The notes under the pieces: model-generated
The model's database searches: none
What the model saw: only the letters and a program-made list of their open reading frames with translations
What the model was told of the DNA's origin: nothing
Source of the DNA: Neisseria sp. 83E34
Lineage (GTDB): Bacteria > Pseudomonadota > Gammaproteobacteria > Burkholderiales > Neisseriaceae
Length of the DNA: 64,000 nt
Direction of reading: 5' to 3'
Assembly (NCBI RefSeq): GCF_001308015.1
Contig: NZ_LGYH01000001.1
Coordinates: 186,001 to 250,000, forward strand
Part shown: piece after piece, positions 1 to 64,000 of the stretch
How positions within the stretch are numbered: position 1 is the stretch's first letter
Layout: each line of letters starts with the position of its first letter
Position numbers and translations under genes: made by a program

Positions 1-465
1 GCCCGCCACAGCTTGATTGACTTAGACATTACCTGCAAAGGTGATCTGCATATCGACGACCACCATACAGTGGAAGATATCGGTATTACGCTCGGCCAGG
101 CTCTAAAGCAGGCTTTGGGTGACAAAGCAGGCATTCGACGTTATGGCCATGCCTATGTGCCGTTAGATGAGGCATTGAGCCGCGTGGTGATTGATCTTTC
201 CGGCCGTCCGGGTTTAGTGTATAACCTTAATTTCACTCGAGCATGGATCGGTAAATTCGACGTTGATTTATTCAGCGAGTTTTTCCACGGTTTAGTGAAT
301 CACAGTATGATGACACTGCACATTGATAATCTGAGCGGTTACAATGCCCACCATCAAGCTGAAACCGTATTTAAAGCGTTTGGTCGTGCATTGCGTATGG
401 CGGTAGAACATGACCCGAGAATGGCTGGCCAAATGCCGTCAACCAAGGGTACTTTAACTGCATAA
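1..465 (+). CDS. hisB: Imidazoleglycerol-phosphate dehydratase (5' truncated by window edge)
   Basis: HisB dehydrates imidazole glycerol phosphate in cytoplasmic histidine biosynthesis. The frame is open from base 1, so the start lies upstream; 154 codons are visible and the stop is TAA at 463-465. The manganese-binding signature HHTVED is at bases 61-78, and a second metal motif (HHQAE) lies near base 350. Length and motifs fit the stand-alone enzyme, not the fused enterobacterial HisNB. It leads a histidine cluster (hisH, hisA, hisF follow), but DUS hairpins separate the genes, so they may not be one tight operon. Confidence 0.97.
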
Positions 466-505
466 GGCCGTAATGGCTGGGATAGTTAGTCGCTTTCACG
501 TCGCA

Positions 506-535
506 CTTTCAGACAGGCATATGCCTGTCTGAAAG
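506..535. terminator. Perfect 30-nt DUS palindrome after hisB
   Basis: Two TG-type uptake sequences (TGCCTGTCTGAAA and its complement) abut to make a perfect palindrome with no spacer. Such pairs are known in Neisseria to double as terminators; here it lies 41 bases after hisB. Confidence 0.8.
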
Positions 536-578
536 CATTTTAAAGTCTTCAAAATAATATATGTAAGGTTTGTGTTCA

Positions 579-1223
579 ATGAAAATAGCAATAGTTGATT
601 ACGGCATGGGTAATCTGCATTCGGTTTTAAAATCTGTTCAAGCGGCAGACAAGTTGGCCAACACCGGCGCGCAAATTGTACTGACTGACAAACCGGAAGA
701 TGTGTTTGCTGCTGATAAGATTATTTTCCCGGGCCAGGGCGCCATGCCCGATTGTATGGCTGCTTTGGAACAAAGTGGTTTGGGCGAAGCCGTGGCTGAT
801 GGTTTGAAAAATAAACCTTTTTTCGGTATTTGCGTGGGCGCGCAGCTCTTGTTTGATCACAGCGAAGAAGGGCCTACAGCCGGTTTAGGTTGGTTTAAAG
901 GCGAAGTGAAGCGTTTTCCGGCCGATAACACGGATGTAGAAGGTAATAAACTGAAAGTGCCGCATATGGGGTGGAACAGCGTGCACCAAGTGCGCTCCCA
1001 CCCTTTGTTTAAAGATATTCCCGATGAAACGCGTTTTTATTTTGTACACAGTTATTACTTCGCACCCCAGGAAGAGAGCATAATATTATGTACCAGTGAA
1101 TATCCTGAACCATTTGCGTGTATTGTCGGACGCGACAATGTGTTTGCCACCCAGTTTCACACTGAAAAAAGCCATGACGCCGGATTACTGTTGTTGCGTA
1201 ATTTTTTACACTGGAACGGATAA
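579..1223 (+). CDS. hisH: Imidazole glycerol phosphate synthase, glutaminase subunit
   Basis: HisH releases ammonia from glutamine and channels it to HisF. The 214-residue protein has the class I amidotransferase triad: nucleophile C85 in FGICVGAQ, with H194 and E196 in QFHTE. The ATG at 579 is chosen over an in-frame TTG at 570, because it gives the family N-terminus MKIAIVDYGMGN and lies 10 bases after a TAAGG ribosome-binding site. hisA follows after a DUS hairpin; the partner hisF is two genes further on. Confidence 0.97.
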   Translation: MKIAIVDYGMGNLHSVLKSVQAADKLANTGAQIVLTDKPEDVFAADKIIFPGQGAMPDCMAALEQSGLGEAVADGLKNKPFFGICVGAQLLFDHSEEGPTAGLGWFKGEVKRFPADNTDVEGNKLKVPHMGWNSVHQVRSHPLFKDIPDETRFYFVHSYYFAPQEESIILCTSEYPEPFACIVGRDNVFATQFHTEKSHDAGLLLLRNFLHWNG

Positions 1224-1248
1224 ATTGTGTTAAAATCACTAAATTATA

Positions 1249-1290
1249 TTTCAGACAGGCATTTCTTAATAATGAAATGCCTGTCTGAAA
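1249..1290. terminator. DUS inverted pair after hisH
   Basis: Stem arms at 1249-1265 and 1274-1290 are perfectly complementary over 17 bases, each containing a TG-type DUS, with an 8-base loop. Probable terminator or attenuator between hisH and hisA. Confidence 0.75.
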
Positions 1291-1379
1291 CGATAATGTT
1301 TACCGCGTTTCGTTTGAGTTAGGTCAGCTAATCATATTTTGATTGCGATAAATATTTTATTTGAATAACGGATTTTGCC

Positions 1380-2120
1380 ATGTTACTGATTCCTGCCATT
1401 GATTTGAAAAACGGCCAATGCGTGCGCTTGAAACAAGGCTTGATGGATGAAGCAACCGTATTTTCGGACAAACCTGCCGAGATGGGGCGGCATTGGGTAG
1501 AACAGGGCGCGCGCCGTTTGCATTTGGTGGACTTGGACGGCGCATTTGCCGGAGAACCGAAGAATTTTGAGGCTATCAGGGAGATTTTGGCGGTAACTTC
1601 GCGTGATGTGCCGGTTCAACTTGGCGGCGGCATTCGAGATTTAGGTACCGTCGAAAAATATCTGGGCTTAGGTTTGAGCTACGTCATAATCGGTACAGCA
1701 GCAGTAAAAAATCCCGATTTTGTGCGTGAGGCATGCAAAGAGTTTGCCGGGCACATTATTGTTGGTTTGGATGCAAAAGACGGCATGGTTGCCATTGATG
1801 GCTGGGCCACGGTAACCGACCACCATGTGATTGATTTAAGCAAACGATTTGAAGATGATGGTGTAAACAGCATTATTTATACAGATATCGGTCGCGACGG
1901 GATGATGAGCGGAGTTAATGTAGAGGCAACCGTTAAACTTGCCGAAGCTGTTGATATTCCTGTGATTGCTTCCGGTGGTTTAACGAATTTAGAAGACATT
2001 AAAGCATTGTGTGCAGTTCAGGAAAGCGGCATTGAAGGTGCCATCACAGGCCGGGCAATTTATGAGGGCAGTATTGATTTTGCCGAAGCCCAAAAATTGG
2101 CTGATGAATTATCAAAGTAA
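1380..2120 (+). CDS. hisA: ProFAR isomerase
   Basis: HisA is the (beta/alpha)8-barrel isomerase that opens the ribose of ProFAR before the HisFH step. The 246-residue protein has the two catalytic aspartates, D8 (PAIDLKNG) and D131 (GLDAKDG), plus the phosphate-binding glycine loops QLGGGIR and ASGGLT. Length is typical. It precedes a small membrane-protein gene and hisF, its structural homologue. Confidence 0.98.
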
Positions 2121-2244
2121 GCAAGCATTTTACATTTATCTGAATTAATTTAGTTTTATTGATCAGCAATCTCGCAGCCGGATAACGGGTTGAAATTAAA
2201 TATATTAAACGAGATTGCATACATATTCGCAGGGAATAGAAAAA

Positions 2245-2562
2245 ATGTTGGAAGTATTTGTTTTAGGTTTTTGGCTGATATGGTCGTCTGAGCGCGACAT
2301 CTCAGCACTGATGGAAGGCTTGGCATTTGTCGGGCTTACTGTTTTGATTCGCAGCATCATGGTATTTTCTCCGCCTGAAATCAACCAATTATTTTTTATT
2401 ACAATGGGCATTGAATGGGCGTTTGTATCTTTGGTAATGTGGGCGGTAAACCGTTATTCGACCACTTTCATTACCACTTTGCTATTTGCGCTAATCGGCT
2501 CGGCATCTTATTATTGGTTATCGCAGCATTCGCTCGAAATTGCCGAAAAAATCATTGCATAA
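2245..2562 (+). CDS. Small hydrophobic membrane protein within the histidine cluster
   Basis: The 105-residue product has about three hydrophobic stretches (near residues 4-14, 40-65 and 75-92) and should be an inner-membrane protein. I do not recognise a family. ATG at 2245 is preferred over an upstream TTG at 2215, because AGGGA lies 9 bases before it. It sits between hisA and hisF in the same direction, 124 bases after hisA. Co-transcription is likely, but a histidine role is not shown by the sequence. Confidence 0.75.
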   Translation: MLEVFVLGFWLIWSSERDISALMEGLAFVGLTVLIRSIMVFSPPEINQLFFITMGIEWAFVSLVMWAVNRYSTTFITTLLFALIGSASYYWLSQHSLEIAEKIIA

Positions 2563-2566
2563 TTAA

Positions 2567-2596
2567 ACAGGCTGCTTGGCAAATAAAGCAGCCTGT
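2567..2596 (+). terminator. Hairpin between the membrane-protein gene and hisF
   Basis: A perfect 11-bp stem (2567-2577 with 2586-2596) and 8-base loop lie just after the preceding stop codon and 31 bases before hisF. The U-tract is weak, so attenuation or partial termination is as likely as full termination. Confidence 0.5.
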
Positions 2597-2626
2597 CGTT
2601 ATTTTGAGAGTAGTAAGGGAATCGTT

Positions 2627-3394
2627 ATGGCATTGGCAAAACGTATTATTCCATGTCTGGATGTAGAAAACGGTCGCGTTGTGAAAGGTGTCAACTTTAT
2701 CGGATTACGTGATGCGGGCAATCCGGTTGACGTAGCCAAACGTTACAATGACGAAGGTGCGGATGAATTGACATTTCTCGACATTACGGCATCTTCCGAT
2801 AATCGCGACACTATTTTGCATGTGATTGAAGAAGTCGCCTCGCAAGTGTTTATTCCGCTAACAGTTGGAGGCGGTGTACGTTCTGTAGCGGATGTGCGCC
2901 GATTGTTAAATGCCGGCGCAGATAAGGCCAGCATTAATACTGCTGCCGTTACTAATCCTGATTTGATTAATGAAGCCAGCGGTTTTTTTGGCTCACAGGC
3001 AATTGTGGTAGCGATTGATGCCAAAGCCGTCAATCCCGAAAACACACGTTGGGAAGTATTTACCCACGGTGGGCGCAAAGCCACGGGTATCGATGCTGTA
3101 GAGTGGGCAAAAAACATGCAGGCGCGTGGTGCCGGTGAGATTCTTTTGACTAGCATGGATAGAGATGGCACTAAGATAGGTTTTAACCTGCCGCTCACAC
3201 GAGCGATTAGTGAAGCAGTGGATATTCCTGTGATTGCATCGGGTGGTGTAGGTAATGTACAGCACTTAATAGATGGTGTGAAAGAAGGTAAGGCTGATGC
3301 TGTGTTAGCGGCTAGTATTTTTCACTTTGGCGAAGTAAGTATTCGTGAAGCTAAGCTGGCGATGCAGGCTGCAGGAATAGAGGTACGGCTTTAA
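2627..3394 (+). CDS. hisF: Imidazole glycerol phosphate synthase, cyclase subunit
   Basis: HisF uses ammonia from HisH to form imidazole glycerol phosphate and AICAR. The 255-residue barrel has catalytic D12 (PCLDVENG) and D131 (VAIDAK), and the phosphate loops TVGGGVR and ASGGVG. ATG at 2627 is chosen because AAGGGA lies 6 bases upstream and the protein then begins [12 protein letters not shown], as in the family; the longer upstream frame crosses a hairpin. It is the last gene of the histidine group. Confidence 0.98.
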
Positions 3395-3420
3395 ACTCAA
3401 TATCCGTTGAGCCTATTTTT

Positions 3421-3455
3421 AAGTTGACTCACTACGGTCAATCAACTTGATTTTT
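3421..3455 (+). terminator. Probable hisF terminator
   Basis: A 7-bp stem (3421-3427 with 3442-3448) is followed by GATTTTT. A weaker 5-bp hairpin with a T-run (3396-3420) lies just upstream. Together they probably end the histidine transcript. Confidence 0.55.
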
Positions 3456-3518
3456 ATTGCAGTATCACTGTCTCTCTCTGTATTACAGCAAATGAACTTT
3501 TGAACTTTATTTTGGATG

Positions 3519-3583
3519 CAAGGCAGCAAGCTGTAGACAGCACAGGTATAGTAAACAAATTTATTTTGCTATACCTGTGCTGT
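3519..3583. repeat. Dispersed repeat fragment with 19-bp hairpin
   Basis: Bases 3519-3543 match 9328-9352 at 24 of 25 positions. Here the word runs into a stem at 3537-3555 paired with 3565-3583 (one G-U wobble). The CTGTAGACAG core resembles a short intergenic repeat I recall from pathogenic Neisseria. It is probably a MITE relic. Confidence 0.5.
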
Positions 3584-3612
3584 TTTGTATGAGAGGCTAG
3601 TTTCATGGCTAT

Positions 3613-3644
3613 ATAAAAAAAGCGTACTCATTTTGAGTACGCTT
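3613..3644 (-). terminator. Leftward intrinsic terminator
   Basis: A perfect 11-bp stem (3620-3630 with 3634-3644) has a 3-base loop. On the minus strand it is followed by a run of T, so it should terminate leftward transcripts, presumably from the gene at 3870-4226 or an intervening small RNA. Confidence 0.7.
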
Positions 3645-3855
3645 AAAATTTGGAGAGAGTGTACAAATAAAGAATTAAAGCAAATATAGCAAGCTTGTTT
3701 CTCGGGCTCCTCGGGTTTAGGAGGAATATCGATTAATAGCTTAGAAAGGAATTAACTATCTGTTGTTAAAGAAATAGTTAGAAGGCATCTTGTATGTTAA
3801 ATATCTGAAACTACAGATTGATGCCTCTTATTTCTTTGCTACCGTTAGGTAGTTA

Positions 3856-3878
3856 AATAAGCAGGTTGCTTATTTTTT
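3856..3878 (+). terminator. Short hairpin with T-run overlapping the 3' end of the TonB-C-like gene
   Basis: A 7-bp stem (3856-3862 with 3868-3874) and loop AGGTT are followed by TTTT on the plus strand. It overlaps the stop codon of the minus-strand gene, so it is oriented for rightward transcripts from the gene-free interval. Confidence 0.4.
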
Positions 3879-4226
3879 CATGCCCAATTGGATTTCGCCA
3901 CCTTTGCTAAATTTGATTTCTTTAACAACGCTGAATTCTTGCGCTTGGCCGTTTACGAAAGCAGGGCGAAGTGTTTGGTTGGCCATCCATGCAATAGCTT
4001 GATTGTCGACAGTTGTGTTGCCGCTGGTACGGGTAACGCGAACATCTTTTACGGAGCCATCTGTATTAATAGTAAGGCGTACAGCCAATTTGCCGTCAAT
4101 TTTTGCTTGGGCTGCGCTCACTTCTTGGTTTTTTTGGAAGAATTGCAGGCTTTGTGCTGAAGCAGCTTGAGCAGACAACAGAGCAGCTGAAATAGCGATA
4201 GAAGAGAAGATAGTGCGGATAGACAT
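3870..4226 (-). CDS. Secreted TonB C-terminal-domain-like protein
   Basis: The 118-residue product starts with a signal peptide (MSIRTIFSS then a hydrophobic run, probable cleavage after AQAASAQ near residue 25). The remainder resembles the TonB C-terminal fold: KLAVRLTINTDGSVKDVRVTRTSG followed by AIAWMANQTLRPA, the pattern of energy-transducer TonB domains. It has no transmembrane anchor or proline-rich spacer, so it is probably a free periplasmic protein rather than a working TonB. It stands alone between long AT-rich intervals. The family call rests on pattern recognition. Confidence 0.75.
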   Translation of the reverse strand: MSIRTIFSSIAISAALLSAQAASAQSLQFFQKNQEVSAAQAKIDGKLAVRLTINTDGSVKDVRVTRTSGNTTVDNQAIAWMANQTLRPAFVNGQAQEFSVVKEIKFSKGGEIQLGMKK

Positions 4227-5006
4227 GGTAAAACTCCTTGCGTAATGTGTTGAGTATAATGATTAGCATAAAATGCTAAATTTATATATAGAAAGCATTT
4301 TCGACCTCTGTCGGTTTTGGGTCTGTTTTGCTTTTCGATGGACTCATTGTGCCAAACATTTTTTTTCTTTGCAATAAAATTAAAATGTCAAAACAAATTT
4401 GTTTATTGCATTAAAAAATGAATAAACGGTTATTCTGGTTTTGTGATGGAGCAAAAATTATCGTTTAGTGTTTAATGATGGCTGGATATTTGGCTTTTTA
4501 TTTTATTTTAATTTAATTAAAACAGTTAGTTATTTATAATGAACTTAGTTCTGATATTGTTTATATATGCATAATTTTATGCTTTTATCATTTAAAAATA
4601 TACCAAATATCACCTTTATATACCGATTGTTTAAATTTTATTTGTGTTGTATTTGTGATAATTGTAGACAATTTGGTGGTTTGGTTTTATGTAAATTGCC
4701 AGTTTTTTAGGCAATTGCTATTTTTTATGGCGATAATAGTTGATTTTATGTGATATTTGCATAAAAAATTATTTCGTAATATTCATTTTGATTATTTTTG
4801 AAATATAATTCCAATTTTTATCTTTTTGAATTTATGAATGATGACTGGATAGCATTTGCTTGTAATTTAACTAGATCCATTTTGTGGGTATGTAATTAAA
4901 TATTTTTAGGCAGCCTATTTATTCTTAGCTTAATCAGTGCTATTTTCTTTAAGGTATGCATGTTGATCTGCGTGCACTATGAGAAAAACAATTCAGGAGA
5001 ACAATA
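4227..5006. other. Long AT-rich interval between divergent genes
   Basis: These 780 bases separate the leftward TonB-C-like gene from rightward glcB. The stretch is strongly AT-rich by eye and holds no credible ORF, DUS or strong hairpin. It must contain both promoters; glcB has a clear CAGGAG ribosome-binding site. I could not assign promoters, because AT-rich hexamers occur everywhere in it. A small RNA cannot be excluded. Confidence 0.5.
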
Positions 5007-7181
5007 ATGACCTATCAATACACTCAAGCTGCCGACTTGAAAGTTGACAATCATCTCTACCGTTTCATCGTTGAGGAAATCCTTCCCAAGCAAAATAAAC
5101 ATACGCCGGAAACATTTTGGCAAGGGCTTGCTGATTTGGTGCACAAATATGCGCCGAAAAACCGGGAGCTTTTGGCTAAACGGGATGAAATACAGTTGAA
5201 GCTGGACGAATGGCATAAAACCAATCCGGGCCCGGTTCGTGACGAAGCGGCTTATCAGGCATTTTTGCGTGAAATCGGCTATTTGGTTGATACACCGGCT
5301 TCTTTTAAAATTGCTACTCAAAATGTTGACCGTGAAATTGCCGAGCAGGCCGGCCCGCAATTGGTGGTGCCGATTAATAATGCCCGCTATGCGCTGAATG
5401 CTGCCAATGCCCGCTGGGGCAGCCTGTATGACGCGCTTTACGGTACTAATGCAATTGACCAAACCGGTGATTTGGCTCCTGGCAAAGGTTACAATCCGAA
5501 GCGTGGTGATGCAGTAATTGCATTTGCGCGCACGGTATTGGATGAAAGTCTACCTTTGGCGAAGGGCAGCCATAAAGATGTGTTGGCTTATAGCGTTGAC
5601 GGTGGGCAACTGAAAGCGAAATTGAAAGATGGCAGCGAAAGCGGCTTGAAGCAGCCTGAATTGTTTAAAGGTTATAACGGCAACCCGCAGGCGCCTTCTT
5701 CTTTATTATTCCTGCATAACGGCCTGCACATCGATATTCTGATTGATAAAGACAGCCCTATCGGCAGCCAAGATCCTGCCGGTATCAAAGATATTGTGAT
5801 GGAAGCGGCTTTATCTACTATTATGGACTGTGAAGACTCGGTTGCAGCGGTTGACGGTGAAGACAAGACTTTGGTTTATCGCAACTGGCTGGGTTTGATG
5901 AATGGCACTTTGGTGGAAGAGGTTGAGAAAAACGGCAAAACTTTTACCCGTAAGCTCAACCCTGACCGCGAATATACTGCGCCTGACGGTTCTTCTTTCA
6001 AGCTTCCCGGTCGGTCTATGCTGTTTATCCGTAATGTGGGCCATTTGATGACGACGCCGGCAGTATTGGATAAAGACGGTAACGAGATTCCCGAAGGCAT
6101 TCTTGACGGTGTGATGACGGCAATGATTGCGCCTTTCGATTTGAACCGCAGTGAAAACACCAACAGCCGTTCAGGTTCGGTATATATTGTTAAACCGAAA
6201 ATGCACGGGCCGGAAGAAGTGGCTTTTGCCAACGAATTGTTTGGTGCATTTGAAGATTTGGCCGGTTTGCCGCGCAATACTCTGAAAATGGGCGTGATGG
6301 ATGAAGAGCGCCGTACTTCTGCCAATTTGGCGGCTTGTATCGAAGCGGCGAAAGAGCGCTTGGTATTCATCAACACGGGCTTCCTCGACCGCACCGGTGA
6401 TGAAATGCATACCTCCATGCATGCCGGCGCGATGGTGCGCAAAGGTGATATGAAGTCTACCGATTGGATTAGGGCTTATGAGCATAACAATGTTCAGCAA
6501 GGTTTGGCTTGCGGTCTGCCGGGCAAGGCGCAAATCGGTAAAGGTATGTGGGCGATGCCTGATTTGATGGCGGAAATGTTGGAGCAGAAAATCGGCCATC
6601 CGAAATCCGGTGCAACGACCGCCTGGGTTCCTTCGCCGACAGCCGCTACGCTGCATGCATTGCACTATCATCAAGTAAACGTGTTTGATGTGCAGCGGGC
6701 TTTCCAAGCGCAAGACGATAAAAAAGTCCTGTCTGAAATCCTCACGATTCCGGTGGCTGAAAATACCGGCTGGTCGGCTGAAGAGAAACAGCAAGAGCTG
6801 GATAACAACTGCCAGGGTATCTTAGGCTATGTGGTCCGTTGGGTGGAGCAGGGCGTAGGTTGCTCGAAAGTGCCCGATATCCATAACGTAGGCCTGATGG
6901 AAGACCGTGCGACCTTGCGTATTTCCAGCCAGCATATTGCCAACTGGTTGCTGCACGGCGTGGTAAGCAAAGAACAAGTGCGCGAAACTTTGGAGCGCAT
7001 GGCAGCCGTGGTGGATAAACAAAACGAAGGCGATGCGGCTTACACGCCGATGGTTGGCCGCTTCGACAGCTCGCCCGCTTTCTTGGCGGCTTGCGATTTG
7101 GTGTTTAAAGGTACGGAGCAGCCTAACGGCTATACCGAGCCGCTGCTGCATCACTGGCGCCGGGTTGCCAAAGGCAGCTGA
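5007..7181 (+). CDS. glcB: Malate synthase G
   Basis: Malate synthase G condenses glyoxylate with acetyl-CoA to malate in the cytoplasm, completing the glyoxylate bypass or glycolate assimilation. The 724-residue length matches the monomeric G isoform (about 720), not isoform A. Recognisable parts are the TIM-barrel segment [12 protein letters not shown], the acidic active-site region METALS-like [15 protein letters not shown], and [16 protein letters not shown] follows CAGGAG by 7 bases. No isocitrate lyase or glycolate oxidase gene is nearby in the window. Confidence 0.97.
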
Positions 7182-7205
7182 GCTTTTTAAGCTGCAAGCG
7201 TGAAC

Positions 7206-7260
7206 AATGCCTGTCTGAAAACGTTTTAACTTGGTTAAAGCCTGCTTTCAGACAGGCATT
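7206..7260. terminator. DUS inverted pair after glcB
   Basis: TG-type DUS arms at 7206-7220 and 7246-7260 are complementary over 15 bases, 25 bases apart, just after the glcB stop. Probable terminator. Confidence 0.7.
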
Positions 7261-7321
7261 TCAGTTATAATTCCACGGCAAACGGGGCGTGTGCCCCGTA
7301 TTTACTTTAGATTGAGAAGAT

Positions 7322-8464
7322 ATGGCCACTTATTCCCTATTCATTACCTGCCCGCGGGGCTTGGAACCTGTATTGCAAACCGAGCTGGAAACACAAGGTT
7401 GCACCGATATTCGGGCAACGGATGGGGGTGTGGCATGTAAAGGCGGTTTGGAGCAAGTTTACCGTGTGAACCTGCATTCGCGCACCGCCAGCCGCGTGCT
7501 GCTGCGGCTGACCAAAGGCAGCTTCCGCAGCGAGCAGGATATTTACATTTTGGCACGTAACATTAAATGGGATAATTGGTTTGATGTGCATGATACATTT
7601 AAGGTCAAAGTGGAAGGTAAAAGAGCCCGGGTAAAAAGCCTGGATTTTACAGGGCTGAAAATCAAAGATGCTTTATGCGACAGCTTCCGCGGGCAAACAG
7701 GCAGCAGACCCAGCGTGGATAAACACCGCCCTGATGTGCGTGTTCATGCATTTATTGACGAAAACAATATTCAGATTTTTATCGATACCAGCGGGGAAGC
7801 GCTCTTTAAACGCGGATACAGGCAAGATGCGGGCGATGCGCCGCTGCGGGAAAATCTGGCTGCCGGATTGCTGATGTTGGCCGGTTACGACGGTACTCAG
7901 CCTTTTCAAGACCCGTTTTGCGGCAGTGGAACGATTGTAGTGGAGGCAGCGTGGATTGCGATACACCGTGCGCCCGGTTTGATGCGCCGCTTTGGTTTTG
8001 AAAAGTTTAAAAATTTCGACCGTGCTTTGTGGGTTCAAACCAAACAGGCGGCGCGTGATGCGGAAATAGCGCAGGCACCGGCGCCTATCGGCGGCAGCGA
8101 TAATGACCGCCAAATGATCCGCACCGCGGAAGCCAATGCGCGTGCGGCTGAAGCGGATGCTTTCATACAGTTTTCAGTGAACGATGCGCAGGATGTGCGG
8201 CCCAACGGTGTTGCCGGCATTATGCTTTCAAACCCGCCTTACGGTGTGCGCTTGGCCGAAGTGGAAGCCTTACATGCGCTTTATCCGCAGCTCGGTGCAT
8301 GGTTGAAGCTGCATTATGCCGGCTGGCTTGTCGGCATGTTTACCGGCGACCGCGATATGCCCAAGCTGATGCGTTTGCAGCCCAAGCGCAAGATTCCGCT
8401 TTATAACGGCAATCTTGACTGCCGCTTGTTCCTTCTGGATATGGTTAAAGGCAGCAACCGCTGA
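7322..8464 (+). CDS. THUMP-domain RNA N2-guanine methyltransferase (RlmL N-terminal-half type)
   Basis: The 380-residue protein matches the RlmL half of E. coli RlmKL, which methylates G2445 of 23S rRNA. It has an N-terminal ferredoxin-like/THUMP region (about residues 1-160) and a Rossmann methyltransferase domain with SAM motif DPFCGSGT at 197 and catalytic NPPYG at 304. The RlmK half is absent, as is common outside enterobacteria, so it belongs to the YpsC-like single-domain group. The stop TGA shares its last base with the A preceding a DUS. A pseudouridine synthase gene follows 23 bases later, suggesting an RNA-modification pair. Confidence 0.9.
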
Positions 8465-8477
8465 TGCCTGTCTGAAA
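8465..8477 (+). repeat. Single TG-type DUS
   Basis: An exact TGCCTGTCTGAAA begins immediately after the stop codon of the methyltransferase gene and lies 10 bases before the next start. It has no inverted partner, so it is not a terminator and the two genes can be co-transcribed. Confidence 0.85.
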
Positions 8478-8487
8478 CGGATAATTT

Positions 8488-9231
8488 ATGAATCATAATC
8501 ATCAAGAAATGATGCGTTTATCTAAGCGCATGGCGGAACTGGGGCTATGTTCGCGCCGTGAAGCGGATGGCTATATAGAACAGGGTTGGGTAAAAGTAAA
8601 CGGTCAAACTGCGGTGCTCGGGCAGAAAGTGGGCTTATCGGACCGCATCGACTTGGATAAAAAAGCGCATGAAAGCCAAGCGGGGCGCGTAACGATTTTG
8701 TTGAACAAGCCGGTGGGCTACGTGAGCGCCCACGCTGAAAAAGGTTATGCGTCTGCCGCTTCATTGATTACGGAAGAGAACAGGTGGGAAGGCGATTCCA
8801 GCGGGATTGTGTTCAAAAAAAACCATTCCCGCGGGCTGGCGCCTGCAGGCCGATTGGATATTGATTCGGTAGGGTTGCTGGTGTTGACGCAAGACGGGCG
8901 GATTGCCAAACAACTGATTGGCGAACAGAGCGGCATAGAAAAAGAATATCTGGTTCGGGTAAAAGGAACCTTATCAGAAGAAGGATTGCGCTTGTTAAAC
9001 CACGGCCTGAGCCTTGATGGGGAAAAATTGCGCCCAGCTCAGGTTACATGGCAAAACCAAGACCAATTGCGTTTTATTTTGAAACAAGGCAAGAAGCGCC
9101 AAATCCGACGCATGTGCGAATTAGTCGGCCTGCGTGTAGTGGGTTTGAAACGCATCCGTATGGGCAAAGTCAAACTGGGTGCACTGCCGCCGGGAAAATG
9201 GCGGTATTTGGATAAAAAAGAAAAGTTTTAA
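8488..9231 (+). CDS. RsuA/RluF-family pseudouridine synthase
   Basis: The 247-residue enzyme isomerises uridine in rRNA. An N-terminal S4 RNA-binding domain (about residues 8-55, containing CSRREAD) is followed by the catalytic core with [10 protein letters not shown]124 is the expected catalytic aspartate. The C-terminal [13 protein letters not shown] motif is typical of the RsuA/RluB/E/F group. The pattern looks most like RluF (23S U2604), but RluB or RluE cannot be excluded. No clear ribosome-binding site precedes ATG 8488; ATG 8512 is an alternative start. Confidence 0.88.
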
Positions 9232-9243
9232 GAGTAAGCGGCA

Positions 9244-9297
9244 AATGCCTGTCTGAAAGCAAACAACTTAATAGCCGTTTGCTTTCAGACAGGCATT
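9244..9297. terminator. Extended DUS hairpin
   Basis: Arms at 9244-9264 and 9277-9297 are perfectly complementary over 21 bases, longer than the 13-base DUS itself, with a 12-base loop. Probable terminator serving the convergent genes on both sides. Confidence 0.75.
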
Positions 9298-9301
9298 GTG
9301 C

Positions 9302-9397
9302 TATAGCAAATAAGATTATTTTTGAAACAAGGCAGCAAGCTGTGGACAGCACGAGTGGTACGTCAAAGGCGCAGCAACGCCGTAGTAAAAGTGCTGT
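9302..9397. repeat. Degenerate MITE-like repeat next to grxB
   Basis: The segment opens with TATAGCAAATAA, similar to the ends of the repeat at 63672-63812. It then carries the word shared with 3519-3543. ACAGCAC (9346-9352) pairs with GTGCTGT (9391-9397), and GGCG (9368-9371) pairs with CGCC (9378-9381) inside. It ends 10 bases before the grxB stop codon. Confidence 0.5.
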
Positions 9398-9406
9398 ATC
9401 GCTTGT

Positions 9407-10051
9407 TTATAAAGCGCGGTTAAAATACAAAGGTACCTTCGCTGCCTTCGACATTTTGTTTACATAAGTCAGCAATTTTTCCGGCAGCTCCAAACCGCGA
9501 ACCATCGTCAGATTGCGCAGAATAGGGAAGATGAGAATGTCTTCCATACTTAATTCGCCGGCTAGAGCCCCGGTTGATACAACCAGCTTTTCCAGCTCTG
9601 CTAAATCAGTGTGCAATTCGGCCAGATATTGAGGGGTATTCGTTAGATGTTCTTCGAATTTGCCGATAGTTTCTTCTTTTTTCTTCACAAAATAGTCGAT
9701 TGCCGATTGGGTGGGATAATCAGGTAGCCCCAATTTGATATTGCGCGGCCAAACCAGTTTGTTTTGATAGCTGCTTACTTTATCGAACCATGCCTGTATT
9801 TCGGGGCGGATGGCTTCGTCTAGTTTGCCATCGGCATATTCTCTAACCCAGCGGACAATATCCAGGCTTTCTCCCATGTATGAACCATCGGGCTTTTGCA
9901 AAATAGGCACTTGTTTTGCACCAATCATACTGATGGGCGTGTCTTCATCATCGTTAGCCAGGATAATTTGCTCAACATCAATATTAAAAAGGCCAAACGA
10001 CATACGGGCACGAACGCAAAAAGGGCAATGGTCATAAATATACAGCTTCAT
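9407..10051 (-). CDS. grxB: Glutaredoxin 2
   Basis: GrxB is an atypical large glutaredoxin with a GST-like fold that reduces protein disulfides using glutathione in the cytoplasm. The 214-residue protein begins MKLYIYDHCPFC, with redox cysteines C9 and C12, and has the cis-proline loop KQVPIL. The C-terminal helical domain runs from about residue 85. The second of two adjacent ATG codons is chosen because a GGAG site is 7 bases upstream and it gives the family N-terminus. The gene is convergent with the pseudouridine synthase gene, with a repeat relic at its 3' end. Confidence 0.95.
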   Translation of the reverse strand: MKLYIYDHCPFCVRARMSFGLFNIDVEQIILANDDEDTPISMIGAKQVPILQKPDGSYMGESLDIVRWVREYADGKLDEAIRPEIQAWFDKVSSYQNKLVWPRNIKLGLPDYPTQSAIDYFVKKKEETIGKFEEHLTNTPQYLAELHTDLAELEKLVVSTGALAGELSMEDILIFPILRNLTMVRGLELPEKLLTYVNKMSKAAKVPLYFNRAL

Positions 10052-10537
10052 CATGCTTCTCCGTGGAGGGAATGGGTTTTAATAAAAATATAACTTAGTT
10101 AAAAATTATTTTTAAAATATTTTAAATTGTAATTAAATGTATTAAAATTAAACTCAAAATAAATAAAGAAAACATTTTTTTACAATTGCAGCGTTGTATT
10201 ATTTTTATGTATTCTTAGCATTTGTTTTTTCAGTGAATTTCAAAATTATAAATAAACGGCATTTTTCTTAGATAAGCGGGATTATGCAAATTAATTGTTA
10301 TTGTGTGAAAATTGCTTAAATTTTGAGCGGCGAAAATTTTACAACTTCCGTGAGCCGCCCTATACTTACAACATATTATCAGAGCTACAAGCTTAATGCG
10401 TATAGATTTTTTCAACCCCCTTGGCAATGTTGCATCTAAAGCGCCGATGTTTATGATGCAGTTGATTTGTAAATAAGCTTGTTTCAGGCTTGCAGCATTA
10501 TTAAATGTGTTTTTTAGAATATTTAGTGGAGAGTACT
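10052..10537. other. AT-rich interval between divergent grxB and roadblock-like genes
   Basis: This 486-base stretch is very AT-rich in its left half. It holds no credible ORF, DUS or strong hairpin. It should contain the promoters of both flanking genes; none could be placed with confidence. Confidence 0.5.
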
Positions 10538-10894
10538 ATGAATTACGATAAAGCCGTATCAGAAATGTTGAACGTTGATGGTTCTATTGCTGCTGCTGTG
10601 GTTGATTATGCGAGCGGAATGCTTTTAGCCGGTGGCGGATCACCTTCCGTAGACTTGGAAATTGCGGCTGCCGGCCACACTGAAGTAGTTTCTTCAGAAA
10701 TGAAAACCATGAAAATGCTGGGCATGAATGATGTTATCGAAGATATTCTGATTACATTGGGTAAACAATACCATCTGCTTCGTCCGCTGAAAAACCACGA
10801 TGGTTTGTTCCTTTACTCTGTATTGGATAAATCTAAATCAAATTTGGCTTTGGCCCGTCGCTCTTTGGTTGAGGTAGAGCGCAATTTGGGTTGA
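10538..10894 (+). CDS. Small roadblock/LC7-like protein
   Basis: The 118-residue cytoplasmic protein has the look of a roadblock/LC7 domain. A strand pair SIAAAVVDYASGMLLAGG is followed by a helix and a second sheet GLFLYSVLDKSKSNLALARR, with a C-terminal helix. Such proteins in other bacteria (for example MglB) act on small GTPases, but no GTPase gene is adjacent, so the partner is unknown. ATG 10538 follows GGAGAG by 5 bases; an upstream in-frame ATG at 10505 has no such site. It has its own intrinsic terminator. Confidence 0.65.
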   Translation: MNYDKAVSEMLNVDGSIAAAVVDYASGMLLAGGGSPSVDLEIAAAGHTEVVSSEMKTMKMLGMNDVIEDILITLGKQYHLLRPLKNHDGLFLYSVLDKSKSNLALARRSLVEVERNLG

Positions 10895-10915
10895 TTTTAA
10901 AGAGACTTGGTAGCG

Positions 10916-10946
10916 AATCCAGCCATCTTACAGGCTGGATTTTTTA
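10916..10946 (+). terminator. Intrinsic terminator after the roadblock-like gene
   Basis: A perfect 9-bp GC-rich stem (10916-10924 with 10933-10941) and 8-base loop are followed by a T-run. This is a standard rho-independent terminator, independent of the DUS hairpin that follows. Confidence 0.85.
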
Positions 10947-10948
10947 GG

Positions 10949-11010
10949 GTTGGAATACAAGAATGCCTGTCTGAAAAATAGTTTTCAGACAGGCATTCTT
11001 GTATTCCAAC
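10949..11010. repeat. DUS hairpin with 29-bp perfect arms
   Basis: Arms 10949-10977 and 10982-11010 are complementary at all 29 positions, with a 4-base loop ATAG. Only the inner 13 bases of each arm are DUS; the outer 16 match each other but no other DUS pair here. It sits just after a complete terminator, so termination is not its obvious role. Confidence 0.85.
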
Positions 11011-11155
11011 GGCTTATCGTTACATTCGAGTGCGTTGACACGGTAGATCTCCCTTTCGTTTGTCATGGCGGTTTAAGAATGCTTGGTTCGCGGCTGGATT
11101 TAGCCTATGCTTAACGTTACAATAATCCCTCACAAAACACTAGCGGGTAGAAACT

Positions 11156-13366
11156 ATGACGATCACGTCCACCGTAAGCAGTCTTGCTCTGGATTTGGAT
11201 AAATATCGCGATTGGTTTGATATTTATCTGAAAGGCCTGTCTGAAAAACATCAACAGCTGCTGAAATCGGCACTGGCTTTGGCTGAAGAATGTTATCCGG
11301 AAAAGGCTGTAACGCATGCCGGTGAACTGCTGCTCAGCAATTTATTGGGGGCGGCTCAAATGGTTTCTGAGATGGATTTGCTGCCGGATGCCGTAGCAGC
11401 CACTATTCTTACCGACATTTCATCGTTCTGCGACAATTGGCAGGAAAGAGTAACAGAAACATGCGGTAAGAAAGTATGCGATTTAGTTGAAGGTATTGAT
11501 GAAATCCAAAAGCTGACGCATTTTGCCAAGGTTGACAATCTGGCCACGCCTGAAGAGCGGGCGGAGCAGGCCGAGACCATGCGGAAAATGTTACTGGCCA
11601 TGGTGTCGGATATTCGGGTGGTGTTGATTAAACTGGCGCTCCGCACCCGTACCATGCAGTATCTCTGCCGTTTGCCGGATAGTGAGAAAAAACGGGCGGT
11701 TGCAAAAGAAACCTTGGATATTTTTGCGCCTTTGGCCAACCGCTTGGGGGTTTGGCAGCTCAAATGGAAGTTAGAAGATTTGGGCTTCAGACATCAAGAC
11801 CCTGAAAAATACAAAGAGATTGCCAATCTGCTGGATGAAAAGCGCACCGAGCGCTTGGAATATATTGAAAACTTTCTAAACATTTTGAGAAGAGAGTTAG
11901 ATAAATACAATATCCACTATGATGTGGCCGGCCGACCCAAACATATCTATTCCATTTACAAAAAAATGGTTAAGAAAAAGCTTGGGTTTGAAGGTTTGTA
12001 TGACATCAGGGCCGTGCGGATTTTGGTTGATACCGTGCCCGAGTGTTATACCACGCTCGGTATCGTACACAGTTTGTGGCAGCCTATTCCGGGTGAATTT
12101 GATGATTACATCGCTTACCCGAAAGCCAATGGCTACAAGAGCTTGCATACGGTTATCGTGGGGCCGGAAGATAAAGGTGTGGAAGTGCAAATCCGCACTT
12201 TTGAAATGCATCAATTCAATGAATTCGGTGTAGCGGCACACTGGCGCTACAAGGAAGGCGGTAAGGGCAATAGCGCTTACGAACAGAAAATCGCGTGGCT
12301 GCGCCAGCTTTTGGACTGGCGTGAAAATATGGCGGAAAGCGATCAAGAAGATCTCGCTTCGGCCTTTCAAACAGAATTATTTAACGACACGATTTATGTG
12401 CTGACGCCGCACGGCAAAGTATTTTCACTACCGGCGGGCGCCACCCCGATAGATTTTGCTTACGCTTTGCATTCTGATTTGGGTAACCGATGCCGGGGTG
12501 CAAAAGTGGACGGGCAGATTGTGCCGCTTTCCACGCCGCTGGAAAACGGGCAGCGGGTGGAAATTATTGCCGCCAAAGAGGGTGCGCCATCGGTAAACTG
12601 GCTGTATGAAGGTTGGGTAAAAAGCCAGCGCGCCATCAGTAAAATCCGTGCCTATATCCGCCAGCAGAATGCGGAGGCTGTGCGCGAAAACGGCAAGGCG
12701 CAATTTGAAAAAGTGCTGGCTAAAACCTCCCCCAAACCTAACCAGCAAGAGCTGAGCGAGAAGCTCGGGTTCAAAAAAATCGAAGATCTTTATACTGCCA
12801 TAGGGCAGGGTGAAATCACGCCCCGGGCCATACAAAAAGCCTGCGGCATGTTGAATGAGCCGCCGCCCGCGCAAGTTAGCGAAACCAGTATTGTCAAACG
12901 GTCGAAAATCAAATCCGATAATAAAAACGGGATTTTAATTGATGGTGAAGAGGGTTTGCTTACCACATTGGCCAAATGCTGCAAACCTGCGCCGCCCGAC
13001 GATATTATCGGTTTCGTAACCCGGGAGCGGGGTATTTCGGTGCACCGAACCAACTGCCCGTCGTTTCAAAATCTTGCTAAGCAATCCCCCGATAAAGTAT
13101 TGCCTGCTTCTTGGGCGAAAATACAAGACGGTCAGGTATTTGCGGTGGATATCGAAGTGCGCGCGCAAGACCGTAGCGGGCTGTTGCGTGATGTCTCAGA
13201 AACATTGGCGCGTCATAAAATCAATGTGACTGCGGTTCAAACACATTCCCGTGATTTGGAAGCCAGCATGCGGTTTACTTTGGAGGTGAAACAAGTGAGC
13301 GAGCTGCCTCGTGTTTTAACCAGCTTGAGCGAAGTGAAAGGTGTGCTGAGCGTTACGCGGCTTTGA
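11156..13366 (+). CDS. relA: (p)ppGpp synthetase RelA
   Basis: RelA binds stalled ribosomes and makes (p)ppGpp in the stringent response. The 736-residue protein has a degenerate HD domain (about residues 50-180) that lacks the HD and ED metal residues of SpoT/Rel hydrolases. A synthetase domain follows, with YPKANGYKSLHT near 321, then a TGS domain (about 405-465) and a C-terminal ACT domain (about 660-736). The missing hydrolase residues make it RelA rather than SpoT. A DUS core (GGCCTGTCTGAAA) lies inside codons near base 11233 and encodes GLSEK. ATG 11156 has only a weak ribosome-binding site. Confidence 0.95.
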   Translation: MTITSTVSSLALDLDKYRDWFDIYLKGLSEKHQQLLKSALALAEECYPEKAVTHAGELLLSNLLGAAQMVSEMDLLPDAVAATILTDISSFCDNWQERVTETCGKKVCDLVEGIDEIQKLTHFAKVDNLATPEERAEQAETMRKMLLAMVSDIRVVLIKLALRTRTMQYLCRLPDSEKKRAVAKETLDIFAPLANRLGVWQLKWKLEDLGFRHQDPEKYKEIANLLDEKRTERLEYIENFLNILRRELDKYNIHYDVAGRPKHIYSIYKKMVKKKLGFEGLYDIRAVRILVDTVPECYTTLGIVHSLWQPIPGEFDDYIAYPKANGYKSLHTVIVGPEDKGVEVQIRTFEMHQFNEFGVAAHWRYKEGGKGNSAYEQKIAWLRQLLDWRENMAESDQEDLASAFQTELFNDTIYVLTPHGKVFSLPAGATPIDFAYALHSDLGNRCRGAKVDGQIVPLSTPLENGQRVEIIAAKEGAPSVNWLYEGWVKSQRAISKIRAYIRQQNAEAVRENGKAQFEKVLAKTSPKPNQQELSEKLGFKKIEDLYTAIGQGEITPRAIQKACGMLNEPPPAQVSETSIVKRSKIKSDNKNGILIDGEEGLLTTLAKCCKPAPPDDIIGFVTRERGISVHRTNCPSFQNLAKQSPDKVLPASWAKIQDGQVFAVDIEVRAQDRSGLLRDVSETLARHKINVTAVQTHSRDLEASMRFTLEVKQVSELPRVLTSLSEVKGVLSVTRL

Positions 13367-13393
13367 TTGACTATATATAAACTGAAAAAATGT

Positions 13394-13441
13394 AATGCCT
13401 GTCTGAAAACTTGTTGCAGCTTTAGTTTTCAGACAGGCATT
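13394..13441. terminator. DUS hairpin between convergent relA and trxB
   Basis: Arms 13394-13410 and 13425-13441 are complementary over 17 bases, with a T-run on the right. It lies between converging genes and can terminate both. Confidence 0.8.
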
Positions 13442-13465
13442 TTGTTTACCGGATGATGATTGGAT

Positions 13466-14485
<1,020 letters not shown>

Positions 14486-14500
14486 AAAAGTGTAGCCGTA

Positions 14501-15070
14501 TTAACGGCGGCGGCCAAAACCGGGTTTGCCGCCCATGTTGCGTTGTTGACGCGGCTGTTGGTAGTTGTTTTGCGCGTTGTTGCTTTGGCGGTAAGCCGAT
14601 TGGTTGGCCTGCTGCGCGGCTTTTTGGCGAGGGGTCAGTTTGTTGGGGGCTTGGGCGGTTTTGCCTCGGTATTGTTGGGCGTATTGGGTGCGCACTTGTT
14701 GGGCGGTAGGGCTGTTGGCCGGGGCCTTGGTGAATTTATTAGCCAAAGCGCTGCCGATAAAGGCGCCTGCCGCGGCACCGATCAGGCTTTGCAGCAACCA
14801 GCTGCCGGTTGACGGGTCATACATATATTGTTGGCCGTCGGTGCCGGTAACAACTTCGCCGTTTTTGCCTTTTTCTTGTTCGGCAGCGGGAATGGTTTCG
14901 TTAACCGCGCTTGCGGCCAGCTGATAAACAGTGGTGTCTTGTTGAGCCTGCAGTTGGGCAATCTGTTCTTGCTGGGCTTTCACTTGGGCTTCCAGCTCGG
15001 CTTGTTTGTCGCCGCCGCATGCGGTAAGCGTGAAAGCGGCAGCGCTGATAAGGGCAAGGTATTTCTTCAT
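14501..15070 (-). CDS. Lipoprotein with coiled coil and glycine-zipper segment
   Basis: The 189-residue product has a lipoprotein signal ending in LTAC, with C18 the probable lipidated residue. A glutamine-rich coiled coil (about residues 24-45) follows. A glycine/alanine segment SLIGAAAGAFIGSALANKF (about 95-113) resembles a glycine zipper. The tail is rich in Q, N and R and ends GFGRRR. The layout suggests an envelope-associated structural protein, but I do not recognise a named family. It lies upstream of trxB in the same direction, separated by a DUS pair. Confidence 0.75.
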   Translation of the reverse strand: MKKYLALISAAAFTLTACGGDKQAELEAQVKAQQEQIAQLQAQQDTTVYQLAASAVNETIPAAEQEKGKNGEVVTGTDGQQYMYDPSTGSWLLQSLIGAAAGAFIGSALANKFTKAPANSPTAQQVRTQYAQQYRGKTAQAPNKLTPRQKAAQQANQSAYRQSNNAQNNYQQPRQQRNMGGKPGFGRRR

Positions 15071-15266
15071 AAGTATTCCGAATTGTATTTTGTGGGTTGC
15101 AAACAGCGTTTAATATATAGTCAGATAATCGAATATTCAACAAATGGGTTGTCGATTGCTCTTTTAAAGAAGTTATATAAAATTGATTTAGGCAATATAT
15201 TTTGTTTCTATTTTTATATTGGTACTGTATTATTAACGTTTCTTTTTGTTAATTAAAGGGATGTTT

Positions 15267-15698
15267 ATGCGAAAAAACGTTGGGTTTGCAATTTCTTTGT
15301 TTTTTGTCGTTACGGGATGTGCAACTGCTCCAATCGATTCTTCTCGAGCAAAACTTGTGCCGACTGAAAGAATTTTGGCATATAGTGAGCCAAACCCTGA
15401 TTATGCAAAAGTAGAAATTATTAGAGATTCAGGTCATATTGGAAGTGCCTGTTATTTTGGAGTCATGTACCGAAACACGGTTTTGGCTCGTTTTGGAACA
15501 AAGGAAAAGGCTACTTTTTATATTCCTGAAGGTAATTGGCCATTTGCTATTGTGCGAGATCCTGATGGACGAGGTTTATGTGGAGTAAACGATTTAAATC
15601 CTGTTTTTGAAACACAAAAAATTAGTAAAGAACAAGATAATTTATTTAGAATTAGTTTTGGCCCTTGGCGTCGTCCAAGATTATTACCGCTTCAATAA
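15267..15698 (+). CDS. Small lipoprotein of unknown function
   Basis: The 143-residue product has a lipoprotein signal with lipobox VTGC; C18 is the probable lipidated residue. The mature part has no family I recognise and contains three further cysteines. ATG 15267 is preferred because AAAGGG lies 6 bases before it; ATG 15261 abuts that site. Codon use is markedly more AT-rich than in neighbouring genes, suggesting recent acquisition. It stands alone between the divergent lipoprotein gene and typA, closed by a DUS hairpin. Confidence 0.75.
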   Translation: MRKNVGFAISLFFVVTGCATAPIDSSRAKLVPTERILAYSEPNPDYAKVEIIRDSGHIGSACYFGVMYRNTVLARFGTKEKATFYIPEGNWPFAIVRDPDGRGLCGVNDLNPVFETQKISKEQDNLFRISFGPWRRPRLLPLQ

Positions 15699-15767
15699 AT
15701 AGTTTTCGAACCAATTTTTTATAGCATTAAAAATTATTTTTCAAAGCATAGAAGCAAGAAAAACAGT

Positions 15768-15800
15768 AATGCCTGTCTGAAAAGTTTTCAGACAGGCATT
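15768..15800. terminator. DUS hairpin between convergent lipoprotein and typA genes
   Basis: Arms 15768-15783 and 15785-15800 are complementary over 16 bases with almost no spacer. It sits between converging genes and can serve both. Confidence 0.8.
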
Positions 15801-15807
15801 GTTTGCT

Positions 15808-17619
15808 TTATTCGGGCTTCTTAAAGTGCTTGCGACGCTCATGCTCTTGCAAGTAGCGTTTGCGCAAGCGGATGGATTGCGGCGTGATTTCCACCAATTC
15901 GTCGTCGTCGATAAACTCGACCGCGCTTTCCAAAGTCAGCTTGATCGGAGTGGTCAGGCGCACGGCTTCATCGGTGCCGCTGGCGCGCACGTTGGTGAGT
16001 TTTTTGCCTTTCAGCGGGTTAACCACCAAGTCGTTGTCACGGCTGTGGATGCCGATAATCATGCCTTCGTAGAGTTTGTCGCCGGGCGATACGAACATGC
16101 GGCCTCGGTCTTCCAAGTTCCACAATGCGTAAGCCACGGCTTCGCCTTGCTCTTGGGAAATCAACACACCATTGTGGCGGCCGGGCATATCGGGTTTCAC
16201 CGGCGCGTAATCGTCGAAAACGTGGCTCATCAGGCCGACGCCGCGGGTTAAGGTCATGAATTCGCCTTGGAAACCGATCAGGCCGCGGGCGGGGATGTGG
16301 TATTCCAAGCGGGTGCGGCCGTTGCCGTCACTTTCCATATTGGTCAGCTCGCCACGACGGCGGCCAAGCTCTTCCATCACGGCGCCTTGGTTGTCGTCGG
16401 GTACGTCAACGGTCAGGTTTTCATACGGTTCGCATTTTTGGCCGTCAATTTCGCGGTAAACCACGCGCGGTTTGCCGACGGCCAATTCGTAACCTTCGCG
16501 GCGCATGTTTTCCAACAGAATGGTCAAGTGCAATTCGCCGCGGCCGGAAACGCGGAATACGTCGGCATCTTCTGTGTCTTCTACACGCAGGGCGACGTTG
16601 GTGAGCAATTCTTTTTGCAGACGGTCGCGAATTTGGCGGGAAGTAACAAATTTGCCTTCGGTGCCGGCCAGCGGAGAGGTGTTGACCATGAAGTCCATGG
16701 TTAAAGTCGGCTCGTCCACGCTCAACATGGGCAGGCCTTTGGGATTATCTTTATCGGTGATGGTTACGCCGATGCCGATGTCTTCAATGCCGGAAATAAT
16801 CACAATATCGCCTGCTTCCGCTTCTTCCAAGGGAACGCGCTCCAAGCCTTTGAAGCCCAAAAGTTGGTTGATGCGGCCTTGCGCCACTTGTTTTTCGTGG
16901 TTCATCACGGCAACCACTTGGCCGGGTTTGATGCGGCCGTTCAAAATGCGGCCGATACCCAAGCGGCCGGTGTAGTTGTCGTAGTCGAGTTGGGAAATTT
17001 GCAGTTGCAGGGTTTCGTCTGCGTTGCCGCTGGGCGGGGGGGTGTGTTTCAGGATGGTGTCGAACAACGGGCGCATATCTTTGTTCTCGTCGTCTTCTTC
17101 CAACTTGGCGAAACCGCTCAAGCCTGAAGCGTAAACGATGGGGAAGTCTAATTGCTCGTCGGTGGCGCCGAGGCTGTCGAACAGCTCGAACGTTTGGTCG
17201 ATCACCCAGCTTGGGCGCGCGCTCGGTTTGTCGATTTTGTTAATTACCACAATCGGGCGCAGGCCTAATGCCAGTGCTTTTTTGGTGACGAAACGGGTTT
17301 GCGGCATCGGGCCTTCTTGGGCATCTACCAGCAATACCACGCAATCCACCATGCCTAATACGCGTTCTACTTCGCCGCCGAAGTCGGCGTGTCCGGGCGT
17401 ATCTACGATGTTGATGTGATAGCCTTCGTATTCGATGGCGGTATTTTTGGCAAGAATGGTGATGCCGCGTTCTTTTTCGATGTCGTTGCTGTCCATCACG
17501 CGTTCGTCAACCTGCTGGTTGGCTCGGAAGGTGCCGGATTGGCGCAATAATTGGTCGACCAGTGTTGTTTTACCGTGGTCAACGTGGGCGATAATCGCAA
17601 TGTTGCGGATTTGTTTCAT
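15808..17619 (-). CDS. typA: Ribosome-associated GTPase TypA/BipA
   Basis: TypA (BipA) is a translational GTPase of the EF-G family that helps 50S assembly and stress adaptation. The 603-residue protein has the G1 motif AHVDHGKTT (residues 11-19), effector ERGITI, G3 [12 protein letters not shown] and G4 [13 protein letters not shown]-like domains and the TypA-specific C-terminal region follow. Length is typical. A run of seven C residues on the coding strand (17036-17042, read as G on the plus strand) encodes TPPP; it is short for a slippage tract. Confidence 0.97.
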
Positions 17620-17958
17620 GTTTGTGCTTTAGCTTAAATTTGGAAAACTGTGAATTATAACATGCTTTTATTGGCAAAATGTCTTCAATAAAAAACAGGT
17701 TTTAAAGTTAATTAATGTAAAATGTAAATCTAATTGATAGAGCTTATCAAAATCGTATCCAATAAAACACTATTAAAAACAAGATACTGATATTTTCTAT
17801 TCAAAAAAACAGGCCTATTTATTTTTGATAATTATTTGTATTTTAAATAGAAAATTTGAAATATTTGGAATAGTTGATAGAATTTGAAATATGGAAGAGC
17901 AGTGCAAAAGAAACACACCGCATCATAATAAGTAAGTATTCGTGAAAGGAATAAAACT
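17620..17958. other. Divergent promoter region between typA and bfrA
   Basis: This 339-base AT-rich stretch lies between divergent genes and has no ORF, DUS or strong hairpin. A loose Fur-like word (GATAATTATTTG near 17827) lies about 130 bases before bfrA. It is too weak to call a Fur box, although iron control of bacterioferritin would be expected. Confidence 0.4.
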
Positions 17959-18423
17959 ATGCAAGGCAATCAAGCAGTAATTGATTATATGAACGAGTTG
18001 TTGGCGGGCGAATTGGCTGCGCGCGACCAATATTTTATCCATTCTCGCATGTATGCGGAATGGGGTTACAACAAATTATTCGAACGCATCGGCCATGAGA
18101 TGGAAGATGAAACCGAGCATGCAGAAGCGTTTATCCGCCGTATTTTGATGCTGGGCGGCACGCCGAAAATGGTGCCTGCGGCTATTAATGTGGGCGCTGA
18201 TGTGGTTTCTATGCTTAAAGCCGATTTGAACACTGAGCTGGAAGTGCGCGCCGCTTTGAAAAAAGGTGTGAAACTTTGCGAAGAGCAACAAGATTATGTT
18301 ACCCGCGAATTGCTGGTTAATCAGTTGAAAGATACTGAAGAAGACCATGCACACTGGCTTGAGCAGCAATTGCGCCTGATTGATATGGTCGGCATGCAAA
18401 ACTATCTGCAAAGCCAAGTTTAA
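17959..18423 (+). CDS. bfrA: Bacterioferritin A (ferroxidase-competent subunit)
   Basis: BfrA forms, with BfrB, the iron-storage shell of Neisseria. The 154-residue four-helix protein keeps the di-iron ligands E18, E51 and H54, plus equivalents of E94, E127 and H130 (E93 and the EEDHAHW region). The usual haem ligand M52 is T52. It can therefore oxidise iron but probably cannot bind haem alone. It is followed 27 bases later by bfrB, which has the complementary set of residues. The ribosome-binding site AAAGGA precedes ATG. Confidence 0.96.
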   Translation: MQGNQAVIDYMNELLAGELAARDQYFIHSRMYAEWGYNKLFERIGHEMEDETEHAEAFIRRILMLGGTPKMVPAAINVGADVVSMLKADLNTELEVRAALKKGVKLCEEQQDYVTRELLVNQLKDTEEDHAHWLEQQLRLIDMVGMQNYLQSQV

Positions 18424-18450
18424 TATTTAGAACCTTGAAAGGAGCCGATA

Positions 18451-18924
18451 ATGCAAGGCGAACGTTCGGTAATCCGTGAGCTGAATATAAATCTAGGCTT
18501 GCTGCTGGTAACCATCAATCAATATTTCCTGCATGCCCGTATTTTGAAAAACTGGGGCTTTGAGGAATTGGGTGAACATTTCTACAAACAATCTATCGTG
18601 GAAATGAAGGCTGCCGATGACCTTATTGAGCGGATTTTACTGCTGGAAGGTCTGCCTAACCTGCAGGATTTGGGTAAATTGCTCATTGGTGAAACGCCGG
18701 AAGAAATTATCCGTTGCGATCTTACTAAAGAGCAGGAAAAACACGACGCATTGGTGGCTGCGATTGCCGAGTGCGAGGCTCAACAGGATTATGTAAGCCG
18801 TGCTCTGTTAACCAGCTTGAAAGACACCAACGAAGAACACATTGATTGGTTGGAAACCCAGCAAGAATTGATTGGCAATATGGGGTTGCACAATTATTTG
18901 CAATCTGGTGCGCAAGAGGACTAA
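18451..18924 (+). CDS. bfrB: Bacterioferritin B (haem-binding subunit)
   Basis: The 157-residue subunit pairs with BfrA. M52, the axial haem ligand at the two-fold interface, is present. Two ferroxidase ligands are lost: position 18 is L and position 54 is A, although E51 and the EEHIDW pair remain. The two subunits thus look specialised, as known for N. gonorrhoeae BfrA/BfrB heteropolymers. A strong AAGGAG site precedes ATG, and the genes form a two-gene operon closed by the hairpin at 18996-19014. Confidence 0.96.
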   Translation: MQGERSVIRELNINLGLLLVTINQYFLHARILKNWGFEELGEHFYKQSIVEMKAADDLIERILLLEGLPNLQDLGKLLIGETPEEIIRCDLTKEQEKHDALVAAIAECEAQQDYVSRALLTSLKDTNEEHIDWLETQQELIGNMGLHNYLQSGAQED

Positions 18925-18994
18925 GCAGGGCAGCCCGCTTAGAAACACAACACTACCAAACTAACAACAACTTTTGCGCAAGTTGTGAGGAAGC

Positions 18995-19020
18995 GGCTCA
19001 TCGTTCGGATGAGCTGTTTT
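18995..19020 (+). terminator. Intrinsic terminator of bfrAB
   Basis: A 7-bp stem (18996-19002 with 19008-19014) with loop GTTCG is followed by TGTTTT. Probable rho-independent terminator, backed by a DUS pair just downstream. Confidence 0.7.
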
Positions 19021-19027
19021 ATTATGT

Positions 19028-19069
19028 ATGCCTGTCTGAAAAGTGTTTAATTAGTTTTCAGACAGGCAT
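19028..19069. repeat. DUS inverted pair after bfrB
   Basis: TG-type DUS arms at 19028-19042 and 19055-19069 are complementary over 15 bases with a 12-base loop. Confidence 0.75.
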
Positions 19070-19148
19070 TGCCGAAGCCATATAGTGGAAGCGGTAAACT
19101 TGTGCTATAAATAAAAACGTTTTTTATTTAAACAGAAAGCGAACAGCA

Positions 19149-19706
19149 ATGGATGCATTGGCACTATTAACCACACGCCGTTCAAGTAAGAAATTGACCG
19201 CGCCCGGACCCGACAGGGCGCAGATTGAAACGATGCTGCAAGCGGCAACACAGGTGCCTGATCATGGCAATATGCGGCCGGTTAAGTTTACCCTTATCGA
19301 GAGTGAAGAAGGTTTGAACCGTTTCCGCGAGCTGCTTAAGCAAACCGTGATTGAGTTAAATTTTGGTGAAGAGAGCTTGCAAAAAGCCGAGAGAGTAGGG
19401 CGTATGGCGCCTTTGGTGGTGGGGGTAACGTTCAGCCCAAATCGTGAGGTGCCGAAACCCAAGCCCGAATGGGAGCAAATGTTGAGCGCTGCGTGCTCTG
19501 CGTACGCTTTCCAGCTGGCTGCCAAAGCACAAGGTTTTGATAATGTTTGGATTACCGGGCTTTGGGTAAACAGCCCTTTATTGCGCGAAGCTTTCGGTTG
19601 CGCTGAAAAAGATAAAATCATTGCTTTGTTGATGGTGGGCACGGGCGAGGAAAACAGTGAAGGTGCAAAAAACACGGATTTATCAGAATCGGTAACTTAT
19701 TGGTAA
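19149..19706 (+). CDS. YdjA-like nitroreductase
   Basis: The 185-residue flavoprotein resembles E. coli YdjA, a small FMN-dependent nitroreductase of uncertain physiological substrate. It shares the N-terminal MDALALLTTRRS FMN-binding arginines, the PDHGNMRP loop, and the C-terminal REAFGCAEKDKIIALL. Length matches YdjA (183). The gene is monocistronic, ending in a strong intrinsic terminator whose T-tract overlaps a DUS. Confidence 0.9.
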   Translation: MDALALLTTRRSSKKLTAPGPDRAQIETMLQAATQVPDHGNMRPVKFTLIESEEGLNRFRELLKQTVIELNFGEESLQKAERVGRMAPLVVGVTFSPNREVPKPKPEWEQMLSAACSAYAFQLAAKAQGFDNVWITGLWVNSPLLREAFGCAEKDKIIALLMVGTGEENSEGAKNTDLSESVTYW

Positions 19707-19714
19707 ACAGTTAA

Positions 19715-19758
19715 AACCCGGTTGCTCTTCATGGCAACCGGGTTTTTTCAGACAGGCA
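19715..19758 (+). terminator. Intrinsic terminator merged with a DUS
   Basis: A perfect 11-bp stem (19715-19725 with 19734-19744) is followed by a T-run. The last three Ts of that run are the first bases of an exact reversed TG-type DUS (19746-19758), so the terminator and uptake word share bases. Confidence 0.9.
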
Positions 19759-19792
19759 TTGGATTAAGTGAACTTTAACTGTTGATTAGCTA

Positions 19793-19836
19793 TTGATAAA
19801 CAATCTCAAATAGAGTTATAATGTTACGTTATAACG
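19793..19836 (+). promoter_or_regulatory. Promoter with overlapping Zur-like operator for rpmE2-rpmJ2
   Basis: A sigma-70-type promoter is visible: TTGATA (19793-19798), 18-base spacer, TATAAT (19817-19822). The word TGTTACGTTATAACG at 19822-19836 matches the neisserial Zur motif I recall (TGTTATDNHATAACA) at 13 of 15 positions. It begins at the last base of the -10 element, so a bound repressor would block initiation. The genes behind it encode zinc-independent ribosomal proteins, the classic Zur target. AGGAGG (19839-19844) precedes the start. Confidence 0.75.
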
Positions 19837-19849
19837 CTAGGAGGAAGTT

Positions 19850-20119
19850 ATGAAACCCGATATTCATCCGGAAAATTACCGCACTGTTTTGTTTTACGAT
19901 AGCAGCGCCGATGAAGGCTGGCTGATCCGCTCTTGCGCGCCCACTTCTAAAACCATGCAGTGGCGCGACGGTCAGGAGTACCCGGTATTTATGCTGGATA
20001 CATCATCTGCAAGCCATCCTGTGTATACAGGCAAACAGCGCGAGCATAACCGTGAAGGCCGTGCCAGCCTGTTTAACCAACGCTATGCAGGTATGATGAA
20101 CGCACTTAAGAAAGGATAA
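19850..20119 (+). CDS. rpmE2: 50S ribosomal protein L31 type B (zinc-independent)
   Basis: The 89-residue protein is the B paralogue of L31, which replaces the zinc-binding form when zinc is scarce, freeing zinc. It begins [17 protein letters not shown] and has only one cysteine, so it cannot form the CxxC zinc site. An ideal AGGAGG ribosome-binding site lies 5 bases upstream. The L36B gene follows after 4 bases, and a Zur-like operator precedes the pair. Confidence 0.95.
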
Positions 20120-20123
20120 GCAC

Positions 20124-20249
20124 ATGCAAGTTTTATCATCTTTAAAAGCCGCCAAACAACGCCACAGAGATTGCCAAGTGGTGCGCCGTCGCGGAAAAGT
20201 TTATGTGATTTGCAAAAGCAATCCGCGTTTTAAAGCGCGTCAGCGTTAA
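20124..20249 (+). CDS. ykgO: 50S ribosomal protein L36 type B (zinc-independent)
   Basis: This 41-residue gene begins [17 protein letters not shown] and ends NPRFKARQR. It is L36 in its B form: the first cysteine and final histidine of the CxxC...H zinc ribbon are missing, although C17 and C30 remain. It starts 4 bases after rpmE2, so translation is probably coupled. E. coli keeps the same pair (ykgM-ykgO) under Zur control. Confidence 0.93.
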
Positions 20250-20278
20250 AAATATATTCCCTTTATCTATCGAAGTCG

Positions 20279-20303
20279 AGCTGCCTTTGGGCAGCTTTTT
20301 TTT
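20279..20303 (+). terminator. Intrinsic terminator of rpmE2-ykgO
   Basis: A 7-bp stem AGCTGCC/GGCAGCT (20279-20285 with 20290-20296), loop TTTG, and a run of seven Ts make a textbook rho-independent terminator. Confidence 0.9.
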
Positions 20304-20321
20304 ATGTTTTTGAAAATAGAT

Positions 20322-20334
20322 TTTCAGACAGGCA
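20322..20334 (-). repeat. Single TG-type DUS
   Basis: An exact reversed TGCCTGTCTGAAA with no partner lies between the L36B terminator and the clpB promoter. Confidence 0.85.
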
Positions 20335-20396
20335 TTGAGATAAATCAAAATCATATTAATCATTTGCTGTCAAATAAAATTAATAAAATTTAACTA

Positions 20397-20423
20397 TTGA
20401 AATACATCTTCATAACCCAATAT
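20397..20423 (+). promoter_or_regulatory. Heat-shock (sigma-32-type) promoter of clpB
   Basis: TTGAAA (20397-20402), a 13-base spacer and CCCAATAT (20416-20423) match the RpoH consensus TTGAAA/CCCCATNT with one mismatch. The grpE and dnaK promoters in this window have the same spacing. Start is expected about 40 bases before the clpB ATG. Confidence 0.7.
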
Positions 20424-20471
20424 CGCATTTATCCAACAATTGAAGCTATACAAATAAGGAGCTCTAGAAAT

Positions 20472-23045
20472 ATGAGATTCGATAAACTAACCGCAAAATT
20501 CCAACAAGCTCTGGCCGATGCCCAGAGCTTGGCTTTGGCTGCCGATAACAGCTATCTCGAAGCAGGCCATGTATTGAAAGCCTTGCTCGACGATGCCGAA
20601 GGTGGCACCGCAGCCCTACTCTCGCACGCCGGTGTGAACGTACCACAAGTAAAACAACAACTTACCCAAACCCTAAACAGCCTGCCCAAAGTATCGGGCA
20701 CCGGCGGCGAAATCCTGCCCAGCCGTGAATTGCAGGCCGTCTTAAACCTGATGGACAAAGCTGCCGTGAAGCGCGGCGATGCCTATATAGCCAGCGAACT
20801 GTTCCCGCTTGCATTGGTACAGCAAAACGACAACACCGGCCGCATTCTGAAAAATGCCGGAGCCACCGAACAAAACATCAACGCCGCCATTGACGCGGTA
20901 CGAGGAGGAGCCTCTGTGGATAACCCCAATGCCGAAGACCAACGCGAAGCCCTGAAAAAATACACCACCGACTTAACCCAGCGCGCCCGCGAAGGCAAAC
21001 TTGATCCGGTTATCGGCCGTGATGACGAAATCCGCCGTGCCATCCAAGTATTGCAACGCCGCACCAAAAACAACCCCGTGTTAATCGGCGAACCCGGCGT
21101 GGGTAAAACCGCCATTGTGGAAGGCTTGGCGCAACGTATCGTGGACGGTGAAGTGCCCGATTCCCTGCGCAACAAACGCCTGTTGGTGCTCGATTTAGCC
21201 GCATTGATTGCCGGTGCCAAATACCGCGGCGAGTTTGAAGAACGCCTGAAGGCCGTCTTAAACGATTTGGCTAAAGACGATGGCAACACCTTGATTTTCA
21301 TTGATGAAATCCACACGCTTGTCGGTGCGGGCAAGGCAGACGGCGCAATGGACGCAGGCAATATGCTCAAACCCGCTTTAGCTCGCGGCGAGCTGCACTG
21401 TATCGGTGCCACCACTTTAGACGAATACCGCCAATACATCGAAAAAGATGCCGCGCTGGAGCGACGCTTCCAAAAAGTATTGGTGGGCGAGCCGAGCGTG
21501 GAAGACACCATCGCCATTCTGCGCGGTTTGCAGGAGCGTTACGAAATCCACCACGGCATCGACATCACCGATCCGGCTATTGTCGCCGCCGCAGAATTGA
21601 GCAACCGCTACATTACCGACCGCTTCCTGCCCGATAAAGCCATTGATTTGATTGACGAAGCTGCCAGCCGAATCAAAATGGAGCTGGATTCCAAACCCGA
21701 GCAGATGGACAAACTCGACCGCCGCATCATCCAGCTCAAAATGGAAAGAATGCACGTCGAGAAAGAAAGCGACGACGCCAGCAAAAAACGCCTCGATTTA
21801 ATCGACGAAGAAATTGCCGGCCTACAAAAAGAATACGCCGATTTGGACGAAATCTGGAAAGCCGAAAAAGCCGCTTCCGCAGGCACTGCCGATCTCAAAA
21901 AACAAATCGACGACATCAAAGTCAAAATCGAGCAGGCCAAACGCCAAGGCGACTTCGCCCGCGCATCCGAGCTGGAATACGGCGAACTGCCCAAACTCAG
22001 CCAACAACTGCACGCGCTGGAAAACAATCCGCAAGAGCAGCAGGCCAACAAACTCTTCCGCACCAAAGTGGGCGCGGACGAAGTGGCCGAAATCGTATCG
22101 CGCATGACCGGCATTCCCGTGAGCAAAATGATGGAAGGCGAACGCGACAAACTCTTGAAAATGGAAGAAGTATTGCACAACCGCGTGGTGGGGCAAGACG
22201 AAGCCGTGCGCGCCGTATCTAACGCTATCCGCCGCTCGCGCTCCGGCTTGGCCGACCCCAACAAACCATACGGCAGCTTCCTCTTCTTAGGCCCGACCGG
22301 TGTCGGCAAAACCGAACTGTGCAAAGCATTGGCGAGCTTCCTGTTTGACAGCGAAGACCATTTAATCCGCATCGATATGTCGGAATACATGGAAAAACAC
22401 GCCGTTGCCCGCTTAATCGGCGCGCCTCCCGGCTATGTCGGCTATGAAGAAGGCGGCTACCTAACTGAACAAGTCCGCCGAAAACCTTACAGCGTGATCC
22501 TGCTCGACGAAGTGGAAAAAGCCCACCCCGATGTGTTTAACATCCTGCTGCAAGTGCTGGACGACGGTCGCTTGACTGACGGCCAAGGCCGTACGGTGGA
22601 CTTTAAAAACACCGTGATCGTGATGACTTCCAATATCGGCAGCCACCACATCCAACAAATGGACACCGCCGATTACGAAGCCGTGAAAGAAGTGGTAATG
22701 GAAGACGTGAAAGAACACTTCCGCCCCGAAATGATCAACCGTATCGATGAGGTGGTCGTGTTCCACGGCTTGGATCAGGCCAATATCCGCAGCATCGCCA
22801 AAATCCAGCTCAAAGGTTTGGAAAAACGCCTTGCCGCCCAAAACCTGCATCTCAAAGTCGACGATGCCGCGCTGGATCTAATCGCCAAAGCAGGCTTCGA
22901 CCCCGTATACGGCGCACGCCCGCTCAAACGTGCCATCCAAGCGGAAATCGAAAACCCGCTGGCTCTCGCTTTGCTCGAAGGCAAATATAAGCCCGAAAGC
23001 ACCATCCATGTGAAAGCGGATGGAGATAATTTAATATTTGATTAA
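20472..23045 (+). CDS. clpB: ATP-dependent disaggregase ClpB
   Basis: ClpB is a hexameric AAA+ machine that rescues aggregated proteins together with DnaK. The 857-residue protein has the N-domain [18 protein letters not shown], the first Walker A GEPGVGKT at residue 206, the M-domain coiled coil (about 400-530), and the second Walker A GPTGVGKT at 607. ATG 20472 is chosen over upstream in-frame codons because it gives the family N-terminus and follows AAGGAG. Two internal words AGGCCGTCTTAAA (20734, 21250) are one base from an AG-type DUS, and an AG-type DUS hairpin follows the gene. Both suggest import from a species with another dialect. Confidence 0.97.
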
Positions 23046-23068
23046 CTATTTTTTAGTTAACTATAACC

Positions 23069-23100
23069 AAAGGCCGTCTGAAAATTTTCAGACGGCCTTT
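23069..23100. terminator. AG-dialect DUS palindrome after clpB
   Basis: A perfect 32-base palindrome is built from AGGCCGTCTGAAA and its complement. This is the AG dialect, not the TG dialect used elsewhere in the window. It separates clpB from the restriction-modification locus and probably terminates clpB. Confidence 0.9.
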
Positions 23101-23149
23101 TCATGAGTTAAAATACGTTTCTTTGTGATAACTTAAGCCATCATTTACC

Positions 23150-26100
23150 ATGTCTGCATTACAAACCCTTCTTTCCCAATTTCGCGAGCTGACCCAAACC
23201 GAACGCGATAAAGGCACGGCTTTTGAGAACCTGATTATCCGTTACTTTGAAAACGAACCTTACTACCGTAGCCAATATGCCAAAGTGCAGACCTATGCCG
23301 CATGGGCGCAAGAGCATTTTGAATCACTAGGACTCAGCAGTAAAACCGATGCCGGTATTGATTTAGTTGCTACTACCCAAGCAGGTGAGTTCCATGCGAT
23401 TCAATGCAAAAACTATGCCCCAGAAAAAACCATTCAAAAAGCAGACATCGACAGTTTCTTTACTGCTTCCGGAAAACACTATTTCAACCACCGTTATATT
23501 GTGACCACTACCAACAAATGGTCATCAAATGCCCGTGCCGCGCTGATTGACCAACATATTCCGGTAGCAGTCATCAATCTGGAAGATTTGGAAAACAGCC
23601 GGATTGACTGGACACAATATCAAATTGGCGCTTCTCCCGTATTAAAAGCGCGTAAAGATTTACGCCCACACCAACAACAAGCACTTAGAAACGTGCAAAC
23701 CCGTTTTGACGGAGGGGAAACCCGAGGCAAACTGATTATGGCTTGCGGTACAGGCAAAACCTTCACCGGCTTAAAAATTGCCGAAAACATTGCAGGTGTC
23801 GGAAAGCGGGTATTGTTTTTGGTACCAAGCCTATCTTTATTAAGTCAAACCTTGCGGGAATGGACGCAAGACAGCGAAATCGCTTTAAACAGCTTTGCCG
23901 TCTGTTCCGATAGTGATGTTGGCAAAAAAGGCAAAAAAGACGAAGACGACCGTGTGCTTGTCACTACCAGCGATTTGCAATTTCCAGCCACAACCCATGC
24001 GAAAAGTTTGGCTCAAGCCATAAGCGTTGCTGAAGCCCAAGACAATCGGCAAGCTATGACCGTTGTTTATGCCACTTATCATTCTATTGATGCGATTCAT
24101 CAGGCTCAAAAACAATTTGGGCTACCTGAATTCGATCTGATTATCTGTGATGAAGCCCACCGCACCACTGGCGCAACATTCGACGGCGAAGACGAATCTG
24201 CCTTTGTCCGTATCCATGATGCCGATTACATCAAAGGTGCAAAACGTCTTTATATGACTGCCACACCGCGCATCTACGGTGAGACTGCCAAAGCCGCGGA
24301 GGGTGTGGTGTTGTATTCCATGGATGATGAAACCCATTACGGCAAAGAATTTTTCGTTCTCACTTTCTCTCAAGCCGTTTCAGACGGCCTCTTAGTTGAT
24401 TACAAAGTGATTGTGCTGGCGATTGAAGAATCACATGTCAACCGTCGTTTACAAAACCTGCTTACCGATAGCAATAACGAGCTCAAAGTCGATGATGCCG
24501 CAAAAATCGTCGGCTGCTGGAAAGCCTTGTCAAAATACGGGCTGAGCGGCGAGGATGGGGCTTTATATAACCCCATGCGTCGAGCTGTTGCCTTTTGCCA
24601 AGTAATTGAAAAAGAATACAAAGGCAGCAAACACAAAGTCAGTTCCAAACTCATCGCCGAAATGTTCCAAGCCGTGGTGGAAGAATATCAACAAGCCGAA
24701 AGCAAAGCTCTGCTGGAACACAATCCTGATTTAAAACTGCCTCCGCAATTGTCCATGAAGTGTGAAGCCGAACATGTTGACGGCAGTATGAATGCAGGTG
24801 AAAAAGAAAGTAAGCTGCAATGGCTCAAAGCAGATCTGCCCGATAATACCTGCCGCATTCTTTCCAATGTACGTTGCCTGTCTGAAGGCGTGGATGTACC
24901 TGCACTTGACGCAGTGCTGTTTCTTACACCGCGAAATTCACAAGTGGATGTCGTGCAGTCTGTCGGGCGCGTAATGCGTCGCGCCGAAGGTAAAAAACAA
25001 GGTTATGTTATTCTGCCTGTTGTGATTCCTGCCGGTATCGAAGCCGAAGATGCTTTGGATAAAAACGAAAACTACAAAGTCGTTTGGCAAGTGCTCAATG
25101 CCTTACGTGCCCATGACGACCGCTTTGATGCCATGATCAACAAACTGGAATTCAACGGCAAAGATACTCAAAAAATGGAAGTTATTGCCGTTGCAGACAA
25201 AGTACAAGCAAAGCAAAAACGCCAAAGCAAGAGTGCAAAAGCAGCAGGTAACGCACGGGGTGGCAACGCCATTGGTACAAAACCCGAACACAACCCTGCA
25301 AACCAAGAGGCCCTTGAATTCCAAATAGGCGAAATCGAACGCGCCCTATACGCCAAAATCGTCAAAAAATGCGGCAACCGCCATCACTGGGAAGATTGGG
25401 CGGGCGACATTGCCAAAATCGCCCGTACCCACATCGACAGCATCACCGCCATTCTTGAAAACCCAGCCAATAGCGCCGAACAAAACGCCTTTAACGCCTT
25501 CGCCGCCGAATTGCGCGACGACCTCAACAATGCCATTACCGATGCCGAAATCACCGAAATGCTGGCGCAGCACATGATTACCAAACCCGTGTTCGATGCT
25601 CTGTTTGAACAATACAGCTTTGCCGAGCACAACCCCATGAGCCGAGCCATGCAAAACGTGCTGGATTTATTGCAGGCTAAAAACCTGCATAAAGAGCGCA
25701 ACACCTTACAATCGTTCTACGAATCCGTTCAAATGCGGGCTTCCGGTATCGAAACCGCCGAAGGCAAACAAAAAATTATTGTCGAGCTATACGATAAATT
25801 CTTCCGTAATGCCTTCCCCCGCATGACCGAACGGCTCGGCATTGTTTATACCCCGGTTGAAGTCGTTGATTTCATCATCAAAAGCGTAGAAGACGTATTA
25901 CAAAACGAATTCGGCAGCAGCCTCAAAGACAAAGGCGTGCACATTATCGACCCCTTTACCGGCACCGGCACGTTTATTACCCGACTGTTGCAAAGCGGCA
26001 TTATTCCTGTTGACAGGCTACCTGAAAAATATCAAAACGAAATCCACGCCAACGAAATCGTTTTACTCGCCTATTACATCGCCGCCATCAACATTGAAGC

Positions 26101-27877
26101 CACCTATCACGGCATCTTGCACGGCAATATCGACGGCAAAATTTCAGACGGCCTCGATTACCAACCCTTTAACGGCATCTGTCTGACCGATACTTTCCAA
26201 ATGTACGAAAAAGGCGACATGCTCGATGAAATGCTGGTTGACAACAGCGCACGTCGCAAACGGCAGAAAGAATTAGATATCAGAGTGATTATCGGCAATC
26301 CGCCGTATTCAGCGGGGCAAGAAAGTGCCAACGACAACAATGCCAATATCGAATACCCGCATTTGGATGACCGTATTCGTACAACTTATGCCGAGCATTC
26401 CAAAGCCACCAATAAAAACGCGCTATACGACAGCTATATCCGCGCCATCCGCTGGGCTTCCGACCGCATCGGCACACAAGGTGTCATCGGATTTGTGACC
26501 AATGCCGGCTGGGTCGAGGCCAACACCGCCGACGGCTTAAGAAAATGCCTGTCTGAAGAATTCAGCAGTTTGTATATCTTTCATTTGCGCGGCAATGCGC
26601 GTACATCAGGCGAACGCCGCCGCAAAGAAAAAGACAATGTTTTCGGGCAAGGCACACGTACGCCCATTGCCATTTCCATTTTGGTGAAAAATCCCGAATC
26701 CCAAAAACAAGGACAGATTTATTTTCACGACATCGGCGACTATTTAACCCGCGAGCAAAAACTGGAAACAGTTGCCGAATTTGGCAGCATTAACGGCATT
26801 AGCGCACAAAACGCTTGGCAGCAGATCGTGCCTGATGAATTTAACGACTGGCTCAATCAACGTGATCCGAATTTTGATAACTACATTCTGCTTGGCAGTA
26901 AAGACAATGGTGATGAGAAGGTGATTTTTAGTAATTACAGTAGAGGGCTGGAAACTAATCGTGATGCGTGGTGTTACAACTCATCACCATGTCGCCTGAA
27001 AGAAAATATGGAAAATATGATTGAGTTTTACAATAGTGAAGTAAAACGTTTTCAGGTAGCCTGTGAAGTTTTATCTGAAAGTCAAAAAATTTCCATTGAT
27101 GACTTTGTCAATACAGATACAACTCAAATTAGTTGGAACAGAAGTTTAAAAGCAGATTTAGGAAAACAACGGTTCTATCAGTTTGATAAAGCCAATATTT
27201 CAACCGCAATGTACCGTCCCTATACGAAACAAGCTATATATTTTGCCAAGGGTATAAATGCTTATTTAAACCAAATGCCCAAGATGTATCCAAGTGGTAA
27301 TTTAGTTAATGAAACTATTTATTTGAGTGGCAGTGGCAATTCAGGAAAAGAATTTTCTACAATAATGACCGATGTTATTCCTGATTTGAATATGCAGCAT
27401 TCAGGCGGGCAAGGCTTCCCAAAAGATTTATATGAATTTTCAGACGGCATAGAGATAGCCGAACGAACGAACGAACGAACGAACGAACGAACGAACGAAC
27501 GAACGAACGAACGAACGAACGAACGAACGAACGAACGAACGAACGAACGAACGAACGAACGAACGAACGAACGAACGAAATTATATCAGAGTGCAGAACG
27601 AACATATCAATATCGCCATGTGCCTCTCAGTCACAGGAAACAAGGGATTCTCTGTCTTACTCACAGATACCATCCCAGATCTGCACCTCATCGGCGACGC
27701 ACAATGCTTCCCAATGTTTCTCTACGAAACGGAGCAATGAACATGACAATTTGTATTACAGGCTTGGGAACAAGCAAAGGCTTCTCCGCATTGATAACAA
27801 ACACCGTTCCCGATGTACAAATGCAGATGAACGGGCAATGCTTCCCGATGTTTCTCTACGAAACGGAGGAAGCATAA
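23150..27877 (+). CDS. Type ISP restriction-modification enzyme, nuclease-helicase-methyltransferase part, with phase-variable 3' end
   Basis: The 1575-residue product has the order of Type ISP enzymes such as LlaGI/LlaBIII. An Mrr-like nuclease comes first (D71 and QCK at 85-87). A superfamily 2 helicase follows (Walker A ACGTGKT near 199, DEAH at 334-337, MTATPR near 371, QSVGRVMRR). Then come a coupler and a gamma-type N6-adenine methyltransferase (DPFTGTGTF at 934, NPPYS at 1050), and a recognition region from about 1240. A tract of 30 CGAA units encodes repeated ERTN from residue 1438. After it the present frame is poorly conserved for about 50 residues, then enters a conserved-looking tail ending YETEEA. 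With other unit counts the end differs. The stop overlaps the next start in TAATG. Confidence 0.9.
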   Translation: MSALQTLLSQFRELTQTERDKGTAFENLIIRYFENEPYYRSQYAKVQTYAAWAQEHFESLGLSSKTDAGIDLVATTQAGEFHAIQCKNYAPEKTIQKADIDSFFTASGKHYFNHRYIVTTTNKWSSNARAALIDQHIPVAVINLEDLENSRIDWTQYQIGASPVLKARKDLRPHQQQALRNVQTRFDGGETRGKLIMACGTGKTFTGLKIAENIAGVGKRVLFLVPSLSLLSQTLREWTQDSEIALNSFAVCSDSDVGKKGKKDEDDRVLVTTSDLQFPATTHAKSLAQAISVAEAQDNRQAMTVVYATYHSIDAIHQAQKQFGLPEFDLIICDEAHRTTGATFDGEDESAFVRIHDADYIKGAKRLYMTATPRIYGETAKAAEGVVLYSMDDETHYGKEFFVLTFSQAVSDGLLVDYKVIVLAIEESHVNRRLQNLLTDSNNELKVDDAAKIVGCWKALSKYGLSGEDGALYNPMRRAVAFCQVIEKEYKGSKHKVSSKLIAEMFQAVVEEYQQAESKALLEHNPDLKLPPQLSMKCEAEHVDGSMNAGEKESKLQWLKADLPDNTCRILSNVRCLSEGVDVPALDAVLFLTPRNSQVDVVQSVGRVMRRAEGKKQGYVILPVVIPAGIEAEDALDKNENYKVVWQVLNALRAHDDRFDAMINKLEFNGKDTQKMEVIAVADKVQAKQKRQSKSAKAAGNARGGNAIGTKPEHNPANQEALEFQIGEIERALYAKIVKKCGNRHHWEDWAGDIAKIARTHIDSITAILENPANSAEQNAFNAFAAELRDDLNNAITDAEITEMLAQHMITKPVFDALFEQYSFAEHNPMSRAMQNVLDLLQAKNLHKERNTLQSFYESVQMRASGIETAEGKQKIIVELYDKFFRNAFPRMTERLGIVYTPVEVVDFIIKSVEDVLQNEFGSSLKDKGVHIIDPFTGTGTFITRLLQSGIIPVDRLPEKYQNEIHANEIVLLAYYIAAINIEATYHGILHGNIDGKISDGLDYQPFNGICLTDTFQMYEKGDMLDEMLVDNSARRKRQKELDIRVIIGNPPYSAGQESANDNNANIEYPHLDDRIRTTYAEHSKATNKNALYDSYIRAIRWASDRIGTQGVIGFVTNAGWVEANTADGLRKCLSEEFSSLYIFHLRGNARTSGERRRKEKDNVFGQGTRTPIAISILVKNPESQKQGQIYFHDIGDYLTREQKLETVAEFGSINGISAQNAWQQIVPDEFNDWLNQRDPNFDNYILLGSKDNGDEKVIFSNYSRGLETNRDAWCYNSSPCRLKENMENMIEFYNSEVKRFQVACEVLSESQKISIDDFVNTDTTQISWNRSLKADLGKQRFYQFDKANISTAMYRPYTKQAIYFAKGINAYLNQMPKMYPSGNLVNETIYLSGSGNSGKEFSTIMTDVIPDLNMQHSGGQGFPKDLYEFSDGIEIAERTNERTNERTNERTNERTNERTNERTNERTNERTNERTKLYQSAERTYQYRHVPLSHRKQGILCLTHRYHPRSAPHRRRTMLPNVSLRNGAMNMTICITGLGTSKGFSALITNTVPDVQMQMNGQCFPMFLYETEEA
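24378..24390 (-). repeat. AG-dialect DUS inside the Type ISP gene
   Basis: Exact complement of AGGCCGTCTGAAA within coding sequence; foreign to the TG dialect of the surrounding genome. Confidence 0.9.
24875..24887 (+). repeat. Near TG-type DUS inside the Type ISP gene
   Basis: TGCCTGTCTGAAG matches the local dialect at 12 of 13 bases. Confidence 0.6.
26025..26037 (+). repeat. Eikenella-dialect DUS inside the Type ISP gene
   Basis: AGGCTACCTGAAA is an exact copy of the dialect I recall for Eikenella (AG-eikDUS). A second exact copy lies at 27050-27062. Confidence 0.85.
26142..26154 (-). repeat. AG-dialect DUS inside the Type ISP gene
   Basis: Exact complement of AGGCCGTCTGAAA within the methyltransferase-coding part. 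Confidence 0.9.
26546..26558 (+). repeat. Near TG-type DUS inside the Type ISP gene
   Basis: TGCCTGTCTGAAG matches the local dialect at 12 of 13 bases. Confidence 0.6.
27050..27062 (-). repeat. Eikenella-dialect DUS inside the Type ISP gene
   Basis: Exact complement of AGGCTACCTGAAA, in the recognition-domain part of the gene. Confidence 0.85.
27438..27450 (-). repeat. AT-dialect DUS just before the repeat tract
   Basis: Exact complement of ATGCCGTCTGAAA, the meningococcal/gonococcal dialect, ending 9 bases before the CGAA tract. Confidence 0.85.
27460..27579 (+). repeat. Tetranucleotide tract, 30 x CGAA
   Basis: An uninterrupted run of 30 CGAA units (120 bases) lies in the 3' part of the Type ISP gene. 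It encodes nine ERTN units plus ERTK in the present frame. Long tetranucleotide tracts in Neisseria and Haemophilus restriction-modification genes are known slippage hotspots. Because 4 is not a multiple of 3, each gained or lost unit changes the frame downstream. Confidence 0.97.
27579..27740 (+). other. Alternative C-terminal cassette 1 (out of frame at 30 units)
   Basis: In the frame starting AAT at 27579, translation gives NYIRVQNEHINIAMCLSVTG, then GFSVLLTDTIPDLHL and QCFPMFLYETEQ, ending at TGA 27738-27740. This is the conserved motif expected near the end of Type ISP/III methyltransferases, so the frame is genuine coding. It joins the upstream enzyme only if the unit count is 29 or 32 (n = 2 mod 3), giving a product of 1528 residues at 29. 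Confidence 0.8.
27702..27868 (+). repeat. 33-base direct repeats ending the two cassettes
   Basis: Bases 27702-27734 and 27836-27868 match at 32 of 33 positions and lie 134 bases apart. They encode the shared QCFPMFLYETE end of both cassettes. Recombination between them would delete 134 bases and leave one cassette. Confidence 0.85.
27743..27877 (+). other. C-terminal cassette 2 (in frame at 30 units; also a small coupled ORF)
   Basis: This segment encodes MTICITGLGTSKGFSALI, then NTVPDVQMQMNGQCFPMFLYETEEA. It is homologous to cassette 1 and to an upstream copy at about 27311-27442. At the present unit count it forms the enzyme's C-terminus. It can also be read alone as a 44-residue ORF: its ATG lies 2 bases after the cassette 1 stop, with GGAG 8 bases upstream. 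Confidence 0.7.
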
Positions 27878-28629
27878 TGGCAACGCAAAAAGATTTATTT
27901 GCCGCAGATGCTGCACAGAGGCCGTCTGAAACAGAAAATGCGCCGAAGCAGAAAAAACTGGTACGTCGTTCTGCTATCACCGATGAAGCTTTAACGCATT
28001 TCCGCGAGCCTTATTCGGCCGAAGATGCTGAAAACATCAGTAAAGAAGATATTTTCTACTATATCTACGGACTGCTGCACAGCGAGGAATACCGCGAGCG
28101 CTATGCCGATAATTTGAGCAAACAGTTGCCGCGCATTCCACGTATGAAACACTATGTCGATTTTGCCGCATTCAGCCAAGCCGGACGTGATCTGGCTGCA
28201 TTGCATCTGAATTATGAAAGCGTGCCGATGTATCAGGACATCAAACTTTCAGGCAGCTTGAAAGGGTTAAAACTGACCTCTCAGCAAATTATTGGCGGCG
28301 AAGATGAAGATTTCCGCGTAGTGAAAATGAAGTTTGCTAAAAAAGACGACAAAACCAAAGTCGTCTATAACGGCAAAATCACGGTGGAAAATATTCCCGA
28401 AGCTGCCTACGACTACATCGTTAACGGCAAATCGGCAATCGAATGGGTGATGGAACGCCAAGCGGTGACTACCGACAAAAAATCCGGCATTACCAACGAT
28501 GCCAACGATTGGGCACGCGAAACGATGGGCAATGCGCGTTATCCGTTAGAATTGTTGCTGAGGGTGGTTACAGTAAGCTTGGAAACCCAGAAAATAGTGA
28601 ACAACTTACCTAAGTTGGAGATTTTATAG
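27877..28629 (+). CDS. Type ISP C-terminal specificity domain as a separate gene
   Basis: The 250-residue product matches the C-terminal part of Type ISP enzymes: ITDEALTHFREPY, KEDIFYYIYGLLHSEEYRERYA, LPRIP, FSQAGRDLAALHLNYE and a final SIVMERQAV-like WVMERQAVTTDKKSGI region. In LlaGI-type enzymes this is part of one polypeptide. Here it starts in TAATG overlap with the preceding stop, with GGAGGA 6 bases upstream, so translation is coupled and the subunit probably assembles with the large one. When the CGAA count is 28 or 31 (n = 1 mod 3) the large gene runs straight into this frame with no stop, giving an 1827-residue fusion at 31. An AG-dialect DUS lies in codons at 27919-27931. Confidence 0.85.
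   Translation: MATQKDLFAADAAQRPSETENAPKQKKLVRRSAITDEALTHFREPYSAEDAENISKEDIFYYIYGLLHSEEYRERYADNLSKQLPRIPRMKHYVDFAAFSQAGRDLAALHLNYESVPMYQDIKLSGSLKGLKLTSQQIIGGEDEDFRVVKMKFAKKDDKTKVVYNGKITVENIPEAAYDYIVNGKSAIEWVMERQAVTTDKKSGITNDANDWARETMGNARYPLELLLRVVTVSLETQKIVNNLPKLEIL
27919..27931 (+). repeat. AG-dialect DUS in the specificity gene
   Basis: Exact AGGCCGTCTGAAA in the 5' part of the gene, encoding part of the linker after MATQKDLF. Confidence 0.9.
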
Positions 28630-28654
28630 TCTTGAAAGGTATGGAGGAAGTTGT

Positions 28655-29707
28655 ATGCAACAACGACCATTAGGCCGCAGCGGTATCCGGGTGAGTAAAA
28701 TTTGTTTGGGTACGATGACTTGGGGCGAGCAGAATACGGAGGCTGAGGCGCATGAGCAGTTGGATTATGCGCTGGCAAACGGTGTGAATTTTATCGATAC
28801 AGCGGAGATGTATCCTGTGCCGCCGGGCAAGGAAACGTATACGCGCACGGAGCAGTTTATCGGTAATTGGATTAAGGCGCGTGGCCGGCGTGATGATTTT
28901 GTGTTGGCGAGTAAGATTGCGGGGCCGACGGGGGCGAACGGTTTGGAGCGTTATATCCGCGGCGGCAATGATTTTTCGCGTGCGCAGATTTTCGAGGCGT
29001 GTGATGCCAGTCTGAAAAGGTTGAACACGGATTATCTGGATTTGTATCAGCTGCATTGGCCGGAGCGGCAGACGAACTTTTTCGGGCGTTTGGGTGTGCA
29101 GGCAATCGGGGGGAACGAGCGGTTTACGCCGTTTGATGAGATTGTGGATGCGCTGGGCGAGCTGGTGAAGCAGGGCAAAATCCGGGCTTACGGTGTGTCG
29201 AACGAAACGCCCTGGGGCACGATGCGGTTTTTAAACGAACATGAGCGCAATCCGGCTTTGCCGCGCGTGGCTTCGGTGCAGAATCCTTATAATTTGCTGA
29301 ACCGCAGCTATGAAGTGGGCATGAGTGAGGTTTCGTTGCGCGAGGATGTGCCGCTGTTGGCTTATTCGCCGATGGCGTTTGGTGTGTTGAGCGGTAAATA
29401 CCGCCACGGTGCGATGCCGGAAAACAGTCGGCTGGCTTTGTTTCAGCGTTTTCAGCGCTATACGAAGCCGCAGGGTTTTGCGGCGGTGGAGCGTTATGCC
29501 AAGATTGCGGACGATGCGGGCATGAGCTTGGCTGTGATGTCGCTGGCGTTTGTGACGCAGCAGGCTTTCGTGGCGAGCAATATTATCGGTGCGACAACGA
29601 TGGCGCAGTTGCGCGAGAATATCGGCAGTGCGGATGTGGTGCTTTCGGGCGATGTGTTGGATGCGATTAATGCGGTGCACGCGGAAATCAGTAATCCTTG
29701 CCCTTAG
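28655..29707 (+). CDS. tas: Tas-like NADP(H)-dependent aldo-keto reductase
   Basis: The 350-residue barrel enzyme closely resembles E. coli Tas (346 residues). It shares LGTMTWGEQNTEAEAHEQLDYA, the catalytic Asp/Tyr segment FIDTAEMYPVPP, the lysine in LASKIAG and the histidine in LYQLHWP. The C-terminal cofactor loop includes ASNIIGATTMAQL. Its physiological substrate is not clear from sequence. Codons are G-rich and unlike the preceding locus. A GGAGG site lies 6 bases before ATG. The gene stands alone, followed by a DUS and a REP-like repeat. Confidence 0.93.
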   Translation: MQQRPLGRSGIRVSKICLGTMTWGEQNTEAEAHEQLDYALANGVNFIDTAEMYPVPPGKETYTRTEQFIGNWIKARGRRDDFVLASKIAGPTGANGLERYIRGGNDFSRAQIFEACDASLKRLNTDYLDLYQLHWPERQTNFFGRLGVQAIGGNERFTPFDEIVDALGELVKQGKIRAYGVSNETPWGTMRFLNEHERNPALPRVASVQNPYNLLNRSYEVGMSEVSLREDVPLLAYSPMAFGVLSGKYRHGAMPENSRLALFQRFQRYTKPQGFAAVERYAKIADDAGMSLAVMSLAFVTQQAFVASNIIGATTMAQLRENIGSADVVLSGDVLDAINAVHAEISNPCP

Positions 29708-29712
29708 CGGGA

Positions 29713-29725
29713 TGCCTGTCTGAAA
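29713..29725 (+). repeat. Single TG-type DUS after tas
   Basis: Exact TGCCTGTCTGAAA. A reversed copy at 29866-29878 lies on the far side of the repeat element. Confidence 0.85.
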
Positions 29726-29752
29726 GCGGGCAATAACAAATAGTTATGGTTT

Positions 29753-29861
29753 CGTCATACTCGGGCTTGATCTGAGTATTTCCTAAAGTTATTGGAACTC
29801 AAGATACTCGGGTCAAGCCCGAGTATGACGGGCGCACTATTGTTTAAGCTTATTTGCCATA
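29753..29861. repeat. REP/MITE-like inverted repeat, copy 1
   Basis: Arms 29753-29779 and 29804-29830 are nearly complementary, and each contains the semi-palindrome ATACTCGGG...CCGAGTAT. A right-hand end AAGCTTATTTGCCATA (29846-29861) is shared with the copies at 55606 and 63672. It lies between two convergent genes. Confidence 0.75.
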
Positions 29862-29865
29862 AGCG

Positions 29866-29878
29866 TTTCAGACAGGCA
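29866..29878 (-). repeat. Single TG-type DUS
   Basis: Exact reversed DUS immediately downstream of the sirtuin gene's stop codon. Confidence 0.85.
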
Positions 29879-29881
29879 TGT

Positions 29882-30565
29882 TTATTTGGCTTTTTCAATC
29901 AGATAATCCACCAGCGGCGGCACGCCTTCGGCGGCTTTTTTCGGCACGATTTCGATATGTGCGCCGGATGCTTGGGGATTCGGGTCAACCAGATAAATAT
30001 CGGCATGCGGTGGGGCGTAGTGCAGCAGCGAGGCGGCAGGGTAAACTTGCAGCGAGGTGCCGATAATCAGAACGACGTCTGCTTCGTGCATCATGGCTAC
30101 GGCTTTGGGAAACAGCGGCACGTCTTCGCCGAACCACACAATATGCGGCCGCAGCGGATGGCCTTTGCTGTTGGTGTCGGAAAGGGTTTGGTCGCCTGTC
30201 CATTCGATGATGTCGGTTTCGTCTAGGGTGCTGCGCAGTTTGCTGAGTTCGCCGTGCAGATGCAGAACATGGTTGCTGCCCGCGCGTTCGTGCAGATTGT
30301 CGACATTTTGTGTGATGATTTGCACGTGGTAGTGCGGTTCAAGCTTGGTTAGTGCGAGATGTGCGGCGTTGGGCGAGGCTTGTTCGGCCTGTTTGCGCCG
30401 CTGGTTGTAGAAATCCAGCACGAGCTGCGGATTGCGTGCGAATGCTTCGGGTGTGCACACTTCTTCTACGCGGTAGCCTTCCCATAAGCCGCCGGCGTCG
30501 CGGAAGGTTTTTAAGCCGCTGTCGGCGCTCATGCCTGCGCCGGTTAGTATGATGCATGTTTTCAT
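29882..30565 (-). CDS. Sir2-family NAD-dependent protein deacylase lacking the zinc cysteines
   Basis: The 227-residue protein has the sirtuin NAD motif GAGMSADSGLKTFRD (residues 9-23), QNVDNLHERAG, catalytic H in LHLHGEL, and the late motifs LRPHIVWFGE and GTSLQVYPAA. It should remove acyl groups from lysines using NAD. The four zinc-binding cysteines of CobB are absent: only two cysteines occur in the protein, both near the N-terminus. It therefore belongs to the short zinc-less bacterial group rather than to orthodox CobB. It is monocistronic. Confidence 0.9.
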   Translation of the reverse strand: MKTCIILTGAGMSADSGLKTFRDAGGLWEGYRVEEVCTPEAFARNPQLVLDFYNQRRKQAEQASPNAAHLALTKLEPHYHVQIITQNVDNLHERAGSNHVLHLHGELSKLRSTLDETDIIEWTGDQTLSDTNSKGHPLRPHIVWFGEDVPLFPKAVAMMHEADVVLIIGTSLQVYPAASLLHYAPPHADIYLVDPNPQASGAHIEIVPKKAAEGVPPLVDYLIEKAK

Positions 30566-30611
30566 GGTGGTTTAACCGTTTTGAATGAACAGGATTCACT
30601 ATATCAAACAA

Positions 30612-30639
30612 TGCCTGTCTGAAAAACCTTCCGACAGGC
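30612..30639. repeat. Eroded DUS pair upstream of the sirtuin gene
   Basis: An exact DUS (30612-30624) faces a degenerate partner (CCGACAGGC). Only a 7-bp stem remains. It lies between divergent genes, so termination is not expected. Confidence 0.6.
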
Positions 30640-30718
30640 GGGGAAAATGGGAGCAGGGTGCGGATTCTGCTATATTTGTCGTGGGCAAACTGATTGTTTT
30701 GCAACAAGGGGTTAAGTG

Positions 30719-30901
30719 ATGAATGTGAATAAAGTTTGGTTTTATATCGCGCTGCTCAGCATTATTGTGGCGGGGGTGTGGCTCTCGGCGCCTGATGAAT
30801 CGGCGCAGCAGCGTATGAAAGAAGCGGTAGCGAAAAAGAAAGCAGTGCAAAAGCAGAAGCAGCAGGCGGCATCGGCAGCGCAGGGTGAGAGTGGTAAATG
30901 A
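30719..30901 (+). CDS. Small single-pass membrane protein preceding an L,D-transpeptidase
   Basis: The 60-residue product has one N-terminal transmembrane helix (about residues 5-24, VWFYIALLSIIVAGVWL) and a lysine/glutamine/alanine-rich tail likely to be helical. I do not recognise a family. ATG 30719 follows AAGGGG. The stop overlaps the next start by four bases (ATGA), so the gene is translationally coupled to the L,D-transpeptidase and may be its membrane partner; that is inference from position only. Confidence 0.65.
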   Translation: MNVNKVWFYIALLSIIVAGVWLSAPDESAQQRMKEAVAKKKAVQKQKQQAASAAQGESGK

Positions 30902-31467
30902 AGTGGCTGAAATGGATTGCAGCGATTTTGGCTGCGGCGGCTTTGGTATTGGCCGCGCTATGGTTTTGGCTGCCGCAGGATGCGGGTTTGAAGCCACGCC
31001 AGAAAATGCTGCTTCAGCAGAAGCCTTTGCCTGAACACGCAGTGGTGGCGCGATTGGTGGTGCGCAAAGGCGCGCGGGAAATGGATGCTTATGATGAAGC
31101 GGGAATGCTTTTGAAAACCTACCCCATATCTCTAGGTTTTAATCCGCAAGGGCATAAGCAGTTTGAAGGCGACGGCAAGACGCCGGAAGGCAGCTATGTC
31201 ATTAATGATAGAAACCCAAACAGCGGCTACCATAAAAATCTCGGCGTGTCTTATCCGAATGCACAAGATAAAGCATTTGCCAAATCGCAAGGCAAAAGCC
31301 CGGGCGGCGACATCAAGATCCACGGTCTGCCCAACGGTTCGGGCGGCATCGGCGCGCGGCATTTGTTGCGCGATTGGACAAACGGCTGCATTGCCGTTAC
31401 TGATGCCGAAGTGGATGAACTTTACCGGCATGTAAAATACAAAGCTCAAATAGATATTCTGCCTTGA
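30898..31467 (+). CDS. L,D-transpeptidase family protein (YkuD domain)
   Basis: YkuD-domain enzymes form or cut 3-3 crosslinks in peptidoglycan or attach proteins to it, acting in the periplasm. The 189-residue protein has an N-terminal membrane anchor or uncleaved signal (residues 4-26). The YkuD domain runs from about 49 to 189, with H142 (KIHG) and nucleophile C164 in TNGCIAV. No peptidoglycan-binding domain is present. It starts within the stop of the preceding small gene and ends before a DUS hairpin. Confidence 0.92.
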   Translation: MKWLKWIAAILAAAALVLAALWFWLPQDAGLKPRQKMLLQQKPLPEHAVVARLVVRKGAREMDAYDEAGMLLKTYPISLGFNPQGHKQFEGDGKTPEGSYVINDRNPNSGYHKNLGVSYPNAQDKAFAKSQGKSPGGDIKIHGLPNGSGGIGARHLLRDWTNGCIAVTDAEVDELYRHVKYKAQIDILP

Positions 31468-31495
31468 TTAAATTTTTCGCTTTATAAACAATAAA

Positions 31496-31527
31496 ATGCC
31501 TGTCTGAAAAAGCTTTCAGACAGGCAT
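31496..31527. terminator. DUS hairpin after the L,D-transpeptidase gene
   Basis: Arms 31496-31509 and 31514-31527 are complementary over 14 bases with a short loop. Confidence 0.75.
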
Positions 31528-31564
31528 CATGTTACAATTCCAGCACCCTAATCCAGAGAAAATC

Positions 31565-32374
31565 ATGCATACCCCCAACCCTAAAATCATCTTTTTCGAT
31601 ATAGACGACACGCTCTACAGCACACAAGAACACCGCATTGCTGAGAGCACTCGGGCAGCTTTGAAAGCGCTAAACCGGCAAGGCATTATTACCGCTATCG
31701 CCACCGGCCGCGCGCCATGCCTGCTGCCCGAAGTGATACGCGAATTGATTGAAGAAACCGGTATCGACATGTTGGTCAGCATCAACGGGCAATATGTGCG
31801 GCACAAAGGAAAAACATTGGCCGAATTTCCTTTGCAGCAGGCCAGTGTGCAGGAAGTTATCACTTTTCTGAAGCAGGCAGATGTTGCTTACGGGCTGGTG
31901 TCTGTCGAGCACTTCAGCGTTTCGTGCGAAACAGAAGCCTTGCTCGATGCCGCCGGCGCACTCAAACTGCCTTACCGAATTGCCCCCGATGCCTATCTGC
32001 ATGATCCGGTTTACCAGATTATCGGTTTTTACGATGAAGCTACCGAACAATCGCTCAACGGCAATCTGCCCGCAGGCATCAAAACCGTTCGCTGGCATCC
32101 TTACGGTGTCGACCTGTTGGATGAATGCGGCTCCAAAGCGCGTGGTATCCGGGTTGCGCTGGATAAACTGGGTTTGACTATGGCCGATGCAATGGCTTTC
32201 GGTGACGGACCGAATGATATTGAAATGATGAAAGCCGTAGGTTTCGGTGTGGTTATGGACAACGGCCACCCTGATACAAAAGCCGTGGCCGATTTCGTGT
32301 GCCCTTCAGTTACGGAAGACGGCATATACCGCGGTTTGGTCAGCTTGGGTTTGATTGAAGAAATGCCTGTCTGA
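31565..32374 (+). CDS. HAD-superfamily phosphatase, Cof type
   Basis: The 269-residue protein is a Cof-like (type IIB) HAD hydrolase. It has the nucleophile motif FFDIDDTL (D12, D14), a cap domain in the middle third, and the final motif AFGDGPNDIEMM. Such enzymes dephosphorylate sugar phosphates or FMN/PLP; the substrate cannot be read from sequence. ATG 31565 is preferred because an upstream ATG at 31529 lies at the edge of the DUS hairpin. The last codons and stop (ATG CCT GTC TGA) are themselves the start of a DUS. Confidence 0.9.
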   Translation: MHTPNPKIIFFDIDDTLYSTQEHRIAESTRAALKALNRQGIITAIATGRAPCLLPEVIRELIEETGIDMLVSINGQYVRHKGKTLAEFPLQQASVQEVITFLKQADVAYGLVSVEHFSVSCETEALLDAAGALKLPYRIAPDAYLHDPVYQIIGFYDEATEQSLNGNLPAGIKTVRWHPYGVDLLDECGSKARGIRVALDKLGLTMADAMAFGDGPNDIEMMKAVGFGVVMDNGHPDTKAVADFVCPSVTEDGIYRGLVSLGLIEEMPV

Positions 32375-32398
32375 AACCTTTCAGACAGGCATTTTTTT
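32361..32398 (+). terminator. DUS terminator overlapping the HAD gene's stop codon
   Basis: Arms 32361-32376 and 32379-32394 are complementary over 16 bases, followed by a T-run. The left arm supplies the last residues (MPV) and the TGA stop of the HAD gene. Confidence 0.85.
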
Positions 32399-32561
32399 AT
32401 CGATGTGATTTAAGGAAACAAAATTTTACATATTGATAAAAATAAAGATGAGATACAGACAAAAGCTGCGTAGAACCTGCTTTTCATAGGCAATATTCAC
32501 AAAAATGCCTTGTCTTGCTGGTAATGAAAAAGGCATATTATTCATAATGCAATGCAGTTAT

Positions 32562-32602
32562 GCTTGAAACAGCTTTTAAAAAAGACTAAGCTGTTTTCAA
32601 GC
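32562..32602 (+). promoter_or_regulatory. Hairpin upstream of the aldehyde dehydrogenase gene
   Basis: GCTTGAAACAGCTT (32562-32575) pairs with 32588-32602 apart from one extra T. It lies about 70 bases before the start codon. It may be an old terminator or a leader structure; function unclear. Confidence 0.4.
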
Positions 32603-32672
32603 CCCTTGGATTTATTTAAACAAGAGTGGCTGTATATTTGATAAATCCAAATTACAAAATAGAAGGAGAATT

Positions 32673-34160
32673 ATGATGGCAAAAAATTTGAATGTATTCG
32701 ACAAAGAATACGGCCTGTTGATTAACGGTGAGTGGACCAAAGGCAGCAAAGGTGAATTACTCACTTCGCACAACCCTTCCAACGGTGAAGAGCTGGCAAA
32801 ATTTGTTGATGCCAGCGACGAAGATGTTGATGCAGCGGTAAAAGCGGCACAGGAAGCTTTCAAAACGTGGAAAAAAACGACTGCAACCGAGCGTGCTTTG
32901 ATTTTGAACCAAATTGCTGATGTGATTGACGAAAATGCAGAGTTGTTCGCTTTGCAGGAAACACTGGATAACGGCAAACCCATCCGCGAAACGCGCGCAG
33001 CCGATATTCCTTTGGCATCCGACCATTTCCGCTACTTTGCAAGTGTGATCCGAGGCGAAGAAGGCACTTGTAACCAATTGGACGAAGAAGATTTGTCTAT
33101 CGTATTGCGTGAACCGATCGGTGTGGTGGGTCAGATTATTCCGTGGAACTTCCCATTCTTGATGGCTGCGTGGAAAATCGCTCCTGCTTTGGCTGCCGGC
33201 TGTACCATCGTGATCCATCCTTCAAGCAGCACTTCTTTGAGCCTGCTTTCGTTTGCACAGAAAGTGAACCATCTGTTGCCTAAAGGCGTGTTGAACATCA
33301 TCACCGGTAAAGGCTCCAAATCCGGTGAGTACATGCTGCATCATAAAGGTTTCAACAAGCTGGCATTTACCGGTTCGACCGCAGTAGGCCGTCGCGTAGG
33401 CATTGCTGCCGCGGAACTGTTGGTTCCGGCTACTTTGGAATTGGGTGGCAAATCGGCCAACATCTTCTTCGACGATATGCCGTTTGACAAGGCTTTGGAG
33501 GGTGCGCAAAAAGGTATTTTGTTCAACCAAGGACAAGTGTGCTGTGCCGGTTCGCGTATCTTCGTTCAGGAAGGTATTTACGATAAATTTGTGAATGCGT
33601 TGGCCGAAGAGTTTAAGAAAGTGAAAGTTGGTCTGCCGTGGGAAGACGATACCCAAATGGGTGCGCAAGTAAATGCCGGCCAGCTGGAAACTATTTTGAA
33701 ATATGTCAAAATCGGTGAACAAGAAGGTGCCCGTATCATTACCGGCGGTAAAAAAATAGAAGGTGGCGATTTGGGCAAAGGCGAATTCGTCGAGCCGACT
33801 CTGATTGCTTCCGACAGCAACGATGACCGTGTTTCGCAAGAAGAAATCTTCGGCCCGGTAGCGACAGTGATTAAGTTCAAAACCGAAGAAGAAGTAATCA
33901 AAATGGCCAATGATTCTGAATACGGCTTGGGCGGTGCGGTTTGGAGTAAAGATATCAACCGCTGCTTGCGCGTGTCGCGTGCATTGGAAACCGGCCGTGT
34001 TTGGGTAAACTGCTATAACCGCTTGCCTGCCGGTGCGCCGTTTGGCGGTTATAAAACTTCCGGTATCGGCCGTGAAACCCATAAAATGATGCTGGCTGCT
34101 TACACCCAAGTGAAGAATATCTATATCAGCACCCGCGAAGAGCGTGAAGGTATGTATTAA
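32673..34160 (+). CDS. NAD(P)-dependent aldehyde dehydrogenase
   Basis: The 495-residue enzyme oxidises aldehydes to acids. It has the cofactor loop GQIIPWNFP, the segment FTGSTAVGR, the general base in LELGGKSANI, and the catalytic cysteine pair C290-C291 in QGQVCCAGSR. The conserved KPSE/KPAE cofactor-binding lysine segment reads IHPSSSTS here, so the ribose-contacting lysine is histidine. Overall it resembles bacterial acetaldehyde/AldB-type enzymes. AGGAG precedes two adjacent ATG codons; either may be used. It ends at a DUS-variant palindrome. Confidence 0.92.
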   Translation: MMAKNLNVFDKEYGLLINGEWTKGSKGELLTSHNPSNGEELAKFVDASDEDVDAAVKAAQEAFKTWKKTTATERALILNQIADVIDENAELFALQETLDNGKPIRETRAADIPLASDHFRYFASVIRGEEGTCNQLDEEDLSIVLREPIGVVGQIIPWNFPFLMAAWKIAPALAAGCTIVIHPSSSTSLSLLSFAQKVNHLLPKGVLNIITGKGSKSGEYMLHHKGFNKLAFTGSTAVGRRVGIAAAELLVPATLELGGKSANIFFDDMPFDKALEGAQKGILFNQGQVCCAGSRIFVQEGIYDKFVNALAEEFKKVKVGLPWEDDTQMGAQVNAGQLETILKYVKIGEQEGARIITGGKKIEGGDLGKGEFVEPTLIASDSNDDRVSQEEIFGPVATVIKFKTEEEVIKMANDSEYGLGGAVWSKDINRCLRVSRALETGRVWVNCYNRLPAGAPFGGYKTSGIGRETHKMMLAAYTQVKNIYISTREEREGMY

Positions 34161-34187
34161 TTTGCTGATTTGATGTTGGTTTGAATG

Positions 34188-34215
34188 AGGCTGTCTGAAA
34201 ATTTTCAGACAGCCT
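34188..34215. terminator. DUS-variant palindrome between convergent genes
   Basis: A perfect 28-base palindrome of AGGCTGTCTGAAA and its complement. The word differs from the local DUS in its first and third bases. It follows the aldehyde dehydrogenase gene and contains the stop codon of the facing gene. Confidence 0.85.
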
Positions 34216-34963
34216 GTTTTTCTGTGAGGTATTTCCAATAACGTTGCGGCATTTGTTGGTGGTGTAAACGGGGATTCCGCCGAGAAAGAATGGTGGTGCT
34301 TTGAAAATAACGCTGCCATAGCTTTTGATAGTCTTTTTCATGTGTAGCACGGCCCGTATGCTGAGGTTTTTCTTCCAAGTTGCTGATGGGGTAAAGGCTG
34401 TCTGAATCGTGATATATGCCGTAATGCCTTTGGGTATCGAAAATTGCCCATTTCTGATCGGGATAGCGGTTTCGGAAGTGGCGTACAATCAGCGGGAGTA
34501 CGTCAAACTGCGGTTCGATCCGCGCCAGATAAAGGTTGTTTTCCCATTCTTCAAAGCGTACAAACGCTTCCATGCGGTGTTTTTCGCAGCCTACGCTTTT
34601 TACCCATTGGGCCCACTGCATTACATCGAAATGACCATAATCGCTAAGTATGTTGGCATGGTGTGGCTGTGCGAGTGTGAGGCGGACGATGCGGAAAAAG
34701 GTATCCGGCATTTCCGGAGCAGCGGACAGGAAACCATATAGCAGCTTCAGCATCCCGCGTCGGCCGATTTGCCGTTCTAATCGGGTAAAAACACGGCGGG
34801 CATGTTCGGGAGATGTGGGTACGGTTTCGTTTTGTGCGAATAAATCGGCATGATTGCTGTTGCAGGAAATATGTATGGCCTGCGGTGGGTATTTTTTCGC
34901 GTAAATATGGAAGACTGTACTTAGCAAACCGTCGAAGCTGCCGTCGTAATATAGATGGTGCAT
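34205..34963 (-). CDS. TIGR03915-type DNA-metabolism protein (radical-SAM partner)
   Basis: The 252-residue protein begins MHHLYYDGSFDGLLSTVF, the start of the TIGR03915 family. That family is encoded next to a radical-SAM protein and in some bacteria is fused to a uracil-DNA glycosylase domain. No glycosylase motifs are present here. Residues FLRLTLAQP-like RIVRLTLAQPHH and RFEEWENNLYLARIEPQFDVLPLIVRHFR fit the family. ATG 34963 follows AAGGA by 6 bases; the upstream extension crosses a DUS. The stop TGA lies inside a DUS-variant palindrome. It is 25 bases downstream of its radical-SAM partner. Confidence 0.8.
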   Translation of the reverse strand: MHHLYYDGSFDGLLSTVFHIYAKKYPPQAIHISCNSNHADLFAQNETVPTSPEHARRVFTRLERQIGRRGMLKLLYGFLSAAPEMPDTFFRIVRLTLAQPHHANILSDYGHFDVMQWAQWVKSVGCEKHRMEAFVRFEEWENNLYLARIEPQFDVLPLIVRHFRNRYPDQKWAIFDTQRHYGIYHDSDSLYPISNLEEKPQHTGRATHEKDYQKLWQRYFQSTTILSRRNPRLHHQQMPQRYWKYLTEKQAV

Positions 34964-34974
34964 GAGTATTCCTT

Positions 34975-34987
34975 TTTCAGACAGGCC
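34975..34987 (-). repeat. DUS-like word between the radical-SAM pair
   Basis: Complement of GGCCTGTCTGAAA, matching the local DUS in 12 of 13 bases, in the short gap between the two genes. Confidence 0.7.
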
Positions 34988-34988
34988 T

Positions 34989-36251
34989 TTATACAAATAA
35001 ATCGCCTTGTTGTGCATCGCTTTGGCTGAATTTTGAACGTATGTTTTGCAGCAGCAGGCAGCTCAGTTTCGGGCTGTCGATTAAGTCGGCATAGCGGTTG
35101 GGTTCCCGCAGCGTGATGAAGTAGCGTGCTCGGTTGAGGGCGATACCCATTTTTGCCAGTTGGGCGAGGGTAATGACGCGGAAGCGCCGTGCTTGCACTA
35201 TACGCTTAGCTGATTTCACTCCAATGCCGGGCACGCGCAAAATGGTTTCGAGAGGAGCAGTTTGCAAAGGCACAGGAAACCATTCTCGGTGGCGTAGCGC
35301 CCAGGCGAGTTTGGGGTCAAAGTCCAAATCGAGAAAGGGTTGTGTATCATCGAGAATCTCGTGTTCATTGAAGCCGTAAAAACGCATCAACCAATCGGCC
35401 TGATAGAGGCGGTTTTCGCGTCGAAGCGGCACTTGTGCGGATAAAGGTGGCAGACGTTTGTCTTCTAAAACCGGAACATAGCCGGAGTAATACACGCGCT
35501 TGAGGCGGTAGTTGCGGTAAAACTGGCCGGCGGCTCGGATAATCTGGCGGTCGTTTTCGCCTGCCGCACCAATGATGAATTGTGTGCTTTGGCCTGCGGG
35601 AGCGAATTTCGGCGTTGATTTGATAGTTTTGCGGGTTTCTTGTAATGCGGAGATTTCGTTGCGCACGAAAGCCATTGGTTGGGTCATGTCGTGATGGTTT
35701 TTTTCAGGCGCAAGCAGCTTAAGGCCGGAAATGGTGGGGATTTCCATATTGATGCTGAGGCGGTCGGCATACAGGCCGGCTTCATGTAGGATTTCTTCTG
35801 AGGCTTTCGGGATGGTTTTGAGATGGATATAGCCGTGAAACTGGTGCTCCAGCCGTAGTTTTTTGGCAATCCGCACCAAACGCTCCATGGTGTAATCAGC
35901 GTTTTTGAAAATACCTGAGCTTAAAAACAGACCTTCGATGTAGTTTCTGCGGTAAAAGCTAAGTGTCAAATCGACCACTTCGTCTACCGTGAAAGCTGCG
36001 CGGGCAATATCGTTGCTGCGGCGTGAAACGCAATAGGCGCAGTCGTAAATGCAATGGTTGGTAAGCAGGATTTTCAATAACGATACGCAGCGGCCGTCTT
36101 CGGTAAAGCTGTGGCAAATGCCTGCCCGTGAAGCGTTGCCCAGACCGCTGCCGCCATTAGTGCGTTTGCTGCCGCTGGATGAGCAGGAAACATCGTATTT
36201 TGCTGCGTCGGCCAGTATTTCCAGCTTTTTGCTGATTTTATCGTAGTCCAT
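34989..36251 (-). CDS. Putative DNA modification/repair radical SAM protein (TIGR03916 type)
   Basis: The 420-residue protein has the radical-SAM cluster motif CIYDCAYC (C67, C71, C74), a barrel segment LFLSSGIFKNADYTMERL, and a C-terminal helix-hairpin-helix (LRVPGIGVKSAKRIVQARR). This combination defines the family predicted to modify or repair DNA, linked to TIGR03915 and UDG-like proteins. The reaction is unknown. It is the first gene of a two-gene leftward operon with that partner. Its upstream side is marked by the same DUS variant that ends the operon. Confidence 0.88.
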   Translation of the reverse strand: MDYDKISKKLEILADAAKYDVSCSSSGSKRTNGGSGLGNASRAGICHSFTEDGRCVSLLKILLTNHCIYDCAYCVSRRSNDIARAAFTVDEVVDLTLSFYRRNYIEGLFLSSGIFKNADYTMERLVRIAKKLRLEHQFHGYIHLKTIPKASEEILHEAGLYADRLSINMEIPTISGLKLLAPEKNHHDMTQPMAFVRNEISALQETRKTIKSTPKFAPAGQSTQFIIGAAGENDRQIIRAAGQFYRNYRLKRVYYSGYVPVLEDKRLPPLSAQVPLRRENRLYQADWLMRFYGFNEHEILDDTQPFLDLDFDPKLAWALRHREWFPVPLQTAPLETILRVPGIGVKSAKRIVQARRFRVITLAQLAKMGIALNRARYFITLREPNRYADLIDSPKLSCLLLQNIRSKFSQSDAQQGDLFV

Positions 36252-36352
36252 GATGTTTCTCTGTAAAACTAAAGTTTTTTTATTATAATGATAAGATTTT
36301 ATATAGTCAGCTAAATTTTTTCTTAGTTTGATTATAGGGGCGTTATATGGAT

Positions 36353-36386
36353 AAGGCTGTCTGAAAACTTTGTTTCAGACAGCCTT
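36353..36386. terminator. DUS-variant inverted pair upstream of the radical-SAM operon
   Basis: AAGGCTGTCTGAAA (36353-36366) pairs with 36373-36386. It carries the same AGGCTGTCTGAAA variant as 34188-34215, so the operon is bracketed by two copies. It follows the leftward VOC gene and probably terminates it. Confidence 0.8.
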
Positions 36387-36423
36387 TCTATGTGCTTTAG
36401 CTTAAATGGCTTATTGCAACAGT

Positions 36424-36870
36424 TTACTTGCCGGATTCAGCCTCGCCGCTGTCTATCGACCAGGGAATGCCGAAGCGGTCAGTAACGACACCGAAGCCTT
36501 GGGAAAAGAAAGTTGCTTGAAACGGCATTTCGATGATGCCGCCCTCTGCCAGCGCATTGAAAATTCTTTGCCCTTCGGCCGGGGTGTCCACGCTGATATT
36601 GATTTGTATGCCTTGCGGTTTTTGATAGCCGCTTCCTGTGGCGCATAACTCGGCAACAACATCTGATGCCATTAAGGTTTGCGAACCGATTGTTAATTGG
36701 ACATGCATGATTTTTTGCCTATCCGCTTCGGATAGAGAAGGCATATCGGGCTCTGGCGGCATATCGTTGTATGTGTAGCGGTCGGTGATTTCTGCCTTGA
36801 AGAGTTGTGCATAAAATTCAATGGCTTCTGCGCAATCTCCGTTGAAATAAAGATAAGGAATGAATTTCAT
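36424..36870 (-). CDS. VOC-family (PhnB/glyoxalase-like) protein
   Basis: The 148-residue protein resembles PhnB-type vicinal-oxygen-chelate proteins: FIPYLYFNGDCAEAIEFYAQLF at the start, then TIGSQTLMASD, and FGVVTDRFGIPWSID at the end. Substrate and metal are unknown. ATG 36870 is chosen because AGGAGAAC precedes it by a proper distance; the longer frame begins inside a DUS-containing region. It follows the AraC regulator gene in the same direction, 87 bases downstream, so the regulator may control it. Confidence 0.85.
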   Translation of the reverse strand: MKFIPYLYFNGDCAEAIEFYAQLFKAEITDRYTYNDMPPEPDMPSLSEADRQKIMHVQLTIGSQTLMASDVVAELCATGSGYQKPQGIQINISVDTPAEGQRIFNALAEGGIIEMPFQATFFSQGFGVVTDRFGIPWSIDSGEAESGK

Positions 36871-36908
36871 GGTGTTCTCCTTTTTACAATTTGGTGAAGG
36901 GGGCTTGT

Positions 36909-36921
36909 TTTCAGACAGGCC
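36909..36921 (-). repeat. DUS-like word between araC-type and VOC genes
   Basis: Complement of GGCCTGTCTGAAA, 12 of 13 bases of the local DUS. Confidence 0.65.
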
Positions 36922-36957
36922 TGATTGATAGTAAGCCATTTTAGGAAAGCTTATTTA

Positions 36958-37740
36958 TTACGGATTGCGCTGCGCTTTGATAAAGTCGAACAGCAATTTT
37001 GGCAGGTTGACGGTAATTGGCGGATCGCTTGGTTGGAAAGGGCGCAGGTTGAGCGTTATCGTAAGTGGTGCGGGCAGCGGAAAGCTGATGGGTTCGGGAT
37101 GAATGCCGCGCAGGCAATGGTCGAGGCGGAAGTGATGTAAGGGGTTGAGGCTGGGTTTGATTTCACAGCCGAGCAGATAGTAAGTACCGTCGGGCACATT
37201 GCAGATTGAGAAACTTCTGGTATGGAACAGGGCTTTACCGACTATGGGCACGCCGCGTGGAATGGGCTCGGGAAACAGTCCGGCAAATACTGCGCTGTGT
37301 TGAGCGGCACCTGAAACAGTGATGTTGAGAGGGTGGGCTTGCCGGTGTTTTTCAGGTTCGAAGCTGTAATGGGGAATGGCACGGGAAGCTGTGTCAGTGA
37401 TTTGTTCGTTGAGTGTGCGGCTTGCATCTGCGGCTTGATTGCGGTAATCGCGCGGGGTTTGGCCGGTATGGTAATGGAAGCGTTGGCTGTATGTGCCTGC
37501 ACTGGCGTGTCCGGCTTCAAGTTGCGATTCGATAATGCTTTTGCCTTCTATCAGGGGCTCGATGCCTTGTTCGATTTTGAGGGCGGCAATGTAGTCGCGC
37601 ATGGAAATGCCTGTCTGAAAATGAAACCAACGGCTGAGATAGAAGCGGCTGTAGCCGAAGTGTGCGGCAATATCGGCAGGCGCGGGATTGTCTTTCAGAC
37701 AGGCTCTGATATAGGTGGTTACTTCGTCGATTGAAAGCAT
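36958..37740 (-). CDS. AraC-family transcriptional regulator
   Basis: The 260-residue protein has the two helix-turn-helix motifs of AraC/XylS regulators at its N-terminus (about residues 5-100: IAAHFGYSRFYLSRWFHFQTG and GHASAGTYSQRFHYHTGQTPRDYR). The C-terminal region (about 125-260) is a probable effector-binding domain of the GyrI-like kind, though weakly conserved. Two DUS or near-DUS words lie in the HTH codons (37608-37620 exact; 37693-37705 near), one encoding FQTGI. It is transcribed toward the VOC gene. Confidence 0.85.
   Translation of the reverse strand: MLSIDEVTTYIRACLKDNPAPADIAAHFGYSRFYLSRWFHFQTGISMRDYIAALKIEQGIEPLIEGKSIIESQLEAGHASAGTYSQRFHYHTGQTPRDYRNQAADASRTLNEQITDTASRAIPHYSFEPEKHRQAHPLNITVSGAAQHSAVFAGLFPEPIPRGVPIVGKALFHTRSFSICNVPDGTYYLLGCEIKPSLNPLHHFRLDHCLRGIHPEPISFPLPAPLTITLNLRPFQPSDPPITVNLPKLLFDFIKAQRNP
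37608..37620 (+). repeat. Exact TG-type DUS within the AraC-type gene
   Basis: TGCCTGTCTGAAA on the plus strand, antisense to codons of the first helix-turn-helix. Confidence 0.85.
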
Positions 37741-37753
37741 ATGGTTTGGGTGC

Positions 37754-38191
37754 TTATTCGTCGTGTTCTTTAAAGCTGACAGGAGTGGTTAAAGTAAACG
37801 GTGTGTCGGTGTAATCGTCCAAACCTTCATATTCGAAACAATAAACGCCTTCTATGGTAACGGAAACGCCGCCGTCAGAGTTGGTTTGGAAAGCTAAAGC
37901 GTTTACGTCAATCGGATGGTGTACTCCATCAAGATAAATCGATCCGTCGATGTAAGGCGTGTTTGGGGTGGCGGCGGCATCGTTGAGCGGGAATTGGAAC
38001 GTGCGGCCGATTATGTCCTCCGGTTGGAGCGAGGGTAGCCTGATACTGTCGAGGCGGATTTCGGTTTCTTCTTCTTCGCAGTCGTCGTTCCATTTAAATG
38101 TATGCAGTGGGATGGTCAAGGAGGCGTCGTCTGGTGAACCGAGTAAAGCGGCGTAGCGTGGGCGTAAGAGATGTGTCGGAAAAGTTTTCAT
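37754..38191 (-). CDS. Uncharacterised acidic protein
   Basis: The 145-residue product is soluble and acidic, with no signal peptide or membrane segment. It contains the acidic run DDCEEEETEIRLD and several DxD-rich beta-like segments in the second half. I do not recognise a family. It ends 13 bases before the start of the AraC-type gene in the same direction, so the two may be co-transcribed. Start ATG at 38191 is taken as given; no clear ribosome-binding site is visible. Confidence 0.65.
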   Translation of the reverse strand: MKTFPTHLLRPRYAALLGSPDDASLTIPLHTFKWNDDCEEEETEIRLDSIRLPSLQPEDIIGRTFQFPLNDAAATPNTPYIDGSIYLDGVHHPIDVNALAFQTNSDGGVSVTIEGVYCFEYEGLDDYTDTPFTLTTPVSFKEHDE

Positions 38192-38627
38192 TGCAGACTT
38201 TCTGAAAAAATAGATTGTTGGTCATTGGACATTCTCGGTAAATGCGGGTTTAAAGCAGTCTGTTACGGCTTTGTGATAGGCGCCCTATCCAATGTTTTTA
38301 TCTGTTATTTTTTGTTTTACATCAATTTTAGCCGATGAAAATATGAATCTCAAAATGCCTGTCTGAAAAATTTCAGACAGGCATGGATAATTATGCCGAT
38401 TTAATAAATGATTTGATTGTAATCCGGTAAATCAGTTTTGCTTCAGGTCAAATTTGGTTGAATCATTTAAAGGAAAGCAGCGGATATTGGTTGAACACAA
38501 TATGAATGAAAATGACACGTTGTTAGAATACAAAAAATTCATAATGAATTAAATAAAGCACGGTGCGTTTGCTTACTTTGGGCAGACGGGGTGGCGCAGT
38601 GTGATTTTGAAATAAAGGAGAAACTAT
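38192..38627. other. Interval between divergent genes
   Basis: This 436-base stretch contains a DUS hairpin (38355-38384) in the middle and otherwise AT-rich DNA. No ORF of interest was seen. It should hold the promoter of the PhoD-like gene, which has an AAAGGAG ribosome-binding site. Confidence 0.5.
38355..38384. repeat. DUS inverted pair in a divergent intergenic region
   Basis: Arms 38355-38368 and 38371-38384 are complementary over 14 bases with a 2-base spacer. It lies between divergent promoters rather than after a gene. Confidence 0.8.
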
Positions 38628-40376
38628 ATGACAAAGCTGTATCTTGGCCCGGTGTTGTCGTTCCGCGGTGGGGCAGAGCAGGGGGAATGGAAAGTGAGTG
38701 CGATGATCGGCGTTTCCGATACCGAGTTTTTCCCTGTGGTGCGGGTGGACGGGGTGGCGACCGATGCGCCGAAAATATTGTTGCGGCATGGCGGGAAAGC
38801 TTATCTGCGTTATGATTTGTCGTGCAAACAGCAGGCTCAGGAAAGAAGGGTTGAATACCGTATCGATGGGGTTGATGAAGTATGGCATTTTACCGTTCCG
38901 GCCAAAGGGCAGGCGCCGCGTATGGTTTATGTGTCGTGCAATGGTTTTTCGGATGCCAACGGTATCCGCAAGCTGATTAAAGGCGAGAATGCGGTTTGGG
39001 AAGATTTATTGTGTAATCACGATAAAACAGTGCGCCCGCCGCGTTATCAGCTGGATAAGGAGCAGCTTTGGCACGAAGAGCGCACGCATGATAAAGGTCT
39101 GCAACGCTTTCATCTGATGGTGATGGGCGGTGATCAGATTTATTTTGATCCTATTTGGGAAGATATTAAGCTGTTGAAAAAGTGGATCGGCCTGCCGCGC
39201 AAGGAGCAGCTGAAATACAAGGTTAATGCACAGCTCGAAAAAGTTATAGGCGATTATTACATTAATTTTTATCTGAGCCGCTGGCTGCCGAGCAATCACG
39301 CGCCGTGGGGTTCGTCGAATAAAACTTTAGATTCGGCACACGGTATGGCGCGCATCCCTACTGTGATGATGTGGGATGACCATGATATTTTCGACGGCTG
39401 GGGGTCGCATAGCCCGGAAATGCAGCGCTGCCCGCTGTTTCAAAGGATGTTTTATCACGCAAGGCGAGCATTTTGGGTGTTTCAGATGCAGCAGGCCGAA
39501 GAGCAGCTTCCTGAATTAAAGCTGCGCACGGATATTAATATGCGAATTGATGATCCGATATTTGAACCGATTGAGTGGTCGAAAGTGTTGAAATCAGACA
39601 AACTGGCTTTGCCCTTATTCGACAACCAGCCCGGCTTTTCTTTTGCCCACTCTATCGGCCCTGTCAGCCTGCTGGTGGCGGATTTGCGCACCGAGCGTTC
39701 GCATGAACAGATTATGGGTCCGGCAACATGGCATTCGATGCAGAAATGGTTGGCGTCAGGAATTCCCGAAGCCGGCGGCTCGCGCCATTTATTGTTTGTA
39801 TCATCGGTGCCGGTGATGCACCCCAAGCTTTCATTGGCAGAGTTGCTGATGGACAATCTGGGTTATGACCATGTACTCGACAGCAGCGCCGATGATTTGA
39901 AAGACCATTGGACCAATGATGATCATGAAGGCGAACGCAAGCGCTTGATAGAAACGCTGTTTAGAACAGCGCAAGAAAAGCAAATGCGCGTAACCGTATT
40001 GTCAGGCGACGTGCATGTTGCCGCGTGGGGCGTGGTTTCACGTACCGACACGGATTGCTGTGACGGCAGCACGCAGATTCAGCAGCTTACTTCCAGTGCG
40101 GTGGTGCATCCTTCGCTGGTGTCTGTAATGGAGCGTTTGTTTTGCCAAATGCTCAATTCGTTGGCCAAGAAAAAGCAGAAACTGGACGGTTGTACTGAGG
40201 CTGAAATGATGCTGTTCCCTGCATCTAACCGTTATGTGGTGGCAGCGCGAAACTGGCTTGCGCTTGAGTTGGATGAAGATATGAAAGGCGGTAAATTATG
40301 GGCAAGCTGGCGTTGCGAAACAAAAGACGCGTTTACCAATCATTTGCTGGCTATTGAGCCGGTAAAAAACGGTTGA
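38628..40376 (+). CDS. PhoD-like cytoplasmic metallophosphatase
   Basis: The 582-residue protein carries the PhoD-type metal-binding motifs in order: VMGGDQIY (about 163-170), TVMMWDDHDIFDGWG (about 244-258) and LSGDVHVAAWG (about 459-469). These ligate the metals of alkaline phosphatase D enzymes. Unlike secreted PhoD it has no Tat or Sec signal, so it is probably cytoplasmic. The N-terminal 100 residues form a beta-rich domain. Its substrate is unknown. It is monocistronic, ending in a DUS hairpin. Confidence 0.85.
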   Translation: MTKLYLGPVLSFRGGAEQGEWKVSAMIGVSDTEFFPVVRVDGVATDAPKILLRHGGKAYLRYDLSCKQQAQERRVEYRIDGVDEVWHFTVPAKGQAPRMVYVSCNGFSDANGIRKLIKGENAVWEDLLCNHDKTVRPPRYQLDKEQLWHEERTHDKGLQRFHLMVMGGDQIYFDPIWEDIKLLKKWIGLPRKEQLKYKVNAQLEKVIGDYYINFYLSRWLPSNHAPWGSSNKTLDSAHGMARIPTVMMWDDHDIFDGWGSHSPEMQRCPLFQRMFYHARRAFWVFQMQQAEEQLPELKLRTDINMRIDDPIFEPIEWSKVLKSDKLALPLFDNQPGFSFAHSIGPVSLLVADLRTERSHEQIMGPATWHSMQKWLASGIPEAGGSRHLLFVSSVPVMHPKLSLAELLMDNLGYDHVLDSSADDLKDHWTNDDHEGERKRLIETLFRTAQEKQMRVTVLSGDVHVAAWGVVSRTDTDCCDGSTQIQQLTSSAVVHPSLVSVMERLFCQMLNSLAKKKQKLDGCTEAEMMLFPASNRYVVAARNWLALELDEDMKGGKLWASWRCETKDAFTNHLLAIEPVKNG

Positions 40377-40401
40377 GTCGGCTTTAGCTTGAGTTCATGA
40401 G

Positions 40402-40444
40402 AATGCCTGTCTGAAAAAGTTTTATGGGTTTTCAGACAGGCATT
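40402..40444. terminator. DUS hairpin after the PhoD-like gene
   Basis: Arms 40402-40417 and 40429-40444 are complementary over 16 bases with an 11-base loop and a short T-run to the right. Confidence 0.8.
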
Positions 40445-40534
40445 TTCGGAGTAACCGAGCGTATGATAAAACCAGTGTTTGCGGTTGTTATTCCTTTTTT
40501 ACCAAAACGTATGAAATATGCCCGGTTTGAGCAT

Positions 40535-41329
40535 TTAAACCGCAACCTGCGCTTTAATATGCGGGTGCGGGTCGTAATCGATTAATTCAAAATCTTCAAA
40601 TTTAAATTCAAAAAGGTCTTTTATATCAGGGTTCAACTTCATTTTCGGCAGTGAGCGCGGCTCACGGGTTAATTGCAGCTCGGCTTGCTCGAAATGATTG
40701 CTGTAAAGATGGGCGTCGCCAAATGTGTGGATGAACTCACCTGCTTGCAAACCGCAAACTTGTGCCACCATCATGGTTAACAAGGCGTAGCTGGCTATAT
40801 TGAACGGCACGCCTAAGAAGATGTCGGCGCTGCGTTGGTAAAGCTGGCATGAGAGTTTGCCGTTTGTTACATAAAATTGAAACAAGGCATGGCAGGGCGG
40901 CAGGGCCATTTCGTCTACCAGCGCAGGGTTCCATGCGGAAACAATCAGCCGGCGGCTATTAGGGTTGCTTTTGATTTGTTGGATGAGATTGGAGATTTGG
41001 TCGATATGTCTGCCATCGGGAGCCGGCCAACTGCGCCATTGGTAGCCGTAAACCGGGCCGAGATTACCGTTTTCATCAGCCCATTCATCCCAGATCGACA
41101 CATTATTGTCTTTCAGGTATTTGATATTGGTGTCGCCTTTTAAAAACCACAGAAGCTCGTGAATAATCGAGCGAAGATGCAGTTTTTTTGTGGTTAGTAA
41201 TGGAAAGCCTTCGCTTAAGTCAAAACGCATTTGGTAACCGAATATAGAGCGTGTGCCCGTGCCGGTGCGGTCAGCTTTATCTGTTCCATGTTCGAGCACA
41301 TGTTGCATCAGGTCTTGGTAGGCTTTCAT
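40535..41329 (-). CDS. thyA: Thymidylate synthase
   Basis: ThyA methylates dUMP to dTMP with methylenetetrahydrofolate. The 264-residue length equals the E. coli enzyme. It shows [11 protein letters not shown] at the start, catalytic C146 in [10 protein letters not shown], the [17 protein letters not shown] dUMP-binding segment, and a C-terminus ending HIKAQVAV. The gene is monocistronic and convergent with the PhoD-like gene. Confidence 0.98.
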
Positions 41330-43115
<1,786 letters not shown>

Positions 43116-43161
43116 TTGTCTGCTGACTGACTAAGCAGCCTGAATAGGGCTGCGACCAAAC

Positions 43162-43195
43162 AAATGCCTGTCTGAAAGTTTTCAGACAGGCATTT
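43162..43195. terminator. DUS hairpin between convergent gdhA and secF
   Basis: Arms 43162-43177 and 43180-43195 are complementary over 16 bases, followed by a T-run on the right. Confidence 0.8.
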
Positions 43196-43229
43196 TTAAT
43201 TGAATGGCAAAGCAGCAAGAATCTGATTG

Positions 43230-44165
43230 TTATACAACTGCTTCTTCTTTAACTTTTTGGGGTTTGGCAATATTCTCGCGGCTTAGTCCAAACATAACCA
43301 GTAAAGGGCTGGCCACTAGAACTGATGAATAAATGCCGAACACAATACCGATAGTCAGCGCTAAAGAAAAACCATGCAATGCACTGCCGCCGAAAATCAG
43401 CATGGCGAGTACCATCGCTTCGGTTGAACCATGTGTGATTGCCGTGCGGCCCATAGTGGCGGTAATCGCATTGTCAATGATTTCGGGCACGCTTTTATTG
43501 CGCATACCGCCTTTTCGGAAATTTTCGCGAATACGGTCGAATACCACAACTGATTCGTTTACCGAATAGCCCAAAACAGCAAGAATACCAGCCAATACGG
43601 TTAAAGAAAATTCCCATTGGAAGAATGCAAAACAGCCCAAGATAATAATTACGTCGTGCATGTTGGCGATGATCGCTGAAACGGCAAACCGCCATTCAAA
43701 GCGCACCGAAAGATACATAATAATGCCGATAATCACCAAAGATAAGGCAATTAAGCCGTTTTGCACCAATTCATCGCCTACTTGAGGGCCGATAAATTCT
43801 ACTTGGCGCAGGCTGACTTGAGGGTCGTCTTTTTTCAGGATATTCATAACCTGATTAGATAAGGTTGCCGAATTTATGCCTTCTTTATTTGGCAATCTGA
43901 TCATTACATGCCGGTTACTTCCTAATGCCTGAACTTGAACCTCGCCTAAGTTGAGTACGTTTAAATCTTGCCGCACTTTATTGATTTCGGCCGGTTTGCT
44001 GTATTGCACTTCCATTACTGTGCCGCCGGTAAACTCTACCGAAAAGTTCAGGCCTTTGGTAAATAAGAAGAATACCGCCAGTATAAAGGTAAGCAGAGAA
44101 ATAAATGTGGTGAGCTTACCGTATTTCATAAACGGAATGTCGCGTTTAAAGTGAAACAGTTCCAT
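43230..44165 (-). CDS. secF: Protein translocase subunit SecF
   Basis: SecF, with SecD and YajC, pulls secreted proteins through SecYEG using the proton gradient. The 311-residue inner-membrane protein has the first helix (about 17-36), a periplasmic domain (about 40-135), and five further helices in the RND-like half with the signature GYSVNESVVVFDRIRENFR. Helix-end motif TAITHGSTEAMVLAMLIFGG follows. Its start lies 10 bases after the secD stop in the same operon. Confidence 0.97.
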   Translation of the reverse strand: MELFHFKRDIPFMKYGKLTTFISLLTFILAVFFLFTKGLNFSVEFTGGTVMEVQYSKPAEINKVRQDLNVLNLGEVQVQALGSNRHVMIRLPNKEGINSATLSNQVMNILKKDDPQVSLRQVEFIGPQVGDELVQNGLIALSLVIIGIIMYLSVRFEWRFAVSAIIANMHDVIIILGCFAFFQWEFSLTVLAGILAVLGYSVNESVVVFDRIRENFRKGGMRNKSVPEIIDNAITATMGRTAITHGSTEAMVLAMLIFGGSALHGFSLALTIGIVFGIYSSVLVASPLLVMFGLSRENIAKPQKVKEEAVV

Positions 44166-44175
44166 GAGTTACTCC

Positions 44176-46041
44176 TTATTCTGTATCGGCAACATCAATA
44201 TTTGCCGCTTTAACAGCAACCGGATTTTTAATGCCAATGGCAATTTTTTTCAGGCTTCTACGGCTTCCGTACCAAAGGTTGCACAACGCACGCGAAACCA
44301 CTACCGAAGAGTACATTGAGGTAAGGATACCGATACAATGCACTACGGCAAAACCGCGAACCGGGCCTGAGCCGAAAATCAACAAAGCGATACCGGCAAT
44401 TAATGAAGTGATATTCGAGTCGACAATTGTGGCCCAAGCGTGTTTGTAGCCTTCATTAATGGCAGTTTGGGGCTTTTTACCGGCTCTTAATTCTTCACGA
44501 ATGCGTTCGTTAATCAGCACATTTGAATCAATTGCCATACCTAAAGTCAACGCAATAGCGGCAATACCGGGCAAGGTCAAAGTAGCTTGCAGAGCCGATA
44601 AAATAGCCATGAGGAACAGCAGATTGGCGCAAAGTGCAACCACGGAGAAAATGCCGAATACACGGTAGTAAATCACCATAAATGCGGCGACAACTACAAA
44701 GCCCCACAAGGTTGAATTGAAGCCTTTTTCAATATTTTCTTTACCCATGGAAGGGCCGATGGTGCGTTCTTCCACAATCTCCATTGGTGCAGCCAAAGAG
44801 CCTGAGCGCAATAGCAAGGAAATATCGTTGGCTTCTTCAATAGACATGCTGCCGGAAATGATGGTGCGTCCGCCGGTGATCGGTTCATTAATCGTAGGTG
44901 CGGTAACCACTTCCGCTTTACCTTGGTCGATCAATACCATCGCCATGCGTTTTTTAACATTATGGCGTGTCAGGTCTGCAAAAATGGCAGCGCCGGTATT
45001 GTCGAAGTTAATGCTAACGGCAGGTTGATCGTTTTCATTGAAGCTGGGTTGGGCATCATTAATATTGTCGCCGGTTAATTCAACTTGGCGGTTAACCAAT
45101 ACGGCTTGAGGCTGTTCGCCGCCGGTATAAAGCAATTCATAACCGGCGGGTACGTTGCCTGAAACAGCTTGCTGAAATGAAACAGGATCATCGTTAACCA
45201 TGCGCACTTCCAATGTGGCGGTGCGGCCAATGATATCTTTGGCTTTGGCTGTATCTTGAACACCGGGCAGCTGCACAACGATACGGTCTGCGCCGGCTTG
45301 CTGGATAACGGGTTCTGCTACGCCTAATTCATTAACACGGTTGTGCAGGGTTGCAATATTTTGCTTAACCGCATCGGAACGGATTTGGTTAATTACATCT
45401 TCAGACAGGGTTAGAATCAGGCGGTTGCCGTCGCTAGTTAAAGTGGTTTGCGGCAAGAGTTTTTGCAGCTCTTTTTGAGCCTTGTTTAAATCGGCTTCGT
45501 TTTGGAACGGTACGGCGATGCTGTTATCGCTTTGAACGATGTTGCCCGCGCGGATTTTTTGGCGGCGCAACTCACGGCGGATATCGCCGGCGTAACGTTC
45601 AAAAGTTTTCTGCATAGCGGCTTTCATATCCACCTGCATGGTAAAGTGCACGCCGCCGCGCAAGTCCAAGCCTAAAAACATCGGATTGGCTTTGATTTTC
45701 GCCATCCAGTCCGGGCTGTTGGGAATCAGGTTCAAGGCAGTGATATAGCCGTCGCCCAGCGTTTTTTCGATAACGTCGCGGGCTTTGATTTGTGTGTCGG
45801 TGTCTTTAAAGCGCACACGCAGCGAGTTATCGGCAATAAACATGCCGTCAGAAGCGATGCCTGCCTGCTGCAATGCGGTTTGTATTCGATTTTCGGTTTG
45901 ATTGTTGATAACAATGGATTGCCGGTTGGTGGAAACCTGAACAGCCGGTGTTTCGCCGAAGAAATTGGGTATCGTGTAGAGAACGCCCAAAATAATGGTG
46001 GCCAGAATCAGCAGGTATTTCCAAAGCGGATAACGGTTCAT
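44176..46041 (-). CDS. secD: Protein translocase subunit SecD
   Basis: The 621-residue partner of SecF has an N-terminal helix (about 8-26), the large periplasmic P1 domain with LGLDLRGGVHFTMQVD, and the C-terminal RND-like membrane domain with TLTLPGIAAIALTLGMAIDSNVLINERIREELRAG. Length matches E. coli SecD (615). yajC precedes it by 75 bases containing a hairpin, and secF follows directly. Confidence 0.97.
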   Translation of the reverse strand: MNRYPLWKYLLILATIILGVLYTIPNFFGETPAVQVSTNRQSIVINNQTENRIQTALQQAGIASDGMFIADNSLRVRFKDTDTQIKARDVIEKTLGDGYITALNLIPNSPDWMAKIKANPMFLGLDLRGGVHFTMQVDMKAAMQKTFERYAGDIRRELRRQKIRAGNIVQSDNSIAVPFQNEADLNKAQKELQKLLPQTTLTSDGNRLILTLSEDVINQIRSDAVKQNIATLHNRVNELGVAEPVIQQAGADRIVVQLPGVQDTAKAKDIIGRTATLEVRMVNDDPVSFQQAVSGNVPAGYELLYTGGEQPQAVLVNRQVELTGDNINDAQPSFNENDQPAVSINFDNTGAAIFADLTRHNVKKRMAMVLIDQGKAEVVTAPTINEPITGGRTIISGSMSIEEANDISLLLRSGSLAAPMEIVEERTIGPSMGKENIEKGFNSTLWGFVVVAAFMVIYYRVFGIFSVVALCANLLFLMAILSALQATLTLPGIAAIALTLGMAIDSNVLINERIREELRAGKKPQTAINEGYKHAWATIVDSNITSLIAGIALLIFGSGPVRGFAVVHCIGILTSMYSSVVVSRALCNLWYGSRRSLKKIAIGIKNPVAVKAANIDVADTE

Positions 46042-46073
46042 AGGTCAATCTTCATGGTTTATAAAGACAAACA

Positions 46074-46103
46074 GCCGCAAGGCCGGTAAATACCGGCTGC
46101 GGC
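46074..46103 (-). promoter_or_regulatory. GC-rich hairpin between yajC and secD
   Basis: A stem of GCCGCA/TGCGGC and GCCGGTA/TACCGGC with a 2-base bulge sits in the gap between yajC and secD. No U-tract follows on the minus strand, so it is more likely a processing or mRNA-stability element than a terminator. Confidence 0.5.
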
Positions 46104-46116
46104 CTTGAAATCAAGA

Positions 46117-46416
46117 TTAGGCTTCGAGCTTGCTGGCAACAGCGTTACGCTCTACCTGAACTTCAACATTTCTGGCAATTTCAACAGTAAAGAACTTATC
46201 ATCTGAGCGCACAATGCGGCCTACGAAACCTGAAGCAAGCAACACACGATCTCCGCTTTTCAGTTCGGCCAGCATGGCTTGATGGGCTTTAAATTTTTTC
46301 TGTTGCGGGCGCATAATCAGAAAATAGAAAACCACCAGAATCAGAATCAACGGAGCAAACTGCATCAGCATATTGGGTTGGGCAGCGGCATCTGCGGCGT
46401 ATGCAAATTCAATCAT
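46117..46416 (-). CDS. yajC: Sec translocon accessory protein YajC
   Basis: YajC is a small inner-membrane protein that associates with SecDF. The 99-residue protein has one transmembrane helix (about residues 20-38, FAPLILILVVFYFLIMRPQQKK) and the conserved cytoplasmic SGDRVLLASGFVGRI segment. It is the first gene of the leftward yajC-secD-secF operon. Confidence 0.95.
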   Translation of the reverse strand: MIEFAYAADAAAQPNMLMQFAPLILILVVFYFLIMRPQQKKFKAHQAMLAELKSGDRVLLASGFVGRIVRSDDKFFTVEIARNVEVQVERNAVASKLEA

Positions 46417-46550
46417 TTGTTATCCATCTATTAAAATTATCCATAAACAGGCTATCTTCTTTAAAGAAATAGCCGCTCTTTAATGCGTTATTCTAAAGGG
46501 CAGGGCATTTTTTTCCAAGAAATTTCCGCATTTATTATCGTTCATTTACC

Positions 46551-46585
46551 AATGCCTGCCTGAAAAACGGTTTTCAGACAAGCAT
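46551..46585. repeat. Degenerate DUS inverted pair
   Basis: AATGCCTGCCTGAAAA faces TTTTCAGACAAGCAT; each arm has one substitution relative to the local DUS, at different positions, so the stem has mismatches. It lies between divergent yajC and grpE. Confidence 0.7.
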
Positions 46586-46611
46586 CATGCAGTCCAATAG
46601 AAAAATACCTC

Positions 46612-46638
46612 TTGAAACAGTTAGAGGCAGCCCTATAT
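46612..46638 (+). promoter_or_regulatory. Heat-shock (sigma-32-type) promoter of grpE
   Basis: TTGAAA (46612-46617), a 13-base spacer and CCCTATAT (46631-46638) match the RpoH consensus with one mismatch, at the same position as the clpB promoter. Start is expected about 55 bases before the grpE ATG. Confidence 0.75.
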
Positions 46639-46699
46639 AGAGAAATCATGTATCGAGAACATTATGAAATTTACCTCTTTATTCCGTAAGGGACGAAAT

Positions 46700-47263
46700 A
46701 TGACAGAACAAACCCAATATCCAGAAGAAAATTTGACTGATAACGAAGAAAACATTGAATCTTCAGAGCAGCAGGCTGAAGCAGAACAAGCAACACCGCC
46801 TACTTATGAAGAATTGCAAGCCAAAGTGGCCGAGCTGGAAGAACAGTTGAAAGAAGAACAGCTGCGCGGCTTGGCAAACGAGCAAAACCTGCGTCGCCGT
46901 CATCAAGAAGAGATTTTGGCAACACATAAATTTGCAGGTCAAAAATTTGCAACTGAAATGCTGCCGGTGAAAGACTATTTGGAAATGGCGCTGCTTGACC
47001 AAAGCGGTAATTTCGATGCTTTGAAAATGGGCGTACAGATGACTTTGAATGAATTGAATAAAGCATTTGATTCAACCCAAATTAAAGAAATCAACCCGCA
47101 GCCCGGCGATAAGCTTGATCCGCATCATCACCAAGCTATGCAGATGGTAGAGAGTGAACAAGAACCTAATACTGTCGTTAATGTGATGAAAAAAGGTTAT
47201 ACATTGGCCGACCGAGTATTGCGTCCCGCGATGGTAACAGTGGCGAAGGGTAATGAAGCTTAA
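46700..47263 (+). CDS. grpE: Nucleotide exchange factor GrpE
   Basis: GrpE releases ADP from DnaK. The 187-residue protein has an acidic N-terminal tail and a long coiled coil (about 40-85). The conserved body reads ANEQNLRRRHQEE, FAGQKFATEMLPVKDYLEMAL, and VLRPAMVTVAK at the end. ATG 46700 (MTEQTQ) is chosen because TAAGGGA lies 6 bases upstream and other Neisseria GrpE proteins start similarly; an in-frame ATG at 46664 lacks a good site. dnaK follows 172 bases later with its own promoter. Confidence 0.95.
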   Translation: MTEQTQYPEENLTDNEENIESSEQQAEAEQATPPTYEELQAKVAELEEQLKEEQLRGLANEQNLRRRHQEEILATHKFAGQKFATEMLPVKDYLEMALLDQSGNFDALKMGVQMTLNELNKAFDSTQIKEINPQPGDKLDPHHHQAMQMVESEQEPNTVVNVMKKGYTLADRVLRPAMVTVAKGNEA

Positions 47264-47349
47264 CAATAGTAAGTCTGGAAAAGTTATTGTGTTGGGTAAT
47301 TGTTTGAATTGTTAAGAAATTAAATTTAATCAAAACCAGTTATCCACAC

Positions 47350-47376
47350 TTGAAAAATAATCGGCAAGCCTTATTT
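47350..47376 (+). promoter_or_regulatory. Heat-shock (sigma-32-type) promoter of dnaK
   Basis: TTGAAA (47350-47355), a 13-base spacer and CCTTATTT (47369-47376). The -10 part is weaker than at clpB and grpE, but spacing and -35 are identical. Confidence 0.6.
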
Positions 47377-47435
47377 AACAAACCGAACAGGGCTGTAAGT
47401 CCCAACAATATTCTAATTCAAGGAGCTATAAAATA

Positions 47436-49376
47436 ATGGCAAAAGTAATCGGTATCGACTTAGGTACAACCAACTCATGTGTCGCTATCTCAGAAGGCGG
47501 CCAAACACGCGTAATTGAAAATGCCGAAGGTGCACGCACCACACCTTCTGTGATTGCTTATTTAGACGGTAACGAAGTATTGGTGGGTGCGCCTGCAAAA
47601 CGTCAGGCTGTAACCAATCCGAAAAATACAATTTATGCGGCCAAGCGCTTAATCGGCCATAAATTTGAAGATAAAGAAGTACAAAAAGACATCGATTTGA
47701 TGCCTTTTGAAATCATTAAAGCGCAAAACGGCGATGCTTGGGTGAAAGCGCAAGGTAAGGAATTGTCTCCTCCGCAAGTTTCTGCTGAAGTGTTGCGCAA
47801 AATGAAAGAAGCAGCCGAAGCTTATTTGGGTGAAAAAGTCACTGAAGCCGTGATTACCGTACCTGCTTATTTTAACGACAGCCAACGCCAAGCCACCAAA
47901 GATGCGGGCCGCATTGCCGGTTTGGATGTAAAACGCATCATCAACGAACCGACCGCTGCAGCATTGGCTTTCGGTATGGACAAAGGCAATAAAGGCGACC
48001 GTAAAATCGCTGTTTACGACTTAGGTGGCGGTACGTTTGATATTTCCATCATCGAAATTGCTGATGTAGACGGTGAGAAACAATTTGAAGTATTGGCTAC
48101 TAACGGTGATACATTCTTGGGCGGCGAAGACTTTGACCAACGTTTGATCGACCATATCATTTCCGAGTTCAAAAAAGAGCAAGGCATTGATCTGAAACAA
48201 GATGTGATGGCGCTGCAACGCCTGAAAGAAGCGGCTGAAAAAGCGAAAATCGAATTGTCGAGCGGCCAACAAACCGAAATTAACCTGCCATATATCACAA
48301 TGGATGCGTCAGGCCCGAAACACTTGGCGATGAAAATTACCCGTGCCAAATTCGAGAGCTTGGTTGAAGACCTGATCGAACGCTCTATCGAGCCTTGCCG
48401 TATTGCTGTAAAAGATGCCGGCTTGAACATAGGCGAGATTGATGACGTGATTTTGGTGGGTGGGCAAAGCCGTATGCCGAAAGTGCAAGAAGCCGTGAAA
48501 GCATTTTTCGGTAAAGACCCGCGTAAAGATGTGAACCCTGACGAAGCTGTGGCATTGGGTGCTGCGATTCAAGGTGAAGTATTGGGCGGCGGCCGCAGCG
48601 ACGTATTGCTGCTCGACGTAACACCGCTGTCACTCGGTATCGAAACCATGGGCGGTGTGATGACGAAACTCATCAACAAAAACACCACCATCCCAACCAA
48701 AGCGTCGCAAGTGTTCTCAACTGCCGAAGATAACCAAAGCGCGGTAACCATCCATGTATTGCAAGGTGAGCGCGAGCGTGCTTCTGCTAATAAATCGCTG
48801 GGCAACTTTAACTTGGGCGACATCGCTCCTGCACCGCGCGGCATGCCGCAGATCGAAGTAACCTTCGATATTGATGCCAACGGTATTTTGCATGTGTCTG
48901 CCAAAGATAAAGGCACAGGCAAAGAAGCGAAAATTACCATCCAAGGTTCTTCAGGTTTGAGCGAGGAAGAAATCGAACGCATGGTGAAAGATGCTGAAGC
49001 CAATGCCGAAGAGGATAAAAAACTGACCGAGCTTGTGGCTTCACGCAACCAAGCCGAAGCTTTGATTCACTCTGTGAAGAAATCTTTGGACGAGCATGGT
49101 GATAAGCTGGATGCGGATGAAAAAGCCAAAATCGAAGATGCTGTGAAAGCTGCTGAAGAAGCAGTTAAAGGCGAAGACAAGGCCGAAATCGATGCTAAAG
49201 CCGAAGCTTTGGGTACTGTTAGCCAAAAACTGGGTGAGATTGTGTATGCCCAAGCGCAAGCGGAATCTCAAGGTGCTGCCGGTGCAGGTCAGGCAGATGA
49301 CGCATCAGCTTCTGCTAAGAAAGCCGATGATGATGTAGTGGATGCCGATTTCACGGAAGTAAAAGACGACAAATAA
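47436..49376 (+). CDS. dnaK: Chaperone DnaK (Hsp70)
   Basis: DnaK binds exposed hydrophobic peptides in an ATP-dependent cycle with DnaJ and GrpE. The 646-residue protein has the ATPase start [13 protein letters not shown], phosphate loops [13 protein letters not shown] and [13 protein letters not shown], the linker [13 protein letters not shown], and the substrate domain to about residue 605. The variable tail ends [19 protein letters not shown] precedes ATG. It has its own heat-shock promoter and a strong terminator; dnaJ is not in the window. Confidence 0.98.
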
Positions 49377-49387
49377 TTGTCGAATGC

Positions 49388-49420
49388 AAAAAGCGCTGCT
49401 TAAAAAAGCAGCGCTTTTTT
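49388..49420 (+). terminator. Intrinsic terminator of dnaK
   Basis: AAGCGCTGCTT pairs with AAGCAGCGCTT across a short A-rich loop, followed by a T-run. Strong rho-independent terminator just after dnaK. Confidence 0.9.
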
Positions 49421-49452
49421 GTGTTGGTTGATAGGGCAAGCCGGTTTTTAAA

Positions 49453-49484
49453 ATGCCTGTCTGAAAACTTTTTCAGACAGGCAT
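49453..49484. repeat. DUS inverted pair after dnaK
   Basis: DUS arms 49453-49467 and 49470-49484 are complementary over about 15 bases with a 2-base spacer, downstream of the dnaK terminator. Confidence 0.8.
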
Positions 49485-49544
49485 GGATATTGTGGCGGTT
49501 CATTTTCGCTATATAATCTTTCTTTCATTTGCTATTCGGTTGTT

Positions 49545-50150
49545 ATGACTGCCACGGAAATCATTCATATTATCGGCACTGCCGCATTTGCTTTGTCAGG
49601 CTATCTGGTTGGCGTGCGCAAACGCTTGGATATGTTGGGCGTGTTGATTCTTGCTTTACTCACTGCGGTGGGTGGCGGGATTATGCGTGATGCCATTATC
49701 GGGCGCATTCCGTTGGTGTTTACCCAAAACACGGCATGGGTGGTAATCGGTATTACTTTATTGCTGGCTTGGTTGTTTAAGTTGCAGAAAAGCAGGAAGC
49801 GGGAGCTGGCGGCTGTATTCGTGTGGGCGGACTCTTTAGGCTTGGTGGCGTTTACGATTACCGGGGCGCAATTGGGTTTGTCGCTGGACTTGAATATTTT
49901 CGGCGTGGTGATGCTCGGATTTATCACGGCGGTGGGCGGCGGGATTGTGCGCGATATGCTCGTGAACGATATTCCAATGATCTTACGTAAGGATTTTTAT
50001 GGAACGGTGGCGGTGATTATCAGCTTGCTAATGTATTTTTTGAATATGTTGGGCTGGATTAATCCGCTGGTGTTGAACTTGTTGCTGGTTGCCGGTTATG
50101 CTTTGCGTTTGTGGGCCCATCGTGTGTCTTGGGCGTTGCCGCGTTTTTGA
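49545..50150 (+). CDS. TRIC-like (UPF0126) cation channel family membrane protein
   Basis: The 201-residue protein has about seven transmembrane helices made of two homologous halves. Each half carries the glycine-rich signature: LTAVGGGIMRD near residue 40 and ITAVGGGIVRD near 126, typical of prokaryotic TRIC-type channels (formerly UPF0126/YadS). It is expected to be a trimeric inner-membrane potassium channel. It has its own transcription unit between two DUS hairpins. Confidence 0.9.
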   Translation: MTATEIIHIIGTAAFALSGYLVGVRKRLDMLGVLILALLTAVGGGIMRDAIIGRIPLVFTQNTAWVVIGITLLLAWLFKLQKSRKRELAAVFVWADSLGLVAFTITGAQLGLSLDLNIFGVVMLGFITAVGGGIVRDMLVNDIPMILRKDFYGTVAVIISLLMYFLNMLGWINPLVLNLLLVAGYALRLWAHRVSWALPRF

Positions 50151-50162
50151 TCATCGGTTGAG

Positions 50163-50237
50163 ATAAACAATGCCTGTCTGAAAACGAGCAACGCGGGTTT
50201 CTGCGAAGCTCAAACTTTTCAGACAGGCATTGTTTAT
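50163..50237. terminator. DUS hairpin with 22-bp perfect arms
   Basis: Arms 50163-50184 and 50216-50237 are complementary at all 22 positions, well beyond the DUS, with a 31-base loop. It lies between the convergent channel gene and rng. Confidence 0.8.
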
Positions 50238-50244
50238 GGATGCG

Positions 50245-51738
50245 TTATATCAGCACCACATCATATTGCTCTTGCGTGTAGCTGTTTTCCACAGCCAGCG
50301 AGATCGGTTTGCCGATAAAGTCGATCAGCAGCGCGAGCGATTGAGATTCTTCGTCTAAAAACAAATCAATCACTTCGGGCGAGGCGAGAATGCGGAACTG
50401 CTTCACATCAAAGCGGCGGCTTTCGCGTACGATTTCGCGCTGGATTTCGTAGCACACGGTTTGCGGTGTTTTCAGGCGGCCGCGCCCTTGGCAGGTGGGG
50501 CAGGGTTCGCATAACACATGGCTCAAGCTTTCGCGCGTGCGTTTGCGGGTAAGCTCGACCAGGCCGAGGCTGGTGAAGCCGTTGAGCGTTACGCGGGTGC
50601 GGTCGAAACTCAGGGCTTTGGCCAGCTCTTGCAACACGGCTTCGCGATGGTTATCCGACACCATATCGATAAAATCGATAATCACGATACCGCCGATATT
50701 GCGCAGGCGAAGCTCGCGGGCGATGGCATGGCAGGCTTCGAGGTTGGTTTTGAAAATGGTTTCGTCAAAGTTGCGTGCGCCGACAAAGCCGCCGGTGTTC
50801 ACATCGATGGTGGTCATCGCTTCGGTGGATTCGATAATCAGGTAGCTGCCGAAATTGAGTGAAACGCGCGGTTGCAAGGCGCGGTTGATTTCCTGTTCCA
50901 CATTATGGGTTTCAAACAAAGGCCGCTCGCCCGTGAACCATTCGATTTTCTCCGCCGCACCTTGCACATATTGGGCGGCGAATTCACACATTTTCTGGTG
51001 GTTTTCTTTTGAATCGACCAGAATTTTGACCGTATTGTCGCTGAACATGTCGCGTAACACGCGCAGCGACAAAGGCAGATCCTGATACAACATGGTTTCG
51101 GCAGGCCGGGTTTTTGCCTGATATTGGATATTCGCCCACACTTTGGTCAAGTATTCGATATCGGCCTGCAGTTCGGCATCGGTGGCTGTTTCGGCACTGG
51201 TGCGGATGATGTAGCCGCCATGGTTTTCTTTGGGCAGCAGGTTTTCCAAGCGCTGGCGGAGTTGGTTGCGCTCTTCCTCATCTTCAATACGTTGGGAAAT
51301 GCCGATATGGCTGTCTTGCGGCAGATGCACGAGAAAGCGGCCGGCCAGTGAAATCTGGGTGGAAAGCCGTGCGCCTTTGCTGTTGAGCGGGTCTTTAATC
51401 ACTTGAACCAAAACGGTTTGCCCTTCAAACAGCATGTGCTCGATGCGCTGGTCGGCATCCGGATTCTGTCGCTGCTCCAATACATCGACAATATGCAGAA
51501 ACGCAGCGCGCTCCAAACCAATGTCGATAAACGCACTCTGCATGCCCGGCAATACGCGGCGCACAATGCCCAAATAAATATTGCCCACCAAGCTATGGCC
51601 GCTGTTGCGCTCGATATGCAGCTCGCAAATATTGTTTTCCTCAACAATGGCCACACGGCTCTCTTGCGGAGTGATATTGACCAATATGGTTTCCGGAGGG
51701 CGCACAATATCCTTGTGCAAAGGAATGCTGGATAACAT
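50245..51738 (-). CDS. rng: Ribonuclease G
   Basis: RNase G matures the 5' end of 16S rRNA and degrades some mRNAs. The 497-residue protein has an S1 domain (about 35-125), the DNase-I-like catalytic segment IDVNTGGFVGARNFDETIFKTNLEA, IIDFIDMVSDNHR with metal-binding aspartates, and the zinc link CEPCPTCQGRGR. It lacks the long C-terminal scaffold of RNase E, so it is RNase G. The TGA/TAA end abuts a DUS hairpin. Confidence 0.95.
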   Translation of the reverse strand: MLSSIPLHKDIVRPPETILVNITPQESRVAIVEENNICELHIERNSGHSLVGNIYLGIVRRVLPGMQSAFIDIGLERAAFLHIVDVLEQRQNPDADQRIEHMLFEGQTVLVQVIKDPLNSKGARLSTQISLAGRFLVHLPQDSHIGISQRIEDEEERNQLRQRLENLLPKENHGGYIIRTSAETATDAELQADIEYLTKVWANIQYQAKTRPAETMLYQDLPLSLRVLRDMFSDNTVKILVDSKENHQKMCEFAAQYVQGAAEKIEWFTGERPLFETHNVEQEINRALQPRVSLNFGSYLIIESTEAMTTIDVNTGGFVGARNFDETIFKTNLEACHAIARELRLRNIGGIVIIDFIDMVSDNHREAVLQELAKALSFDRTRVTLNGFTSLGLVELTRKRTRESLSHVLCEPCPTCQGRGRLKTPQTVCYEIQREIVRESRRFDVKQFRILASPEVIDLFLDEESQSLALLIDFIGKPISLAVENSYTQEQYDVVLI

Positions 51739-52120
51739 AAATCACTTTCTGAATTCAAAAATTTTCTGCCGCAGATTCTTAAGGCTAAAAAGCTGTGGCA
51801 GAACATTCTTGTGTTGATTAATTAGGTAATTTGCCTACATCCTTTCAGACAGGCATCCCGTATTATAGGAAAGAGCGGCGTTGTGGCAAAGCAGCATTTT
51901 TGTTTAATGTGAAGTGCATACAAAATTCACGCTCCATACTAAGGTTTTTATAGCTGTGAACACTATTTCATACATGGCGGAGAACAGCAGGCTCTACACA
52001 TGGTACGGCAAAGCGGGTCAAAGCATTATGAAATGTTAAGTTTCGCCGCTGTACCGTTTTTCAGACAGGCATTCGGTATAATGCCTGTCTGAAAACCACA
52101 CACAAAAAAAGGATATATTC
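51739..52120. other. Interval between divergent rng and fpr
   Basis: The 382 bases contain one single DUS (51843-51855) and one DUS hairpin (52058-52095) and no credible ORF. Promoters of both flanking genes should lie here. Confidence 0.55.
52058..52095. repeat. DUS hairpin enclosing a TATAAT word upstream of fpr
   Basis: Arms 52058-52072 and 52081-52095 are complementary over 15 bases. TATAAT at 52077-52082 spans the loop and the first bases of the right arm, 39 bases before the fpr start. No convincing -35 hexamer is at the right distance. Confidence 0.6.
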
Positions 52121-52897
52121 ATGGCAGCCGCACCCGAGGCCAAATACACAGAAGAGACTGTTTTGTGGGTTAAGCACCACACGCCCAAGCTCATCACATT
52201 CGCGATTACCCGCCCCGAAAGCTACCGCTTTTCCGCAGGCCAGTTTTCACGCCTCGGATTCCGCGACGGAGAAGGCTTTATCTGGCGCGCCTACTCTGTC
52301 GTCTCTGCCGAATATGCAGATACGCTTGAATATTTTGCCGTGTTGATACAGGGCGGCCCCATGTCGGCTAAGTTGGCGGAAATGAAAGAGGGCGACACCA
52401 TTCTGCTTGATAAAAATGCCATCGGCTTTTTGTTGCCCGAGCGTTTTCCCGACGGCAAAGACTTGGTGATGCTCTGCACAGGTTCGGGCATCGCACCGTT
52501 TTTATCCATTTTAGAGCAGCCCGAAATCTGGCAGCGTTTCGACCGCCTCGCGCTTGTACATTCGGTATCTTATGCTGACGAACTGATTTTCAACGACCGA
52601 ATCGCTGCCCTTGCCGAACACCCATTGATTGACGAACATTTCCACAAACTGGTTTTCGTGCCCGTTGTTACCCGCGAAACCACCAAAGGCGCACTCGGCA
52701 AACGCCTGCCCGAACTTTTGAAAAACGGCGAACTTGCCGCAGCATTCGATATGCAGTTCACTCCAGCTGATACCCGCTTCATGATCTGCGGCAACCCCGC
52801 CATGGTCAAAGACACTTTCCAAGCCTTGCTCGACATGGGTTTCGCCATGCACCGCAACCGCGTACCGGGGCAGATAATGATGGAAAACGGGTTTTAA
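52121..52897 (+). CDS. fpr: Ferredoxin/flavodoxin-NADP reductase
   Basis: Fpr is an FAD enzyme passing electrons between NADPH and ferredoxin or flavodoxin. The 258-residue protein has the FAD motif RAYSVVS (about 55-61), the NADP motif CTGSGIAPFLS (about 118-128), and a C-terminus ending MENGF. Length fits the short bacterial class. A HAD-like gene follows after 16 bases in the same direction, so the two may be co-transcribed. Confidence 0.95.
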   Translation: MAAAPEAKYTEETVLWVKHHTPKLITFAITRPESYRFSAGQFSRLGFRDGEGFIWRAYSVVSAEYADTLEYFAVLIQGGPMSAKLAEMKEGDTILLDKNAIGFLLPERFPDGKDLVMLCTGSGIAPFLSILEQPEIWQRFDRLALVHSVSYADELIFNDRIAALAEHPLIDEHFHKLVFVPVVTRETTKGALGKRLPELLKNGELAAAFDMQFTPADTRFMICGNPAMVKDTFQALLDMGFAMHRNRVPGQIMMENGF

Positions 52898-52913
52898 ACA
52901 CAAGGCTGCAAAT

Positions 52914-53360
52914 ATGGTTTTGTTTTTGGATTTTGATGGGGTACTGCATCCGTGGCCGTTTAAGAAGCGGGCAGATTGTTTCAGCCAAGTGCCTGTGTTG
53001 GAAGCGTTTTTGAGCAGGCCGGAATATGCGGATATTGATGTTGTTGTGTCTTCGTCTTGGCGGGAAGGGCGTGGGTTGGCGGAATTGCAGGTGCTGTTTT
53101 CGCCTGAATTCGGACGGCGGATTATTGGTGCGACGCCGGTGTTTCGTAAGCAGACGGAAAAGGGTGTGCGCGAGCGTGAGATTTTGGCTTGGTTGGAACA
53201 AAACGGCAGGAAAGATAAGGATTGGCTGGCTTTGGATGATTTGGAAGGTTTTTTCGATCAGCATAAAGATAAAGTTTTTTTCTGCGACAACAGCACGGGG
53301 CTGACGGAAGATGATTTGCCTGCTTTGGCGGTGATGTTGAACCGTGTTTTAGGGTACTGA
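52914..53360 (+). CDS. HAD-like protein of the Swiss-army-knife repair type
   Basis: The 148-residue protein starts VLFLDFDGVLHPWPF, the HAD nucleophile loop with two aspartates. It also has the T/S motif VVSSSWRE and late acidic DWLALDDLEGFF and VFFCDNSTGLTEDD. This matches the small HAD domain (HAD_SAK type) found in RNA-repair contexts and in stand-alone proteins. The role is unknown. It starts 16 bases after fpr. Confidence 0.8.
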   Translation: MVLFLDFDGVLHPWPFKKRADCFSQVPVLEAFLSRPEYADIDVVVSSSWREGRGLAELQVLFSPEFGRRIIGATPVFRKQTEKGVREREILAWLEQNGRKDKDWLALDDLEGFFDQHKDKVFFCDNSTGLTEDDLPALAVMLNRVLGY

Positions 53361-53361
53361 T

Positions 53362-53396
53362 TTTTCAGACAGGCATTTGGAATGCCTGTCTGAAAA
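53362..53396. terminator. DUS hairpin after the HAD-like gene
   Basis: Arms 53362-53377 and 53381-53396 are complementary over 16 bases with a 3-base loop. It begins one base after the stop codon. Confidence 0.8.
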
Positions 53397-53447
53397 TAGG
53401 GATAAATCTGAAAGTGTTTGTTTTTAATGTGTTAATGCCGTAAACCG

Positions 53448-55487
53448 ATGACGCCTGAAACGAAAAAACTGCTGAAAATCACGGATACTGCTGCACAGAA
53501 GCTGGAGAAGCTCGGCTTGCACAGCGCGTGGGACGTGGTGCTGCATTTGCCGCTGCGTTATGAAGATGAAACGCATATTACGCCGATTGCAGATGCGCCT
53601 TTGGGCGTGCCTTGTCAGGTTGAAGGTGTGGTGGTGCGGCAGGATGTTCAGTTTAAACCGCGCAAGCAGCTGATTGTGCAGATTCGTGATGATGCGGGCA
53701 AGGTGCTGTTTTTGCGGTTTATTCATTTTTATGCCAGTACGCAGAAGCAGCTGGCGCAAGGGCGGCGGGTGCGTGCGGTGGGGGAAATCAAGCATGGTTT
53801 TTTCGGTAATGAGATGATCCACCCGAAAATCAGGGATGCCGAAAACACAGGCTTGTCTGAAAGCCTCACGCCGGTTTATCCCACGGTAAACGGCCTGAAC
53901 CAGCCGACTTTGCGCCGGATCATCCAAACGGCGCTTGATGCGGTGTCGCTGCATGATACTTTGCCCGATGCTTTATTATCCGAGTTGAAGCTGCCAGGCT
54001 TGGCCGAAAGCCTGCGTTTGTTGCATGCGCCGCCGCCGGAATACAGCATTACCCGCTTGGCCGACGGTGCTTTGCCGGCGTGGCAGCGTTTGAAGTTTGA
54101 TGAATTGTTGGCGCAGCAGCTTTCCATGCGGCTTGCCCGACAAAAGCGCATCAACGGGCAGGCGAAACCTTTACACGGCGATGGCAGCTTGAGCGATAAA
54201 TTGTTGGCGAATCTGCCGTTTGGTTTAACCGGCGCTCAGACGCGGGTGCTGGATGAAATCCGCTCGGATATGCGGCAGCCGCACCCGATGCACCGCCTGC
54301 TGCAAGGCGATGTGGGCAGCGGAAAAACCATTGTGGCGGCTTTATCTGCGCTAACTGCGGTTGAGGCCGGTTTTCAAGTGGCGGTTATGGCGCCCACTGA
54401 AATTCTGGCCGAGCAGCATTATATGAAGTTCAAACAATGGTTTGGCGCTTTAGGCTTGGACGTGGCATGGCTGACGGGCAGCGGGCGCAAGAAAATGAAA
54501 GAGCAAACCAAGGCTCTGCTGGAAAGCGGCGATGTCAAGATAGCGGTTGGCACGCATGCTTTGTTTCAAGACGATGTGCAGTTTCAGAATTTGGGCTTGG
54601 TGATTGTGGACGAGCAACACCGTTTCGGCGTGGCGCAGCGTTTGGCCTTGAAAAACAAAGGGCAGGATGTGCACCAACTGATGATGTCGGCTACGCCGAT
54701 TCCGCGTACGCTGGCTATGAGTTTTTTTGCCGACTTGGATGTGTCGGTGATTGACGAGCTGCCGCCGGGGCGCACGCCGGTGAAAACCCGCTTGGTCAAC
54801 AGCTTGCGGCGCGCGGAAGTGGAGCAGTTTGTGCTCGGCACCTGTGAAAAAGGGCAGCAGGCATATTGGGTGTGCCCTTTGATTGAGGAAAGTGAAACCT
54901 TGCAGCTGCAAACAGCGGTGGATACGCAGCTAGAGCTGCAACAGGCTTTGCCCATGCTGAACATAGGTTTGCTGCACGGAAAAATGAAGGCGGCGGAAAA
55001 AGCGGCGGTGATGGAAGATTTTTCCGCAGGCAAAATTCATGTGTTGGTGGCGACCACGGTTATCGAAGTGGGTGTGGACGTGCCGAATGCCAGCCTGATG
55101 GTGATTGAGCATGCCGAGCGCATGGGTTTGTCGCAATTGCACCAGTTGCGTGGCAGGGTGGGGCGCGGCGCGGCGGCGAGCAGCTGCGTGCTCTTGTTCT
55201 CCGAGCCTTTGAGCGAACTGGCCAAAGCGCGCTTGAAAGTGATTTACGAGCATACCGACGGCTTTGAAATCGCCCGTCAGGATTTGAATATCCGCGGCCC
55301 GGGCGAGTTTCTCGGTGCGCGGCAGAGCGGGGTGCCGATGCTGCGTTTTGCCAATTTGGAGGAAGACATGCGCCTGCTGGAGCTGGCGCGCGGTATTGCG
55401 CCGAAGCTGATTGCCGAAAGGCCGGATATTGTGGATGCGCATCTGGATAGATGGCTGGGTATCCGCGAAGGTTATTTGGGCGTGTAG
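53448..55487 (+). CDS. recG: ATP-dependent DNA helicase RecG
   Basis: RecG remodels stalled replication forks and branched recombination intermediates. The 679-residue protein has the N-terminal wedge/OB domain (about 1-230), helicase motif I QGDVGSGKTIVA near 285, motif II DEQHRFG, motif III MSATPIPRTLA, and the C-terminal motifs ATTVIEVGVDVPNA and HQLRGRVGRG. Length is close to E. coli RecG (693). It has its own unit and ends in a DUS hairpin. Confidence 0.97.
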   Translation: MTPETKKLLKITDTAAQKLEKLGLHSAWDVVLHLPLRYEDETHITPIADAPLGVPCQVEGVVVRQDVQFKPRKQLIVQIRDDAGKVLFLRFIHFYASTQKQLAQGRRVRAVGEIKHGFFGNEMIHPKIRDAENTGLSESLTPVYPTVNGLNQPTLRRIIQTALDAVSLHDTLPDALLSELKLPGLAESLRLLHAPPPEYSITRLADGALPAWQRLKFDELLAQQLSMRLARQKRINGQAKPLHGDGSLSDKLLANLPFGLTGAQTRVLDEIRSDMRQPHPMHRLLQGDVGSGKTIVAALSALTAVEAGFQVAVMAPTEILAEQHYMKFKQWFGALGLDVAWLTGSGRKKMKEQTKALLESGDVKIAVGTHALFQDDVQFQNLGLVIVDEQHRFGVAQRLALKNKGQDVHQLMMSATPIPRTLAMSFFADLDVSVIDELPPGRTPVKTRLVNSLRRAEVEQFVLGTCEKGQQAYWVCPLIEESETLQLQTAVDTQLELQQALPMLNIGLLHGKMKAAEKAAVMEDFSAGKIHVLVATTVIEVGVDVPNASLMVIEHAERMGLSQLHQLRGRVGRGAAASSCVLLFSEPLSELAKARLKVIYEHTDGFEIARQDLNIRGPGEFLGARQSGVPMLRFANLEEDMRLLELARGIAPKLIAERPDIVDAHLDRWLGIREGYLGV

Positions 55488-55491
55488 TTTT

Positions 55492-55528
55492 GTTTTCAGA
55501 CAGGCATGATGAATGCCTGTCTGAAAAC
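55492..55528. terminator. DUS hairpin after recG
   Basis: Arms 55492-55507 and 55513-55528 are complementary over 16 bases with a 5-base loop, 5 bases after the recG stop. Confidence 0.8.
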
Positions 55529-55605
55529 ATTTACAGGAAAATTGCTTCTGCCGAATCTTGCGGCTAATGATTGTTTGACCTTAAGATTTATTTTTTTCTA
55601 AGTTC

Positions 55606-55690
55606 CGTCATACTCGGGCTTGACCCGAGTATCTCAAGTTACTGCAAGCCTGAGTATGACGAACGTGCTATTTTTAAGTTTATTTGCCAG
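55606..55690. repeat. REP/MITE-like inverted repeat, copy 2 (shortened)
   Basis: It begins CGTCATACTCGGGCTTGACC, contains a perfect 9-bp hairpin ATACTCGGG/CCCGAGTAT, then the right arm near 55645-55661 and the shared end AAGTTTATTTGCCA (55676-55689). The middle is about 22 bases shorter than in copies 1 and 3. Confidence 0.75.
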
Positions 55691-55715
55691 AGATCTCCCA
55701 TACAATTTAATCTCT

Positions 55716-55750
55716 TTTCAGACAGGCATACCGGTAATGCCTGTCTGAAA
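55716..55750. repeat. DUS inverted pair upstream of the TPR gene
   Basis: Arms 55716-55729 and 55737-55750 are complementary over 14 bases with a 7-base loop. It is 27 bases before the next start codon, so it lies in a leader. Confidence 0.75.
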
Positions 55751-55777
55751 GTGCATTCAATCCCAACGGAGTTTTCC

Positions 55778-57055
55778 ATGAAACCGAAGCAGCTCACGCC
55801 GCAGCAGCAAAAAATCCAGCAACAGCTCAATAAAATTTCCGCCCGTTTTAAGGAATATTCGGCTGCGGGTCATTTTCAGCAGGCGATGAAGGAGGCTTTA
55901 AAAGCGCATAAATTAGCGCCGAACTCTACCGCGCCTTTAAGTGATGCGGCAACCATGGCAGTAAAAAGCGGTTTGTGGGATGAAGGCATTAAGTATGCCA
56001 AGCAGGTGTTGAAGCGCGACCCGAAGCATATCAATGCCCACGATGCTTTGTCGCATGCCTATGATGGTAAAAAAGATTGGGCGGGCTGTGGCAAATATGG
56101 TTTGCGCGCATTGGAGCTGCGGGATGAAATTTACGGCCAAGCCTGCCCCGAGCTGCCGAAAATCGAGCCGAAGAAAGCGGGCAAAAAAATCATTTCGTTC
56201 TCGCTGTTCGGCGCAAGTTCCGCGTATGGGGAGCCGGCCGTGATGAATGCCGAACTGTGCCCGTTGGTTTATCCCGGTTGGGTGTGCCGCTTTTATATTG
56301 ATGAGAGCGTGCCGGAACATGTGGTCAGCCGTTTGAAAGAGGCGGGCGCGGAAGTGGTGCAGGTGGATGAAACGCTGCGAAGCTGGCCGGGTACGCTTTG
56401 GCGTTTTCTGGCGGCGGATGATGCGGATGCCGCTTATGTGGTATTTCGCGATGCGGATTCGGTGATTTCACAGCGGGAAGCGAAAGCTGTGGCAGCATGG
56501 CTGGAAAGCGGTAAGCTGTTCCATACCATGCGCGATGCAGGTACGCACACCGAGCTGATTTTGGCGGGTTTATGGGGCATGGCGGCAGGAGCGGTGCCGG
56601 ATATGAGAGGCAAGATTGAGGCCTATCTGAAAAAGCCTTTGGAGTCGCGCCATTTTGCCGATCAGTTTTTCCTGCGTGAAAACATTTGGCCTTATGTGCG
56701 CCAAAGCGTGTGCGCACATGACCGCTTGTTTGGTTTTACGGATGCGGCAGACTTTCCCGAAACATGGGAAAACTTTGATCCTGACCGGCATCATGTCGGC
56801 TGCGATGAAGGCAATTCGCATATTTCCGCCGCGCTCAACCTGCCTGAAGGCAGCCGGATTCTTTGGCGTTTGTTTACCCGCATTTCGCCTTTGTTTGGCG
56901 AAAACTATGAAGAAATTGTGAATGAGCAGGAGCGCTTGGTGTGCGCATATGAAACAACGGTGCAAAACGGCGGATTAAGTGCTTATATCCCGCGCCGTTA
57001 TTCTAAAGGTGTGGAAAGGGGGTTGACTAAAATAACAGTGGCTCCGCTGGGCTAG
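55778..57055 (+). CDS. TPR-containing protein with glycosyltransferase-like region
   Basis: The 425-residue protein has a basic, glutamine-rich start, then a TPR-like helical region (about 25-125: HFQQAMKEALKAHKLAPNS and IKYAKQVLKRDPKHINAHDALSHAY). From about 145 it has an alpha/beta region with VFRDADSVIS, resembling the DxD metal site of glycosyltransferases. It has no signal peptide. ATG 55778 follows ACGGAG; the long in-frame upstream extension runs through a repeat and DUS and is not credible. The catalytic assignment is tentative. Confidence 0.75.
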   Translation: MKPKQLTPQQQKIQQQLNKISARFKEYSAAGHFQQAMKEALKAHKLAPNSTAPLSDAATMAVKSGLWDEGIKYAKQVLKRDPKHINAHDALSHAYDGKKDWAGCGKYGLRALELRDEIYGQACPELPKIEPKKAGKKIISFSLFGASSAYGEPAVMNAELCPLVYPGWVCRFYIDESVPEHVVSRLKEAGAEVVQVDETLRSWPGTLWRFLAADDADAAYVVFRDADSVISQREAKAVAAWLESGKLFHTMRDAGTHTELILAGLWGMAAGAVPDMRGKIEAYLKKPLESRHFADQFFLRENIWPYVRQSVCAHDRLFGFTDAADFPETWENFDPDRHHVGCDEGNSHISAALNLPEGSRILWRLFTRISPLFGENYEEIVNEQERLVCAYETTVQNGGLSAYIPRRYSKGVERGLTKITVAPLG

Positions 57056-57176
57056 TATAGTGAGTGATGAAATTGAATCTTGCATTCAAAGCCCGCTTGC
57101 ACTGCCGTGTGATTTCCGCATTGTTTGCGGCTCGCCACCTTATATGAAAAGCTTATTTTCACAGCTATAAGAAGCA

Positions 57177-57210
57177 CAATGCCTGTCTGAAAGTTTTCAG
57201 ACAGGCATTG
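57177..57210. terminator. DUS hairpin between convergent genes
   Basis: Arms 57177-57192 and 57195-57210 are complementary over 16 bases with a 2-base spacer, between the TPR gene and the ABC permease gene. Confidence 0.8.
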
Positions 57211-57231
57211 TATTTTATCTAACTGCTTAGA

Positions 57232-57981
57232 TTAACGACGGCCTTGAACGTTGTATTTTTTCTCAAGCGAGGCAAACAACCAGCTCAGGCACATGGTCAT
57301 CGCCAGATAAATCAGGGCAATGGTATAAAGCGGTTCTTCATAGATGGAATAGCGGCCGGAAATGGTTTTTTGCACATAGGCCAGTTCGGCAACGGCGATA
57401 ACCGAAATCAGCGAGCTGTCCTTCAGTAAAGTAATAAACTCGCTGGCCAATGGCGGCAACATACGGCGGGTTGCCTGAGGCAGAATCACATAACGCATGG
57501 CTTGCGGATAGCTCAAGCCAAGTGAACGTGCCGCTTCCATTTGGCCTTTGTCGATGGATTGGATGCCGGCGCGGAAAATTTCGGTGATATACGCACCTGC
57601 GTTTACGGTAAGCGCCAACACACCGGCAATCAGCGCGCCGTAATTGCGGCGGATTTCATTGGCTTCTGCGCCGCTGATGAGTATGCCGCCGTCGTAGCTT
57701 ACTAAAATCGGAAACCAGACAAAGTGCCAAATAAAGATTTGTACGAATAAAGGCGTGCCGCGAAAGAGGGTAACGTATATGGTGGTAATGGTGCGCAGCA
57801 GGCTTACTAAAAGTTTCAGCGGCCAGCCGCCTTTTTCAACGCGTATGATGCGGGCCAATGCGCCGAACAGGCCGAGTATGGTGCCGCCGAAGGTAGCCGC
57901 TACGGTTAATCCCAGAGTGGTGAGCGCTCCGTAAAGAAACATCCAACGGTATTCGTAGATGATGTCGAATCTGAAATCCAT
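57232..57981 (-). CDS. Polar amino-acid ABC transporter permease
   Basis: The 249-residue inner-membrane protein is a HisM/GlnP-type permease. It has about five helices and the EAA loop EAARSLGLSYPQAMRYVILPQA that contacts the ATPase, and starts with a membrane segment (residues 13-35). No ATPase or binding-protein gene is adjacent in the window, so it must work with subunits encoded elsewhere. The substrate cannot be told from the permease. It is monocistronic here. Confidence 0.9.
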   Translation of the reverse strand: MDFRFDIIYEYRWMFLYGALTTLGLTVAATFGGTILGLFGALARIIRVEKGGWPLKLLVSLLRTITTIYVTLFRGTPLFVQIFIWHFVWFPILVSYDGGILISGAEANEIRRNYGALIAGVLALTVNAGAYITEIFRAGIQSIDKGQMEAARSLGLSYPQAMRYVILPQATRRMLPPLASEFITLLKDSSLISVIAVAELAYVQKTISGRYSIYEEPLYTIALIYLAMTMCLSWLFASLEKKYNVQGRR

Positions 57982-58104
57982 AATTTTTTCTTTAGAAAAA
58001 CAGCAGTTAAGGGCGCGTGCAAGCGCTTAAATAAAAAGTAAACCCAGTATTTTACAAGAAAATACAATTGAAAGGTTTTTTAATTTTGTGTTTTACATAA
58101 ATTC

Positions 58105-58117
58105 TTTCAGACAGGCA
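58105..58117 (-). repeat. Single TG-type DUS upstream of ribF
   Basis: Exact reversed DUS about 95 bases before the ribF start, in the divergent region between the permease gene and ribF. Confidence 0.85.
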
Positions 58118-58211
58118 TTTAAAAGGGATTAAGCAGCCGCATCGGATTGTCGTAAAGCGGGCATAACGTTTAAAATAGCGGGTTTTGATTAATACTACTT
58201 AGAAAAATCAC

Positions 58212-59147
58212 ATGGAAATCTGGTTCGGCTTAAACCGCAAGCCTGTTTTTGCTCAAGGGGTTGCTGCAACCATCGGTAATTTCGACGGGGTTCATCTGGG
58301 GCATCTTCATATTCTGCGGCGCTTGAAAGAAGAAGCGCAGAAGCGCAGCCTGCCGGCGGTGGCGATTGTGTTCGAGCCGCAGCCGCCTGAGTTTTTTGCG
58401 CGTAAATTCAACAAGCCTTTGCCTTTCCGGCTCAGCCCGTTGCGCGATAAATTGATGCTGCTGGAAGCAACCGGCTGCCTGGATGCGGTTTGGGTGTTGC
58501 GCTTTAATCAGAGTTTTGCCGATATTCCCGCGCAAACCTTTATTGACCGCTTGCTGCGTCAAAGCTTGGATACCCGCTATCTTTTGGTAGGCGATGATTT
58601 CCGTTTCGGAGCAGGGCGGGAAGGCGATTTTGCGATGTTGCAAAGCCAGCAAGGCATGTTCACAGAGCGTACGCCTTCCGTGCTGATTGAGAATATGCGG
58701 GTTAGCAGCACTGCGGTGCGCCAGGCTTTGGCGGGCGGTTTGCTGGATTGCGCAAGCAGCCTGCTCGGCCATGATTATGTGCTTAGCGGGCGTGTCAAAC
58801 ACGGAGCCAAATTGGGGAGGACGATCGGCAGCCCTACGGCCAACATTCATTTGCCTAACCATCATTATGCTTTGAGCGGTGTATTTGTGGTGGAAGCAGA
58901 AGGCAGCTTCGGCAGAAAACGCGGCGTGGCCAGTTTTGGCGTCAATCCCACTGTTTCTCAAACCAGCCGGCAAAAGCTTGAAGTTCATCTGTTTGATTTT
59001 GATGGAAATATCTATGGCGAGCGGCTGCATGTTCATTTTCTGCACAAATTGCGCAACGAAGAAAAATTTCCCGATATAAAAAGCATGATGGTGCAGATTC
59101 AGGCCGACATGGCCGAAGCAAGAAGCTGGCAGCCGATGCCTGTCTGA
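58212..59147 (+). CDS. ribF: Bifunctional riboflavin kinase/FAD synthetase
   Basis: RibF converts riboflavin to FMN and then FAD. The 311-residue protein has the nucleotidyltransferase domain (about 1-180) with TIGNFDGVHLGH and VGDDFRFGAGREG, then the kinase domain (about 185-305) with GRTIGSPTANIHL and GVASFGVNPTV. The last residues MPV and the TGA stop are the first bases of a DUS. ileS follows 117 bases later, the neighbour order common in proteobacteria. Confidence 0.97.
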   Translation: MEIWFGLNRKPVFAQGVAATIGNFDGVHLGHLHILRRLKEEAQKRSLPAVAIVFEPQPPEFFARKFNKPLPFRLSPLRDKLMLLEATGCLDAVWVLRFNQSFADIPAQTFIDRLLRQSLDTRYLLVGDDFRFGAGREGDFAMLQSQQGMFTERTPSVLIENMRVSSTAVRQALAGGLLDCASSLLGHDYVLSGRVKHGAKLGRTIGSPTANIHLPNHHYALSGVFVVEAEGSFGRKRGVASFGVNPTVSQTSRQKLEVHLFDFDGNIYGERLHVHFLHKLRNEEKFPDIKSMMVQIQADMAEARSWQPMPV

Positions 59148-59149
59148 AA
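59137..59149 (+). repeat. DUS supplying the ribF stop codon
   Basis: An exact TGCCTGTCTGAAA overlaps the last codons of ribF; its TGA at 59145-59147 is the stop codon. Confidence 0.9.
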
Positions 59150-59264
59150 GCCCTTATAAAATCAAGGCAATTCCGTTACAATAGTTTTATTTTCTTTACT
59201 TTAAAATATCGGGCCGGCGGTTTAATCTGAGCCGGACCGAGCAACACAGCGACAGAGAACCAAA

Positions 59265-62051
59265 ATGACCGACTACAGCAAAACCGTAAACCTGCTTGAA
59301 AGCCCGTTTCCTATGCGCGGCAATTTGGCCAAGCGCGAACCTGCGTGGCTGAAAAGCTGGTACGAGCAGAAACGTTACCAAAAATTGCGCGAGAAAGCGC
59401 AAGGCCGCCCGAAGTTTGTGCTGCATGACGGCCCGCCTTATGCCAACGGTGACATCCATATCGGTCATGCCGCCAATAAAATTTTGAAAGACATTATCGT
59501 CCGCAGCAAAACGTTGGCCGGATTCGATGCGCCTTATGTGCCGGGTTGGGACTGCCACGGCCTGCCCATCGAATTAATGGTGGAAAAGCTGCACGGCAAA
59601 TCTATTCCGGCCTCCAAGTTCCGCGAATTGTGCCGCGAATATGCTACCGAGCAAATCGCGCGTCAGAAAAAAGACTTTATCCGCTTGGGCGTGATGGGTG
59701 ATTGGGAAAATCCTTATCTCACCATGAACTACCAAACGGAAGCGGATACCGTGCGTGCGCTGGGCGAAATTTATAAAGCGGGCTATCTGTATCGCGGTGA
59801 AAAACCGGTTCAGTTTTGTTTGGATTGCGGCTCTTCGCTGGCTGAAGCGGAAGTGGAATATAAAGATAAAGTTTCCCATGCCATTGATGTGGCTTACCTG
59901 TTTCAAGACAATGCCGCTGTAGCCAAAGCGTTTGGCCTGTCTGAAATCAGCGGGAATGTTTTTGCCGTTATCTGGACCACCACGCCATGGACGCTGCCGG
60001 CCAGTCAGGCGATAGCGGCCGGTGCAGATGTGGTTTACCAACTGATTGATACGCCCAAAGGTAAATTGGTTTTGGCAAAAGATCTGGCTGAAGACGCGGT
60101 TAAACGCTATGGGTTTGAATCAGGTCAAACGCAAGTCTTAGCCGAAACCAGCGGCAGCAAGCTTGAGCATTTGCATTTGAACCACCCGTTTTTAGAGCGT
60201 GATATTACGGTGCTCAACGGTGAGCACGTTACCACCGATGCCGGTACGGGTTTGGTGCACAGCGCACCGGCTCACGGTTTGGAAGATTATTTTGTATGCT
60301 TGAAATACGGCATACAGCTTTACAATCCGGTTAACGGCGAAGGTCGCTATATTTCCGAAATGCCGCGTGTAGCTGGTATGACCGTATGGGAAGCCAATCC
60401 GGTTATTATTGAATGGCTGGAAGAAGAAGGCAAGCTACTGGCAAACAATAAAATCGAACACAGCTATGCACATTGCTGGCGACATAAAACGCCTTTGATT
60501 TACCGCGCAACCGGCCAATGGTTTATCGGTATGGATAAAACCGGCGCTGATGGAAAAACTTTGCGCGATAAAGCCATGAAAGCGGTGGATAACACCGAGT
60601 TTTTCCCTGCTTGGGGGCGTGCGCGTTTGGAAGCTATGATCGAAGGGCGCCCCGATTGGGTGGTTTCCCGCCAGCGCAACTGGGGCACGCCCATGACTTT
60701 TTTCATCCATAAAGAAACCGGCGAACTGCATCCGCGTTCGGCTGAGCTTTTGGAAGAGGTTGCCAAAAAAATTGAGCAAAAAGGTATCGAAGCGTGGTTT
60801 GCCTTGGATAAGCATGAATTGTTGGGCGAAGAAGCCGAACAATATGAAAAGCTTTCCGATACCATGGATGTGTGGTTCGATTCCGGCAGCACCCACTTTT
60901 CTGTGTTGAGAAGGCGTGAAGAGTTGGTTTGGCCTGCCGATTTGTATCTCGAAGGCAGCGACCAGCACCGCGGCTGGTTCCAGTCGTCTATGTTGACAGG
61001 TTGCTCTACGGTTGGTCGTGCGCCATATAAGCAATTGTTAACCCATGGCTTTGTGGTTGACCAAAACGGCCGTAAGATGTCCAAATCATTGGGCAATGTG
61101 GTGGCACCTCAAGAAGTGTATAACGAGTTCGGCGCCGATATCCTCCGTTTGTGGACAGCTTCTACCGATTATTCCGGCGAGCTGGCGATTTCTAAGGAAA
61201 TTTTGAAACGCGTAACTGAAAGCTATCGCCGTATCCGCAATACTTTGAGCTTTTTATTTGCCAATTTGAGTGATTTCCACCCTATGGATGATGCGGTTCC
61301 ACAAGACCAAATGGTGGAAATTGACCGTTATGCCATGGTGCTGGTGCGCCGCCTGCAAGAGCGTTTGGCCGGTGATTACTATCCGCGTTATGCGTTTCAC
61401 TTTGCGGTAAAAGATATTGTGGCATTCTGTTCAGAGGATTTGGGTGCATTCTATCTTGATATTTTGAAAGATCGCTTGTACACCACTAAGGCAGACAGCC
61501 ACGCCCGCCGTAGCGCGCAAACCGCTCTTTACCATATTACCCGCAGCCTTGTGTTGCTGATTTCCCCGATTCTCTGCTTCACTGCCGAAGAGGCTTGGGA
61601 CATTATCGGCGGTGGAGAAGAAGACAGCGTTTTGTTCCACACTCTGCACGAATTTCCTGCAATGAATGAAAAAAGTGAAGCTGAGTTGGTGCGCAAATGG
61701 GAAGCTGTGCGCCAAGCGCGCGAGGCTGTAACCGCTGCTATCGAACCTTTGCGTGTTGATAAAACGGTCGGTTCATCTTTGCAGGCAGAAGTAGAGATTA
61801 CCGCGCCGGAGGAGTTGGCCGGTTATCTGAAAGCGTTAGGTGATGAATTGCGCTTTGTGTTATTGGTGTCTAAAGCAACCGTTAACAAAGGCAGCGAGCT
61901 TTCTGTAATTGCTAAAGTGAGCAATGGAGAAAAATGTGAACGCTGTTGGCATTACACCGATGATATCGGCGCTGTTGCCGGGCATTCGACTATTTGTAAA
62001 CGTTGCGCCGGGAATATTGACGGAGAAGGCGAACATCGCGATTATGCATAA
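59265..62051 (+). CDS. ileS: Isoleucyl-tRNA synthetase
   Basis: IleS charges tRNA-Ile. The 928-residue class I enzyme has HIGH at 65-68, the CP1 editing domain (about 200-400, with TTPWTLPAS), KMSKS at 604-608, and a C-terminal zinc finger with CERCW and CKRC. Length matches E. coli (938). A DUS core (GGCCTGTCTGAAA at 59934-59946) lies in codons for GLSEI. The lspA gene that often follows ileS is not present here. Confidence 0.98.
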
Positions 62052-62074
62052 AGCCTTTGTCAGTTAATCAATAT

Positions 62075-62108
62075 AATGCCTGTCTGAAAAAGTTTTCAGA
62101 CAGGCATT
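62075..62108. terminator. DUS hairpin after ileS
   Basis: Arms 62075-62090 and 62093-62108 are complementary over 16 bases with a 2-base spacer, 24 bases after the ileS stop. Confidence 0.8.
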
Positions 62109-62485
62109 CATGTTTTGGATGGCTTAAAAGGCCGTGTATGGCGCTGCATGAACCGTTCGGCTTGCAGAGCTAATTGTTTGTAGCAATGTGTTATAAACTA
62201 TATATAAAGATTAATATGCTTATATCTTAATTTGATATATAACATTTTGAATCGTTGAAATGTTTTTCGGGTTGTTAAGGAAAAACATGATGAAGTTAAT
62301 TACACTTGACTACATTTTTGCTATAATGCGCGCGGTCGCTGCATGAGGCAGATAGTTAAGCCACTTTGAGCAGTAACTGTGCTGGTGTATCTGAATTATA
62401 TTTATTTTGCTCCGCCGGTTTGCTCTGTTTTCAGTGGATTGATTAAAATTTGTACAAACCAACAAAATTAAAAAGGAAATACACA
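62109..62485. other. Leader and promoter region of gapA
   Basis: The 377 bases between the ileS hairpin and gapA hold the promoter at 62319-62327 and a leader of roughly 150 bases. No ORF, tRNA or clear riboswitch was recognised. Confidence 0.5.
62319..62327 (+). promoter_or_regulatory. Extended -10 promoter upstream of gapA
   Basis: TGCTATAAT forms an extended -10 (TG at 62319, TATAAT at 62322-62327), followed by a GC-rich GCGCGCGG start region. The -35 position is poor, as usual with extended -10 promoters. The leader to the gapA ATG would be about 150 bases. Confidence 0.6.
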
Positions 62486-63517
62486 ATGGGCATTAAAGTT
62501 GCCATTAATGGATATGGTCGTATCGGTCGCCAAGTATTGCGCGCTATCTATGATTACAAATTGGAAGATCAATTGGAAGTGGTGGCGGTAAATGCCAGTG
62601 GTTCTTTGGAAACCAACGCACACTTAACCGTTTTCGACAGTGTACACGGCCGTTTTAATGCGGATGTGAAGCATGATGATAAAAATCTGATTATCAATGG
62701 TAAAACAATTGCATTCTTCTCTACCCGTAATCCTCTGGAATTGCCTTGGAAAGATTTGGGTGTAGATTTGGTATTCGAATGCACCGGTGCGTTTACCAGC
62801 AAAGCTAAAGCACAGGCGCACTTGGAAGCAGGTGCCAAAAAGGTATTGATTTCCGCGCCGGGTGAAGCTGATGTGGACGCAACCGTAGTGTACGGTGTGA
62901 ACCATGATGTAATTACGCCCGAGATGACCGTAGTATCCAATGCATCTTGTACAACCAACTGCTTGTCTCCGGTAGCTAAAGCGCTTCATGATGGCCTCGG
63001 TATCGAAAAAGGTGTGGTTACCACAATTCACTCTTTAACTAACGACCAAAACGTTACCGATGTGCGCCATAAAGATTTACGCCGCGCGCGCAGCGGCGTA
63101 GCAAACCTGATTCCTACCAAAACCGGTGCTGCTAAAGCGGTAGGCTTGGTGTTGCCCTCATTGAAAGGTAAGCTGGATGGTTTGGCTATCCGTGTGCCGA
63201 CGATTAACGTGTCTTTGGTAGACCTTTCGTTTACTGCCGCCCGCGATACCTCTGTTGAAGAAGTTAACCAAATTTTGAAAGAAGCTTCAGAAGGCTATTT
63301 GAAAGGTGTGTTGGGCTACAACACGTTGCCTTTGGTATCTATGGACTTCAACCACACAACTCAAGCCAGTTTTTTTGATGCGACGCTGACTAAAGTGGTT
63401 GCCGGTAACTCTGTTAAAGTATTCGCTTGGTATGATAACGAATGGGGCTTCAGTTGCCAGATGTTGAATACCGCACGCGTTATGTTCGGTTTGGAAGTGC
63501 GTCCTTTTTCTGTGTAA
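62486..63517 (+). CDS. gapA: Glyceraldehyde-3-phosphate dehydrogenase
   Basis: GAPDH oxidises glyceraldehyde 3-phosphate in glycolysis or runs in reverse in gluconeogenesis. The 343-residue protein has the NAD motif [10 protein letters not shown], catalytic C155 in [12 protein letters not shown], and the base histidine in TTIHSLTND. The sequence [23 protein letters not shown] is like the neisserial GapA-1 group. ATG 62486 is chosen for the family start and the AAAAGGA site; an in-frame ATG at 62450 lies in the leader. Confidence 0.96.
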
Positions 63518-63548
63518 TACCGAATAAACAGCGCATTTAAAATGTTGG

Positions 63549-63589
63549 ATGCCTGTCTGAAAGTGAAGTTAAGCTTTCAGATAGGCATT
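63549..63589. terminator. DUS inverted pair after gapA, right arm mutated
   Basis: Left arm 63549-63563 is an exact DUS. The right arm 63574-63589 has one substitution (AGATAGG for AGACAGG). Confidence 0.7.
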
Positions 63590-63671
63590 GTTTTATTATA
63601 TATGGTCAATCAGCTTAACTTCAGTTCAAAAAATTAATTTGATTAACTATAGTCAAGCTGAATCATAGCGA

Positions 63672-63812
63672 TATGGCAAATAAACTTTATTTTTGTCATG
63701 TCTCCGTTATGCTCGGCTTGAACCGAACATCCCCTAAAGTTACAGGAACTCAAGATACTCGGGGCAAGCTTGAGTATGACGGGTGTGCTAATTTTTAAGT
63801 TTATTTGCTATA
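63672..63812. repeat. REP/MITE-like inverted repeat, copy 3 (most complete)
   Basis: Ends are TATGGCAAATAAACTT (from 63672) and AAGTTTATTTGCTATA (to 63812), near-perfect terminal inverted repeats. Inner arms 63705-63730 and 63755-63781 are an imperfect palindrome. No ORF is inside, and no obvious target duplication was found. Confidence 0.8.
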
Positions 63813-63827
63813 AGGGAGCGAATGGGC

Positions 63828-63862
63828 AATGCCTGTCTGAAAAAGGTCTTCAGACAGGCATT
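63828..63862. repeat. DUS inverted pair near the window end
   Basis: Arms 63828-63841 and 63849-63862 are complementary over 14 bases with a 7-base loop. Confidence 0.75.
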
Positions 63863-64000
63863 TATTTGGTTAGGTTTATCAATTTTATTATGATTTTTGG
63901 GTTATTTGATAATTTTCAAAGTCGTAGCCGGAAATAGTGTTTCGGTTATTTCCTTAAAGCTTTGGGTAACACAAAAACAATGCTTTCTTCTACACCGGCA

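Follow-up and report, generated by a model that had tools for sequence, protein, structure and literature searches.

A CGAA repeat that may select, by reading frame, among three DNA-reading loops in a putatively phase-variable Type ISP restriction-modification locus

Known phase-variable methyltransferases are mostly switched ON and OFF, or have their specificity reshuffled by recombination. What, then, might slippage change when the repeat lies near the 3′ end of the gene? In the window, i.e. the whole 64,000-nucleotide stretch of Neisseria sp. 83E34 DNA analysed here, Tandem Repeats Finder returned a single tandem array, CGAA × 30.0 with 100% matches (Table 1), in agreement with an earlier sequence-only reading that had counted 30 units near the 3′ end of this gene. 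The unit is not divisible by three and lies inside coding sequence, so that the unit count alters the product, as in phase-variable restriction-modification genes. Read from position 23150, 30 units give a product of 1575 amino acids (stop ending at 27877), 29 units one of 1528 (stop 27740) and 31 units one of 1827 (stop 28629), which reproduces the three lengths proposed earlier, and all unit counts from 24 to 36 fall into these 1575-, 1528- and 1827-type classes. The catalytic domains are retained in every frame and the differences are confined to the recognition end, again as had been proposed; on this frame reading the locus has the layout of C-terminal phase variation, with a 3′-ward repeat and C-terminal residues in three frames.

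Table 1. Features of the restriction-modification locus (positions in the window; n, number of CGAA units).
Feature	Position	Strand	Description and basis
ORF1 at 30 units	23150..27877	+	1575 aa; order: Mrr nuclease, SF2 helicase, coupler, N6-adenine methyltransferase, TRD first half, cassette 0, (NERT)n, out-of-frame cassette 1, cassette 2; frames, homology, Pfam
Mrr_cat_2 nuclease domain	23252..23632	+	aa 35–161; Pfam PF13156, E 5.5e-40
ResIII/SF2 helicase first domain	23654..24271	+	aa 169–374; Pfam PF04851
Helicase_C	within ORF1	+	aa 537–611; Pfam
Type ISP coupler domain	25385..25765	+	aa 746–872; Pfam PF22240 ISP_coupler, E 7.1e-48
N6-adenine methyltransferase domain	25772..26341	+	aa 875–1064, NPPY in translation; Pfam PF02384, PF07669
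933-bp block	26903..27835	+	TRD core, tract and cassettes; differs from near relative L022
Type_ISP_C specificity domain, first half	26924..27445	+	aa 1259–1432, profile 2–157 of 342; Pfam PF18135
Cassette 0	27305..27436	+	Loop VI segment, N at LlaGI-1368 position (PDLNMQHSGGQGFP); alignments
(CGAA)30 tract	27460..27579	+	NERT repeats encoded in every frame
Cassette 1 frame	27580..27740	+	read when n = 2 mod 3; H in the Loop VI segment (PDLHLIGDAQCFP); TGA stop
Junction	27731..27740	+	GGAG then ATGA, cassette 1 stop overlapping start in cassette 2 frame
Cassette 2 frame	27737..27877	+	read when n = 0 mod 3 (as at present); Q in the Loop VI segment (PDVQMQMNGQCFP); TAA stop
Junction	27865..27879	+	GGAGG then TAATG, cassette 2 stop overlapping ORF2 start
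ORF2	27877..28629	+	250 codons from ATG at 27877, TRD second half (Type_ISP_C 158–341); Pfam PF18135, frames, homology

ORF1 matched LlaBIII (4xqk_A) with 1106.9 bits and homology across residues 7–1439, a further Type ISP structure (5ffj_A) was also matched, and Pfam returned the Type ISP domain order (Mrr nuclease, SF2 helicase, coupler, gamma N6-methyltransferase, Type_ISP_C). Homology and domains therefore place the enzyme in the LlaBIII/LlaGI family, and its earlier assignment to Type ISP holds. What had been taken for a following gene is, however, no separate gene but encodes the rest of the specificity domain begun in ORF1 (PF18135 positions 158–341 versus 2–157 in ORF1), and we infer that it comprises the end of the target-recognition domain (TRD) core together with the guide. 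Because ORF2 is this remaining half, the CGAA tract divides the TRD, the whole PF18135 domain stands in one chain only at n = 1 mod 3, where ORF2 is fused onto ORF1, and the two shorter states are split enzymes, for which translational coupling probably supplies the missing half of the TRD. At 30 units the locus thus lacks the single polypeptide of Type ISP enzymes, its specificity domain being divided between ORF1 and ORF2, but this polypeptide is present when n = 1 mod 3, as in a fused relative (L039). Judged by its sequence, the locus is of Type ISP descent, with a single chain possible by frame, and is currently no canonical member. LlaGI and LlaBIII share its domain content and TRD (PMC4872093), but are single chains with one Loop VI in the alignments, and the available text of that paper does not mention a repeat.

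The sequence-only reading had recognised two cassettes; we count three, as the segment ahead of the tract is homologous to both of those behind it. These cassettes are tandem copies of a ~43-residue segment bearing Loop VI, each in a different frame, and they align onto Loop VI of LlaGI and LlaBIII, which reads the base at +3 in both enzymes (LlaGI 'SDMHVIGGQ', H1368; LlaBIII 'PDVNLFTGGSQ', N1360; PMC4872093). The residues at the base-reading position are N, H and Q in cassettes 0, 1 and 2 respectively. A frameshift at the tract adds a further copy of a TRD segment carrying base-reading residues, as in Hpy99XIV-like switches. A search of the own genome with one cassette peptide returned no silent donor cassettes beyond the three of the locus.

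We consider it likely that this Type ISP locus is phase-variable and that its repeat works as a frame selector with three positions, setting which Loop VI the TRD uses to read DNA; specificity would thereby be switched. At n = 1 mod 3, the reading frame crosses both spare cassettes out of phase and continues into ORF2, giving one chain, presumably active, with cassette 0 as its sole Loop VI. At n = 2 mod 3, cassette 1 is appended and the frame closes at its end; at n = 0 mod 3, where the locus now stands, cassette 2 is appended and the stop lies at the start of ORF2. In both of these states ORF2 would be made by termination-reinitiation at the overlapping stop and start codons and would bind as a second chain. 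The appended cassette may push cassette 0 out of the recognition core, purely by analogy with what has been proposed for the additional TRD copy in Type IIG enzymes of H. pylori. Because the cassettes differ (N, H, Q) at the residue that reads +3, slippage is predicted to alter the base requirement at +3 and hence which sites are methylated and restricted. Judging by the two solved relatives, a loop with N is expected to prefer A:T and one with H to prefer G:C, an assignment that covers N and H only. Sister loci with one spare cassette would have two loops and a premature-stop state. The cassettes differ at further positions too, making other effects possible, and splitting of the TRD might inactivate the enzyme, which would speak against the selector.

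If the frame selector is real, one tract gives three specificities through frame choice alone, and a population would therefore always be mixed in its restriction and methylation patterns. The base at +3 for each unit count is an exact and testable prediction, and the locus would show how nature exchanges a single recognition loop within a restriction enzyme; the engineering of new specificity has been called an unaccomplished challenge (PMC4872093).

The layout was found in eight loci, which belong to three genera and use three repeat units, none of them a multiple of three in length: CGAA in five loci of the genus, ACGCA in L024 and in L039 of Acinetobacter, and AGCAGCG in L032 of Pseudoxanthomonas. 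Exact tracts of at least six CGAA units occurred in five of 46 genus genomes, in all five at this locus only, with counts of 9, 22, 30, 33 and 68 (one genome per species, and so a between-species comparison). The frame map was consistent in 8/8 tract-bearing loci (L026 being one): frames yield cassette 1, cassette 2 or the fusion in the four three-cassette loci, and cassette 1, the fusion or an early stop in the four with two cassettes. At present three loci stand in the cassette 1 frame, two in that of cassette 2, two in the early stop and one (L039) in the fused frame. A GGAG- or GAGG-like element with a start codon marks all 12 junctions of the eight loci (a raw count), the start codon overlapping the stop in ten and lying 5 nt behind it in two. 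The residue at the reading position was different in every cassette of a locus (9/9 multi-cassette loci), a pattern for which family frequencies at position 1368 give a P of only ~0.02 in loci that are related; residues at this position were counted in 77 of the 79 single-cassette loci, excluding L090 and L094 (HMM scores below 12). In a predicted structure of the fused Acinetobacter TRD, which covers the natural fusion only, cassette 0 had a pLDDT of only ~42–52 (21 of 25 first-chosen rows used; L031 and L077 were out, with stop codons in the stretch, and L030 and L033 were dropped with L031).

Seven of the 46 genus genomes carried the multi-cassette form, one of them (L027) as a deletion wreck without tract; two genus matches, G057 (a fragment) and G082 (31% over part), were left aside. 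In a genome-contig scan (best 80 of at least 245 matches) the form appeared in two of 80 loci, 77 having one cassette and one (L066) none, and 0/79 single-cassette loci had a repeat tract at 400 nt or less from where the cassette starts. A class-wide sample matched in 18/369 genomes (own included) and an order-wide one in 31/399 (own and two known genus genomes included). Among the 56 new loci from both samples, read on both strands with some weaker matches without assigned locus left out, 41 had exactly one cassette, 15 had none and 0 had two. Plasmid records matched ORF2 in 241 cases and the H-type cassette in 80; the four plasmid loci inspected had one cassette each, none being multi-cassette, and as they have no annotated CDS spanning the whole enzyme their genes may be broken. 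Phage records gave two matches, both unannotated Listeria phages, and viral contigs two loci with one cassette each. We lean only slightly towards the fullest version of the frame selector, i.e. a ternary specificity switch without an OFF state, in which three natural loops in three frames would each be joined to a shared guide by fusion or translational coupling, the device having been built or passed on among beta- and gammaproteobacteria, using three different repeat units.

In its own frame, cassette 1 had a pN/pS of 0.16 (seven loci) and cassette 2 one of 0.11 (two loci) or 0.30 (three loci), with values above 1 in the shifted frames; these estimates are rough, synonymous sites being saturated in several cassette 1 pairs. 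Such substitution patterns place the cassettes, each in its own frame, under purifying selection. Both needed alternative frames stayed open across the cassettes in 0/20,000 synonymous recodings of this locus, and across the three-cassette loci the null P was at most 4e-4, with codons treated as independent. Openness of the fused frame through cassette 1 gave a null P of 0.008–0.15 per locus and, taken alone, was not below 0.05 in two of the eight loci (L039, 0.059; L032, 0.148). The locus would offer an example of selection preserving the meaning of three frames that overlap.

A plain ON/OFF switch, with activity only in the fused frame (n = 1 mod 3) via cassette 0 and the cassette frames as inactive truncations, is the best of the alternatives and still unlikely. 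It leaves unexplained the purifying selection on the cassettes in their own frames, their differing base-reading residues and the SD-like overlapping junctions. Spare recognition loops would be superfluous for such a switch, and just one of the eight snapshots shows the fusion. Taken together, the paralogy of the Loop VI cassettes, the purifying selection on them and the recurrence of the three-frame layout in three genera speak for a switch of specificity rather than a plain ON/OFF switch; the earlier suggestion that slippage could switch specificity or activity mode rather than simply turning the enzyme off is strengthened to that extent, but is incomplete as regards the split-enzyme states.

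It is less probable again, and in our view doubtful, that the switch concerns the mode of activity, split and fused enzymes sharing one site and differing in restriction, translocation or methylation. Because DNA is directed to the ATPase by the guide of LlaGI and LlaBIII (PMC4872093), a freed guide could uncouple restriction from methylation, and H. pylori HP0669, a Type ISP piece with methyltransferase and specificity domains, methylates alone; such a switch, however, has no need of cassettes with differing reading residues.

The TRD block has undergone exchange between close relatives: DNA on both sides of the 933-bp block is ~93% identical to that of the near relative L022, whereas the coding part of the block ahead of the tract has 38–63% protein identity, and an 83% DNA match persists at 27407–27734. 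The locus also bears a foreign DNA-uptake-sequence dialect, and a decayed extra ORF2 end is present in L024. Such traits would fit spare cassettes that are functionless 3′ ends left over from repeated exchange of the recognition domain, but this debris would not be expected to hold pN/pS near 0.1–0.3, to leave all three frames open or to show the same frame order in three genera; it is the least probable explanation by our estimate.

The frame selector has precedents elsewhere. In H. pylori JHP1272 (Hpy99XIV) a second repeat adds a copy of part of the TRD and the motif changes from GGWTAA to GGWCNA, and in HP1353-HP1354 (HpyAXVI) it changes from CRTTRA to CRTCNA; the added copy is thought to displace or substitute the resident one, the motif change having been measured in those enzymes (PMC3936762). 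They are, however, Type IIG enzymes with homopolymers, one extra segment (two specificities) and a separate ON/OFF tract, and neither a split guide domain nor three-frame cassettes are described in the available text (PMC3936762). The present enzyme is no Type IIG host, as helicase and ISP coupler are present, and by analogy would work like an Hpy99XIV-type switch without being a member. In the Type I system NgoAV of N. gonorrhoeae, slippage likewise splits or fuses the specificity protein and alters its motif (GCAN8TGC to GCAN7STCA), but in a polyG tract of HsdS; hsdS2 is reported as not encoding an active protein, and paralogous loop cassettes are not described in the text at hand (PMC9577141). 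C-terminal phase variation in N. gonorrhoeae (NGK_1211/NGK_1212 and others) shares the near-3′ repeat and the three frames with different C-termini, one example fusing with the next ORF, but involves homopolymers in a membrane protein, ispH, a mafB cassette and a pilin cassette, with no restriction enzymes, and the parts of the paper at hand describe no paralogous alternative domains (PMC5320596). CGAA and ACGCA are absent from the main text of the Neisseria phasome paper (PMC5953494), and no title or abstract describing the layout was found among the matches listed from mainly open-access literature. The earlier reading, which knew of no such layout, leaves these precedents out of account (PMC5320596, PMC9577141 and above all PMC3936762). 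As far as the available text of these papers goes, the three-frame Type ISP form is a new version of the kind of switch seen in NgoAV and in the Type IIG enzymes of H. pylori. Two other homopolymer tracts in relatives, a G9 directly after the stop codon of an ORF from Fibrobacter (L088) and a G9 within the methyltransferase of L113, were set aside.

The tract of 30 CGAA units, all perfect, is the sole tandem array in the scanned window and lies inside ORF1, the predicted product of which is a Type ISP restriction-modification family enzyme comprising an Mrr nuclease, an SF2 helicase, the ISP coupler, an N6-adenine methyltransferase and the first half of Type_ISP_C, the Pfam specificity domain. 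Its closest solved structures by sequence are LlaBIII (1106.9 bits) and LlaGI (1060.6 bits). The unit number and product lengths of the sequence-only reading were correct on recount: the unit count alone sets a product of 1575 aa (30 units, the present state, ending in cassette 2), 1528 aa (29 units, ending in cassette 1) or 1827 aa (31 units, the fused frame, running into ORF2), and from 24 to 36 units the product always belonged to one of these three classes.

Coordinates of the features described (rc, reverse complement)
Feature	Sequence	Position	Detail
ORF1 start	window	23150
Cassette 0	window	27305-27436	before tract
CGAA tract	window	27460-27579	30 units
ORF2	window	27877-28629	ATG to end of stop; 250 aa
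Identity to L022	window	through 26902, resuming at 27836	~93% DNA
Divergent block	window	26903-27835	933 bp
Remaining match to L022 in block	window	27407-27734	83% DNA
GCCGTCTGAA copies	window	23073-27930	6 copies
Second ORF2 3′ end	L024 (G019)	14794-15005	decayed
Locus wreck	L027 (G024), rc	4300-4850	no tract
G9	L113 (G128), rc	~539	in frame

Two cassettes had been recognized behind the tract; both are real, but there is a third, cassette 0, which precedes the tract and is homologous to both. The three copies, of ~43 residues each, span Loop VI of the target-recognition domain (TRD) in the alignment with LlaGI and LlaBIII, whose positionally equivalent residues H1368 and N1360, respectively, read base pair +3 (PMC4872093). 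At the LlaGI-1368 position the window carries N, H and Q in cassettes 0, 1 and 2, and the residue is never repeated within a locus in any of the nine multi-cassette loci, the others having E/H (L022, L023, L024 and L027), E/H/Q (L025), N/H/E (L026), E/Q/H (L039, Acinetobacter) and D/H (L032, Pseudoxanthomonas). Random draws from the frequencies in 77 single-cassette loci (H 25, Q 19, N 9, D 8, E 6, G 5, others 5) gave this all-different pattern with P ~0.02, a value that ignores kinship of the loci and is weak alone. The sets look like collections of natural loop alleles, because single-cassette relatives with full-length open frames have similar loops, i.e. EMISKGQ in L028 and L029 (1694 and 1643 aa), HSNGDAQ in L150 (1688 aa) and HVNGDAQ in L160 (1694 aa). 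L039 carries its H-type and Q-type cassettes in the opposite order (E, Q, H) to the window and L025 (N or E followed by H and Q), and cassettes may therefore be shuffled as units.

The three frames behind the tract were traced to their first stop in eight tract-bearing loci. Four with two spare cassettes (window, L025, L026 and L039) offer cassette 1, cassette 2 or a frame past both into ORF2, whereas four with one spare cassette (L022, L023, L024 and L032) offer cassette 1, ORF2 or a stop 9–18 codons on. As deposited, three loci read cassette 1, two read cassette 2 (the window among them), one is fused and two stop early. All 12 cassette–cassette and cassette–ORF2 junctions pair a GGAG- or GAGG-like element with a downstream start codon; in 10 the start and stop codons overlap (ATGA or TAATG), and in the other two the start comes 5 nt after the stop. 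Such an arrangement is the usual signature of termination–reinitiation and makes the junctions candidate sites for it.

Both spare cassettes are conserved in their own frames, with pN/pS of 0.16 for cassette 1 (seven loci; 1.5 and 2.8 in the other frames) and of 0.11 (window versus L025) and 0.30 (three loci) for cassette 2 (> 1 in shifted frames), these ratios being rough as several pairs are saturated at synonymous sites. Openness was assessed against synonymous recoding of the cassettes with the codon usage of each locus (20 000 draws). A fused frame open through cassette 1 was rare in the window (P = 0.0109), L025 (0.0092), L026 (0.0080) and L024 (0.0088), and less so in L022 (0.027), L023 (0.042), L039 (0.059) and L032 (0.148); both needed frames of the three-cassette loci were open together in 0 (window), 8 (L025), 0 (L026) and 0 (L039) draws. 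Open frames are not a general property of cassette sequence, since the third frame of two-cassette loci holds 5–7 stops. The main rival explanation, an ON/OFF switch with the fused frame as ON, accounts for that frame but leaves unexplained the upkeep of two spare, differently reading loops.

ORF2, previously taken for a following gene, is indeed the ORF entered at 31 units, but it matches Type_ISP_C positions 158–341 and so continues the best ORF1 stretch, which ends at 157. It aligns with LlaGI chain positions 1225–1404, 2 short of the LlaGI end, and from published subdomain borders we infer that it would comprise the last part of the TRD core together with the guide. The break between the ORFs lies within the linker that follows the cassette; in L028 and L029, relatives with a single chain, this linker connects both parts directly.

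Beside the observed frames, homology, conservation and selection, we propose that in the cassette states ORF2 would be produced by reinitiation, that the split halves of the enzyme would assemble, and that the appended cassette would replace cassette 0, so that the base read at +3 would differ among the three states. A measured precedent for replacement comes from Helicobacter pylori Type IIG enzymes, in which repair of the second frameshift adds a segment resembling part of the TRD and the motif changes, from GGWTAA to GGWCNA in JHP1272 (GGWTAA still being partly modified) and from CRTTRA to CRTCNA in HP1353-HP1354 (PMC3936762). Specificity switching through slippage is thus already described for H. 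pylori Type IIG and NgoAV (PMC3936762, PMC9577141), as is C-terminal phase variation fusing to the next ORF in gonococci (PMC5320596). As far as our searches of the literature show, what is new is that Type ISP enzymes have such a layout, that alternative recognition loops are packed into all three frames, that the guide domain is split off behind coupled start codons, and that the layout recurs with different repeat units.

Relatives of ORF2 were found in 7 of 46 genus genomes. Five of the 46 have exact CGAA tracts of at least six units, exclusively at this locus (9, 22, 30, 33 and 68 units), and one carries ACGCA × 11 there. Outside the family, among the best 80 of 245 loci in a scan of genome contigs, two further tract loci were detected, in Acinetobacter tjernbergiae (GCAAC × 19, the same pentanucleotide as ACGCA; three cassettes, deposited in the fused frame) and Pseudoxanthomonas broegbernensis (heptanucleotide AGCAGCG × 13; two cassettes). 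No repeat tract lay within 400 nt of the cassette start in 79 single-cassette loci. Three different units, none a multiple of three, thus occupy one place, which is good evidence that slippage itself is a selected property. The G9 run in the methyltransferase part of L113, a single-cassette Type ISP relative, is possibly an ordinary ON/OFF tract. The seventh genome holds the wrecked locus L027, which has lost the tract and ~residues 43–1386 of ORF1; its remains are in the fused frame.

The nearest relative, L022, shares the neighbours clpB and an aldo/keto reductase, and diverges from the window in a sharply bounded block containing the TRD core, tract and cassettes, where protein identity before the tract is 38–63%. 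Every copy of GCCGTCTGAA in the 64 kb (five AG-DUS, one AT-DUS) lies in or beside the locus, whereas the host's own uptake sequence, TGCCTGTCTGAA, occurs 59 times, twice within it; this foreign uptake dialect sets 23071-27930 apart as an island, and the probable source of the locus is therefore a Neisseria that uses AG-DUS. Genome-wide, GCCGTCTGAA has 373 copies, which seem clustered at the places listed first. TGCCTGTCTGAA agrees with wadDUS, the N. wadsworthii dialect, which has been described as an AT-DUS into which a T is inserted. The decayed copy in L024, ~6 kb downstream of the intact ORF2, is perhaps a trace of earlier exchange or duplication.
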